Source: Crambe crambe
Lineage: Eukaryota > Porifera > Demospongiae > Poecilosclerida > Crambeidae
Direction: 5' to 3'
Length of the DNA: 64,000 bases
Assembly: GCA_963924555.1 (NCBI GenBank)
Contig: OZ004595.1
Span: 2,046,001-2,110,000 of the forward strand
Under the pieces are notes generated by a model that was not told the DNA's origin, made no database searches, and was given only the letters and a program-made list of their open reading frames with translations. Positions 1 to 64,000 of the stretch are shown one piece after another; position 1 is the first letter of the stretch; each line of letters begins with the position of its first letter. A program made the position numbers and the translations under genes.

Positions 1-462
1 TTGCACGTGCGTCAATGAGCATGCACATTCCGCCAATATTGAATGAGAGCAATCTGCCAAATTTGCCAAATCTCAGCTCGTGATTTTAGTTGACTAACAC
101 ACTTGCTGACTAACTATAGCTACAGCAGCTCGAACGAATCCAAATGGCAACTAACGAGCTAGCTAAACACTTTGGCTAATAACATGTACTAGCTATGGGG
201 ATTAGCCTAGCTACCTGATACCGCATACCCAGCTAGCTAAACTAGACACTAGCATGCAAAAGACAGTAGCGTAGTGCTGCTTACCTTCCATGATAGTGAC
301 CAGTACTGCAGAGCAGAGGTTGCCAAGCTAGCCCAGCTAGGCTATAATGATTATGGTTAAACAAAAACCAATATTTCTGGCCATACAGTATGCCACCAAC
401 AGTTTGGATGACCCTTTACCAATGTTGTGTCCTGATCGAGATAATAGCATTTTGTTATGCAG
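1..462. other. Non-coding flank and probable intron upstream of first exon
   Basis: AT-rich sequence with many AGCTAGCT strings and no convincing exon. It ends in a pyrimidine-containing stretch and TTATGCAG at 455-462, read as the 3' splice site of the exon that follows. An open frame continues from an ATG at 390 across this site, but I treat that part as intron read-through because the peptide before the AG has no likeness to the helical protein after it. Confidence 0.5.
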
Positions 463-1272
463 GTTCCTGCAATGAGATGATAAAACAAAAAATCAGAAAT
501 TTAGAAGATAAATTCAATGAACTTGCTGATAAAACATTCGATGAAATAGAAGAAGGTAATCCCAATGTCAAGCGATTCAGAGCAAAACTTGTTTCTTTGA
601 GGTTTAAGTACCAAGAACAGCACAAAGATTTTGTCAAGCAGCTTATAGAAGATGTAGAGAAAGACACGACCATAGATCACATATGGATGAAGCTAAGTCA
701 GTACTGGAATTTCCTCAACTACTCACTCCTTGAGAATCTGGTTCACAAATATGGGAGTCACACTCTCAAAGCTGATATGAGAAATTATTTGGAGCAATTA
801 AAAGAATTTCGAACTAACACTCGTTTGTGCGAATTTGCCAAATACTGTGATAAAATCAGTAGAAAGTTGCCTGAAAAAGATTTACAAGAATTTGTTGTTA
901 AGCTGAAGAAATCCTGGGATGAATGCACACTTGAAGACTTAGAAGAATTGAAAGAGAACATTACTCAACAGTTCTTTCTTCCTTCATTTGTGATGAGTAT
1001 ACGAAGCATTGAACCAGGATCCATCATAGTCACATGGACAATCCCAACACTTATCGCATCAGCTCTCAGGAAGAACATCAAAAACATTGAATTCTCTAAT
1101 GAAAATGGAATTGAATGTATCCTTATCGATGGCAAAGAATTCTCTGAAGAAACCAAATCTATGATGACTACACCAATCACCACATCTATCAGTGGCTCCT
1201 CCCCTGTCCCATCAAAACGATCCTCTGGTGATCCGTCTGGAAGAAGTCAACCTTGTGGCAAAGATGCCTATG
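463..1272 (+). CDS. Large internal exon of an unrecognised alpha-helical protein
   Basis: About 270 codons are open in one frame. The exon is bounded by an acceptor at 461-462 and a donor (ATG|GTGAGC) at 1272/1273; both ends fall after the first base of a codon, so the exon is symmetrical. The protein is charged and helical: residues 1-60 are rich in K, E and D and look coiled, the middle has aromatic-rich helices around 'YWNFLNYSLLENLV', and the C-terminal part has beta-like hydrophobic runs near 'SIIVTWTIP'. The last 25 codons are Ser/Pro-rich and look like a linker. No signal peptide or membrane segment is seen in the exon. From memory, similar helical domains occur in large sponge and cnidarian protein families near death-type or NTPase domains, but I cannot name the family. 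An R-type repeat starts within 10 bp of the donor; unspliced read-through would stop in it at 1296-1298. Confidence 0.6.
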
Positions 1273-1276
1273 GTGA

Positions 1277-1440
1277 GCTTTATCAGAGAGTGCGTTAGGT
1301 AGGGTCATAAGACTGTATGAACTCAAAACTCTTTTCTCTTGGTTATCTGACTCAAAAAAACTACAGTGTCATAGAAGAGAGAAAAGTACAGAGAGTAAGA
1401 GAAAGAAAGCAATTCATAAAATTTACATTTCATCTAGATT
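1277..1440 (+). repeat. Degenerate R repeat abutting the exon donor
   Basis: Begins with TATCAGAGAGTGCG and keeps pieces such as GGTCATAAGACTGTAT and ACTCTTTTCTC of the R unit, with deletions. It starts just after the splice donor of the preceding exon. It is a decayed relative of the tandem R units that follow. Confidence 0.6.
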
Positions 1441-1445
1441 GTTCA

Positions 1446-1956
1446 TTGCAGCGAGCGAGCTGACTCTCAGGTCATGACTCATGAAATTATATCAGAGAGT
1501 GCGCTAGCACTCTATAAGTGGGGATGGCGGGTCAAAGGTCATAAGACTGTATAAACTAAAAACTCTTCTTTCTCTTCTACCCTTACTCTACAGGTTCTCA
1601 GAAGGCTACAGTGAATTATTACATCTACAAAGAAGAGAGGAGAATGTTCAAAAACCAAAAATTCATACGCTAACATAAGAAAAAAACAATGTCTAAAATT
1701 GACTTTTGTTCTTTTTCTTTATCGAGAGTGCGTTAGCACTGTCTAAGTAGGGATGGCTGGTCAAAGGTCATAAGACTGTATAAACTAAAACTCTTCTTTC
1801 TCTTCTACCCTTACTCTACAGGTTCTCAGAAGGCTACAGTGAATTATTACATCTACGTACAAAGAAGAGAGGAGAATGTGTTCAAAAACCAAATATTCAT
1901 TCGCTAACATAAGAAAAAAACGAGTTCTAAAATTGACTTTTGTTCTTTTTCTTTAT
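1446..1956 (+). repeat. R repeat, two tandem units of about 232 bp
   Basis: Two head-to-tail units start near 1493 and 1725. Each begins with a hairpin (GAGAGTGC, 4-nt loop, GCACTCTC in the consensus), then a TAGGGATGG box, a GGTCAAAGGTCA element, a pyrimidine tract ending in CTCTACAG, and a T-rich tail. The 45 bp before the first unit (AGCGAGCGAGCTGACTCTCA) also precedes single R hairpins inside the duplicons near 10.0, 26.7 and 38.5 kb. Other tandem R arrays are at 13.73-14.45 kb (inverted) and 57.18-58.13 kb. Confidence 0.85.
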
Positions 1957-2600
1957 AATAATGTATAAGATCGACGTACCGACTTACTGGCTATAGTCAT
2001 CAAAATTCTGCTTTAGCCATCTGTTAGAACAGCACCTAGAGGCTGATCTTTTGCTATTAGTTTTGACTAAAGCGCTACTTCACAAATCAGTGATATCGAT
2101 AGCACTCGGCTAATCTTTCTACGCCATTTTAAAGCACACGTCGGTAGGGGGCGGAGCATATGAGCATATGGGCGTGGCCATATATAAGTGCTATAGTGCA
2201 GCCTAATCAAGCTAGGTCTTCAGTTTAATCATTTAGCTAGCTATTTATTCTTATCTGATGATCTTCCTGACACTCCTTACTGAATTACAGTACAGATGCT
2301 CATCCTATATATAGTAGTATTATAGCCAGTACTTGGCTGTAGTGTAGTCAGCTCACTTTACCATGCCATGCACATGCCATTTACATTGTTGTTGCTGTAA
2401 AATTTTATATTAAATAATAAACAAGACTTAGCCTAAATAGCTAAATAAATTCTTCCAGAGACTGTGTATGAAGAAAAAAGATAGGTTTACTGTAGCCTCA
2501 TGTCAAATATTATAATACTCTCAGTTTAAGTGACAATTAATACTGCCACCCTCGATTCTTTACTTACACAAACTTACTTTCAACTTCAAGCACTAAAAAA
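1957..2600 (+). promoter_or_regulatory. Z repeat: promoter-like dispersed unit, copy 1
   Basis: Homologous units lie at 12.57-13.10 and 13.38-13.73 kb (reverse strand) and at 58.17-58.38/60.67-60.87, 61.97-62.29 and 62.63-62.95 kb. The order is a GATCGACGTACCG start, a block ending TTAGTTTTGACTAAAG, a YY1-like GCCATTTT box, GC boxes (GGGGGCGGAGC) near 2146-2156, TATATAAG at about 2182, then a transcribed-leader-like stretch with CTGAATTACAGTACAG and an ATG at 2363. Calling it a promoter is inference from motif content and from the 62.9-kb copy, where the homologous ATG opens the microexon gene. Confidence 0.5.
2363..2413 (+). CDS. Candidate Cys/His-rich micropeptide in the Z repeat
   Basis: A 16-codon frame, MPCTCHLHCCCCKILY, ends with TAA. 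Six of 16 residues are Cys and two are His, a metal-binding-like composition. The homologous frame on the minus strand at 12697-12765 encodes MPCTCHLHCCCCKVLY plus six residues. The differences before the stop are four silent third-position changes and one I-to-V change. A copy at 60809 has lost its start (ACG). The frame is too short to prove coding; a chance frame inside a conserved leader is the main alternative. Confidence 0.25.
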   Translation: MPCTCHLHCCCCKILY

Positions 2601-2609
2601 AGGATAGAA

Positions 2610-2848
2610 ACAAGTGAGCGCAAAAAATTTCTTCTAAATAAAAAGGGATAGCCTAAAATCTAACTGGGCTGTATAATGTATGAAAACAATCCCTACTTTT
2701 ATAACGACCCATAGCTAGCTATAGGCAGTGAATGTAAATGTAGGGATTGTTTTCATATGAGGCTACAGTACATTATACAGCCCAGTTAGATTTTAGGCTA
2801 TCCCTACTTAACCTTTTTATTCAGAAGAAATTTTTTGCGCTCACTTGT
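2610..2848. repeat. Y fold-back (palindromic) element, copy 1
   Basis: A long inverted repeat: left arm from ACAAGTGAGCGCAAAAAATT, right arm ending in the reverse complement at 2848, with only a short centre near 2705-2735. Arms share the GGGATAGCCTAAAATCTA box. Other full copies are at about 13110-13342 and 62352-62609; half copies are near 12.5 and 61.05 kb. It always lies next to a Z unit. Confidence 0.85.
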
Positions 2849-3162
2849 ATATCTAGGTCTACACTCCAAAATGCCCCAGGCGTACATAGGTGTTGTGCAA
2901 TAGTAGCACCCTGCTCTAGATTGACTTCTGCTTTGTGGGTAGCCAAGCACAAGGCTTATCTAAGCAGATTGTAGACACTAGGTCTAAGTGCTTTGAGGTA
3001 AGCATTACAGCATTCTATGTATGCAGCTGCCTGCAACTTACATAATTATAACTCACAGCAATATCTTCTAAGGAGTTGAAGCACAAATGAATAGCAGCAT
3101 AAAAGCCTAGCTACTTGCTTGCTTGCTCGCTGTGACTCAAATGTTGTACATTGCCCTAGTTA
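2849..3162. other. Unassigned spacer
   Basis: AT-rich spacer with GCTTGCTTGCTTGC-like short repeats at about 3114-3130. No exon or element is recognised. Confidence 0.5.
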
Positions 3163-3471
3163 TAATATGTCTTGCTACAAGCAAATGGATGAGGACTATG
3201 ATAACTACTTAAAAGAAGAGATCAGACTAAACACAGAGAGATATCAACCTAAGGTACACTGTAAAAACTAAAGTGTGCATAGCACACCGAAATTGTCACA
3301 ATGTTCACACAAAATGCATTTTGGTGTGAACATTGCGACAATTTGGTGTGCTATGCACACTAATTTTTACAGTGTATGGTTATTAAAACAGTGTATAGAA
3401 TGGTTTTGTTTTTATGCAGTTTTATGGAAGGACGAAACATGCTTGGTATTGATGCTGGACTGAATTTGTAA
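3163..3471 (+). pseudogene. Coiled-coil gene relic, last two exons (copy 1)
   Basis: The stretch QMDEDYDNYLKEEI is readable near 3185-3225, and the last exon near 3418-3471 reads FMEGRNMLGIDAGLNL then TAA. Both match the fuller gene at 49.2-50.7 kb. The intron between them has been invaded by a 118-bp MITE. Upstream exons seen in duplicons 2 and 3 are missing here. It is a non-functional fragment carried along with the duplicon. Confidence 0.6.
3257..3374. mobile_element. Tc1/mariner-type MITE, 118 bp
   Basis: Nearly a full-length hairpin: CACTGTAAAAACTAAAGTGT at the left and its complement at the right, flanked by TA on both sides (3255-3256, 3375-3376). The three sister copies (about 16950, 28474, 30985) have the uninterrupted site CTAAGGTATGG, confirming insertion at TA with TA duplication. 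No coding capacity. Confidence 0.9.
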
Positions 3472-3825
3472 ATTTCAAGCTAACTAGCTATATGTATGAC
3501 TGCATCAACTTCTTATTCTACACTCTGAAGTATATCTTGTTTTTATGGGTGGGCTTGATAGGGATGTGCCATGTCACGTGACCATCTAGATGAATACCAT
3601 CATGACATTCTTCATATTCGAACCCATGGGTAGATCGTGACTTTGTCCAGGAATAAACTTAGCTACATTCTAGTTCTGATAAGTCACCTTGACCTGTGTG
3701 GCAAATAATTCGTGGATTTAAAATCCACACTTCATGCCTTTATTATGCTTTTGATACCTGCCGGCGGGTTTACATCAAGCCGCGAAGCGGCGAGAGGGCA
3801 TGCAATTTCCGATGCTCCGTACACT
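3472..3825. other. Duplicon spacer with deletion junction
   Basis: Non-coding. Contains GGGTAGATCGTGACTTTGTCC, part of a degenerate minisatellite better preserved at 31.2-31.43 kb, then the 3650/3651 deletion junction. From 3700 on is the sequence common to all duplicons, including a CCGGCGGG..CCGCGAAGCGGCG GC-rich patch at about 3760-3795. Confidence 0.6.
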
Positions 3826-4110
3826 CCGGTTTGCGGGAATTTTGCAAAATCCAGTCGTCAGGCGTCATCCGTAAAATCGACTACTACGCATGCGTACTGT
3901 TTGAACTTTTGAAATTGCGTTTTGAAATTGCGCTCGAATTTGGAGAGAAGTAACTTCAAATAAGCCATGAAGAGCTAGCTGGTGACTGTTCTAGTATACT
4001 TCTAACCTTTGGTGTACAATTAATCTTCTCCAGTGAGATTTTTCGAGGCTCAACGACGAGCATGCGCGAGAATGCACACTCAGCATTTTTGCAAGATTCC
4101 CGCAAACCGG
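3826..4110. mobile_element. Fold-back MITE with CCGGTTTGCGGGAAT ends (left member)
   Basis: Left end CCGGTTTGCGGGAATTTTGC, right end ATTCCCGCAAACCGG, flanked by ACT on both sides (3823-3825, 4111-4113), a 3-bp duplication as in PIF/Harbinger elements. Equivalent copies are at 19834-20117 and 32260-32544. A related element in the opposite sense is at 5162-5420. Confidence 0.75.
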
Positions 4111-5161
4111 ACTAACCCTTTGACTTCGGCAGCTGTCTCTCTTTGTCTTCATGAACGAATCGACACGGGAAAATCGCCAGCGAATTCTACGTCATCCATC
4201 ATCCCCATGGCAACCTAACCAGCAGCTCGAGCTGTACAAGTCACCCGTTTCAGCCGCTTCTTCTCCAGCTAAAGCCACCAGGCCACTATTGGCTACATAG
4301 GCAAGCATAGGCATGCATGTCTAGCTAGTACTTTCAAAAAAAAAAAAAAAAAAAAAAGTCCTCAAAGCTAACATCAAAGCTTCTTCAAAGCGAAAGCACT
4401 TGAATCAAAGGGCTTATCAGATCGTTCTATTGTTTTCTGAGATTTTTTTTTACTGATAGTGCCGACATGCCGACAATGAATATTCATGAGCTGGATATTT
4501 CCCGTTTTTCTCCCGGATAACTGCATGTGCAGAACTACACGGTTTTGGAAGCCAAAGGGGTATGTAAAATATAGCTTAGCACGTGGTAGGCTCGTCCGCA
4601 TATGTCCGGATACTGCAGTAAATTATGGTTAAATATAGTAACAATTTACATTTGCACATGATAGCTGCACGTAGCAGAGAGAATGAGAGACGACATTGGA
4701 TCCACCCCATGGTATTGCTGTATGTATCATCTCTTTTTGTTGAGATAAGAGCGGCCAATCTCTTGTATGTGTTTACGGCAGCACGTCCCATGCCACTAGT
4801 GCAAGATAAAATGAGGGGACTGAAAGAGCCATGTTCAACTTCTCTGATTCGTTGATCATAAGATCTTTTCTTTGCATTTTCATGAGATCTGTAGCAATTT
4901 GGAGTTTCGGTTTGAGGGAGCCCTTACATCAAAGAAAGCTCTCTCGTGCCTACTTCCCCAGAAGCCATCGGCAATGTCTAAGCATACTCAACTCTGACAA
5001 TTTGATGATTGATTGTGGAGGGCTTCACCTTATAATGGCTGGAGATGTGGTTCTATTACCAACTTCTGAAAGGAGATGTGCAGTGAAGTCCCGAATCTCA
5101 TTATGTCTGATGGAGCCAGTGGGGCAGGAGAAGGCAGTGGGAATTTTTAAACGTCACTACT
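4111..5161. other. Region between the two fold-back MITEs
   Basis: About 1 kb with no intron-exon pattern that I trust. Contains a pure A tract at about 4336-4357 whose length differs among the duplicons. Open frames up to 124 codons (4831-5205) exist, but this frame is disrupted by indels in copies 2 and 3, so it is probably not coding. The whole block repeats at 20118-21174 and 32545-33525. Confidence 0.5.
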
Positions 5162-5420
5162 CCGGTTTGCGGGAATCTTGCAAAATGCTCACTGGAAAAG
5201 GTTAATTGTACACCAAAGACTGAAACAATCACCAGCAAGGCTTATTTCCCTCCAAATTCGGCGCAATTTTAAAAGTTAACAAACAGTACGCATGCGTAGT
5301 AGTCGGTTTACGGATGACGCGCCTGATGACTTTTTTTTTCTGTATAATATATATTTTTCTGTATAATAAATTTTTTTTTTCCTGTGCAAAAGCCTGATGA
5401 CTGGCTTTTGCACAAACCGG
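5162..5420. mobile_element. Fold-back MITE (right member, opposite sense)
   Basis: Starts CCGGTTTGCGGGAATCTTGC and ends TTGCACAAACCGG. The interior shares the ACGCATGCGTAGTAGTCG block with the reverse complement of 3826-4110. The two together form a spaced inverted repeat around about 1 kb. Copies at 21175-21426 and 33526-33784. Confidence 0.65.
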
Positions 5421-5436
5421 AGCATACGTCACAGTA

Positions 5437-5583
5437 CAGTGGATTTACGCTCCGTTCAAATATTCTGTATGCTGTATACGAGAAGCTTATGCCTTTTTTT
5501 TTCAATAAAAATGTATTCACGCACAAAGCATACGCTTCCCAAGTACGGCATACGGAATATTCTTACGGACCGTAAATCCACTG
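5437..5583. mobile_element. Tc1/mariner-type MITE, 147 bp, CAGTGGATTTACG ends
   Basis: Inverted ends CAGTGGATTTACG and CGTAAATCCACTG, flanked by TA (5435-5436, 5584-5585); internal arms around GCATACGCTTC also pair. Present at the same place in duplicons 2 (21443-21588) and 3 (33801-33946), so it inserted before the duplication. Confidence 0.85.
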
Positions 5584-5942
5584 TAGTTTTATTGGCTGTT
5601 TAATGTTTCGTCATGGTACGTCATAGTCAAAACGCAATGCCCACGCTACCCCTATGATGCTGAGTCGGCACAAACGAAACGTCCAATGCATGACTCTTTC
5701 TTTCCAAGAAAAAGGAAAGAATCGAGTCTGGCCCATGAAACTAGACATTTCTGAAGATGATAGGCAAGCCTACAAAGTGCATTGGCTTATATCTTAGTTG
5801 TTTGTGGGTCTGGTAGTTATCTAAGTGCTTCGTAGTAAGTATTACAGGTTCACATTACAACTTCCTACATGGCATATGTAGCCGCCTGGCTGGAACCAAC
5901 TGTAGAATCCACTTATTTTCCAGCTACACATTAACCTAAAAA
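5584..5942 (+). promoter_or_regulatory. Upstream region of GH18 gene copy 1
   Basis: The likely promoter/leader zone, conserved in all three duplicons. It holds a strong hairpin at 5692-5728 (GACTCTTTCTTTCC paired with GGAAAGAATCGAGTC, one mismatch region), a CAAT-like ATTGGCT at 5589, and a pyrimidine-AG acceptor-like TTATTTTCCAG near 5922 just before the ATG. No clear TATA box. Confidence 0.35.
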
Positions 5943-7102
5943 ATGAAGTTTGCTGCGCTGTTGCTTCTGCTTGCAGCGTTGTTGCACTTGACCAGCATGT
6001 GCAAAACACACTGGCTGAGTTAGAGAAAAATGTTCAGCTTCTTAAACGTAATCTTGATGAAGCGGAAACAGGTACCTAAAAATGTTTGTCCTTATGTAAA
6101 GATGTTGATATTCTTTATTAATTTTTAGGTTGTGAGAAAAAGATTATTGCTTATTTCAATACTGGCAACTTGCAAGCTTTGTATACTAACGATGTTGATT
6201 ATGTTATTTTCGGATTTGCATATCCAAATGAAGATGGCACAGTTAGTCTTGATGAACAAAATAAAAGAAGACTAGAAGACAATTTAGAAGAGCTTAAAAA
6301 GTTACAAAGTGAAGGTGTCGAGATTCTTATCTCTGTTGGTGGATATGAACATTCTGACAATTTCAAACTTGCATCTGCAACTCCAGAGGGACGAAAGAGT
6401 TTCGCTTCATCATTAAAAGATTTGATGGAGAAATATAAATTTGATGGTGTGGATATCAACTGGGAATATAAAAAAAAAACAGATGCAGCACACTATGTTG
6501 ACCTTGTGCGAGCTATGCGCAAAGCAATCGACAAAGTGATAGGTGTGACGATTTTTCGAATACCAGAAAGGGTGGGCTCTCTTGATTACACATCTTTAAA
6601 TGGTCTAGTGGATTATTACAGTCTCCTTTCATATGAGTACAGTGGTGCAAAATGGAGTAGGCATACAGGCTTCAACACCCCCTTACCTGATATTAAAACA
6701 TCTACTGAGGCTCTACTGGAATTTGGTGTTTCTAAGGAAAAGCTTTACCTAGGTCTTGCCTTTTATGGTCAGCAGTTCGGTGATGTTTATGTAGAGAGTA
6801 ATGGATTTCATCACCCTTTCGATAAGCAGTCATCAAACTCAATGCGCATTGATTACAAGGATATTCAGGACGTTTCAACGGCCCAATATGATCCTAATGC
6901 AGCAGCAGTCTACATCTACCAAGAGTCCAAAAAAGTGTTGATAACTTTTGATAACATTGAATCGATTCGTGCTAAGTGCGAGTATATTAAAAGTCTTGAT
7001 AATGCTGGTGCAATGGTATGGGAACTAGGTGGAGATAAAAATGGCGAATTATTGAAAGCAGTTGTGGAGAGCCTTAAGACTAACTCAGGTATGGCATCAT
7101 GA
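5943..7102 (+). CDS. GH18 chitinase-like protein, copy 1 (catalytic Asp changed)
   Basis: Exons: about 5977-6071 and 6129-7102, with a 57-bp intron (ACAG|GTACCT to TTTTTAG|GT). The first exon encodes a short heptad-like stretch (TLAELEKNVQLLKRNLDEAE), then the GH18 barrel: strand 1 'KIIAYFNTGN', 'ILISVGGYEH' (SxGG), 'FDGVDINWEY' (DxxDxDxE), 'LGLAFYGQQF', 'AMVWELGGD'. Here the third Asp of DxxDxDxE is Asn, so hydrolysis is probably weak or lost; copies 2 and 3 keep Asp. At about 310 residues it lacks the usual large insertion domain. An ATG at 5943 opens a good signal peptide (MKFAALLLLLAALLHLTS), but in a different frame from the barrel, in all three copies; TTCTGCTTGCAG at 5965-5976 may instead be an acceptor. 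The end may be S-stop at 7102, or splice at 7087 to an exon near 7394 giving NSAQ-stop. Confidence 0.75.
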
Positions 7103-8461
<1,359 letters not shown>

Positions 8462-8930
8462 ATCACTGTAAGCACTGTCAGAGTTTCATCTAGGGGGGAA
8501 GCTCACCGATTGCATGGCCGTAGGCCACAGCAAGGGGGAGAGTGCGGGAGGAGGATGTGTCACCTCTCACATGAAGCATGAAGCCAAAATGCTGAAGTAT
8601 CTCAAATTGGTCCTGACTACTGTGGTCACCAAAGGGAGTAGCTTATAAAATTTATAAAATATTTATACCTTGGGGGGGGGGGGAAGCTTCCCCTGCCCCC
8701 CACCCCCCAGATGATGTAAGAAGCAGACCCTCCCCCCGGCCATCTCAGGAGAGACCACACCCTCAGAGTGCAGTTTAAAATCCAAATTTCATTGGGTAGC
8801 ATGCCTCAGCCCTAAACCATCTTCTTACACCATTGGTAAGGAAGGTTAGGTTTCCCTGCAGGGTCCTCTTTTTTGCCTTATAAATTTTCACTTTTAAAAA
8901 ATTAGTAAAGTTGCAGCTGCTCAGTTTAGT
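8462..8930. other. Spacer with G-run and C-rich block
   Basis: Contains GGTTAGGTTTCCCTGCAGGG-type sequence and a poly-G/poly-C patch at 8671-8720 (GGGGGGG..CCCCTGCCCCCC). Copies 2 and 3 have much longer G tracts here. Non-coding. Confidence 0.6.
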
Positions 8931-9743
8931 CATAGATATTAGACACGAAACAGGATTGGAAACTTCCTACGTCATGTGACGTCACGCCCATTAAGCTAAT
9001 ACATTTCGCGCATGCTATCCGCGTTGTAACCATAGAAAATTTAGCCCTATTGTCGCAATACATTTTCTGAGCAAGAGAGGTACAGACTTTGTGGGACTAG
9101 AACTACGAGTGCAAGTGCTTTTGTAGCAATTTTCTCCTATAGATGTCTGGAGGGTAAAGTTTCTTACTGGAATAGACTGAAATAAAGAGTATAATAACTG
9201 TTTTTGGTGTAGGATATGTTGCTAAAGATTTTATAGGCCTACCAACTTGTGGGATTAGAACAGGACTCACATAAATTTAGAAATCAAGTGTTTGGTATCT
9301 TTTAGTAGTATAATAGTTTGTCTATTGGATGATATATTAAACTACGGGTTAAATTATTATTATTACATTTCTATTATTTATTTGCATTATCATGTTTTAT
9401 TATCCACTCCATGAAGCTCTCTGCACAAGAACAGGCATCTATAGATGGCTGGAGAGGAAGACTAAACTCTTCATCTTTCAAAACTTGAGATACTGAATCT
9501 CTCATAGATTTGTACTATCTAGCTAGATCTAGTCTCATATTAAATTTTATTATTTTTATAAAACACAACATGAAAACACTAGACTAATATCTGCTCTGAT
9601 ATCTTTTGCAGAACTCATTCTTAAGTACGTATGTATGTGGTAACCATGCATTCATATCTCGCGCCAATATTTCCCGGCAAACACGGATAGCACGCGCATG
9701 GTAGTATTAAGTTTCCAATCCTGTTCCGTGTCTAATATCTATG
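8931..9743. mobile_element. CATAGATA-type DNA transposon, non-autonomous, 813 bp
   Basis: Inverted ends CATAGATATTAGACACG..GGATTGGAAAC, with one terminal mismatch zone, flanked by a perfect 7-bp duplication GTTTAGT (8924-8930, 9744-9750). Subterminal GCATGCTATCCGCG is mirrored near the other end. No open reading frame. Present in all duplicons (25643-26484, 37423-38260). The ends match those of the elements at 18402-19526 and 58383-60670. Confidence 0.9.
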
Positions 9744-9750
9744 GTTTAGT

Positions 9751-11363
9751 ACAATGGCCATTGAATCACAGTACTACAATTCTGTGCTCCTAAGCTTTCC
9801 TCTTGCTGTGCAACTGTTGAAGAATTTGTGGATGATGAAGAAACATAATTATGCTGGTTAAAAACCTCCAATTATGACAAAACAATTTTATTGGTTTTTG
9901 TGCTCCATATTTTTGTTGTTTGTTTGTTTATTTCCTCATAAAACGCACAGCACAATTAACGCAGATTTACAAAACACACCCAACAGATAAATAATTGCAG
10001 CGAGCGAGCTGACTCTCAGGTCATGACTCATTGAAATTGTATCAGAGAGTACGATAGTACTCTCTAAGTAGGGATGGCACGGAAGCTCCATTGTACTTAA
10101 TATTTTCTTTCATAACTCCAGAATACTTACCTCCTGCAGTCAGTAACTCCTAACTTGAAGACTGTGCTAGGACTCAAATATGAAGAGCAGAGAACAAAGC
10201 AGTATCATTTTACAGCGACTTCAAAAATCGCCGTTTTCATCTTAGTCTGGCATAGCACCGCCCACCGACTTGATCGAGTAGGTGGTTAGCCTCGTCCGAC
10301 GTCCCCAGGCTCTTGCGCGCGCACGGAAGGGGGGAGGGGAAGAAAGAGAGCCTAGTACACACTGACTGCGCATGCTCAGGTTTTTCACAGAAATCTGTGA
10401 ATTTGTATTCTTCCGTAATTCTTCGGTTCATTCTACGTACAAATGCGTAATATAAATGATGTCATTGATTCATAATGTCTACAATGGAGTGTCTAGTGTT
10501 CCTAGTGCTAGTAGCAGTGCTAGCTTGAAGAAGACGGACTTGGAAGGTTAGGTTTTAGCGATCTCTCCTTGAAGGATGAGCAGCATCTGTCGTTTATGAA
10601 GGAAGCAACTGGCTTTGGGAAGAGCCTATGTTATAAATCTTCCTTTTTGTGATGGAACACCAGTATAACTAACTTCACGCTTCCAAGAGCTGCGCTGTAC
10701 TGGTAGTTTCTCCTCTGATGGTAGATCGAATACTAATTGGCGAGCGAAGCGAGCCACTCTCTGGTCATGTCAACGGGAGCTCGAGATATAACTAGGGTAT
10801 GTTCGTGTAACATATTCAATCGGCGAGCGAAGCAGTTGGTGAAAGTCATTTGTACTTTGACTTACTAAGATATTGCAGCTGCATACTGCTTACCATAAGC
10901 ACTTAGAAAGCCACTACAATCCACTTAGCGCCTCTATGACAAAATGCTGTAGAAAGCATATAGCCCTGATACAGCCCTTGCAACTGTGCATACCACAGAT
11001 AAGCCTGCAGTCCAATGTTAAAAAGAAAACCAAAATTAGAGACATAGAAATGAAGCGCTTATACTACAATCATAAAAAGCGATCTGTATAATTCATGTAG
11101 CTACAGGTCCTGGGTTCACTTCAATGTCACCCGCCAGTATCAATAACAAAAGTACAACCATGTGACTATGTACTGGACTTCTCTTTTTCGTAGATACCAC
11201 CTCATACTTATGACCATTTTGGAGGGGGTAGCTGGAAAAGCAGCCACAAATATTCATTCTGCAATAAATAGCTAGCTATTGTACATGGCAGGCTATCAGT
11301 CAGGATCCTTATCAAGGACACATGTAAGAAGTAAGAACTAGCTATTGGCTTTTGGCCAAAGTA

Positions 11364-11365
<2 letters not shown>
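9751..11365. other. Right end of duplicon 1 and unique spacer
   Basis: No gene found. At 9995-10080 is a single R hairpin with its AGCGAGCGAGCTGAC leader. Around 10290-10345 is a GC-rich patch (CTTGCGCGCGCACGG). The duplicon ends near 10968; the rest has a small frame at 10873-11091 with no domain. Confidence 0.5.

Positions 11366-11451
<86 letters not shown>
11366..11451. repeat. (GA)n microsatellite
   Basis: About 85 bp of uninterrupted AG dinucleotides. Confidence 0.95.
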
Positions 11452-11454
<3 letters not shown>

Positions 11455-11570
11455 GAACATAGTATTAGTGCTAAAGTGATTAGCTATAGGGGTAGGGCAT
11501 GATGAGTTCTAAATATATTTGTCAACATGCGATGTGCACACACAATAACTTTCATCATCATAAACTATAA

Positions 11571-12085
11571 CAAGTGAATGCAAAAAATTTCTTCGAAATA
11601 AAAATGTGAAGTAGGGATGACCACAAATTTAGCACATAGCTAATAATTATTATAGCTATTATAACTGCAGCTTCATTATGAAAACCAAGTACTGCAGCAT
11701 CGAAGCAGTATGGCCCAAAAATCTAGCTGGAATATGTATTATAACTGCATGCAAGAGAGTGAACTTAGTGAAGTGACCCTTACCCATCATCAAGTACGAG
11801 ATACTATTCCTACTTCACTCCCTTGGCCCTTGATCATGGGAGTGAAGTAGGAATAGTATCTTGTACTTGATGATGGGTAAGGGTCACTTCACTAAGTTCA
11901 CTCTCTTGCATGCAGTTATAATACATATTCCAGCTAGATTTTTGGGCCATACTGTTTCGATGCTGCAGTACTTGGTTTTCATAATGAAGCTGCAGTTATA
12001 ATAGCTATAATAATTATTATGTGCTAAATTTGCGGTCATCCCTACTTCACATTTTTATTTCGAAGAAATTTTTTGCATTCACTTG
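11571..12085. repeat. X fold-back element, about 515 bp palindrome
   Basis: Left arm from CAAGTGAATGCAAAAAATTT; right arm is its near-perfect complement ending at 12085, with a centre near 11820-11835 (CCTTGGCCCTTGATCATGGG). Each arm is about 245 bp. The tips are similar to those of Y elements (CAAGTGA..GCAAAAAATTTCTTC..TAGGGAT), so X and Y are sister families. A second copy, 61489-61935, lacks a short arm segment. Confidence 0.9.
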
Positions 12086-12573
12086 TTTGCATTCTTTTTC
12101 TTTGTGATTATGAAAATTGATAGACACTAAAGGCTTCCTTGATTGAACTAAATTTATTTAATGATCAGTATTTCATTCTGTTCAGGGAGGAGAGTTTGAA
12201 GGATGATCATCTGCAGTGTAATGGAGTACTGAAAGGAGTGAACATTTTAAAAAGTGAACAGCATTAGCTAATTGTTACATATGTGATCACTGAAATAATT
12301 ATTGAGATGGTACGTATGTCTTGCTTGAGGGAGGAGTATGGGGAGTTTATGCATTTGGTGTAGTGATCATAATAGTGGATGCCATCAAATGGCCACATCC
12401 TGTGCAGGTGTTATATGAGGAGAACTGCTATTAATTGCCCCACCCCTTTTATGAGGTAATATCGCGAAGATTTTTTTCATACGAGGCTGCAGCACATTAT
12501 AGATAGCCCAGCTAGATTTTAGGCTATCCCTACTTAACCTTTTTATTTGAAGAAATTTTTTACGCTCACTTGT
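12086..12573 (-). repeat. Spacer plus half Y element, inverted copy of 61.0-61.49 kb
   Basis: 12088-12470 is a unique-looking spacer, and 12474-12572 is one arm of a Y element. The whole run is the reverse complement of about 61005-61488. No coding potential seen. Confidence 0.75.
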
Positions 12574-13100
12574 TTCTATCCTTTTTCTTAGTGCTTGAAG
12601 TTGAATGAGGGAGGCTACAGTACAGTACTATACAAAGCCAGCTCTACATAAACCTCTTTTGTAGGTACATACAGTGTCTCTGGTTGAAGAATTTGTTTAG
12701 CTATTTAAGTTTTGTTGATATAAAACTTTACAGCAACAGCAATGTAAATGACATGTACACGGCATGGTGAAGTGAGCTGACTACACTACAGTACTGGCTA
12801 TAATGCTACTATAGGATGAGCATCTGTACTGTAATTCAGCAAGGAGTGACTGGAACATCATCAGATAATGAATGAAGACCTTGGCTATAGCTAAACTTAA
12901 GCTTACGTGGCTCCGCCCATAAGCCCCGCCCCCTTCAAAATGGCGTAGAAAGATTAGCAGCTGTGTTCCGAGTGCTATCGAATAGTGAAGTAGAGCCTTA
13001 GTCAAAACTAATAGCAAAAGATCAGCCTCTAGGTGCCGCTCTAACAGATGGCCAAAGCAGAATTTTGATGACTATAGCCAGTAAGTCGGTATGTCGATCT
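12574..13100 (-). promoter_or_regulatory. Z repeat, copy 2 (reverse strand)
   Basis: Reads on the minus strand as GATCGACATACCG, the GCCATTTT box, GC boxes (GGGGGCGGGGCTTATGGGCGG) and a leader to the ATG at 12765. The site at 12892-12898 (GCTAAAC on +) is the uninterrupted target into which the 2.3-kb transposon at 58383 inserted in the sister copy. Confidence 0.55.
12697..12765 (-). CDS. Candidate Cys/His-rich micropeptide, Z copy 2
   Basis: A 22-codon frame starting MPCTCHLHCCCCKVLY then QQNLNS and stop. Same frame as 2363-2413, with third-position differences. No splice signals or partner exon seen. Low confidence for the same reasons. Confidence 0.25.
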   Translation of the reverse strand: MPCTCHLHCCCCKVLYQQNLNS

Positions 13101-13107
13101 TATTATT

Positions 13108-13342
13108 ATAAATAAAAAGGTTAAGTAGGGATAGCCTAAAATCTAGCTGGGCTATATAATGTACTGCAGCCTCGTATGAATACAATCCCTACATTTACAT
13201 CCACTACCTATAGCTAGCTATAGCAGTTGTAAAAGTAGGGATTGTATTCATACGAGGCTGCAGTACATTATATAGCCCAGCTAGATTTTAGGCTATCCCT
13301 ACTTAACCTTTTTATTTAGAAGAAATTTTTTGCACTCACTTG
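13108..13342. repeat. Y fold-back element, copy 2
   Basis: Palindrome around a short TAGCTAGCTATAG centre near 13205; arms carry TTAAGTAGGGATAGCC. The left tip is cut short (starts within AATAAAAAGG); the right tip, GCACTCACTTG, is intact. It is nearly identical to 62352-62609. Confidence 0.85.
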
Positions 13343-13735
13343 TTTCTATCCTTTTTTCTTAGTTCTTGAAGTTGAATATTAGTTTGTGTATGTATAAAAG
13401 AATTGAGGGTGAGCACTGTAATTCAGCAAGGAGTGACTGGAACATCATCAGATAAGAATAAATAGCTAGCTAAACGAGACCTAGCTAAGCTTAGCCTAAA
13501 CTTAAGAAGCTTACGTGGCTCCGCCCATACCCCGCCCCCTACCGACATGCGCTTCAAAATGGCGTCGAAAGATTAAGCTAGTGTTCCGAGTGCTCGAATA
13601 GTGAAGTAGAGCCTTAGTCAAAACTAATAGCAAAAGATCAGCCTCTAGGTGCCGCTCTAACAGATGGCCAAAGCAGAATTTTGATGACTATAGCCAGTAA
13701 GCCGGTAGCTACGTCGATCTTATTATTATAAAGAA
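13343..13735 (-). promoter_or_regulatory. Z repeat, copy 3 (reverse strand)
   Basis: Contains the GATCGACGTAGC tip, GCCATTTT box and GC boxes, but its leader is shortened and lacks the ATG segment. Corresponds to 61965-62300 in inverted orientation. Confidence 0.5.
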
Positions 13736-14452
13736 AAAGAACAAAAGTCAATTTTAGACATCGTTTTTTTCTCATGTTAGCGAATGAATTTTTGGTCTTT
13801 GAACATTCTCCTCTCTTCTTTGTAGATGTAATAATTCACTATAGCCTTCTGAGAACCTGTAGAGTAAGGGTAGAAGAGAAAGAAGAGTTTTTAGTTTATA
13901 CAGTCTTATGACCTTTGACCCGCCATCCCTACTTAGAGAGTGCTAGCGCACTCTCTGATTATTATTATTATTATTATTATAAAGAAAAAGAACGAAAAGT
14001 CAATTTTAGAACTCGTTTTTTTCTTATGTTGGCGAATGAATTTTTGGCTTTTGAACATTCTCCTCTCTTCTTTGTAGATATAATAATTCACTGTAGCCTT
14101 CTGAGAACCTGTAGAGTAAGGGTAGAAGAGAAAGAAGAGTTTTTAGTTTATACTGTCCTATGGACTTTGACCTGCCATCCCTACTTAGAGAGTGCTACCG
14201 CACTCTCTGATCCTTATTATAAAGAAAAAGAACGAAAGGTCAATTTTAGAACTCGTTTTTTTCTTATGTTAGCTAATGAATTTTTGGCTTTTGAACATTC
14301 TCCTCTCTTCTTTGTAGATATAATAATTCACTGTAGCCTTCTGAGAACCTGTAGAGTAAGGGTAGAAGAGAAAGAAGAGTTTTTAGTTTATACTGTCCTA
14401 TGGACTTTGACCTGCCATCCCTACTTAGAGAGTGCTACCGCACTCTCTGATA
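13729..14452 (-). repeat. R repeat array, three inverted units
   Basis: Units end (on +) at about 13958, 14210 and 14451 with AGAGAGTGCTAGCGCACTCT-type hairpins and are spaced by ATT triplets. The first keeps TGACCTTTGACCC, a perfect DR1 in reverse; the other two have TGGACTTTGACCTG, a damaged DR1. A long open frame runs through on + (13915-14472), but its repeat structure and TTA-rich joints argue against coding. Confidence 0.85.
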
Positions 14453-15324
14453 TAGATTCTCCAGGTATCTAGCTATGCAGACTATGCTTCCTACACTGTA
14501 ACTATCTTGATAGTAAGATCTTAATTGTCAGAGTCATGCAGGTACAAAGAAACTTTACACAAAGTTTTGTACTGCTGTATTCTTCACTGGCAATACAAAG
14601 GTTATTAGCTACCTGAGAAATAAACATGGATGGTCATGTGACTAGATCACATTTATTAGCATGATGAATTTGTACACTTGGATAAAATTAGCAAGGACTA
14701 TTTCCCTGCAGTGTTATGAAATTCTTGAAGTATAAACTTTGAAGTTATGCTCTTATCACAGAATTTTGTCCAATAATAATTATTATTATTATTATAGATA
14801 CGTGGATTCAAGCAATCTGATTGGTTGAATAATTCACGGTATTTAACGCCTAGACTACGCACATATGTATACGTACCAGGCACGGGCAGAACATATTCGG
14901 GTGCTCCTTCAACCATCGATGGTCATGACCTGTAATACTGGGCACACCTGTTACCTCCACGACAGCAGAAAGAGTAGGGCAAAAGGTCATCTGTCCAAAT
15001 TTAAAAGAAAAGAAAAGGCTAAAGTTTATACATGTAGACAGGTGGCAGCGTAGGCAATCAGTATCAGTATTCAGAATCGTTGAATCGTTGTTTAATTGTA
15101 TTAGCTAGTGTATGTTGCAATCGGCATTAAGGCTAGTGCTATACTGGAACACCTGCAGCTTCTGCTGGAAGGATGAGTCAGTGTAGGACATTCCTTGTGC
15201 TGTTTTAGAATGTGTCAGTGCATTGTGCGTCACATGTTAGTAAGCCTCAAAGCCGATTCTATTATTCAAGTAGTGCCAAATGATGTGTGGGTTCCTCACC
15301 AAGCCTGGGAGCTAGAGAGCATGT
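14453..15324. other. Unique spacer
   Basis: No gene recognised. An ATT triplet run is at about 14773-14796. Small frames (14698-14916, 14865-15053) have no domain or splice support. Confidence 0.5.
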
Positions 15325-15358
15325 TGATGTGTCTGGTCTCGAGAGACCAGACACATCA
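15325..15358. repeat. Perfect 16-bp inverted repeat at the duplicon 2 border
   Basis: TGATGTGTCTGGTCTC, GA, then its exact complement. The right half begins the sequence shared with duplicon 3 (29589 onward); the left half is absent there, so the palindrome straddles the duplication breakpoint. Confidence 0.8.
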
Positions 15359-15692
15359 AGGGCCAGACTAAACCCATCAACTACAGGCATTATAGCTACA
15401 CACTCTCCTGAGGTTTTCGTGGTGAGCACTTAGGGTACATTCCACAGAATTGAAGATGTGTGTTTGTGTATACCGCTGCTCTCCTTTAGCCTGGCTGGCC
15501 AGAACAATGTATGACATGGCATCGTCTGACATAGGGGCCATATGATCTGACAATTTTCTAATGTACAAGTCCTTTTATTTATAGTGAAGAAGTGGTAGCT
15601 ACCATCCTCATAATTTCCCTGCCTGCCTCATATCTGCTTGCAAAACATCAGTGAGTGTGGTTTGGCATGGCCGTGAAAATTTTCTGCACACA

Positions 15693-15873
15693 CACTGCAA
15701 AAACAGAATTGTTATTTCAATAAACATAACGGTTAATTAAGATTAATCATCATTGAAACAACCAAACAGTTTGTTATATTCACCGAAAATATAGTGTCAT
15801 TTTGACAGATTTCAATGATTAACCTCACCTAACTAAGTAGGTTTGTTAAAATAACAATTTCGTTTTTGCAGTG
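15693..15873. mobile_element. MITE, 181 bp, CACTGCAAAAACAG ends
   Basis: Ends CACTGCAAAAAC and GTTTTTGCAGTG, longer arms around AATTGTTATTT. Flanked by CA on each side. The sister site in duplicon 3 (GCACACATGTGCAC near 29935-29950) is uninterrupted, so it is copy-2 specific. The ends resemble the mariner-type MITE at 3257. Confidence 0.85.
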
Positions 15874-15969
15874 CATGTGCACAGATACCCTTCAGCCACC
15901 CCTTTTCTAAAATCCTGGCTACAGCCCTGTTATATATGTTGTTGTTTTTTTTGTTTTTGTTGTTTTTTT

Positions 15970-15972
<3 letters not shown>

Positions 15973-16046
<74 letters not shown>
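15973..16046. repeat. (GA)n microsatellite
   Basis: About 74 bp of GA after a T-rich stretch; its counterpart in duplicon 3 is at 30019-30083. Confidence 0.95.
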
Positions 16047-16047
<1 letters not shown>

Positions 16048-16126
16048 TTGTTCTCTTTAGGAGTGTCCTTTTATATTAGAGGTTTCACTATGTATAATGG
16101 ATATTTTGATTAATGAAGTTATTCTG

Positions 16127-17048
16127 CCAGTTCTTTAATCCTGTTTTTCTTTTCCCTCTCCCTCATCTGACTCTCCCTATAGAAGTCATTTAATTGGCCA
16201 CATGCAGTTCAATATCATGTAGTAACTCCTCACGTCTTTGTATAAACTCAGCCTGCATATAGCTAATATACATAGCCATGAATACAATTCACAAGATCAT
16301 ACCTATTGTTCTTTGATTGCCTCCATTCTTGCTTCTATCTGTTTCTGTCATCATGTATTCAAAATGGGTATATATGTACACATAAGTGTTTTCCTGATCT
16401 GTATCTCTTAGTGCCCACATTCCTCAAACCAACACAAGCAGATAGAAGCAAGAATGGAAGTGATCAGGAACAACAGGTATAGGATACTTTTTAGAGTATA
16501 GGAGATACTGATACCTTGATTTCATGGCTCTATGCAGGCTGAGTCTATACAAAGACGCAAGGAGTTACTATGTTGATATTGAGCTAGCCAATTGAATAAC
16601 TGCTAGGGAGAGCCAGATGAGGGAGGGGAAAAAGAAAACAGGATTAAGGAACTGGCATGTACATCGCACAGTGATTATCTCAACATTACTCTGCCTGGTT
16701 CTGTACTTGTGATCATTATTAGCTAACATGCTGTGATCTAGGTTTCAGAGAAAAAGAGATTAGTTCAGAAAGACTTGGAAATTGATGTGCTAAAATTGGA
16801 ACAACAGAGGTAATAGCTACTACGTGGATCATGCATGGGTCCAGGAGTACATAATTATAATAATGTCTTGCTACAAGCAAATGGATGAGGACTATGATAA
16901 CTACTTAAAAGAAGAGATCAGACTAAAACACAGAGAGATATCAACCTAAGGTATGGTTATTAAAACAGTGTATAGAATGGTTTTGTTTTTATGCAGTTTT
17001 ATGGAAGGACGAAACATGCTTGGTATTGATGCTGGACTGAATTTGTAA
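16127..17048. pseudogene. Coiled-coil gene relic with head-to-head exon duplication (copy 2)
   Basis: 16127-16335 holds, on the minus strand, two exons related to 'ESIQRREELLHDIE' and 'QIEARMEAI'. 16430-17048 holds the same exons on + followed by 'SEKKRLVQKDLEIDVLKLEQQR', 'QMDEDYDNYLKEEI' and the last exon ending GIDAGLNL-stop. In-frame stops (for example in 'ELAN-stop-ITARES') and shifts show that it is dead. The two arms form a spaced inverted repeat. It is a fuller version of the relic at 3163. Confidence 0.65.
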
Positions 17049-18401
17049 ATTTCAAGCTAACTAGCTATATGTATGACTGCATCAACTTCTTATTCTACAC
17101 TCGGGTGTACTTGGGGGAAACACTGGTAACTGGTGGGAAAATAAAGCATTTTGTATGCAGGTAGCAATTAAGCCAAGAATTATTTTGCTGTATCAGTGAT
17201 CTTTCTAAATAAAAAAATTATCGTAACCATTTGTTTGTTTATTTGTTTTTAAATTCACATCTAATGAGTCCATGCAGAAAGGCCCAAAATATTCCATTAA
17301 AGGCCCAAAATATTCCAACTTAGCATGTGCTAACATATAGTTTACTTCTGATCCCTGTACTAGTGTTATTGCTGTACACATATCACATATGGGAGTAACC
17401 AATCCGTAACTTAGCGGTTACCTGAGGTGCTATAAGGTAGATGGTATGACATGTCAATACATAAGTTTGGATACTCATATGTAGAATTAAGTGCAGCACA
17501 AATTGATTCACTAATTGATTGGATGCTAGAAATGAGAAATAAGTATAAGCAGGAAGGAAGAGCAATTTTTTTGATTGGAGCTGAATCACTACTTTCTGCT
17601 ACTAAAGGTTAGGTTGATCCAATTATGGCACAAATGATAGTCATGATCTACCCCATGCACAGAATATCATGATCCACCTGGACAAAGTCACGATCTACCC
17701 ATGGGTTCGAATATGAAGAATGTCATGATGGCGCAGTGACATGGCACATCCCTATCAAGCCCACCCATAAAATGTTATGAAGACAAGCTATGGGGTGATC
17801 TTTTATTTATTCATATCCATTCGTATTCTGTGGGGTGGATCATGAATTCATGACATTTTTTTATTCATCAAGTTCGTATTCTATGGGTGGATCGTGACAT
17901 CATGCTCTTGAAGAATCTGCGGGGTGCTAAGAACATTGCATTCATACTGCCTGACCTTATCCATTCAGTACATAAAGGGATTAATCTGCAGAAAAATTGC
18001 AGTGCTGCTGATTATCAATACAAACGTGTGTAAATATAGCCAGTTTCTAATAGCAAAAGTCTTCTATACAGCAATCTATAGTTCCAAGTCTCAACACTTG
18101 ATATGGCTGAAAAAGGTAAGGATTAAAAAAAGGCATGAAGGCATGCTAATTGTGGATTTTAAATGTACGAATAATCTTTCCATAAGGCCAGTGTTAATAA
18201 TATTCATGTTTCTTGCCAACCACCTGCATTGGAAAATTGGCATCATGCATTCCAAAATGTCATTATTACATCAATTAGCTATACAGCTATTCAGCTGAGC
18301 TGCTGCAGACTTAAAGTGCTTGTACTTGTGATGATTTATGGCTAAAAAGGACATTTTTGATGTGAATAATAATGACTGGTATAATGGATAATAACTACCA
18401 C
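17049..18401. other. Duplicon 2 spacer with inverted segment
   Basis: 17107-17600 is absent from the other copies. 17620-17770 is the reverse complement of 31135-31290 (HTGATCTACCC minisatellite family). From 17790 onward normal orientation resumes (TATGGGGTGATCTTTTATTT). An open frame at 17924-18298 covers conserved non-coding duplicon sequence and is not conserved in copy 3. Confidence 0.6.
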
Positions 18402-19526
18402 CATAGATATACTAGACTACGTACACAGGATTGGAAACAGGTCACGTGCGCCCATAACGACAATACTGACAATCCGTGTAGGCAGCTGTTCGTGCTAAAT
18501 TGCCCCAAACAAACAGGGGAGGAGAAGTAGTGTGCCAAATTTCTGCTAAACTATAGCCAATTGGTAAGTTCAAAGAATGCAAAGAGTGGGCTAGTATAGT
18601 GCTAAACAAGCATAGTTCTTAAAAAGGCTGGTTTCTCAAGTGTTAGAGGGTATAATTGCGAGTAACAATGGTAGTTCGACTTTGTGGACCTCTGGAGCTT
18701 GGATGTTAAAAGTATAGTCTCTTTTCTCCCACTAATCTGTTAGGTAGTGATCATTTATATGTACATATGTACTTTTTAAAGGTGCCTGTAAAAAAATCAT
18801 GTCGATGTTACTGTTTCTTCAGATTACCCATGGCTGGCTGTCAAGAAAAGCTATAGTAAAGAAGGATACTATAATGTAACAACTAATACTGTCACTTTAC
18901 ACATATTTCCTTTCATATTATAATTAAAAAATGATAATAACAAGTACTGATAGTGCACTGCTGAACATCCAATTATCGAGAGATTTGTTGTGATATACTT
19001 ATTTTGAGGGATCAAGATGAAGAGTAAAGCTGCCCCAGTGTATCCTTTCCTGCCCCTGATACAAGAAGGTATCTCATCTCCTCATATAAGAACAACAACA
19101 TAGTGAAATGGCTTCTTAAACCATCAATGGCAAATGGCATGCCATCTCCAGCCCTGCACAAAATTAAAACTACTTGAGTACATATGGTCAACTAGTATCT
19201 TTCATTTTATACCAAAAGTAAGGCAGCTAGACTTCTATTTTAGTAGTAGGAGTGCCACAAAACATTTCAGTCACCTGTTTCCACGTTTTTCTTCCATAGC
19301 AACAGTAAATAGACTAAACTGACATGATAAACTACTACAGCTATAGGTCATTGAGCCTTTTCACTTATAATCATAATTATTGCTGCGCTAAATACCTTGC
19401 CTTTCATCCTCTTTCTTATTTTGTGTAAGATTTCTCTGTTCGCCAGGTACCTACACGGATGGTCTATAAATTCTACGCGCGCATGCCCTGTTTCCAATCC
19501 TGTGTACGTAGTCTAGTATATCTATG
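18402..19526. mobile_element. CATAGATA-type DNA transposon, 1125 bp, copy-2 specific
   Basis: Ends CATAGATATACTAGACTACG and its complement (40-bp perfect inverted repeat including ACAGGATTGGAAACAGG), with 7-bp duplication CTACCAC at 18395-18401 and 19527-19533. Duplicon 3 has the single CTACCAC at 31953-31959 with no insert. No transposase frame is seen, so it is non-autonomous. Confidence 0.95.
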
Positions 19527-19533
19527 CTACCAC

Positions 19534-21949
19534 CCGCCTGCATGGTTCTGAGAAAAAATCCTGATCAGAAACATGTCATTAACACTGGCCTAACTATAGA
19601 TTTTTATTTGCTATCGTACCTTATTAGCTACAATAACAAATGGCATGCAGCCATGAAGGAATAAACTTAGCTACATTCTAGTTCTGATAAGTCACCTTGA
19701 CCTGTGTGGCAAATAATTCGTGGATTTAAAATCCACACTTCATGCCTTTATTATGCTTTTGATACCTGCCGGCGGGTTTACATCAAGCCGCGAAGCGGCG
19801 AGAGGGCATGCAATTTCCGATGCTCCGTACACTCCGGTTTGCGGGAATCTTGCAAAAGCCAGTCGTCAGGCGTCATCCGTAAAATCGACTACTACGCATG
19901 CGTACTGTTTGAACTTTTGAAATTGCGTTTTGAAATTGCGCTCGAATTTGGAGAGAAGTAACTTCAAATAAGCCATGAAGAGCTAGCTGGTGACTGTTCT
20001 AGTATACTTCTAACCTTTAGTGTACAATTAATTTTCTCCAGTGAGATTTTCGAGGCTCAACGACGAGCATGCGCGAGAATGCACACTCAGCATTTTTGCA
20101 AGATTCCCGCAAACCGGACTAACCCTTTGACTTCGGCAGCTGTCTCTCTTTGTCTTCATGAACGAATCGACACGGGAAAATCGCCAGCGAATTCTACGTC
20201 ATCCATCATCCCCATGGCAACCTAACCAGCAGCTCGAGCTGTACAAGTCACCCGTTTCAGCCGCTTCTTCTCCAGCTAAAGCCACCAGGCCACTATTGGC
20301 TACATAGGCAAGCATAGGCATGCATGTCTAGCTAGTACTTTCAAAAAAAAAAAAAAAAAAAAAAGTCCTCAAAGCTAACATCAAAGCTTCTTCAAAGCGA
20401 AAGCACTTGAATCAAAGGGCTTATCAGATCGTTCTATTGTTTTCTGAGATTTTTTTTTACTGATAGTGCCGACATGCCGACAATGAATATTCATGAGCTG
20501 GATATTTTTCTCCCGGATAACTGCATGTGCAGAACTACACAGTTTTGGAAGCCAAAGGGGTATGTAAAATATAGCTTAGCACGTGGTAGGCTCGTCCGCA
20601 TATGTCCGGATACTGCAGTAAATTATGGTTAAATATAGTAACAATTTACATTTGCACATGATAGCTGCACGTAGCAGAGAGAATGAGAGACGACATTGGA
20701 TCCACCCCATGGTATTGCTGTATGTATCATCTCTTTTTGTTGAGATAAGAGCGGCCAGTCTCTTGTATGTGTTTACGGCAGCACGTCCCATGCCACCAGT
20801 GCAAGACAAAATGAGGGGAGTGAAAGAGCCATGTTCAACTTCTCTGATTCGTTGATCATAAGATCTTTTCTTTGCATTTTCATGAGATCTGTAGCAATTT
20901 GGAGTTTCGGTTTGAGGGAGCCCTTACATCAAAGAAAGCTCTCTCGTGCCTACTTCCCCAGAAGCCATCGGCAGCAATGTCTAAGCATACTCAACTCTGA
21001 CGATTTGATGATTGATTGTGGGAGGGCTTCACCTTATAATGGCTGGAGATGTGGCTCTATTACCAACTTCTGAAAGGAGATGTGCAGTGAAGTCCCGAAT
21101 CTCATTATGTCTGATGGATGGATAACCTCCAGTGGGGCAGGAGAAGGCAGTGGGAATTTTTAAACGTCACTACTCCGGTTTGCGGGAATCTTGCAAAATG
21201 CTCACTGGAAAAGGTTAATTGTACACCAAAGACTGAAACAGTCACCAGCAAGGCTTATTTCCCTCCAAATTCGGCGCAATTTTAAAAGTTAACAAACAGT
21301 ACGCATGCGTAGTAGTCGGTTTACGGATGACGCGCCTGATGACTTTTTTTTTTCTGTATAATATATATTTTTCTGTATTTTTTTTTCCTGTGCAAAAGCC
21401 TGATGACTGGCTTTTGCACAAACCGGAGCATATGTCACAGTATAGTGGATTTATGCTCCGTTCGAATATTCTGTATGCTGTATACGAGAAGCTTATGCCT
21501 TTTTTTTCAATAAAAATGTATTCACGCACAAAGCATATGCTTCCCATGTACGGCATACGGAATATTCTTACGGACCGTAAATCCACTGTAGTTTTATTGG
21601 CTGTTTAATGTTTCGTCATGGTACGTCATAGTCAAAACGCAATGCCCACGCTACCCCTATGATGCTGAGTCGGCACAAACGAAACGTCCAATGCATGACT
21701 CTTTCTTTCCAAGAAAAAGGAAAGAATCGAGTCTGGCCCGTGAAACTAGACATTTCTGAAGATGATAGGCAAGCCTACAAAGTGCATTGGCTTATATCTT
21801 AGTTGTTTGTGGGTCTGGTAGTTATCTAAGTGCTTCGTAGTAAGTATTACAGGTTCACATTACAACTTCCTACATGGCATATGTATAGCCGCCTGGCTGG
21901 AACCAACTGTAGAATCCACTTATTTTCCAGCTACACATTAACCTAAAAA
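19534..21949. other. Duplicon 2 core upstream of GH18 copy 2
   Basis: Equivalent of 3651-5942: fold-back MITEs at 19834-20117 and 21175-21426, TA-flanked MITE at 21443-21588, A-tract near 20344-20363. It has small indels relative to copy 1, such as a GATGGATAACC insertion near 21118. No gene. Confidence 0.7.
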
Positions 21950-23103
21950 ATGAAGTTTGCTGCGCTGTTGCTTCTGCTTGCAGCGTTGTTGCACTTGACC
22001 AGCATGTGCAAAACACACTGGCTGAGTTAGAGAAAAATGTTCAGCTTCTTAAACGTAATCTTGATGAAGCGGAAACAGGTCCTAAAAATGTTTGTCCTTA
22101 TGTAAAGATGTTGATATTCTTTATTTTAGGTTGTGAGAAAAAGATTATTGCTTATTTCAATACTGGCAACTTGCAAGCTTTGTATACTAACGATGTTGAT
22201 TATGTTATTTTCGCATTTGCATATCCAAATGAAGATGGCACAGTTAGTCTTGATGAACAAAATAAAAGAAGACTAGAAGACAATTTAGAAGAGCTTAAAA
22301 AGTTACAAAGTAAAGGTGTCGAGATTCTTATCTCTGTTGGTGGATATGAACATTCTGACAATTTCAAACTTGCATCTGCAACTCCAGAGGGACAAAAGAG
22401 TTTCGCTTCATCATTAAAAGATTTGATGGAGAAATATCAATTTGATGGTGTGGATATCGACTGGGAATATAAAAAAAAAGAAGATGCAGCACACTATGTT
22501 GACCTTGTGCGAGCTACGCGCAAAGCAATCGACAAAGTGATAGGTGTGACAATTTTTCGAATACCAGAAAGGGTGGGCTCTCTTGATTACACATCTTTAA
22601 ATGGTCTAGTGGATTATTACAGTCTCCTTTCATATGAGTACAGTGGAGCAGTATGGAGTAGGCGTACAGGCTTCAACACCCCCTTACCTGATATTAAAAC
22701 ATCTACTGAGGCTCTACTGGAATTTGGTGTTTCTAAGAAAAAGCTTTACCTAGGTCTTGCCTTTTATGGTCAGCAGTTCGGTGATGTTAATGTAAAGAGT
22801 AATGGATTTAATCACCCTTTCGATAAGCAGTCATCAAACTCAATGCGCATTGATTACAAGGATATTCAGGACGTTTCAACGGCCCAATATGATCCTAATG
22901 CAGCAGCAGTCTACATCTACCAAGAGTCCGAAAAAGTGTTGACAACTTTTGATAACATTGAATCGATTCGTGCTAAGTGCGAGTATATTAAACGTCTTGA
23001 TAATGCTGGTGCAATGGTATGGGAACTAGGTGGAGATAAAAATGGCGAATTATTGAAAGCAGTTGTGGAGAGCCTTAAGACTAACTCAGGTATGGCATCA
23101 TGA
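21950..23103 (+). CDS. GH18 chitinase-like protein, copy 2 (intact catalytic motif)
   Basis: Same structure as copy 1: possible signal-peptide ATG at 21950 (out of frame with the barrel), coiled segment, then GH18 barrel from about 22130. It keeps SVGG, DGVDIDWEY with all acidic residues, YYSLLSYEYSG, LAFYGQQF and MVWELGGD, so it is expected to bind or cleave beta-1,4-GlcNAc polymers. The first intron (22079-22129) differs: GTACCT is now GTCCT and the intron is 51 bp, divisible by three and free of stops, so read-through would add 17 residues (PKNVCPYVKMLIFFILG) and still reach the barrel. Either it is spliced with a weakened donor, or the intron has become coding. The last exon alternatives are as in copy 1 (splice near 23089 to about 23396). 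Confidence 0.8.
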
Positions 23104-24330
23104 TGTTTTGCTGTTATAGTCATAACTTGCCGGATGCCTACAGTTGTATAGCTAAAGGGCTTCCCTTTTGTTGTTGTGCCTTTTCTCAGTAGCTACATGT
23201 TAAGTTTTAACATGCTCCAGAACTTTTTTCAACACTATAGCTACCTTTGACTTTCAGCAGGTGGGTTGCCCCATATAATGGAGAGTGTGTGAGAGAGAGA
23301 GACACAACTTACTATTTATGATTGATATTCATGACCTCTTAGTAGTAGCTATTCATGCCACTATATATCATACATGTTCCTTTACTTTTGCAGCTCAATG
23401 AAGAAAAAAAATGAAAAGCCACATTTTGTGAGTAACTAGTGACAATATTTGTAAAACATGTAGTGAGTAGGTAGTATATTTTGCATATAATATGTATTTA
23501 TGCGTGCTTTGTTTTCATACCTTGTAACTTAAATGTAGTGAGTAGGTAGTATATTTTGCATATTATGCGTGATTTGTTTTCATACCTTGTAACTTAAAAC
23601 ATGTAGTGAGTAGGTAGTATATTTTGCATATAACATGTATTTATGCGTGCTTTATTTTCATACCTTGTAACTTTATAATTCCATTCTTAAATTTGTTTAT
23701 GGCGGAGCAGAGGTGTCTATTGTAAACTGAGTATAATAGTCACTGGAATGATTTAACTGACTCCGAACAGTAGCTATAAACTTATGACAACCACAGGACA
23801 CTAATTTGGAACCACAGTGATATAAGTAGACACTTGGATACCTGACCACTTGCAGGCCTAGCAAGTAATTGCTACATGATATTGTTACCTCATCAAGGCT
23901 GATTGTATCAAAGGGAATCATTCATGTCATTGTCGAAAATATTTTGGAAAAGTGTCCTTACAAACAGATAGAATGAAGTATTTAACTAGATCAGGTATGC
24001 CTTGTGCTTGCAAAGTGAAATAGCAAGTCACTGATAAAGCTACTAAGGTAGAGTGGGGTAATTCCATCGATTTTTTATTTGGGCTCATTTTGGGATTCAA
24101 AGATCAATTTCATAATGTCTTCTCCATCAAAACAAAGGACTTGAAGAAGAGTCAAGTGTGATGATTGTGATGATACAGTTGGTGTTGTAGCCTCACCTCT
24201 ATACCCACTGTTCAAAGTCATCAAAAATAAGGTAGTGAAGGATGACACACAAGTTAGAATTGATCTTGGCATAGCTAGATAGAATTATTTTCACCAGTAC
24301 TGGTGAAATAATTTTGCATCCATCATGCAA

Positions 24331-24335
<5 letters not shown>
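23104..24335. other. 3' flank of GH18 copy 2
   Basis: Equivalent of 7103-8335, including the tandem repeat at about 23455-23680. No independent gene recognised. Confidence 0.6.
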
Positions 24336-24416
<81 letters not shown>

Positions 24417-24420
24417 CTCC
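24336..24420. repeat. (TC)n microsatellite
   Basis: About 78 bp of TC then CTCCTCC, shorter than in the sister copies. Confidence 0.95.
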
Positions 24421-24641
24421 ATCACTGTAAGCACTGTCAGAGTTTCATCTAGGGGGAAGCTCACCGATTGCATGGCCGTAGGCCACAGCAAGGGGGAGAG
24501 TGCGGGAGGAGGATGTGTCACCTCTCACATGAAGCATGAAGCCAAAATGCTTACTACTCTGAAGTATCTCAAATTGGTCCTTAATTGCTCCTTTTGGTGG
24601 GTGACTACTGTGGTCACCAAAGGGAGTAGCTTATAAAATAT

Positions 24642-25310
24642 GTGACCGGCTCTGGGAAAACCCTCCGTCCGGTGCAAAAATCAATTATCAGATATGAGCA
24701 CGTTTAGTTGGCAGTGCCAAAATTTGGCAAAAAAATTTTTTAAGCATAAATGACAAATATGATCCTTGAACAAAGCACAGATGAAGTTTGGAGCTCAGAC
24801 TACAAGTACAAAGGCTTCAAATGAAGCGCTAAAGTTAGCTAGTCAGCCATTGAAGCTTCGTGCACGGAGATTCTAGTCAGGCTGAAATTCATTGAACTTT
24901 AGGCAGGCTTTCCAGCTTATGCGCTGGGAAATATGAACTTACTAAGCTATCTGCGCTACCTTCGGTACCTTGCTTCTCTTCTCGGAGCTTCGGTTGGACC
25001 TTTCTCGAGCCAAAAGGCAAGAAACTAGCTTCTTACTAACTACAGTTCGAAACCCCACCCACCGTCAATTTACTAGTCCACGGGCATGTCCGGAAATAAT
25101 GTTCACGTTGCTTAGTCAGCTTTTCTCGAAAAAACAATAATGCTAATGGACGCTACCTCGATCTTTCTAAGAGCTGTTCCTCAGGCGTCATAAAAGCTAT
25201 AGCTTTGAAATTTGCGCAATAAAGAGCCAAAGGGCCATAGATAATAAATTTTACCATAACAAAATTTTTTTAATTTTCACCCGACGGAGGGTTTTCCCAG
25301 AGCCGGTCAC
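24642..25310. mobile_element. Copy-2-specific DNA transposon, 669 bp, GTGACCGGCTCTGGG ends
   Basis: Terminal inverted repeat of about 25 bp, GTGACCGGCTCTGGGAAAAC; the right end is its complement. Flanked by ATAT (24638-24641, 25311-25314); the empty site ATAAAATATTTATACC is intact in duplicon 3 (about 37081-37096). TA duplication with TGTGACC ends is an equally good reading. No coding frame. Confidence 0.9.
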
Positions 25311-25324
25311 ATATTTATACCTTG

Positions 25325-25445
25325 GGGGGGGGAGGGGGGGGGGAGGGGGGGGAGGGGGGAGGGAGGAGGAGAAGTTGAGCTGTTTGGGGGGGGGGAAGCT
25401 TCCCCTGCCCCCCACCCCCCAGATGATGTAAGAAGCAGACCCTCC
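25325..25445. repeat. Poly-G/GGGA tract and poly-C partner
   Basis: Runs of 7-9 G broken by single A, then GGAAGCTTCCCC and C runs: a likely quadruplex/hairpin-prone block, variable among duplicons (8671-8720, 37098-37200). Confidence 0.85.
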
Positions 25446-25642
25446 CCCCGGCCATCTCAGGAGAGACCACACCCTTAGAGTGCAGTTTAAAATCCAAATT
25501 TCATTGGGTAGCATGCCTCAGCCCTAAACCATCTTCTTACACCATTGGTAAGGAAGGTTAGGTTTCCCTGCAGGGTCCTCTTTTTTGCCTTATAAATTTT
25601 CACTTTTAAAAAATTAGTAAAGTTGCAGCTGCTCAGTTTAGT

Positions 25643-26484
25643 CATAGATATTAGACACGAAACAGGATTGGAAACTTCCTACGTCATGTGACGTCACGCC
25701 CATTAAGCTAATACATTTCGCGCATGCTATCCGCGTTGTAACCATAGAAAATTTAGCCCTATTGTCGCAATACATTTTCTGAGGAAGAGAGGTACAGACT
25801 TTGCGGGACTAGAGCTACGAGTGCAAGTGCTTTTGTAGCAATTTTCTCCTATAGAAGTTTGGAAGGTAAAGTTTCTTACTGGAATAAACTGAAATAAAGA
25901 GTGTAGTAATTGTTCTTGGTGTAGGATATGTTGCTAAAGATTTTATAGGCCTACCAATTTGTGGGACTAAAACAGGACTCACATAAATTTAGAAGTCAAG
26001 TGTTTGGTATCTTTTAGTAGTATAATAGTTTGTCTATTGGATGATATATTAAACTACGGGTTAAATTATTATTATTACATTTCTATTATTTATTTGCATT
26101 ATCATGTTTTATTATCCACTCCATGAAGCTCTCTGCACAAGAACAGGCATCTATAGATGGCTGGAGAGGAAGACTAAACTCTTCATCTTTCAAAACTTGA
26201 GATACTGAATCTCTCATAGATTTGTACTATCTAGCTAGATCTAGTCTCATATTAAATTTTATTATTTTTATAAAACACAACATGAAAACACTCCAGCTTA
26301 GCTAATATTAAGCTACTAGCTAGACTAATATCTGCTCTGATATCTTTTGCAGAACTCATTCTTAACTACGTATGTATGTGGTAACCATGCATTCATATCT
26401 CATGCCAATATTTCCCGGCAAACACGGATAGCACGCGCATGGTAGTATTAAGTTTCCAATCCTGTTCCGTGTCTAATATCTATG
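25643..26484. mobile_element. CATAGATA-type transposon, duplicon 2 copy
   Basis: 842 bp with GTTTAGT duplications on both sides, as in duplicon 1; contains a 32-bp extra segment (CCAGCTTAGCTAATATTAAG) shared with copy 3. Confidence 0.9.
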
Positions 26485-27840
26485 GTTTAGTACAATGGCC
26501 ATTGAATCACAGTACTACAATTCTGTGCTCCTAAGCTTTCCTCTTGCTGTGCAGCTGTCGAAGAATTTGTGGATGATGAAGAAACATAATGCTGGTTAAA
26601 AACCTCCAATATAACAAAAAAAATTTATTGGCTTTTGTGCTCCATATTTTTGTTGTTTGTTTGTTTATTTCCTCATAAAACGCACAGCACAATTAACGCA
26701 GATTTACAAAACACACCCAACAGATAAATAATTGCAGCGAGCGAGCTGACTCTCAGGTCATGACTCATTGAAATTGTATCAGAGAGTACGATAGTACTCT
26801 CTAAGTAGGGATGGCACGGAAGCTCCATTGTACTTAATATTTTCTTTCATAACTCCAGAATACTTACCTCCTGCAGTCAGTAACTCCTAACTTGAAGACT
26901 GTGCTAGGACTCAAATATGAAGAGCAGAGAACAAAGCAGTATCATTTTACAGCGACTTCAAAAATCGCCGTTTTCATCTTAGTCTGGCATAGCACCGCCC
27001 ACCGACTTGATCGAGTAGGTGGTTAGCCTCGTCCCAGGCTCTTGCGCGCGCACGGAAGGGGGAGGGGAAGAAAGAGAGCCTAGTACACACTGACTGCGCA
27101 TGCTCAGGTTTTTCACAGAAAACTGTGAATTTGTATTCTTCCGTAATTCTTCGGTTCATTCTACGTACAAATGCGTAATATAAATGATGTCATTGATTCA
27201 TAATGTGAGTGTCTAGTGTTCCTAGTGCTAGTAGCAGTGCTAGCTTGAAGAAGACGGACTTGGAAGGTTAGGTTTTAGCGATCTCTCCTTGAAGGATGAG
27301 CAGCATCTGTCGATCGGAGCCGTTTATGAAGGAAGCAACTGGCTTTGGGAAGAGCCTATGTTATAAATCCTCCTTTTTGTGATGGAACACCAGTATAACT
27401 AACTTCACGCTTCCAAGAGCTGCGCTGTACTGGTAGTTTCTCCTCTGATGGTAGATCGAATACTAATTGGCGAGCGAAGCGAGCCACTCTCTGGTCATGT
27501 CAACGGGAGCTCGAGATATAACTAGGGTATGTTCGTGTAACATATTCAATCGGCGAGCAAAGCAGTTGGTGAAAGTCATTTGTACTTTGACTTACTAAGA
27601 TATTGCAGCTGCATACTGCTTACCATAAGCACTTAGAAAGCCACTACAATCCACTTAGCGCCTCTATGACAAAATGCTGTAGAAAGCAATAAGCTCTAGC
27701 TGTTTGTTCTAAGTGCTATGGGCGTGTTTCATTTGTGGGGTCAAAGGTCAAACGAACGTGTGCGCATGCGTATTATTAACCCTACCCCGCTGAACCGGTC
27801 TTTTGTAGTCAGCCTTTTTTCTTTCTTTTTTTTTTCTTTC
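26485..27840. other. Right end of duplicon 2 and pyrimidine tract
   Basis: Single R hairpin at 26735-26815; the duplicon ends at about 27689. 27690-27840 is unique, with GGGTCAAAGGTCA at 27738-27750, a perfect DR1 nuclear-receptor-type site, and a CTTTCTTT tract at about 27816-27846. Confidence 0.55.
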
Positions 27841-29205
27841 TTTCTTCTATCTATTCTATCTGTTTCTGTCATCATGTATTCAAAATGGGTATATATGTAC
27901 ACATAAGTGTTTTCCTGATCTGTATCTCTTAGTGCCCACATTCCTCAAACCAACACAAGCAGATAGAAGCAAGAATGGAAGTGATCAAGAACAACAGGTA
28001 TAGGATACTTTTTAGAGTATAGGAGATACTGATACCTTGATTTCATGGCTCTATGCAGGCTGAGTCTATACAAAGACGCAAGGAGTTACTATGTTGATAT
28101 TGAGCTAGCCAATTGAATAACTGCTAGGGAGAGCCAGATGAGGGAGGGGAAAAAGAAAACAGGATTAAGGAACTGGCATGTACATCGCACAGTGATTATC
28201 TCAACATTACTCTGCCTGGTTCTGTACTTGTGATCATTATTAGCTAACATGCTGTGATCTAGGTTTCAGAGAAAAAAAAGATTAGTTCAGAAGGACTTGG
28301 AAATTGATGTGCTAAAATTGGAACAACAGAGGTAATAGCTACTATGTGGATCATGCATGGGTCCAGGAGTACATAATTATAATATGTCTTGCTACAAGCA
28401 AATGGATGAGGACTATGATAGCTAACTACTTAAAAGAAGAGATCAGACTAAACACAGAGAGATATCAACCTAAGGTATGGTTATTAAAACAGTGTATAGA
28501 ATGGTTTTTTTTATGCAGTTTTATGGAAGGACGAAACATGCTTGGTATTGATGCTGGACTGAATTTGTAAATTTCAAGCTAACTAGCTATATGTATGACT
28601 GCATCAACTTCTTATTCTACACTCTGAAGTATATCTTGTTTTTATGGGTGGGCTTGATAGGGATGTGCCATGTCACTGTGACCTAGATGAATACCATCAT
28701 GACATTCTTCATATTCGAACCCATGGGTAGATCGTGACTTTGTCCAGGATCATGACATTCATTTATATTCTGTGCATGGGGTAGATCATGACTATCATTT
28801 GCATTCTATGGGGTGATCTTTTATTTATTCATATCCATTCGTATTCTGTGTGGTGGATCATGAATTCATGACATTTTTTTATTCATCAAGTTCGTATTCT
28901 ATGGGTGGATCGTGACATCATGCTCTTGAAGAATCTGCGGGGTGCTAAGAACATTGCATTCATACTGCCTGACCTACATATCACTGTGCACCACTGTCTA
29001 CCTTAGGTTGATATCTCTCTGTATTTAATCTGATCTCTTCTTTTAAAATAGTCATCATAACCCTCATCCATTTGCCTGTAGAGCAAAATATACACCAATG
29101 CACTCCTGGATCTATGCATGCATGCATTACCTCTGTTCTTCCAATTTTAATGCATCAATTTCCAAGTCTTTCTGAGCCATTCTCTTTTTCTCTGAAACCT
29201 ACAAA
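27841..29205. pseudogene. Partial duplicon with coiled-coil relic, plus inverted exon fragment
   Basis: 27851-28975 repeats 30361-31490: the same degraded exons, ending GIDAGLNL-stop at 28570, and the GATC-rich minisatellite. 28990-29205 then carries, on the minus strand, the 'SEKKRMAQKDLEIDALKLEEQR' and 'QMDEGYDDYFKRRD' exons, a separate inverted copy closer to the 50.4-kb gene in spacing. All are broken by stops or shifts. Confidence 0.6.
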
Positions 29206-29386
29206 TCACATCATATATCTATGACCACAACCATAGAAAGGGTGGAACCTCCGAATAGTGGACACACTTGGTATATAGTCCTATTTTGGATGTTATACAG
29301 GCCTGTAGCCAGCAGGCGGCTCAGCGGGCTTGAGCCCCCCCCCCCTTTGATTCAGGAAAATAATTGTATATGTATAATAGATCTAT

Positions 29387-29486
29387 AGATGAATTGATTC
29401 AACTTTCCAGGAATTGTTGAGTTAGTTGATAATAATGACCAATCTAACAATTCCTTGAAAGTTGAATCAACATCAGCAATTCATCT
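29387..29486. repeat. Hairpin-forming inverted repeat, about 100 bp
   Basis: AGATGAATTG-ATTCAACTTTCC..GGAATTGTT on the left pairs with AACAATTCC..GAAAGTTGAAT..CAATTCATCT on the right, with a short AT-rich loop. Possibly a MITE; target duplication not clear. A run of 13 C lies just upstream at about 29333-29345. Confidence 0.65.
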
Positions 29487-30016
29487 ATCACCGATGAAAT
29501 ATAGCTTACGTATGCAAGTCCTTAACACCATTCATGTTCAGTTGCCACAAGCACTGATCACTGAATGGGTCATTTGAGTTAGTTCCTTGAGAGACCAGAC
29601 ACATCAAGGGCCAGACTAAACCCATCAACTACAGGCATTATAGCTACACACTCTCCTGAGGTTTTCGTGGTGAGCACTTAGGGTACATTCCACAGAATTG
29701 AAGATGTGTGTTTGTGTATACCGCTGCTCTCCTTTAGCCTGGCTGGCCAGAACAATGTATGACATGGCATCGTCTGACATAGGGGCCATATGATCTGACA
29801 ATTTTCTAATGTACAAGTCCTTTTATTTATAGTGAAGAAGTGGTAGCTACCATCCTCATAATTTCCCTGCCTGCCTCATATCTACTTGCAAAACATCAGT
29901 GAGTGTGGTTTGGCATAGCCGTGAAAATTTTCTGCACACATGTGCACAGATACCCTTCAGCCACCCCTTTTCTAAAATCCTGGCTACAGCCCTGTTATAT
30001 ATGTTGTTGTTTTTTT

Positions 30017-30085
<69 letters not shown>

Positions 30086-30168
30086 TTGTTCTCTTTAGGA
30101 GTGTCCTTTTATATCAGAGGTTTCACTATGTATAATGGATATTTTGATTAATGAAGTTATTCTGCCAG

Positions 30169-31082
30169 TTCTTTAATCCTGTTTTTCTTTTCCCTCTCCC
30201 TCATCTGACCTATAGAAGTCATTTAATTGGCCACATGCAGTTCAATATCATGTAGTAACTCCTCACGTCTTTGTATAAACTCAGCCTGCATATAGCTAAT
30301 ATACATAGCCATGAATACAATTCACAAGATCATACCTATTGTTCTTTGATTGCCTCCATTCTTGCTTCTATCTGTTTCTGTCATCATGTATTCAAAATGG
30401 GTATATATGTACACATAAGTGTTTTCCTGATCTGTATCTCTTAGTGCCCACATTCCTCAAACCAACACAAGCAGATAGAAGCAAGAATGGAAGTGATCAA
30501 GAACAACAGGTATATAGGATACTTTTTAGAGTATAGGAGATACTGATACCTTGATTTCATGGCTCTATGCAGGCTGAGTCTATACAAAGACGCAAGGAGT
30601 TACTATGTTGATATTGAGCTAGCCAATTGAATAACTGCTAGGGAGAGCCAGATGAGGGAGGGGAAAAAGAAAACAGGATTAAGGAACTGGCATGTACATC
30701 GCACAGTGATTATCTCAACATTACTCTGCCTGGTTCTGTACTTGTGATCATTATTAGCTAACATGCTGTGATCTAGGTTTCAGAGAAAAAGAGATTAGTT
30801 CAGAAGGACTTGGAAATTGATGTGCTAAAATTGGAACAACAGAGGTAATAGCTACTACGTGGATCATGCATGGGTCCAGGAGTACATAATTATAATAATG
30901 TCTTGCTACAAGCAAATGGATGAGGACTATGATAACTACTTAAAAGAAGAGATCAGACTAAACACAGAGAGATATCAACCTAAGGTATGGTTATTAAAAC
31001 AGTGTATAGAATGGTTTTGTTTTTATGCAGTTTTATGGAAGGACGAAACATGCTTGGTATTGATGCTGGACTGAATTTGTAA
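30169..31082. pseudogene. Coiled-coil gene relic with head-to-head exons (copy 3)
   Basis: Same arrangement as 16127-17048: minus-strand exon pair (30169-30360) facing plus-strand exons (about 30470-31082). Ends FMEGRNMLGIDAGLNL-stop. Stops within the ESIQRR exon confirm that it is not functional. Confidence 0.65.
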
Positions 31083-34000
31083 ATTTCAAGCTAACTAGCT
31101 ATATGTATGACTGCATCAACTTCTTATTCTACACTCTGAAGTATATCTTGTTTTTATGGGTGGGCTTGATAGGGATGTGCCATGTCACGTGACCATCTAG
31201 ATGAATACCATCATGACATTCTTCATATTCGAACCCATGGGTAGATCGTGACTTTGTCCAGGATCATGACATTCATTTATATTCTGTGCATGGGGTAGAT
31301 CATGACTATCATTTGCATTCTATGGGGTGATCTTTTATTTATTCATATCCATTCGTATTCTGTGTGGTGGATCATGAATTCATGACATTTTTTTATTCAT
31401 CAAGTTCGTATTCTATGGTGGATCGTGACATCATGCTCTTGAAGAATCTGCGGGGTGCTAAGAACATTGCATTCATACTGCCTGACCTTATCCATTCAGT
31501 ACATAAAGGGATTAATCTGCAGAAAAATTTCAGTGCTGCTGATTATCAATACAAACCTGTGCAAATATAGCCAGTTTCTAATAGCAAAAGTCTTCTATAC
31601 AGCAATCTATAGTTCCAAGTCTCAACACTATTGATATGGCTGATGATATGGCTGATGATATGGCTGAAAAAGGTAAGGATTTAAAAAAAGGCATGAAGGC
31701 ATGCTAATTGTGGATTTTAAATGTACGAATAATCTTTCCATAAGGCCAGTGTTAATAATATTCATGTTTCTGGCCAACCACCTGCATTGGAAAATTGGCA
31801 TCATGCATTCCAAAATGTCATTATTACATCAATTAGCTATACAGCTATTCAGCTGAGCTGCTGCAGACTTAAAGTGCTTGTACTTGTGATGATTTATGGC
31901 TAAAAAGGACATTTTTGATGTGAATACTAATGACTGGTATAATGGATAATAACTACCACCTGCCTGCATGGTTCTGAGAAAAAATCCTGATCAGAAACAT
32001 GTCATTAACACTGGCCTAACTATAGATTTTTATTTGCTATCGTACCTTATTAGCTACAATAACAAATGGCATGCAGCCATGAAGGAATAAACTTAGCTAC
32101 ATTCTAGTTCTGATAAGTCACCTTGACCTGTGTGGCAAATAATTCGTGGATTTAAAATCCACACTTCATGCCTTTATTATGCTTTTGATACCTGCCGGCG
32201 GGTTTACATCAAGCCGCGAAGCGGCGAGAGGGCATGCAATTTCCGATGCTCCGTACACTCCGGTTTGCGGGAATTTTGCAAAATCCAGTCGTCAGGCGTC
32301 ATCCGTAAAATCGACTACTACGCATGCGTACTGTTTGAACTTTTGAAATTGCGTTTTGAAATTGCGCTCGAATTTGGAGAGAAGTAACTTCAAATAAGCC
32401 ATGAAGAGCTAGCTGGTGACTGTTCTAGTATACTTCTAACCTTTGGTGTACAATTAATCTTCTCCAGTGAGATTTTTCGAGGCTCAACGACGAGCATGCG
32501 CGAGAATGCACACTCAGCATATTTGCAAGATTCCCGCAAACCGGACTAACCCTTTGACTTCGGCAGCTGTCTCTCTTTGTCTTCATGAACGAATCGACAC
32601 GGGAAAATCGCCAGCGAATTCTACGTCATCCATCATCCCCATGGCAACCTAACCAGCAGCTCGAGCTGTACAAGTCACCCGTTTCAGCCGCTTCTTCTCC
32701 AGCTAAAGCCACCAGGCCACTATTGGCTACATAGGCAAGCATAGGCATGCATGTCTAGCTAGTACTTTCAAAAAAAAAAAAAAAAAAGTCCTCAAAGCTA
32801 ACATCAAAGCTTCTTCAAAGCGAAAGCACTTGAATCAAAGGGCTTATCAGATCGTTCTATTGTTTTCTGAGATTTTTTTTTACTGATAGTGCCGACATGC
32901 CGACAATGAATATTCATGAGCTGGATATTTCCCGTTTTTCTCCCGGATAACTGCATGTGCAGAACTACACGGTTTTGGAAGCCAAAGGGGTATGTAAAAT
33001 ATAGCTTAGCACGTGGTAGGCTCGTCCGCATATGTCCGGATACTGCAGTAAATTATGGTTAAATATAGTAACAATTTACATTTGCACATGATAGCTGCAC
33101 GTAGCAGAGAGAATGAGAGACGACATTGGATCCACCCCATGGTATTGCTGTATGTATCATCTCTTTTTGTTGAGATAAGAGCGGCCAGTCTCTTGTATGT
33201 GTTTACGGCAGCACGTCCCATGCCACTAGTGCAAGACAAAATGAGGGGACTGAAAGAGCCATGTTCAACTTCTCTGATTCGTTGATCATAAGATCTTTTC
33301 TTTGCATTTTCATGAGATCTGTAGCAATTTGGAGTTTCGGTTTGAGGGAGCCCTTACATCAAAGAAAGCTCTCTCGTGCCTACTTCCCCAGAAGCCATCG
33401 GGGGCAATGTCTAAGCGTATTACCAACTTCTGAAAGGAGATGTGCAGTGAAGTCCCGAATCTCATTATGTCTGATGGAGCCAGTGGGGCAGGAGAAGGCA
33501 GTGGGAATTTTTAAACGTCACTACTCCGGTTTGCGGGAATCTTGCAAAATGCTCACTGGAAAAGGTTAATTGTACACCAAAGACTGAAACAGTCACCAGC
33601 AAGGCTTATTTCCCTCCAAATTCGGCGCAATTTTAAAAGTTAACAAACAGTACGCATGCGTAGTAGTCGGTTTACGGATGACGCGCCTGATGACTTTTTT
33701 TTTCTGTATAATATATATTTTTCTGTATAATAAATTTTTTTTTTCCTGTGCAAAAGCCTGATGACTGGCTTTTGCACAAACCGGAGCATACGTCACAGTA
33801 CAGTGGATTTACGCTCCGTTCAAATATTCTGTATGCTGTATACGAGAAGCTTATGCCTTTTTTTTCAATAAAAATGTATTCACGCACAAAGCATACGCTT
33901 CCCATGTACGGCATACGGAATATTCTTACGGACCGTAAATCCACTGTAGTTTTATTGGCTGTTTAATGTTTCGTCATGGTACGTCATAGTCAAAACACAA

Positions 34001-34305
34001 TGCCCACGCTACCCCTATGATGCTGAGTCGGCACAAACGAAACGTCCAATGCATGACTCTTTCTTTCCAAGAAAAAGGAAAGAATCGAGTCTGGCCCGTG
34101 AAACTAGACATTTCTGAAGATGATAGGCAAGCCTACAAAGTGCATTGGCTTATATCTTAGTTGTTTGTGGGTCTGGTAGTTATCTAAGTGCTTCGTAGTA
34201 AGTATTACAGGTTCACATTACAACTTCCTACATGGCATATGTAGCCGCCTGGCTGGAACCAACTGTAGAATCCACTTATTTTCCAGCTACACATTAACCT
34301 AAAAA
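31083..34305. other. Duplicon 3 core upstream of GH18 copy 3
   Basis: GATCATGAC-type degenerate minisatellite at 31200-31430, GATATGGCT x3 at 31633-31663, empty transposon site at 31953, fold-back MITEs at 32260-32544 and 33526-33784, TA-flanked MITE at 33801-33946. Relative to copies 1 and 2 it lacks about 75 bp near 33415. No gene. Confidence 0.7.
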
Positions 34306-35478
34306 ATGAAGTTTGCTGCGCTGTTGCTTCTGCTTGCAGCGTTGTTGCACTTGACCAGCATGTGCAAAACACACTGGCTGAGTTAGAGAAAAATGTTCAG
34401 CTTCTTAAACGTAATCTTGATGAAGCGGAAACAGGTACCTAAAAATGTTTGTCCTTATGTAAAGATGTTGATATTCTTTATTTTAGGTTGTGAGAAAAAG
34501 ATTATTGCTTATTTCAATACTGGCAACTTGCAAGCTTTGTATACTGACGATGTTGATTATGTTATTTTCGCATTTGCATATCCAAATAAAGATGGCACAG
34601 TTAGTCTTGATGAACAAAATAAAAGAAGACTAGAAGACAATTTAGAAGAGCTTAAAAAGTTACAAAGTAAAGGTGTCAAGATTCTTATCTCTGTTGGTGG
34701 ATATGAACATTCTTACAATTTCAAATTTGCATCTAAAACTCCAGAGGGACGAAAGAGTTTCGCTTCATCATTAAAAGATTTGATGGAGGAATATAAATTT
34801 GATGGTGTGGATATCGACTGGGAATATAAAAAATTATTAAATAAAACAGATGCAGCACACTATGTTGACCTTGTGCGAGCTATGCGCAATGCAATCGACA
34901 AAGTGATAGGTGTGACAATTTTTCGAATACCAGAAAGGGTGAGCTCTCTTGATTACACATCTTTAAATGATCTAGTGGATTATTACAGTCTCCTTTCATA
35001 TGAGTACAGTGGTGCAGTATGGAGTAAGCATACAGGCTTCAACACCCCCTTACCTGATATTAAAACATCTACTGAGGCTCTACTGGAATTTGGTGTTTCT
35101 GAGAAAAAGCTTTACATAGGTCTTGCCTTTTATGGTCAGCAGTTCGGTGATGTTGGAAGTGGTAATGTAGAGAATAATGGACTTAATGAACCTTTCGATA
35201 AGCAGTCATCAAACTCAATGCGCATTGATTACAAGGATATTCAGGACGTTTCAACGGCCCAATATGATCCTAATGCAGCAGCAGTCTACATCTACCAAGA
35301 GTCCGAAAAAGTGTTGACAACTTTTGATAACATTGAATCGATTCGTGCTAAGTGCGAGTATATTAAACGTCTTGATAATGCTGGTGCAATGGTATGGGAA
35401 CTAGGTGGAGATAAAAATGGCGAATTATTGAAAGCAGTTGTGGAGAGCCTTAAGACTAACTCAGGTATGGCATCATGA
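34306..35478 (+). CDS. GH18 chitinase-like protein, copy 3 (most diverged)
   Basis: Exons about 34340-34434 and 34487-35478 with a 52-bp intron (ACAG|GTACCT..TTTTAG|GT). DGVDIDWEY is intact. Coding differences from the other copies cluster in two loops: a 2-codon-longer stretch after DWEYKK (LLNKT) and GSGNVENNGLNEP after FGDV. Both are length changes in multiples of three in barrel loops near the substrate side, which suggests retained coding constraint. It shares the out-of-frame signal-peptide ATG (34306) with the other copies. The family acts on chitin or is a chitin-binding lectin; secretion is likely but depends on resolving the start. Confidence 0.78.
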
Positions 35479-36868
<1,390 letters not shown>

Positions 36869-37097
36869 ATCACTGTAAGCACTGTCAGAGTTTCATCTAG
36901 GGGGAAACTCACCGATTGCATGGCCGTAGGCCACAGCAAGGGGGAGAGTGCGGGAGGAGGATGTGTCACCTCTCACATGAAGCATGAAGCCAAAATGCTT
37001 ACTACTCTGAAGTATCTCAAATTGGTCCTTAATTGCTCCTTTTGGTGGGTGACTACTGTGGTCACCAAAGGGAGTAGCTTATAAAATATTTATACCT

Positions 37098-37200
37098 TGG
37101 GGGGGGGGGGGGGGGGGGGGGGGAGGGAGGGGGGAGGGAGGAGGAGAAGTTGAGCTGTTTGGGAGGGGGGGGGGGAAGCTTCCCCTGCCCCCCACCCCCC
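37098..37200. repeat. Poly-G tract with poly-C partner
   Basis: A run of about 25 G followed by GGGA blocks, then C-rich; the equivalent of 25325-25445. Confidence 0.9.
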
Positions 37201-37422
37201 AGATGATGTAAGAAGCAGACCCTCCCCCCGGCCATCTCAGGAGAGACCACACCCTCAGAGTGCAGTTTAAAATCCAAATTTCATTGGGTAGCATGCCTCA
37301 GCCCTAAACCATCTTCTTACACCATTGGTAAGGAAGGTTAGGTTTCCCTGCAGGGTCCTCTTTTTTGCCTTATAAATTTTCACTTTTAAAAAATTAGTAA
37401 AGTTGCAGCTGCTCAGTTTAGT

Positions 37423-38260
37423 CATAGATATTAGACACGAAACAGGATTGGAAACTTCCTACGTCATGTGACGTCACGCCCATTAAGCTAATACATTTCG
37501 CGCATGCTATCCGCGTTGTAACCATAGAAAATTTAGCCCTATCGTCGCAATACATTTTCTGAGGAAGAGAGGTACAGACTTTGTGGGACTAGAACTACGA
37601 GTGCAAGTGCTTTTGTAGCAATTTTCTCCTATAGATGTCTGGAGGGTAAAGTTTCTTACTGGAATGGACTGAAATAAAGAGTATAATAACTGTTTTTGGT
37701 GTAGGATATGTTGCTAAAGATTTTATAGGCTTACCAATTTGTGGGATTAGAACAGGACTCACATAAATTTAGAAGTCAAGTGTTTGGTATCTTTTAGTAG
37801 TATAATAGTTTGTCTATTGGATGATATATTAAACTACGGGTTAAATTATTATTATTACATTTCTATTATTTATTTGCATTATCATGTTTTATTATCCACT
37901 CCATGAAGCTCTCTGCACAAGAACAGGCATCTATAGATGGCTGGAGAGGAAGACTAAACTCTTCATCTTTCAAAACTTGAGATACTGAATCTCTCATAGA
38001 TTTGTACTATCTAGCTAGATCTAGTCTCATATTAAATTTTATTATTTTTATAAAACACAACATGAAAACACTCCAGCTTAGCTAATATTAAGCTACTAGA
38101 CTAATATCTGCTCTGATATCTTTTGCAGAACTCATTCTTAACTATGTATGTGGTAACTATGCATTCGTATCTCGCGCCAATATTTCCCGGCAAACACGGA
38201 TAGCACGCGCATGGTAGTAGCTATTAAGTTTCCAATCCTGTTCCGTGTCTAATATCTATG
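37423..38260. mobile_element. CATAGATA-type transposon, duplicon 3 copy
   Basis: 838 bp, GTTTAGT on both sides, non-autonomous. Confidence 0.9.
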
Positions 38261-38846
38261 GTTTAGTACAATGGCCATTGAATCACAGTACTACAATTCT
38301 GTGCTCCTAAGCTTTCCTCTTGCTGTGCAGCTGTCGAAGAATTTGTGGATGATGAAGAAACATAATTATGCTGGTTAAAAACCTCCAATATGACAAAAAA
38401 ATTTTATTGGCTTTTGTGCTCCATATTTTTGTTGTTTGTTTGTTTATTTCCTCATAAAACGCACAGCACAATTAACGCAGATTTACAAAACACACCCAAC
38501 AGATAAATAATTGCAGCGAGCGAGCTGACTCTCAGGTCATGACTCATTGAAATTGTATCAGAGAGCACGATAGTACTCTCTAAGTAGGGATGGCACGGAA
38601 GCTCCATGTACTTAATATTTTCTTTCATAACTCCAGAATACTTACCTCCTGCAGTCAGTAACTCCTAACTTGAAGACTGTGCTAGGACTCAGAGCAGAGA
38701 ACAAAGCAGTATCATTTTACAGCGACTTCAAAAATCGCCGTTTTCATCTTAGTCTGGCATAGCACCGCCCACCGACTTGATCGAGTAGGTGGTTAGCCAC
38801 GTCCCAGGCTCTTGCGCGCGCACGGAAGGGGGGAGGGGAAGAAGGT

Positions 38847-39592
38847 GCACCCGGTTCGCGTATTATCACGCAATCTATAGAAGGGAGTTATCAGCTTTTA
38901 TCTAAATACGCAGCAAGGATTTATCAGCACCTGTGTAGAACCATAGATAATGCATTGCGTTCACATAGCACGCGCACTACGTCAGGCATGACCATGTGGC
39001 TGTAGTGGAGAGTGCTGCCTCCTGTCATTTTTCTTTCTTTTTTCCCACTATGAGTAAGTAGCCAAACTTTGTAGCTACAAGAGAGTATCAAGTACTTGGT
39101 GCATCGGTGGGCTAAGGTGTTATGCCCTTGCACTAGTCTTGTTTCCAGATTATGTACATCTTGGGTAGAGGCCATCTGGGGACTTTAGCAGGGCTGATCC
39201 AGGATTTCCTTGGATGGTGGCTGGTGTTGCCAGTAGACCATATTCAATCTTACCATGTGGCCTATTTTGGCTCGTGTTACAGCTATTTAGATCCATGGAA
39301 AAAAGACAAAAGCAAATAAAGCTACATATATAGCTCTTGTTCTGAACTGCAAAGTAAGCCGCTAGAAGAACTAGCTACTCCATCAGTGCCATCGGCTGAT
39401 CAACCAATCATGGGAGTTTATATGAGATCTACCTAATATTCTAATAGCCCAATTCAAGCCCCTGTTAGTCCAAAATCTTGCTCAGAGATCTGTCCAATTA
39501 AAACCCAGAATGAGCTACATGGACTGGTCTACTCATTCTGTAGCTCATTCTGAGCTACAGAATGAGCTACATGGACTGGTCAAGATGACCTA
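38847..39592. other. Unique spacer with short direct and inverted repeats
   Basis: No gene. A direct repeat of 23 bp (AGAATGAGCTACATGGACTG) occurs at 39507-39529 and 39559-39581, and between them is a perfect 14-bp-arm palindrome (39534-39564, CATTCTGTAGCTCA). It lies next to the left edge of the CACTA-type element. Confidence 0.6.
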
Positions 39593-40587
39593 TTTTAAAT
39601 GATGGTAACAACTAACTGGAAAATAATCGTTTTGACTAGACTCCAAGGTTATTTTAACCCATTGACTTATTTTTAGTATAACTGACCAATAACATAATTC
39701 CATTAAAAAAAGTATTAATGACTGATGTAAATAACTTGATATAACTAACAAAATGCTTTGACTGCATGGACAAGGTAAGTTTAACCCATTCGCATATAGT
39801 TATAACTAACCAATGAAACATTATTTTAATGATCGATTTCATGGTTGATTTAACTCTGAAGTGAGTCTTTTAACTTATCTACTGGTGTTGCTATAATCAT
39901 TGGGTGGTCAGACTTCCAGGATTTGGGTTATTTCAGCATCTACATAGTAGCTAGCTATTCTATCTAAATGGTCAAGAAAACTTTGACTCCAGTAAAATAC
40001 CATATCTCCTAGGTTACTTCAACTATAATTATAGTTATTTCAAACCAGAAAGAACCATGAATATTGTAGTATTATTATTATAAAAACTTAGTCAGAAGTA
40101 TTACGCTTGATATCAGATACTACAGCTAGGTAGCTAGCTGATTTCTTGTTCGAATCAGGTTGTGCTAAAATATAGTCTTGTAAAAAGTTAAATACATTTT
40201 TTGCAGGTGTAGGATATTCCAAATTGAAGCAATAATAAGCTGCAACAGTGAAGAATATTGCTAACTTGATTGTGGCAACTTTGAAAAGTATTGACTTTTC
40301 ACAAAATAATCAAATACTGAGTTTCCTCCTCCCCAATGAGTGCAGCAATCCTTGGTTGTGTCAGTGGCTTGCTGCATACGATTTCTATATCCATGGCCTG
40401 ATAATTAAGAACAATTACAACAATAAGCACCATACCATACTGATGTAAGAGATTTGGTATGAATGTCATTAAAGCAGTGTTGTCATGAGGAATTGAGCAT
40501 GCTTCTGAATTGTTATGCTGGAGGTGTCCAACATAATTTAACTCATTAAAGGAGGAGCAACTGATACACTTTATAGCTATAATTTAC

Positions 40588-42565
40588 CTCATATTCCTCA
40601 TACACATAGCAGAGCGATTGTTTTCCTTTTCCTAGGCACTCGCAAAGCACTTTCAAGGAAGTTAGGTGTTTTGAAGTTTCATCTAATTCAACAATAAAAA
40701 ATTAGGGTTAAAGAAATTGTTTGTATAATAAAAATTGGTACATGCATAAATCACACAAGAATACAGCACACACTTCACTTACCATCTCTATCCAGATCAA
40801 CTAGCTTACTGGAAACACCTTTTTTGCTACTCTTTTCTGCATAAAGTAGTATCGCTTCACATATTTTGACCACTGTGTTAAGAAGTGTGATTTAAATGAA
40901 GGTCGTTCGAATATTAGCCCCATTTCTTGCTCTACCTATATTAAAAGATTTTTAAAGTTTTGATGCATCTAACATAATTATATTATACATACCACAGCTG
41001 GACGAGACATGGCAGGATATTTTTGTAGAAAATCACTAACTGAGGATGTTACATTAAGGACATGAATCCTCCTCTCGTTATATGTCGATTTCATAAGAGG
41101 GAGTAGTATAGCATCCCTTGGTGTTTTTTTTTGGACAGTTCCTTATCAATAGCTTTCTTGTGTTCTCGTATGCTGTCAGCATTCTCTACAGTGCCCGAAT
41201 CAATATTACTAGTCACTGGATAGCGTCTCAGCAGCTCCACTTCTTTCTTCCTACGCTTACTAGATGGAACCTCAGATTCATCTGTTTGCTTAGCTCCTTT
41301 GCAATCTCTCTTAATCACGTTACGAATTCTTTCGACCATCTTGTCCGACCACGATTGCTTCACAAATAAAGAAACAATAGTGATGAATGGGTACAGGAAT
41401 GAGAGTTAGCTAGTATACAAAGTGTAAACTTACATATCCATTACCCAAGTCGTCCTTGATGAATGGATATACCAAAATTAATTTTCTTGCAAGGCTGTCA
41501 CATTCATACCGAGATGGCTTTCTTGACCTAGTAAATAATAAATTAACCAATGTCCTTATAATTTCGTTCCGAGCACGCTCAGTTAACACTTTTTCTTCAA
41601 TACACAGTTCTACTTCAGGGCGCCAATGCTCAGGAATCATTATTTCAGTTTTACTGGAAGCAGATGAATTTGGTGTAGAAATAGAGGAGGGGGCTGGGGA
41701 AGATGAAGATATAGTAGGAGAAAAAATACGACTAGAAGTGGAGGTGTCCAAACAAAAACAACTAGATCTCTTCTGTGATTGATCCTACGAATAGTGCATA
41801 AAATTTCTAAATATAGCACACCATAAACCATTGATAGGAGTAAGCATACAATAAGTATTTACCTATTAAAGCACACTATCTGGTTTGAACTACATTTACT
41901 GGTGATAGCTAGCCAATGGTAGCATCCAAGGATACAAGCTCAACATTACCTATGGATACAAGCTCATTTTATATGGATGCTAAATTCTTCAATAACTGCA
42001 AGAGCTTATCCCGAAACTATTAATACCTCTAGAATTCTCATTATTTTCCGATGTAGGCCAATGGGAGGAATCATTGCTTTAACCTCTACTTCAGTAAGGT
42101 TAAAAAACTCGGTACCATCAATATAATTCTCTGAATAAAATAATGTACATCACATTAATTAAGGGAATCAATATCCATTAATTCTATTATCTCACAACGC
42201 TAGATTTCAAGACACCAAGGATTGCAAAACGTTTCACTGACTGGTATTTCTTATTTCACTCGCATTGTAATGATACACAAGATCTATCCACTGCTTAACC
42301 TACTTTCAAATACTTCACTATATTCTTTTGGAATTCCCTTGGCACAAAGAAACGATCCCAGTTGAGAAACTGACATTTCCTCTATGTTGGAGGTAGGTTG
42401 TGTTAAATTGATTGTAGTCCCGCTATAAAGGTTTGTTTCAGGGATACGAGAGCAATCTTCAGGAAGATGCGTTTCATCATCATCCTCTGTAGTGCTGCCA
42501 TATGATGGACTCCAATCAGGTTGTGCTTGAATCAGTGAATCCTCGGGTCCTCCTCCTTCTTCCAT
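40588..42565 (-). pseudogene. SAM-domain protein of the CACTA-type element (SAMD3-like), broken
   Basis: Inferred exons (minus): 42565-42304, 42130-42027, 41784-41434, 41357-about 41040, a fifth ending at 40783, and 40682-40588. Exons 1-2 join into a SAM domain: 'MSVSQLGSFLCAKGIPKEY' then 'NYIDGTEFFNLTEVEVKAMI' and 'PIGLHRKIMRIL'. Exon 3 has a Ser/Pro-rich linker, then 'RNEIIRTLVNLLF..YPFIKDDLGNGY', and exon 4 continues 'SWSDKMVERIRN', a layout I associate with SAMD3-like proteins of fish and invertebrates. Two lesions: a frame shift in the A-run at about 41126 (KELSKKK), and one near 40880 (WSKYV). The start lies 159 bp from the divergent transposase start, so the two genes probably shared a promoter. 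It is most likely an element-encoded accessory factor, now dead. Confidence 0.65.
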
Positions 42566-42724
42566 TTAAACCTGAATCACAATGTCAACCGTTTAATAGC
42601 TAGTCCTACAAAAGATGGATTTAGCTTACCTGATTGGAAAGAGCAATGGCTTTGAAAAACAGAAGATAATTGAAACCACGTGAGATCGATCTGCGCGCGC
42701 AAAAAAAGAACTTTGAACTTTAGT

Positions 42725-45630
42725 ATGGCTACTAGTAGGAAAGTGTCTGAGAAGCTGTGCCCTCTTTGTTCTTTTGAAGCGCCCACAGTTGCAATTATTT
42801 TGGGCCATCTACGTACAGTTCATTCTAGTGACCCCCATTTTCTAGTAATTTGCGGTCTTGATGGATGTGCAACAACGTCAAGGTCCTTCTCTGCTTTATA
42901 TTCCCATATCTATCGACATCATCAAACCTATATCAGGAAGAGGAGTCGTGGGTCTGTAGGTACAAAGTTAAGTGTACCCAATGAAGTTTCTGGACGTTTA
43001 CAATCCCAGATGTTTGATGATGGGCTAGATGTAACAGATCAAATTGAAACAGGTATGTGTTTTAAGTAAAACTACTTAAGTGTGGTGGGATAACTTTTGT
43101 GTATTGTTGGATGTCTGTTATGTGGCTGATATGCCAGCCATACGGAAAAGTTCAGTGTATGCCTTCTGATTTTGAAAAGGGAAAAAGGGTCTAACAGCTA
43201 GCCGTCTACAAAAGTTAATCATTGAATGATGTGGTACAAGATGTATTTTTGTCGTAACAGATTGTGCTGATATCAAATATTTGACTGGAAGTGATGAGGA
43301 GGAATTGCGTAGATCCAGTGCTCTTTTCCTTCTTAAAATGAAAGAGCAAAGAAGAGTATCACAAGTTGCAATAGATGATATAGTAGAGGGATCACGGAGT
43401 CTCTTCTGTCAGACACTTGATCGCCTTCAAGCTGGAGTAAAATCACAATTAGCAGAAGTTGGAGTGGACCCTGGATCTGTGGGGTTGGAGGGAGTTTTTA
43501 AAGATATTGTTGATCCTTTCCATGGTCTTGAAACATGTCATCTACAGGAAAAATACTTTCATGAATCACTTAATCTTATTGTAAGTATAGAGTTTATGTT
43601 ACATGGATATATCTGATTCTAAATATAGAGCACTCTGTATAGTCTTGTTTTTATTGTTCTGTTTGTTTGTTTGTTTGTTTTTTGTTGTTGTTTTTTTGCC
43701 AGTGACACAGAAGGTCATATTGATATTTTCAATTGTTTTAGGAGCCGAAGGAAATTCATGTTGGACAGCCAGAATATTCCCAACAATTCTCAGGTTTCAA
43801 GCGCCGCTTGGTTCAAGTATGCGATACTTACCAATATATTCCATTGCTACCTTCACTTCAAAGGCTTTTGTGTGACAAATCTGTTCTCGAGCAAGTTGAG
43901 AATTGTGCACAGCGTATTCATGATAACAATCTAATTCATGATTTTTGTGATGGTACGATATTTTCCAATCATCCTATCTTTTCACATGATCATTGTGCAC
44001 TGCAAATCATTGCTTATTACGATGAGCTAGAGATATGCAATCCCTTGGGGTCTCATACTCTAAACGACATAAAATTGGAATTGTTTTCTATACATTGGGA
44101 AACATTGATCCAATTTATAGGTCACAGTTCCGACTTATTAATCTGGCCATTATTGCTACAGTTCCCATAATTGAAAAGTATGGTTTGAATAAGGTATTAG
44201 AACCCTTCATTTCTGATCTGAATACTTTATCAACCAAAGGGATTATCGTTTCTGGTGTGTCAAGAACATACAAAGGAGCATTATTAGTTTTTCTAGCCGA
44301 TAATCTAGCCAGTAATGACTTGGGAGGCTTCAAAAAGTCTTTCTCATTTGCTTTTTGAAGTTGCCGTTCATGCCTAGCTACAAGGGAAACATTCCGAAAT
44401 AGTTTTACGTCTGAAAAATTTGACTTGAGGACTGAAATTGAGCATCGTAAGCAACTTGACATGTTAAATGGGCCTACAGCAGAACACTTTTCAAAAACTT
44501 TTGGCATCAATGAGAAATCTGTGCTTCTAAATGTGAAGTTCTTTTCTATGTTTGGAGGTGGGTTGCCACATGATGCTATGCACGACATTCTGGAGGGTAT
44601 TGCACCATTAGAAATCAAGCTTTTGCTGCATTATTATATACACACAAATAATCTCTTCTCTTTGGATTATTTCAATAATAGGTTGATAAATTTTAACTAT
44701 GGATATTCTGAGGACGATAAACCTATACCTATCTTTTAAGCAATGTCCTTAATAGTGAAGATAAAAAGATTAGGTCATCAGCATCTCAGATGTTAGTCCT
44801 TATCAAAATTTTGCCATTTCTTATTGGAGAAAAAATTCCAGAAAATGATGATCACTGGCTGTGTTTTATTCTTTTGAGAAAGATTCTTGATATTGTATTA
44901 TGCCCTACTGTATCTAAAGACCTTTGCTCCTCTTTAAAAATTCTTATTAATTTCCACCATAATTTGTTTGTGCATCTGTATGGTGCTAGTGCTTTAATAC
45001 CTAAAATGCACTTCTTAGTGTATTACCCTGACCAAATTGAAGCAGTTGGTCCAATGGTATGTACCTGGACCATTCGCCACGAAGCCAAGCTTAACTTCTT
45101 TAAGCAAGCTTCAAGATTACTGAATTTTAAAAATGTTGCTTTCAGTCTGGCCCGTCGACATCAGCGGTGGTTTTGCTATGAAATGGCAACTGGTAAACTT
45201 GTTCATTCACCACTGGAATGTGGTCCATCAGAATGTGGTAGTGGTGTAACGGCAGTAAGACATGAAACTGAAGATGTTAAATCTGGAATATTTCCACAGA
45301 TTAGTGATGAAGCAACTTTATTTCGTCCAAAATGGGTGGGTAGGTATGGCACATTATATAAAAATAATAACACGTACCTTATCATCAAATCTGATGGATT
45401 GGATCCAATCTTTGGTCGCTTAGATGAAATGATGGTGATTGGAGGTGATTCGGTTATTTTTGTTCTCTCTCGGTGTGAGGTGCTTTTTTGTTGACCATTA
45501 TCATGCATATGCAGTTACTGTTACTTCTCAGAGGTTATTTTTATCAAAGCTCTTAGATCATAACATTTATCATGGCCATAAATTGGCAAATGGCTACACC
45601 TATATCACCCTTAAATATCACTTTTTGTAA
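42725..45630 (+). pseudogene. tnp2-like CACTA transposase with N-terminal zinc fingers, broken
   Basis: Exon 1 42725-43052 encodes two C2H2-like fingers (CPLCSFEAP..HLRTVH; CGLDGC..HIYRHH). Exon 2 is 43261-43580 (ends LNLI|GTAAG), and exon 3 starts at 43742 (EPKEIHVGQPEYSQQFSGFK). 'IAYYDELEICNPLGS' resembles the first catalytic-Asp region of tnp2-type transposases, followed by 'YTLGNIDPIYRS', 'LINLAIIATVPIIEKYG' and 'LPHDAMHDILEG'. Lesions: a 2-nt insertion near 44062 after NPLGSHT, a CGA-to-TGA-type stop at 44356-44358, a 2-nt gain near 44735, and an extra T near 45485; the last frame then runs VDHYHAYAV to a stop at 45630. Similarity to tnp2 is by eye and distant. Four lesions in one gene make it a dead copy. 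Confidence 0.7.
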
Positions 45631-46277
45631 TCATTATTAGCTATAACAACGCTTTGATGTTATCATTATGACTGAGAGATGGTTATTTTACTGGAGTCTT
45701 AGGGTGTGTCTTAACCATTAGTTATAGAGAGTTATAATAATGATTATAGTAATCATGACCTATTCAGAAGACTTATTTTGATAATAGTGTATAGGTTAAT
45801 ACAACACAGTAATGTTAAAATGACTCAAGATTTTATCATCCAGAGTTAAATCAACCATGAAGAACATAGTGATTTTAATTTCCTTGGTTTGTTATAATAG
45901 CACTAAGTAAATCAGTTATAATAACCTCAAAAGTGTAGTCAAAACAATTTTTCCTCAGGAAAGTATGTTGTATATACCTTTAAAGGGTAGGATTAACTAT
46001 TATGAATTATTTTAACCCACTTTTGGTTAAAGTAACCACGAAGTTAAAAATTATTTTGAAAAAATGGGTTCAAATGACTTATTTCTGCTATTTTTACCCT
46101 ATCTAGTAGTAACAACTCAATGTAGTCAATTTGCTCTTAATTTAACATAGTTGAATGAACCTATGGAAGTCATTATACACCAAATTTTTTGTAGTGCAGT
46201 AGCCTCCTATAGCTAGTGGAGTGTTAAGTTAGTATAAACTCTGGTCTCATTTGACAGACCTCCTTATACTAGTCTGG

Positions 46278-46569
46278 CAGGGTTTCATCTACTGGGGGGT
46301 GCAGGGGGGAAGCTTCCCCCCCCCCCCCCCTCCCCCAAACCCTCAATCTTCCCCCCCAAAGTAATTCATGAAAAATAATTAGTTACAAGTCTCCTTCCAA
46401 TACTGAGTAAATCTTCTGAATTCAGTTTCTTCTTAGCTGCCATTAGCTAATATCCCAAAGTAGTACAGAATAAATTAATAACATGCAGCACCTACAAAAA
46501 TGGGTGTGGTCAAGGATTCCAAGGAGTTCTTCCCCGACCCCCAAACAAAAAATCCTAGATGAAACCCTG
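46278..46569. mobile_element. MITE-like element with CAGGGTTTCATCTA ends
   Basis: CAGGGTTTCATCTA at the left, its exact complement at the right, and a long C/G tract inside (about 46317-46330). TTTCATCTAGGGGG sequences also occur beside the TC repeat in each duplicon (8482, 24445, 36890), so these may be fragments of the same family. Target duplication not resolved. Confidence 0.6.
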
Positions 46570-46695
46570 TCAGGTATAGTATCCTATAGCTATCAGTCTC
46601 CCTCTGTTGGAGAACCTGATTGTAGTAATGCATATTATAATGTATAAAATTATGCCGGTGACTATGTTATGGCTATATTATTAATAATATTATAG

Positions 46696-47062
46696 TGCAT
46701 GTACACACACTGGTCGTGTTGTCTGCACCAAGAGATTTTGCCATCGTAAGTATAATATAACTTCAACTATCATTTGTAAATTTTTGTGACCTAAACTTTC
46801 CGTGACCTTCTTGCTAGAGCAAAGTTTCAGACCATAAAATTTTTGAGTTAGTTATACAGTAATTGTATGCATTATTTTGTATCAAGGATGCCCACCAACT
46901 CAAGTCTTCAATGGCTGTGGGTCTGTGTGTATCCCCACATGTTCCAACCCTAACCCCATCTGTATCTTCCTGTGTGTGCCTCGCTGCGAGTGTCCTCATG
47001 GTACCATCCTCCACAGGAAGAAATGCATACATCAATCACATTGCCCTCACAGGAAAGGTTGA
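46696..47062 (+). CDS. Partial secreted inhibitor gene: pacifastin-like exon plus TIL exon
   Basis: Exon 46696-46745 (TATAG|..C|GTAAGT) encodes CTHTGRVVCTKRFCH, like exon 6 of the 52.2-kb gene. Exon 46887-47062 encodes a TIL domain: CPPTQVFNGCGSVC..CSNPNPICIFLCVPRCECPHGTI..CIHQSHCP then RKG-stop. Splice phases fit (C|GA gives Arg). The expected ten Cys of a TIL domain are present. No 5' exons or signal peptide are visible upstream; the CACTA-type element ends 500 bp before. Either the 3' end of a gene whose 5' part is displaced, or a decaying duplicate of the 52.2-54.6 kb gene. Confidence 0.6.
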
Positions 47063-47967
47063 TGGGATGGAGAATTGATCATATCTCTCTGACTCCTTGG
47101 ACTAAAATTAATGACCCAAACTTTGATTACCTAGCTAGCTAATGCCGAAATTAATTGCATCATGAAAAATTCCTATTAGTTATTGGTTAGATGCTAGTCT
47201 CCAGAAGGAAATAATCTAAAGACTATTAAATTTAGTCTTTGAAAGCTTCAAAATGTCATTTCCTTCAAAACAAAGGCTAGACTGTTGAACACTGATATAT
47301 CCTCATTGTGACTGAGCTGAAAGCTAACTAGTTGTCACCGTGTATAGCTATCAGTAATAGAACACAGTGTATTATGGCTGGACTGCAGAAGAAAAGTATC
47401 AAAGTCATGTCTGACTAAGCACAATAGGGACTTTTTTCAGTAACAGTTTTGGAGGCATAAAACGTGACATAGCCACTATCCAGTTATTGAATTATTATAT
47501 AGCTAGCTGACAGAGTGATGGTATCGTGGTGACTAACTGATTACTGGCTGTATACACAGCCTTTGATGTCATTCTTGTGTTAGTTGTGTTGCTATTGACT
47601 GTGTGTACGTGTGCCCTTGGCTAAATGCTATTGCTGTTGTGAATTGCAAATTGTATAACATAGTCAGTGATAGTGCTAGCTTGTATGTTTGCAATAATTC
47701 TTCGTGCTTGTGATCAACCTGTAGTGAAAATAAAGATTGGTCGATCTCAATAGTTTCATACACAAATACAGTCATGTACTATTTTGAACACCTATTGACC
47801 AATCAGATTACAGTATGCAGAGTAGTCATATAATATTCATTGTGGTACATTTTTGTTCTTGCGGCTATCATTGTAATCTCTGCTCTCAGCCTAGAACATC
47901 CCACCTGATACGTATTATTATTCATACTACGTAGTTGTTAAAACTATGTACGTATAATATAGCATAC
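47063..47967. other. Spacer
   Basis: AT-rich; no exon recognised on either strand. Small minus-strand frame 47569-47775 has no domain or splice context. Confidence 0.5.
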
Positions 47968-48444
47968 CACATCTGCCGGTGACCTCAACACCCTTTTCGA
48001 AGAATATGGCATTGCAACCTCCACAGTAATTAGCCTTGCAGATGGCGTCAGGATGGGAGTGGCATTTGATTACCTTGCACGGATCAACAATACATTTCGC
48101 CAGTGGTTTGTGAGGGGGACAAGGATTGTGACAGTTTTTGGTGATTTCATTTCTTCCTTGGAAGAATATGGCATTGCAACCTCCACAGTAGTCAGCCATG
48201 CAGGTTGCATCTGGATAGGCAGGGCATGTTGTGAACAGACACGGGTCTTCTGAGCAGTGCATCAGTTTAACTCCAGAAGGACACTGGCACGTATCTGTGA
48301 CTTCATTTCCACCTGGTTCCATGAATTTAGCCTTGCAGTCTCCGCAGATGCTGTTCACACATTTTGCATTGGGATGGGCTGGACATTTGATCACTTCATA
48401 TGGAGCAGGAGAACAGTTCACTGCCGGTTTACTGGAAGGGCACT
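47968..48444 (-). CDS. Exon with three cysteine-rich 'CGGC' modules
   Basis: Minus-strand exon from acceptor CATGCAG (48445-48450) to donor TGTG|GTATGC at 47968/47967, 159 codons. Three repeats of the pattern DPC-x-C-P-x-AHPDAxC-x-C-G-G-C-x-A-x-F-F, for example 'CPAYPDATCMADYCGGCNAI'. The third ends in EVTGRC. The same module occurs once in the gene at 53.6 kb and in a fragment at 50.8 kb. I know such modules from extracellular Cys-rich proteins of marine invertebrates but cannot name a Pfam family. Secreted location is inferred from the cysteine spacing. No 5' signal exon or 3' exons were found, so the gene is partial or broken. Confidence 0.65.
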
Positions 48445-49227
48445 CTGCATGATCATGATCATGAGAGAAAGTATAAATCGTTAACTTTGTGGCAGGGCTA
48501 GCAAACTACAGATTGGTGGAATTGAGGGGGAGGGAGGGGGAGGGGGAGAGGGGGGAGAGGGGGGAGCACACTGAGCAACATGGTAGATGGCAGACATGGT
48601 AAGATTATCGTTGTCAGTGTCCGACTGGCAAAGTCCACCACAGGGGGAAGTGCATACCTCCATCAAAATGCCCACCAACCGCAAAAAAAGGTTGATGGAG
48701 AGAAAAATTCAGAATTTATCGACCGATTTTGGACTAATGCAAATCTTAATTGGACTACCCACTGATATACAATAAGTTTACTTATCTTTATATACTTTAC
48801 ACAGACAGAAATTATCAATGCAATTTTTACATCATTGTCTCTTTCATTATTAGATCGAAGAAATGATTGTACTTGTACATGGGGATGATTAAGAGCAAGG
48901 GAGATAGCTACATAATAATTATAATACCAGCACTATTTTGAAGATTCACATAGGCTCCAACTGTCCTTAAATCTGAAGGACAGTCCTTAATTTTTAGACT
49001 TTATCCTTCATCCTTCAATGACGTACCTAGTGTACAGCGGAAATAAGCAGTCTGGTAACAATAATAGATTCAACAACTCCACATCTATCAATATCATATG
49101 ACCTGCAAAAAAATAGCTAAGCCTATAGTATACCTTATCCCATAGTATACCTTATCCCTGAAATGGATGTACATGATTGTGTTTCCACTATCATAGCTAG
49201 TATAAGTAATTATGTGTATTTGTGTAG
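48445..49227. other. Spacer with G-rich microsatellite
   Basis: 48524-48568 is (GGGGGA)n/(GGGAGA)n, quadruplex-prone. The rest is AT-rich with a duplicated CATAGTATACCTTATCC at about 49122-49156. No gene. Confidence 0.6.
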
Positions 49228-50667
49228 GAAGATGAGAGGAAAGATCTGGAAGAAGCTCAGAAGAAAGCTTACATGGGGTAACTTTACTAGACCAGCTACT
49301 GTCATTAGAACAGCAGTACTGATTGGAACTTGTGCAGGCATATTCTTCTAAGACAACATAAGGCAGAGTTGAGAAGAAAATCTAGGAAAATACAAGAAGC
49401 TCTGGTTTGTGGTAGCATGTCATTCTCACTGATATTTGCATAACACTGTTATAATCCTTTAGGAATTAGATCTGAAGATATTGAAAGAGCTTTCTCTAAA
49501 GGTGGGGAAACTATGCCCCGTTATTGTTTAAATTTGCACCTTCAGGAGCAAGAAGATTTGTCTGCACAGTCTGCACAAAGAGAGAAGGCAAAAGCAGATG
49601 TCCAATGGATGAAACAGGTGGGACTTTAGGTGACCTTTGCTGTCAAGAGCACATATTATGTTAACAATAGGTTGTTGCTGAGGAAATGAAACTAGGGACT
49701 TGGACTTGCTGTATCAGTGAGCAATATTGGGTGCTGGTTTGAGGAATGTAGACACTAAATCAGGAAAATACTTCTGTGTAAAGACCCATTATTTTACTTT
49801 CTTGGTATAATTCAAAGAGATGGTTACATGTTATGTGTGCTGTAGGGAGGAGGCAACACGAATGTGGCAGGAGAGAAGAAGAATGGGAACGGGAAAAGTC
49901 AGCAAGGGAAAGACTCATGAAAGAAGTAAGCCTCTTGTATGCATGACTTCTTGATGATTCCCATCATTATGTAGGTATTAGCAGACAGACAGAAGCAGAT
50001 AGAAGCAAGAGTGGAAGCAATCAGAGAATAGCAGGTATAGGATACTTTTTCAGAGAAAGAGGAGGAGTATCATACAAGGATCTTGTGAATCGTATCGATA
50101 CTTTAAGGGATTTCATGGCTATGTACATACAGGCTGAGTCTATACAAAGACGTGAGGAGTTACTACATGATATTGAACTAGCCAATCAAATGACTTCTAG
50201 GGAGAGTCACATGAGGGAGAGGGAAAAGGAAAACAGGATTAAAGAACTGGCACAACAGGTTATAATTCCTTACTTCATTAATCAAACTATCCATTAAAGT
50301 ACACTCCTAAAGAGGTAATCTCCAAAATAAGACAACCTCTCTACCAGAGATGCTTGTCAGTCAGACTTGCTGTGATTTATTTGTAGGTTTCAGAGAAAAG
50401 GAGAATAGCTCAGAAAGACTTGGAATTGATGCATTATAATTGGAAGAACAGAGGTAATCATAGGTCCAGGAGTACATTGGTGTATGTTTTGCTCTACAGG
50501 CAAATGGATGAGGATTATGATGACTATTTAAAAGAAGAGATCCAGAGAGATATCAACCTAAGGTAGACAGTGGTGCACGGAGAATGATTTGCTGTCACTT
50601 TATTTTTATACAGTTTCATGGAAGGAAGAAACATGCTTGGTATTAGCATTGACTGCAATTTTATTTT
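49228..50667 (+). pseudogene. Multi-exon coiled-coil gene, fullest copy, with two clear lesions
   Basis: Exons in order: 49228-49276 (EDERKDLEEAQKKAYMG), 49353-49404, 49463-49501, 49546-49617 (EQEDLSAQSAQREKAKADVQ), about 49849-49929, 49976-50034 (VLADRQKQIEARVEAIRE), 50133-50258 (AESIQRREELLHDIELANQM), 50387-about 50453 and about 50500-50562 (QMDEDYDDYLKEEI), 50614 on (FMEGRNMLGI). The product is a charged helical protein resembling trichohyalin-plectin-homology ciliary proteins by composition; the family is not certain. Lesions: one extra A near 49879 shifts the frame in 'MWQERRR', and TAG at 50030-50032 ends 'EAIRE'. The last exon loses the usual GLNL-stop. Copies of its 3' exons fill the duplicons. 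Sequencing error or a live allele elsewhere cannot be excluded. Confidence 0.55.
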
Positions 50668-50727
50668 AAAGCCAACTACAGCATGGCATTGTAGTCTCCC
50701 CAGATGTCGTGCGCCACATACAGCTTG

Positions 50728-50930
50728 TTATGATCTGGGATCAATGAAACAATTCACTAGATCTGGACAATTGCAAGTGTCTGTGACTTCAACTTCTCCA
50801 CCTGGTGCAAAGAATTGAGCATTGCAACCTCCACAGAAGTCACTTACACATTTGGCACCAGGATGAGCGGGACAGAAATTCACATCACATGGATCAGCTA
50901 AGCAGTTCACTATTTCATCATCAGGACAAT
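50728..50930 (-). pseudogene. Fragment of a CGGC-module exon
   Basis: Reads CPDDEIVNCLADPCDVNFC..AHPGAKCVSDFCGGCNAQFF..VTDTCNCPDLVNCFIDP after a minus-strand acceptor (TTAACAG at 50931-50937), then stops at RS-stop. Decayed homology to a second module continues past the stop (GGGGAGACTACAATGCC near 50695-50712). It overlaps the 3' end of the coiled-coil gene on the other strand. An ATG at 50964 could start the frame (MATKIPRSTL), but it has no signal peptide. Confidence 0.5.
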
Positions 50931-50964
50931 CTGTTAATGTAGATCGAGGAATTTTAGTAGCCAT

Positions 50965-52196
50965 GCATAATCAAGAAAGAGAGAACTTGCATTTTATAAA
51001 AGATAAGACATTTAGGGATGTGCACTGTTTCCATTATATATAGTAGGCTTTGCTCATACTTATGATTATTAGCCGTACTTATAAATTATGGTACAAAGTT
51101 TACTTAAAATAGCCGCTCTAGAACTAAGTAACTAGCTAATACTATTGATAAGTACAATACTGTTACCCTTAATGAGTAGCTAGAGCAAGGAACCATTCTA
51201 ATGCATTCTAGCTACAGTATATCTTGTATGTCCTATACCTCCTGAGCAAGTGACGGCAGAAATCATGTATGCTGCAGCCATGAACGTCGTAACAGTGAAT
51301 AGTTTCCAGATAAACATGTTGCAAGATAAGATAATCATAAAGACAGAGGAGACAATAACACAGGCCAGAATTTACTAGCTATAGGCCAGAATTTAATGCT
51401 TTTATAGCCATGCAGTGAACGATAAAGATTATTTTGACTAATTAATTTTGAATGGTTTCTCACAGTACCATATTTAGAGAGTCCATTTGCACTCATTTTC
51501 ACCTCTTTGAGCATTTGCTAAGGATTCAAAATTTCCAAAGTTGGCAGATAGATGTATAAGTCACACTCTCTGCTGTTGTTTGAAAGCAGAAATTTTGGTG
51601 GTGAAGAATTTAAGTCACAACAGCTATCGAGTCAAGCTAGGTGAAAGGGATACGTAGCTAGCTACTAAGTTTACAGGAGATAAGTTAGATTCAGTCCTGA
51701 GTTCAGAACAACTGACATACAGGAAACCACAACCAAATACACATAGTAATAATAGTCAATACATGCTTTGCATTACTCTCCTCTCATTTTAGGAGGCTAG
51801 CCTCTTCCATAGTATTATGCCATGATTCATTGCTTTGTGGTGCAAGTTTTTATATATAAACTAGGTTCTAGGTTGTATTTACATGGCTTGTCCAGCTTCA
51901 AAATAGTTTTCCTTTCCTCTATGGAAGCTGTTAACAAGATCTGAGAAGAAACTACTGTGGGCTTTCAATATCAATATAACTCTTTTAATGTGTTTTTCTC
52001 AGTTTAGCTAGTCATCCACATTGAGCCTAAATTCCACAGATTATAGTTAGCTGTGCCACAACAAGCTTGTACGTAGGTGTAGGCATTATGACAACAGGCA
52101 TCCAGCAAGTATAAAAAATCTCTCATCGTCATAAGAAAAACTATCTTTCATTACATTCACTGAAGTGTTGGAGTTCCAGATTCAGTCTACAACAAG
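50965..52196. other. Intergenic region upstream of the inhibitor gene
   Basis: No exons recognised. TATAAAAAATCTC at about 52110-52122 lies 75-85 bp before the ATG and may be the core promoter TATA element of the next gene. Confidence 0.45.
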
Positions 52197-54615
52197 ATGA
52201 TGTGTTGGAAATTTATCTCCATCGTTATCATTGGAGTGGTAACATTGACTGCTCTCACTAATGCTGCTGTTAGAGTCCCAATCAAACCACGGCCTGTCCA
52301 GCTTCCCACCAAATGTGCAGCAGTTCTCTGTGCCCGACCACGATGTCCTAATCCACTTCCACCTGCTAAGGGAGAATGCTGTTCCACCTGCCCCTCTCCA
52401 AGTAAGTTTCATTTCAAGAGTAATAATTATTGTTAATTATATAGCTACTTTCAGCTGTAGGTTGCAGGAGAAATGGACAGTTTTATAAGATTGGGATGAG
52501 TTTTCCAGCTGGTGACGGATGCAATAAATGGTAAAGTTAAAATTAAAAAAAACTCAGAAGCGAAATATTTGCATGTTAGCTATTAGCAGAACTTATAATT
52601 AGCTAGCTAAACTTTAAGTCAATTTTTTATAAAACTACATGCATTACTCTATTCATTATAGCAGATGTCTTGCTCCTGGTCACATTGCTTGCACACGGAG
52701 AGCATGTGGATGCAGAAGTGGTCGAGTGTTCTATAAAGTTGGAGCCCGCTTTCCTTCCAATGATGGATGCAACACATGGTAAGCTGTAAGCAGTATAGCT
52801 ATCTATAATGAAACAGAAATGGAACCTATTAAAAGTTGGTCAGGGCCAGTTTTATAAAACTGGCTAGCTATCTTGCATTCTAATGTTCTTACTTACTTAC
52901 ATAGTACATGTACTGCCCCGGGACGCATTGTTTGCACAAAGAAAGCTTGTAGATGTACAAGGAATGGAGTACACTACAAAATAGGAGCTACCTTTCCAGC
53001 TGACGATGGATGCTATTTAGAAGATATTTTGTAGCTACTTTAACAAATTCTGTGTTGCTTACCAAGTACAGCTGCAACTGTAGCTAATTATACGATACAA
53101 TCAAACTGCTCTGTAGCACTTGTATTTCTCATGGTTCCGTTACCTGCACCAAGAAAGCTTGTGGGTGTGTGAGAAATGGAATTTTCTATAAAGTCGGAGC
53201 AACATTTCCTGCTGGTGATGGATGCAATACATGGTATAATTTAAGCTGCTCGAGAATGGCTAACTAGAATTAATATGGTACCTTTTTCTTCACTCTTGTA
53301 GTACATGTACGAAAAATGGCTTCATTGCTTGTACCTTGAAAGCTTGTTGTAAGTTTTGTCGCATGTTCTTGACATCACAATTGCTACTACTGTGTGATGT
53401 TTGTGGTCATGTATATAGTGGGTTGTCCAGTGAAAGGTCAAGTCTTCACCAAGTGTGCTTCTGCCTGCCCACCCACCTGCACTAATCCTAAGCCCATTTG
53501 TACTAGACAGTGTGTTCCTCGGTGCCAATGCCCCAGGGGAACTGTCATTAACCAACTCTCAAGAAAATGCATACGAGTCAAGGACTGCCCAACCCAATGC
53601 CCTCCTGATAAGCCACTGGTGAACTGCTTTGTGGATCCATGTCAGTTTGCCAAGTGTTCTGCCCATCCTAAGGCCAAGTGTAGTGCTGATTATTGTGGTG
53701 GCTGCAATGCTAGGTTCTTCGACTCCAAAGGAAATAAAGTCACAGAGAGTTGTGGTATGTGGTCAGTGTCACATGCATACACTCATTGTGGACTCTCCCT
53801 GAAATGATAAACAAGCAAGAAAGTAAACAAACAGACAGACAGACAGACAGACGGACATACATACATACATACATACATACATACATACATACATACAACA
53901 AACAAACAACATAAAATCAGGATGATGGAGGATACTCACTCTTTATCCCATTAATCCGGATATTTCTCTAATCAGGACACTTTTCCTGGTCCATATTATA
54001 CCAATATCTCTTTTTCTACCTAGAGTGCCCAGTACAAGGCCAGCTTTTCACTTCATGTGGTTCAGCATGCCCTGCCAATTGCACCAACCCCCATCCTCCT
54101 TGCACCAAACAGTGTGTTGCTCGTTGTGAGTGCCCCCACAGAACTGTCATCAACGAGAAGACCAAGAAATGCACTCCAGTCAAAAAGTGCTCAAGACAAA
54201 GTAAGCCATGCTAACTGACTTCATAGCCAACAACGATGCATGAGGTATAGTGGATTTCCTTTCTGGCAACAGACAAAATAAGAAACAGTACCTAATGACA
54301 TGCATGCTGCCAGAGTATTATGGGATAGTCACAACACATCACAGGGATCGAAGCCTACTTATTGTTCATGCTTTAATATCAAAGCAGGAGAGGCCATGGT
54401 GCCCATCACTTTTTATCAACTTATCACAATTTTCTGTAGTTTGTCCCCTGACTCAAGTTTTTAATGGGTGTGGGTCTGCATGCACCCCCACGTGTTCCGA
54501 CCCTAACCCAATCTGTATCCAAGTGTGTGTGCCTCGCTGCGAGTGTCCTCATGGTACTGTCCTCCACAGGAAGAGATGCATCCCTCAATCACAGTGCCCA
54601 CCCAGGAAAGGCTAA
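52197..54615 (+). CDS. Secreted modular protease-inhibitor-like protein (pacifastin/VWC-like + TIL + CGGC)
   Basis: Exons: 52197-52401 (signal peptide MMCWKFISIVIIGVVTLTAL, then 'CAAVLCARPRCPNP..GECCSTCP'), 52461-52530, 52662-52778, 52905-53034, 53117-53233, 53302-53348, 53419-53754, 54024-54200, 54440-54615. Exons 2-6 encode tandem units 'G-x-FYK-x-G-x-FP-x-DGCN-x-C-x-C..CT-x-x-AC', the pacifastin/VWC-like spacing, with every intron in the same phase. Exon 7 carries a TIL domain (CPVKGQVFTKCASAC..) and one CGGC module; exons 8 and 9 are TIL domains, ending CPPRKG-stop. TIL and pacifastin folds typically inhibit serine proteases, so a secreted inhibitor or matrix protein is likely. Exon 4 lacks the normal ending and donor (DGCYLEDIL-stop, TAG 53032-53034). 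Skipping it keeps the frame, since exons 3 and 5 are both 117 nt and in phase. Confidence 0.75.
53820..53897. repeat. Tetranucleotide microsatellite (ACAG)n(ACAT)n in intron
   Basis: ACAGACAG..ACGG..ACATACAT runs between exons 7 and 8 of the inhibitor gene. Confidence 0.95.
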
Positions 54616-55309
54616 TGGACGAAGATGTAGCACACTACATGAACAGAACTATAATTCATTTTTGTGACAAAATTAACAATTAACATTATTACTGCACAAA
54701 TAGTATACCTAGCTATAACCAGTCAGCTGTCCTGCTTTATGGGCTGTATAGAATGTACTAAGACATTATTACAGGCTCTAGAGGCATAATTACCGTATTA
54801 TAATAGGTGAATGATTGTGATAGTAAAATTAATAGCCTCAGACTCCCCCAATCAATGGACATAGCTAGCAGTTTATTCTGTAGCTAGAGCTAGTAATTAA
54901 GGATTTGGGTGGTTAAAACTGAAAGGGGGATGGTCTGGTACCATGGTTACATGGAGGGAGCAGTAATTAAACTTAGTTTCAAGGGTGAATGATTCTGTGT
55001 ATTCCTTGGCATCTATGCTAGTCATAACTTAGTCACCATATTTAGCCAGTGCATGTGTCATTAGCTATGATAGTTTCATCTATTAACAAAAGTAGCTCAT
55101 AAGCACACTGCAGTCTGACCATTTCCATGTATTATGTGCTAGTAGTGATGACTTCATAGGAAATCTTTCTTGTTAGCTTATTGCATGTTTGTAGCTACTC
55201 TCCTTCCCTCCCTCCTCCCCCTCCCCCTCTTCCCCCTCCCCACCCCTCTGCCCTTCCTTCCCCTCCCCACCCCTCCCCCTTCCTTCCCCCTCCCAATGAT
55301 GGTTAATAC
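54616..55309. other. 3' flank, with polypyrimidine tract
   Basis: No exon. 55199-55293 is a C/T-only stretch (CTCCCCCTCCCC-type). Confidence 0.6.
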
Positions 55310-55410
55310 TGTTAGTGGTCCAATCAAACTCACTCCACTGACTCAAGTATTCAATGGGTGTGGGTCCCCCATGTGTTCCAACCCTAACACCACCATAATA
55401 TTATTATAAG
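55310..55410 (+). pseudogene. Truncated TIL exon relic
   Basis: CTCCACTGACTCAAGTATTC then AATGGGTGTGGGTC matches the last inhibitor exon (LTQVFNGCGS), but about 20 bp later it jumps to TGTTCCAACCCTAACACC and then to non-homologous sequence. It lacks most cysteines. Confidence 0.65.
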
Positions 55411-56126
55411 TGGATAGCTATACAGATGCCAGTGCTTCCTGGATTAGGCATGCATGCTCAGCAGAGTGTAATAAAATTAATGATGCAGACATGAAGGCTC
55501 CAGAAGCGTATTATTAGAGACTAAAAATGAATATCTAATAATGAATATTATAATTATTGTAACAATAAATTAGTAGGAATCAATATTCATTATAATCAGC
55601 TAATTACTGCATCATTATGTAACCATGGTACCAGACTCCCCTCTCAAAAATCATAATTAGCTATTTACTAGCTCTAGCTAGAAAATAAACTAGCCATGTC
55701 CATATATTGGATAGTTGCCTTTCTTGCTTTCTGCAATTTTGTTTTTGTGGCATTCCACATACACCAAGCCTAGCTAACATCCTTTAGAAAATAAAAGGAA
55801 CTGTTGAGGTAAAAATTTGACTTCTGATGATTGGATGCCAGCCACTAAAGTTTGTCTGGATGAAGGGAAATAACTACTTTGTCTTTCTCAATTCATCAGG
55901 AGGCTTTGTAATTCACACTGTACCCCTGGGTCATAATTATGTGGTAGCTAGAGGTTTTGAGTTTCAGTCCATATGTGTGGACATTAGCTAGTATAGCAAA
56001 AATGGAAAAGTTAGGGCATGATCCCATTTTTTGAGGAGAAGGGATTATTCTGAGAATGATAATGAGCATTTTGCCATAGTTTGCCGCAGTTTGCCATAGT
56101 TAGCCTGATCAATCCCCTGGGTATTT
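55411..56126. other. Spacer
   Basis: AT-rich; no gene recognised. Confidence 0.5.
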
Positions 56127-56369
56127 ATGCAGATCTTACTGACAATAATATCTCTACTGATACTCCTGGTCAAGACGGCAGACATAGATCCTGTTGCACA
56201 GGTCTGTAGTTAGCTTATATAGCTACATCACAAACTGATAATGCATAGACGTATCATTTGCTGTAGGATCATATTATTATGTCTCAACAAATTGAAGTTG
56301 GCTTTAGCCCAGAGGAGCTGCTGACCAAATTTTTTGACTCCATTAACAAATACCCATATGGTCCAAGAG
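56127..56369 (+). CDS. Two exons of a small secreted protein (partial)
   Basis: Exon 56127-56201 starts at ATG and encodes a clear signal peptide, MQILLTIISLLILLVKTA, then DIDPVAQ; it ends CACAG|GTCTGT. Exon 56267-56369, after TTTGCTGTAG, continues in frame as DHIIMSQQIEVGFSPEELLT then KFFDSINKYPYGPR, with donor G|GTACTG. I do not recognise the family and found no further exon before 57 kb. A short frame could arise by chance, but the combination of signal peptide and two matched splice pairs is good. Confidence 0.4.
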
Positions 56370-56787
56370 GTACTGAAGTATACCGTATAGAGGTGTACTA
56401 TCTTGCTAGATAGCTAATTAATCCCTTTTGACTAATTATGTTTATCCTCACTAGCTAGCTGTTACTGTGTCATTGAAATAACAGTTACTGTAGCTAAGTT
56501 TACTAGTTAGTGTTAGATTTGACCTTTTTTTTTTTCAAGGATAATACTAAAATGCTGAGTAAGCAATACGAATATTATTTCCAGTCACACCCATCACATA
56601 AAAGTCAGTTGGGCGGAGTTTTCAATAAGGTGCACACATGGGGTACATGGAGACTCACAGCCAGTAAAACCAGGTAGCTACCATCCTCCAGAGGAAGAGA
56701 TGCTCCCTCCCAAAATGTACTACTTAAGTTGATCCTTAGCACCATCCCCCCTCACAGGCTCTCCCTCTCCCAGTGATGGTTAATAGC
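56370..56787. other. Spacer, possibly intron of the small secreted gene
   Basis: No further exon identified. Confidence 0.4.
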
Positions 56788-56957
56788 TACTGTTAGTGGT
56801 CCTATCGAACTCACTCTACTGACTCAAGTCTTCAATGGCTGTGGGTATGCATGTACCCCCACGAGGTCTAACACCATCTGATTCTCCTGTGTGTGTCTGT
56901 CCTTGTGCAGGAAGAGATGCATCCTTCAATTACAGTGCCCACCCAGGAAGAGCTAAT
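56788..56957 (+). pseudogene. TIL exon relic with internal deletion
   Basis: CTGACTCAAGTCTTCAATGG..GTATGCATGTACCCCCACGA matches the inhibitor's last exon. CCCTAACCC is lost, and the segment between CTGTGTGTGTCTG and TGTGCAGGAAGAGATGC is collapsed. It ends at the homologous CCCAGGAAGAGCTAATGGACG. Confidence 0.65.
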
Positions 56958-57178
56958 GGACGGGATGTAGCTCATAGCTAAATGCACTAAAATAAATGAT
57001 TGAATGCCATTTTTAATTATAACTGAATGTAGCTAGCCCAGCTGTTATGCTTTCTGGATGAATGCTTCATTTTGTTGCACGCTTACTCAGCAGAAGTGCA
57101 GACATGTAGGCTCCAGAAGCATAATTATTATTATAGACTAAAAATGAATTGTACTTGTAGTTAATGATGAATATAGTT

Positions 57179-58130
57179 ATCAGAGAGTGCGCTAGCACTC
57201 TCTAAGTAGGGATGGCGGGTCAAAGGTCATAAGACTGTATAAACTAAAAACTCTTCTTTCTCTTCTACCCTTACTCTACAGGTTCTCAGAAGGCTACAGT
57301 GAATTATTACATCTACAAAGAAGAGAGGAGAATGTTCAAAGACCAAAAATTCATTCGCTAACATGAGAAAAAAACGATGTCTAAAATTGACTTTTGTTCT
57401 TTTTCTTTATAATAATCAGGATAATAATAATAATCAGAGAGTGCGCTAGCACTCTCTAAGTAGGGATGGCGGGTCAAAGGTCATAAGACTGTATAAACTA
57501 AAAACTCTTCTTTCTCTTCTACCCTTACTCTACAGGTTCTCAGAAGGCTACAGTGAATTATTACATCTACAAAGAAGAGAGGAGAATGTTCAAAGACCAA
57601 AAATTCATTCGCTAACATGAGAAAAAAACGATGTCTAAAATTGACTTTTGTTCTTTTTCTTTATCAGAGAGTGCGCTAGCACTCTCTAAGTAGGGATGGC
57701 GGGTCAAAGGTCATAAGACTGTATAAACTAAAAACTCTTCTTTCTCTTCTACCCTTGCTCTACAGGTTCTCAGAAGGCTACAGTGAGATACTACTTCTAC
57801 AAAGAAGAGAGGAGAGTGTTCAAAAACCAAAAATTCATTCGCTAACATAAGAAAAAAACGAGTTCTAAAATTGACTTTTGTTCATTTTCTTTATAATCAG
57901 AGAGTGCGGTAGCACTCTCTAAGTAGGGATGGCAGGTCAAAGTCCATAGGACAGTATAAACTAAAAACTCTTCTTTCTCTTCTACCCTTACTCTACAGGT
58001 TCTCAGAAGGCTACAGTGAATTATTATATCTACAAAGAAGAGAGGAGAATGTTCAAAAGCCAAAAATTCATTCGCCAACATAAGAAAAAAACGAGTTCTA
58101 AAATTGACTTTTCGTTCTTTTTCTTTATAA
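57179..58130 (+). repeat. R repeat array, four tandem units of about 230 bp
   Basis: Unit starts at about 57181, 57435, 57665 and 57898, separated by 0-20 bp of AAT triplets. Units 1-3 have GGGTCAAAGGTCA (perfect DR1); unit 4 has AGGTCAAAGTCCA. It is the mirror image of 13729-14452. Confidence 0.9.
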
Positions 58131-58382
58131 TAATAATAATAATAATAATAATAAGGATAATAATAATAATAAGATCGACGTACCGACTTACTGGCTATAG
58201 TCATCAAAATTCTGCTTTGGCCATCTGTTAGAGCGGCACCTAGAGGCTGATCTTTTGCTATTAGTTTTGACTAAGGCTCTACTTCACTATTCGATAGCAC
58301 TCGGAACACAGCTGCTAATCTTTCTACGCCATTTTGAAGGGGGCGGGGCTTATGGGCGGAGCCACGTAAGCTTAAGTTTAGC
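58131..58382 (+). promoter_or_regulatory. Z repeat, copy 4, left part (split by transposon)
   Basis: An (AAT)n run, then the GATCGACGTACCG tip, GCCATTTT box and GGGGGCGGGGCTTATGGGCG boxes. The unit continues at 60671 after the transposon. Joined, it is the reverse complement of 12.57-13.10 kb. Confidence 0.6.
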
Positions 58383-60670
58383 CATAGATACTATACTCCG
58401 CCCCGGGATTGGAAACCGGAGATTTCCCGCGGACACTCCGTGTTGGAGGAGAAATTGCGCGCGAAAATTTGTCGCTATGACAATAACCTAAAGCTCTGGC
58501 TTTAGAATGGCTTCTTGTTTTACAGCAAGCATACTAGATGAGCTAGAAGGATAAGATAAGCTACAGTACTTACATGTTTGAATACACTACTTACAAGTAT
58601 AAACCATCACAATAAGTTTACTAATAAATCTGTTGCTGAAGGCTGTCAATGCTTTATACTAGCAGATGATTCTTTCAAATTAGATACTGAAGCTACAAAA
58701 AGTTCATATGAAATTGCTGAAAACTATCTCGCTTTAATATCATCGAAAATGAAACTGTCGTTTCAATATTTGAAGCCAGACTAACACTGGTGCTAGGTAG
58801 CTGCATCGAATGGAGAAGAACAAAACAAAATAAAAACAGAGAGCAAACATGGTCATCTTACCACAAAATATGAGTGTGTGATAAGTACCAAATAACAAAT
58901 CCTGTACAATATTTTATCAGTATAATTTTATTGGACATCACATTTTTAAGGAACTGATAAAGATCTGTCATCCTGTACCTACTGTAGCTTCCACTCCACC
59001 ACCATCATTAACTTACAATGAAAGAAACGCTCTACGATATGTTGCTGGATATATATTCCAAGACTGTTGAAAAAGAAACTTTCTACTTCAACTCACCCAT
59101 TGAAAAAGGACATAATTTTGTGCATCAGTGATCTACTGGCTGATGATGGTGATGAAGAAGATGATGATGATGACTCACATGACTGGGTAGACCTAGTGGA
59201 TCGTGGTGGTCTTACCCTAGTAAACAATAAAACATTTGATGTTTTTGTTGCGATAGAATACGAGGTGAGAAACAGACTGGGAAAAGATATGGAGCTGACA
59301 GATGCGGTTATGAAGGAGATAGCAGAAAGCGATCAAGTTGCCTTTTTTTGGTCCCTCTTGAATGAGGAATGGCAAGAGGAGAGCAGTGTTGCCCTCCTGC
59401 ATATGGTGGTCAGCCAGTTTTTTGGATTTTCCTATGCCTCCTCGTGGATAGAAAACTTTAAGGCCACACATAAGAAAACCACGCAAAAATCAAAAGGAAT
59501 AAGAAAACAACTAATTTCTGAATCTAGTTCCAGTGAGTGTCACCCCAATCATCTTAAATATTGATGTTATAATAATGTACTTATGGAATAATGTCAGCAT
59601 CTAGCTACATGCTATACTAATATAACCCAAGAGGCTTTTTAGACACTTTCCGTGGTCTTGGTCTTTTAGGAAGGGGTCTTGAATTTTCTTTTACTGATGA
59701 TGTCATTTTGATGAGGTTGGTATCTGCATTTCCAGTACATACTTTGCTGGAATCAATTTTTGGTTTCAATAGCTGGAACACTTGATACCACAGTATAGGT
59801 AAATTCCACAATACAATTCACAGGATTCAGCTTGTTGTTGGGAAATGATATGCTCTAAGCCCATTGATCGCTCTCTGCTGCTGCTTCTTTCTGCACGATC
59901 TTCGAGCACTCAAGCGAAACTTCCTTCCACCCATGGCTGATAGAAATAAATACATAGCTAGCCTTATATAGCTTATTATCCCATGCACAATGCACAGCTA
60001 TAGTCATGGTTGTAGTTAGCTAGCTATAGCTATATGAATGTGGTGTTACTTTACAGATAGCTGATCAATGTCATAATTTATAGATTAGCAAAAGTGCATC
60101 ATTACAAGAGTACACTAAATCTTATATTGCTCAAGCGATAATCTAGTCCTAGCTTTAGTATTTGCATGATGGAGCTTTTCTTTTAATATTATAGTACTGA
60201 TGTTCTTCCCCCGACTAGTTAAGACCCTATCATACCTCTAACTGAGTAAAACTAGACTATCATTGTAGCACACTTGTTATAAACAAGCTCAAGCGATATC
60301 CCAATCCTAGTTGCAGCAGATTCATGAAAAAATAATGCTCAAATGCTCCTTATATGGACATTCTTACCCCAACAAGTTCTGTACATATATTTATTTCTTG
60401 GAGTGAGAATATCTCTATCCCAAACTGCTTTTGCTCTACTGAATTTATAGCATTAGTAAGTTACCTATGGATACTAAAGTTTGACCATCTTTTTACCGTA
60501 TAGATTCTATTGCACACCTTATAATAACGAAAAAACCTCCGTTGCTACGGCTTGTTGACGACCGTTACTATACAACACGGAGTGTCCGCGCATGTTTTGT
60601 ATTGTTGTAATGGAAAATTTTGGATGCGCAGACTTCGTTTCCAATCCCGGGGCGGAGTATAGTATCTATG
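58383..60670. mobile_element. CATAGATA-type transposon with transposase remnant, 2288 bp
   Basis: Perfect 34-bp inverted ends, CATAGATACTATACTCCGCC through GGATTGGAAAC, and 7-bp duplication GTTTAGC (58376-58382, 60671-60677). The sister Z copy at 12892-12898 shows the empty site. The CA..TG ends and 7-bp duplication are compatible with P-superfamily elements, but I could not prove the superfamily. It is the only member here with protein-coding remains. Confidence 0.9.
59017..59564 (+). pseudogene. C-terminal transposase remnant
   Basis: A 'NERNALRYVAGYIFQ' motif at 59017-59061 is in one frame. The following 'HPLKKDIILCISDLLADDGD..DWVDLVDRGGLTLVNNKTF..SSWIENFKATHKKTTQKSKG' lies in another (59067-59564, to the stop), so a frame shift separates them. 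YVAGYI-type motifs followed by this C-terminal domain are, from memory, widespread in sponge and cnidarian repeat proteins. The N-terminal catalytic part is not visible in the 640 bp upstream within the element. It cannot encode an active enzyme. Confidence 0.6.
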
Positions 60671-60960
60671 GTTTAGCTATAGCCAAGGTCTTCATTCATT
60701 ATCTGATGATGTTCCAGTCACTCCTTGCTGAATTACAGTACAGATGCTCATCCTATATAGTAGCATTATAGCCAGTACTTGGCTGTAGTGTAGTCAGCTC
60801 ACTTCACCACGCCGTGTACATGTCATTTACATTGCTGTTGCTGTAAAGTTTTATATCAACAAAACTTAAATAGCTAAACAAATTCTTCAACCAGAGACAC
60901 TGTATGTACCTACAAAAGAGGTTTATGTAGAGCTGGCTTTGTATAGTACTGTACTGTAGC
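60671..60960 (+). promoter_or_regulatory. Z repeat, copy 4, right part
   Basis: Leader section: CTGAATTACAGTACAGATGC and GTAGTCAGCTCACTTCACC. The start of the micropeptide frame is ACG here (60809-60811); the rest (PCTCHLHCCCCKVLY) is unchanged. Confidence 0.6.
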
Positions 60961-61004
60961 CTCCCTCATTCAACTTCAAGCACTAAGAAAAAGGATAGAA
61001 ACAA

Positions 61005-61488
61005 GTGAGCGTAAAAAATTTCTTCAAATAAAAAGGTTAAGTAGGGATAGCCTAAAATCTAGCTGGGCTATCTATAATGTGCTGCAGCCTCGTATGAAAA
61101 AAATCTTCGCGATATTACCTCATAAAAGGGGTGGGGCAATTAATAGCAGTTCTCCTCATATAACACCTGCACAGGATGTGGCCATTTGATGGCATCCACT
61201 ATTATGATCACTACACCAAATGCATAAACTCCCCATACTCCTCCCTCAAGCAAGACATACGTACCATCTCAATAATTATTTCAGTGATCACATATGTAAC
61301 AATTAGCTAATGCTGTTCACTTTTTAAAATGTTCACTCCTTTCAGTACTCCATTACACTGCAGATGATCATCCTTCAAACTCTCCTCCCTGAACAGAATG
61401 AAATACTGATCATTAAATAAATTTAGTTCAATCAAGGAAGCCTTTAGTGTCTATCAATTTTCATAATCACAAAGAAAAAGAATGCAAA
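61005..61488 (+). repeat. Half Y element plus spacer
   Basis: Inverted duplicate of 12086-12573. No coding frame. Confidence 0.75.
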
Positions 61489-61934
61489 CAAGTGAATGCA
61501 AAAAATTTCTTCGAAATAAAAATGTGAAGTAGGGATGCTATTATAACTGCAGCTTCATTATGAAAACCAAGTACTGCAGCATCGAAGCAGTATGGCCCAA
61601 AAATCTAGCTGGAATATGTATTATAACTGCATGCAAGAGAGTGAACTTAGTGAAGTGACCCTTACCCATCATCAAGTACAAGATACTATTCCTACTTCAC
61701 TCCCTTGGCCCTTGATCATGGGAGTGAAGTAGGAATAGTATCTCGTACTTGATGATGGGTAAGGGTCACTTCACTAAGTTCACTCTCTTGCATGCAGTTA
61801 TAATACATATTCCAGCTAGATTTTTGGGCCATACTGCTTCGATGCTGCAGTACTTGGTTTTCATAATGAAGCTGCAGTTATAATAGCATCCCTACTTCAC
61901 ATTTTTATTTCGAAGAAATTTTTTGCATTCACTT

Positions 61935-61935
<1 letters not shown>
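61489..61935. repeat. X fold-back element, copy 2
   Basis: 447-bp palindrome; both arms lack the TAGCTAATAATTATTA segment present in the 11571 copy, as if one arm had been corrected against the other. Confidence 0.9.
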
Positions 61936-61965
<30 letters not shown>

Positions 61966-62300
61966 GATCGACGTACCGGCTTACTGGCTATAGTCATCAA
62001 AATTCTGCTTTGGCCATCTGTTAGAGCGGCACCTAGAGGCTGATCTTTTGCTATTAGTTTTGACTAAAGCTCTACTTCACTATTCGAGCACTCGGAACAC
62101 TAGCTAATCTTTCGACGCCATTTTGAAGCGTATGTCGTTAGGGGGCGGGGTTATGGGCGGAGCCACGTAAGCTTCTTAAGTTTAGCTAGCTAAGCTTAGC
62201 TAGGTCTTCAGTTTAATCATTTAGCTAGCTATTTATTCTTATCTGATGATGTTCCAGTCACTCCTTGCTGAATTACAGTGCTCACCCTCAATTCGTTTAT
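61936..62300 (+). promoter_or_regulatory. Z repeat, copy 5
   Basis: (AAT)n then the Z tip, GCCATTTT, and GC boxes (GGGGGCGGGGTTATGGGCGG). The leader is shortened and lacks the ATG segment; the equivalent of 13343-13735. Confidence 0.55.
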
Positions 62301-62351
62301 ACATACACAAACTAATATTCAACTTCAAGAACTAAGAAAAAAGGATAGAAA

Positions 62352-62609
62352 CAAGTGAGTGCAAAAAATTTCTTCTAAATAAAAAGGTTAAGTAGGGATA
62401 GCCTAAAATCTAGCTGGGCTATATAATGTACTGCAGCCTCGTATGAATACAATCCCTACTTTTACAACTGCTATAGCTAGCTATAGGTAGTGGATGTAAA
62501 TGTAGGGATTATATTCATACGAGGCTGCAGTACATTATATAGCCCAGCTAGATTTTAGGCTATCCCTACTTAACCTTTTTATTTAGAAGAAATTTTTTGC
62601 ACTCACTTG
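62352..62609. repeat. Y fold-back element, copy 3
   Basis: Complete palindrome with CAAGTGAGTGCAAAAAATTT tips and a TATAGCTAGCTATAG centre near 62473-62487. Followed by (AAT)n. Confidence 0.9.
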
Positions 62610-62629
62610 TAATAATAATAATAATAATC

Positions 62630-62946
62630 AGATCGGCGTACTGACTAACTGGCTATAGTCATCAGAATTCTGTTCGGGCCATCTGTTAGAGCGGCACCTA
62701 GAGGCTGATCTTTTGCTATTAGTTTTCACTACAGTTCCATTTCACAATTCAGTGATTATGGAACACTAGCTAATCTTTCTTCGCCATTTTAAGGGCGGGG
62801 CCACATAGGTGCGCGCTAGCTAGAGCTGTTCAGCTTTGATATCTATACTTCAGCTAGCTATTTCTTGTGTTTCAGTCATTCCTCAGTACAGATTCTCATC
62901 CTACACATAATCAGTACTTAGCTCTGTGCAGTTTGCTCACTTCACC
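62630..62946 (+). promoter_or_regulatory. Z repeat, copy 6: inferred promoter of the microexon gene
   Basis: The most diverged Z unit: GATCGGCGTACTG tip, CGCCATTTT at about 62783-62791, GGGCGGGGCC at about 62794-62803, TTCAGTCATTCCTCAGTACAG in the leader, and CTCACTTCACC directly before the ATG. It runs without a break into the first coding exon. Confidence 0.5.
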
Positions 62947-63443
62947 ATGCCAGTGCCTCCAGAAGGTAAGGAACTATAGATAACGCATTTCCATTCATTA
63001 CTCTTACAATTACATCATCCAGTGCCACCTCCAGCCGCGCACCCCCTCCCAGAAGGTAAGCAACTATGGAAATTTCTCCACTCTCACAATTACATCATCC
63101 AGTGCCACCTCCAGCTTAGTCTGGCGTAGCGGCGACCCTTACTACCTCCAGCTGTGCGCCCCATCCCAGAAGGTAAGCAACTACATGTATGTAGAATTAT
63201 CACATTCACTGCTCTTACAATTACATCATCCAGTGCCACCTCCAGCCGCGCACCCCCTCCCAGAAGGTAAGCAACTATGGAAATTTCTCCACTCTCACAA
63301 TTACATCATCCAGTCCCACCTCCAGCTGTGCGCCCCATCCCAGAAGGTGAGCAACTACATGTATGTAGAATTATCACATTCACTGTTCTTACAATTACAT
63401 CATCCAGTGCCACCTCCACCCGCACGCCGCCCCCTCCCAGAAG
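62947..63443 (+). CDS. Proline-rich protein encoded by tandem 33-bp microexons (5' part)
   Basis: Coding exons: 62947-62965 (MPVPPE), 63023-63055, 63103-63172 (or 63152-63172), 63234-63266, 63314-63346, 63408-63443; the gene probably continues beyond the window. Every intron is GT-AG (GTAAG or GTGAG donors, TTACATCATCCAG acceptors) and all splice after codon base 1. Each 33-nt exon encodes VPPPA[AV][HR]P[LI]PE; exon 6 has one extra codon. Introns alternate 57-61 and 47 bp, so the array arose by duplicating an exon pair of about 190 bp. Exon 3 carries a 37-bp insert with an in-frame TAG; an internal acceptor (CTACCTCCAG, 63142-63151) yields a 21-nt in-frame exon, or the exon can be skipped. 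No signal peptide. The repeat would form a polyproline-type helix; its role is unknown. Confidence 0.65.
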
Positions 63444-64000
63444 GTAAGCAACTATCAGTCTACACTAAGACCACGGTATTGTAGTGATTGTGGAATGTAC
63501 TGTTAACAGCAATCAACAAGCATGAATATCATTACTAATAATTCACACGTTAGATTATTGTATCACATATGCGAGCAAGCCAAAGTACAGCAGAGATGTC
63601 TGAAGCCTCTGAGGGTTCCAGCTATCTTCATATTCTGAATCATCCTGCTCCTGAAGTTCTGTGGTATCATCCCACTTGATTAGGTCATTGCAATCGAACC
63701 ATTATTCATGTTTGCGGTCGCCAAAATATTGTCCAACACCCACGCAACTTGACCAAAGTTCACCTAATGTTTCATTATATAATTATTGGTTTTCTCATGT
63801 CTATATTTTCATCGGGTAATGGTCTACTGGTTGAAAAAGGTCATTTAGACTTAGGTCAGGCCTCCAATTAGCCTGTGGAGCCAGTTTCTTCGTGCAGCGA
63901 CCCTTGGCTCCTACTTGTGCAGTCTACTGAAATCGAGGTGGTCGATAGAGTCTCTTCAATAGAACAGGCTATATTTTACCTAGCGTTTGATTAGTAAAGG
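63444..64000. other. Probable intron or 3' region of the microexon gene
   Basis: Begins with GTAAGCAACTATC, like the earlier introns, but no further 33-bp exon or ATCATCCAG acceptor follows in the window. No other gene recognised. Confidence 0.5.

Follow-up and report, generated by a model that had tools for sequence, protein, structure and literature searches.

The array of mini-exons near the right-hand end of the window (the whole stretch of 64,000 nucleotides under analysis, which lies within a 6.57-Mb contig) is probably the front half of one dispersed copy, transposon-like in character and damaged in part, of a small gene made mostly of frame-neutral mini-exons, a design known best from schistosomes. 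We assign a probability of about 0.7 to the reading that this array forms the 5' portion of a real gene built of symmetric phase-1 micro-exons, in a copy that a mobile element carries and that has partly decayed, and it is likely that the family of such genes is real, was spread by a mobile element and varies in array length at the level of the DNA. As read from the sequence, array and tail are joined in a single frame, the tail is constrained and the units are mostly frame-neutral. The genome used for comparison comprised 143 Mb; the window locus is referred to as L009, and a window position equals the L009 coordinate plus 61000. The features of the locus that fall within the window are as follows.

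62351..62610 (L009:1351-1610), no strand: foldback hairpin with 123-nt arms at 96%, directly left of the leader
62611..62946, + strand: leader belonging to a dispersed repeat family, together with a (TAA)n run, immediately 5' of the in-frame ATG
62947..62965, + strand: first exon of 19 nt, counted from its ATG, ATG CCA GTG CCT CCA GAA G, read as MPVPPE, phase 1 at the donor
63023..63055, + strand: 33-nt micro-exon read as VPPPAAHPLPE
63103..63172, + strand: exon 3, 70-nt form, read with an in-frame stop
63152..63172, + strand: exon 3, inner-acceptor form of 21 nt, read as AVRPIPE
63234..63266, + strand: 33-nt micro-exon read as VPPPAAHPLPE
63314..63346, + strand: 33-nt micro-exon read as VPPPAVRPIPE
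63408..63443, + strand: 36-nt micro-exon read as VPPPPARRPLPE
63456..64000 in the window, no strand: inserted element of 1063 bp that runs to about 64518, with inverted ends of 29-nt arms at 93%

The initial annotation had described six blocks of 19, 33, 70/21, 33, 33 and 36 nt, and every coordinate proved exact to the base; the introns that these coordinates delimit measure 57, 47, 61 (after the 70/21-nt exon), 47 and 61 bp and have GT..AG borders. The repeat exons follow the pattern TG CCA CCT CCA ... CCA GAA G, a split GTG opens each regular block, and each block comprises the 11 codons VPPPAxxPxPE (or 12, in the 36-nt form) with phase 1 at both ends. The proposal of one phase throughout holds for the exon borders and fails for the open frame when the 70-nt form of exon 3 is used, and the related proposal that any exon could be skipped or duplicated without loss of frame holds for the regular units and fails for this same exon. 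Exon 3 exceeds the regular unit by 37 nt, its whole reading gives VPPPA followed by a stop in the array frame, and the frame is kept only by the 21-nt inner-acceptor form or by skipping. By eye, the gain in this exon (63103-63172) resembles a 29-nt insert between two copies of ACCTCCAG, the insert supplying its own possible splice acceptor. A search for more exons past the window found that the array continues, with repeat units up to 65222 and the tail stop at 65541. The locus contains in total 14 repeat blocks, namely the ATG exon and 13 blocks with acceptor and donor, of which eight lie downstream of the inserted element and lead into the tail. The sixth intron is 1114 bp long with the 1063-bp element inside it; CTAT flanks this element on both sides (exact ends and duplication judged by eye), and its sequence recurs at many other places in the genome. 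Reading the whole unit as a single open frame on either strand was rejected, each of the six frames containing 4 to 19 stops, and the longest open stretch in the six frames of L009:3514-4300 is 115 codons.

It had also been suggested that a working gene could skip its symmetric micro-exons in many combinations, yielding a ladder of repeat lengths. The regular units of 33 or 36 nt with phase 1-1 would allow this, the stop in exon 3 would in any case have to be dodged by skipping or by the inner acceptor, and across eukaryotes short exons are associated with skipping (PMC6142364). The same source, however, describes skipped exons as usually flanked by longer introns, whereas those of the array measure 47-61 bp, and in Amphimedon queenslandica exon skipping makes up 1.8% of splicing events against 45% for intron retention (PMC4432959), a comparison that counts only if the window likewise comes from a sponge. 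Moreover, the window locus is a damaged copy, and its membership of a repeat family, its frame-breaking exon 3 and the insert in one of its introns argue against it as a working gene. The splicing ladder is possible, yet we regard it as quite improbable as an account of the array, and the length differences visible so far are in the DNA. Given introns this short, splicing of the whole array with some retained introns is expected rather than free skipping.

The stronger evidence for a real gene comes from the tail. The last block, VPSPASHPHPE, continues into GAWRGRARARRRGRGRQWFCPFP, which is followed by an exon encoding YPNMYNGN and then by an exon encoding LHFHYHGR and a stop. These three tail exons are in phase 1 throughout, as read by eye at the window locus and as checked at other loci, and the tail stays in frame across introns both in loci of the window type (A) and in a second subfamily (B). 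The tail thereby fixes the frame, whereas the array alone proves little, since a stop-free 33-nt repeat is open in any frame. Between L016 and L034, two other loci of the family, the 66-nt tail core shows 18 differences, 13 silent and 5 not, where the random mean is 6.06 silent (p=0.0002; frames +1 and +2 gave p=0.98 and 0.92); for other pairs the corresponding results were 0 of 5000 random trials (L016-L035) and p=0.0146 (L034-L035). The tail strings were picked by patterns that fix bases at several codons and that matched in 21 of 32 loci (8 A, 13 B), and those of L016, L034 and L035 agree with unfiltered alignments. Judged from these codon patterns, the tail is under protein-level constraint. 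By eye, the length changes of the first tail exon within A amount to 6 or 24 nt. The repeat exons of L016 and L034 exhibit no third-position excess, with 82, 118 and 99 pairwise differences at positions 1, 2 and 3, and those of all loci read exhibit a slight one (1523, 1671 and 2033); for want of such an excess in the two loci, constraint is demonstrated for the tail only.

The family to which the array belongs includes at least 19 A-type loci, L016 among them, whose 19 sequences were all obtained, and further A-type tails exist beyond these. Subfamily B occupies at least 26 places at 82 to 100% identity to the B query, a count that excludes A-type places, and 13 B loci were read; all locus counts are lower bounds. 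Exon lengths in A are multiples of three in 160 of 172 units (51 of 60 among distinct sequences), the frame-neutral units comprising 130 of 33 nt, 29 of 36 nt and one of 21 nt, and the frame-breaking exceptions being of 70 nt (five), 37 nt (four), 20 nt (two) and 31 nt (one). The 172 exons exclude the first tail exon (17 A loci) as well as 29 further donors that have no acceptor within 80 nt. Among A introns, 33 of 183 are multiples of three (17 of 62 distinct), the introns before the first tail exon being included; in B the figures are 73/84 for exons and 30/71 for introns. Array introns are mostly 41-65 bp long across the family. These length counts are not independent, the units being mutual duplicates, and the codon pattern of the tail exons is for this reason the stronger evidence.

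The copies vary in array length and in their state of decay. From 3 to 17 units were counted per locus in the 19 A loci, and the 70-nt exon form occurs three times within L011, as would be expected of tandem duplication in the DNA. At least one frame-breaking unit is present in 8 of 19 A loci, and a 52-nt frame-breaking exon in 9 of 13 B loci. Four copies at separate places (L018, L021, L023 and L027) have no last tail exon, L024 and L025 lack nearly all of it, L017 lacks most of the 24-nt exon, the last acceptor of L014 has 4 extra nucleotides, and no tail is present in L019 or L026. Paralogue pieces were also seen at C3:3424k, C3:1725k and C3:3944k.

The borders of the copies point to a mobile element. 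The leader ATG was found in 16 of 19 A loci, and wherever the first exon could be measured (14 of 19 A loci) its length is 1 modulo 3, which places the leader ATG in frame in 14/14 cases, these leaders being related by descent. Out of 11 A loci for which the left border was obtained, eight could be aligned to a common start point, TATCAGAGAG..., left of which the flanks are unrelated except for L024 and L025, which are alike; L009, L021 and L027 have other sequence left of the leader. The right foldback end is present in eight loci with differing flanks. Constant ends in unrelated flanks, as in a gene-capturing DNA transposon, were thus found on the left and at a putative right end, and the two ends may or may not belong to one unit. 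Inspection by eye of two loci, L018 and L019, revealed no clear target-site duplication. The left end together with the leader belongs to a family with 1602 first-look candidates, 40 of which were scored, and the B leader is common to 10 of 11 aligned B loci, with L034 as the one without it. Two further, near-perfect foldback hairpins lie at 61488-61936 (arms of 220 nt) and L009:5562-6089 (arms of 241 nt). These two and the hairpin at 62351-62610 have common outer ends, ACAAGTGA.TGCAAAAAATT. Tandem repeats of about 230-254 bp at 1490-1956, 13716-14453 and 57179-58131 of the window are related to the mobile element's left end, and (ATA)n with leader-like sequence adjoins two of the three.

Foldback hairpins with such arms, the tandem repeats related to the left end, and a codon bias that is absent from the repeat exons would all agree with the array being a tandem repeat, satellite-like in nature and internal to a foldback transposon, much as the TIR-220 repeats are in Tetris of Drosophila virilis, and having splice-like borders only by descent and no role in a protein. 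The codon constraint of the tail in one frame only, the restriction of multiples of three to exon as opposed to intron lengths, and the full frame of L016 speak against such an origin, which we consider very unlikely. Elsewhere in the window, a frame at 59131-59563 (...HDWVDLVDRGGLTLVNNKTFDVFVAIEYEVRNRL...) is perhaps transposon-related, as judged by eye, and three frames of glycosyl hydrolase family 18 (chitinase-like) occur at 6170-7102, 22006-23103 and 34393-35478 with Pfam E values of 8e-55, 5.5e-56 and 1.1e-56, respectively. The latter look like large tandem copies, with several short repeats at matching offsets.

Two loci, L016 and L034, are without the leader and have in common a 5' region of low copy number in which a TATA-like box (by eye) and splice-like borders occur. 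A genome comparison with the 5' region of L030 matched L034 itself and L016, the latter at 85% and split into two pieces; it also found 457 bases copied exactly at C3:1856909, besides some short or weak pieces. The L016 model, which leaves out one unit with a lost acceptor, has 13 coding exons that add up to 513 nt and 170 residues with a single stop at the end; all 11 internal exons are multiples of three, and 11 of the 13 coding exons are of 36 nt or less, accounting for 309 of 513 coding nucleotides as the sum of exon lengths. From predicted start to stop the model spans C1:6930104-6931419. Its predicted start exon, ATG TCC A, joins in phase a 102-nt proline-rich exon, after which the array follows. 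These extra 5' exons and the start exon are not present in the copies read, and the N-terminal 36 residues have one match in the genome. L034 is without the start exon of L016 and may be broken or start elsewhere. The L016 protein matched no Pfam family at E 0.01 and no chain among solved structures at E 0.1, and its predicted N-terminus, MSTPTSPIPPSPPPTPT, has by eye no hydrophobic stretch, so that a signal peptide is not apparent given the predicted start exon. A bacterial promoter scan was set aside as uninformative for a eukaryote.

On these sequence features, L016 and L034 are probably two source genes. The host gene of a captured piece should also exist outside the element, and the two leaderless loci with their low-copy 5' region correspond to such a gene. 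The transfer likely ran from gene to element, a direction to be taken with caution because the right foldback also adjoins L016 and L034. This adjacency, along with the at least 45 dispersed places, would also suit a micro-exon gene that was the transposon's own from the start, with L016 and L034 as settled or derived copies. We find that origin unlikely, although it deserves some weight: L016 has 5' exons and a start exon that the copies read do not have, L016 and L034 have their 5' region and its TATA-like box in common, several high-scoring left-end places do not appear among the array places listed, all these listings being limited in length, and four copies show the identical loss of the last exon at separate places.

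Under the preferred reading of a captured gene, the element would have taken up the source gene rather than the reverse and would have provided a new in-frame ATG, and transcripts would be spliced as drawn here. Arrays may grow and shrink as units of one exon plus its intron are tandemly duplicated, a change that would be harmless and alter repeat number only, since the regular units are symmetric with phase 1-1. The predicted product is a proline-rich repeat chain followed by a basic Arg/Gly stretch and a conserved FCPFPYPNMY..LHFHYH end; that it is a structural or scaffold protein is a guess.

One observation is not predicted by the captured-gene explanation, namely that exons diverge faster than introns. 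When L016 is compared with L034, differences occupy 39 of 146 sites in the coding tail exons and 10 of 235 in the four introns between or after them, which makes these exons about six times more divergent; the first tail exon is gapped, and its count may partly reflect misalignment, while the two gap-free exons differ at 15 of 53 sites. Ten surrounding stretches, chosen where the alignment had few gaps and including one untranslated exon, differ by about 2 to 10%. An exception (13/40) is the partial intron that precedes the first tail exon, which is taken as reflecting different units in L016 and L034. Eight locus pairs were counted, of which six show the exon excess with p from 0.017 to 5.6e-10 (the pairs not being independent), and two pairs of recent copies show none. 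CpG decay was rejected as the cause, as 31 of 39 exon changes lie outside CpG and 8 involve it, and so was classical positive selection on the tail core, where silent changes dominate. In toxin genes, exons evolve faster through changes that alter the protein; the changes in the tail core of L016 and L034 are instead mostly silent. A speculative and rather doubtful account is that the dozens of mobile exon copies drove the source genes to diverge in their exons only, and there mostly by silent changes: small RNAs from the copies would target only spliced mRNA, and silent exon changes would then represent escape. Alternatively, exons may have been exchanged precisely with the cDNA of an old paralogue, which, if true, would be as novel as escape from small RNAs.

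Several known systems resemble parts of this arrangement. Pack-type elements and Helitrons carry and multiply a piece of a host gene, introns included, inside the element, and the captured piece in the present case differs in being an array that itself expands. The PEVK region of titin likewise has Pro/Glu/Val-rich repeats in symmetric exons, although its exons are longer and belong to one giant gene that is not mobile, whereas those of the array are shorter and mobile. The initial annotation considered one repeat per micro-exon unusual, which is fair; nevertheless, schistosome micro-exon genes (MEGs) likewise consist for the most part of symmetric exons no longer than 36 bp that can be lost without a change of frame, and transposable elements are enriched around them (PMC8293314). 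The L016 model is similar in being composed mostly of symmetric exons of 36 nt or less. MEGs, by contrast, have a signal peptide, and their introns range from 100 bp to nearly 5000 bp (PMC10526429 and PMC8293314), against array introns of mostly 41-65 bp and no signal peptide apparent by eye in the L016 model. One exon also equals one protein repeat here, and the likeness to MEGs is one of exon design. The Tetris element of Drosophila virilis is a foldback with internal tandem TIR-220 repeats of about 220 bp and modular variants (PMC4079207); foldback structure, internal repeats of this size and modular variants are alike in the two systems, but the Tetris repeats are described as building blocks of satellites and not as coding exons.

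Among the literature matches listed, no micro-exon gene was found in a sponge and none carried by a transposon. Micro-exon genes are known and so is gene capture by transposons; as far as those matches go, the joining of the two, with one repeat per exon, is new. The family would represent an apparent, mostly symmetric micro-exon gene outside schistosomes that a mobile element has copied together with its introns, and in which array length can drift freely, as every regular unit leaves the frame intact. With at least 45 places and two probable source genes, it offers a system for studying the growth of exon arrays and the reason why coding exons outpace the introns beside them although the protein is mostly preserved.
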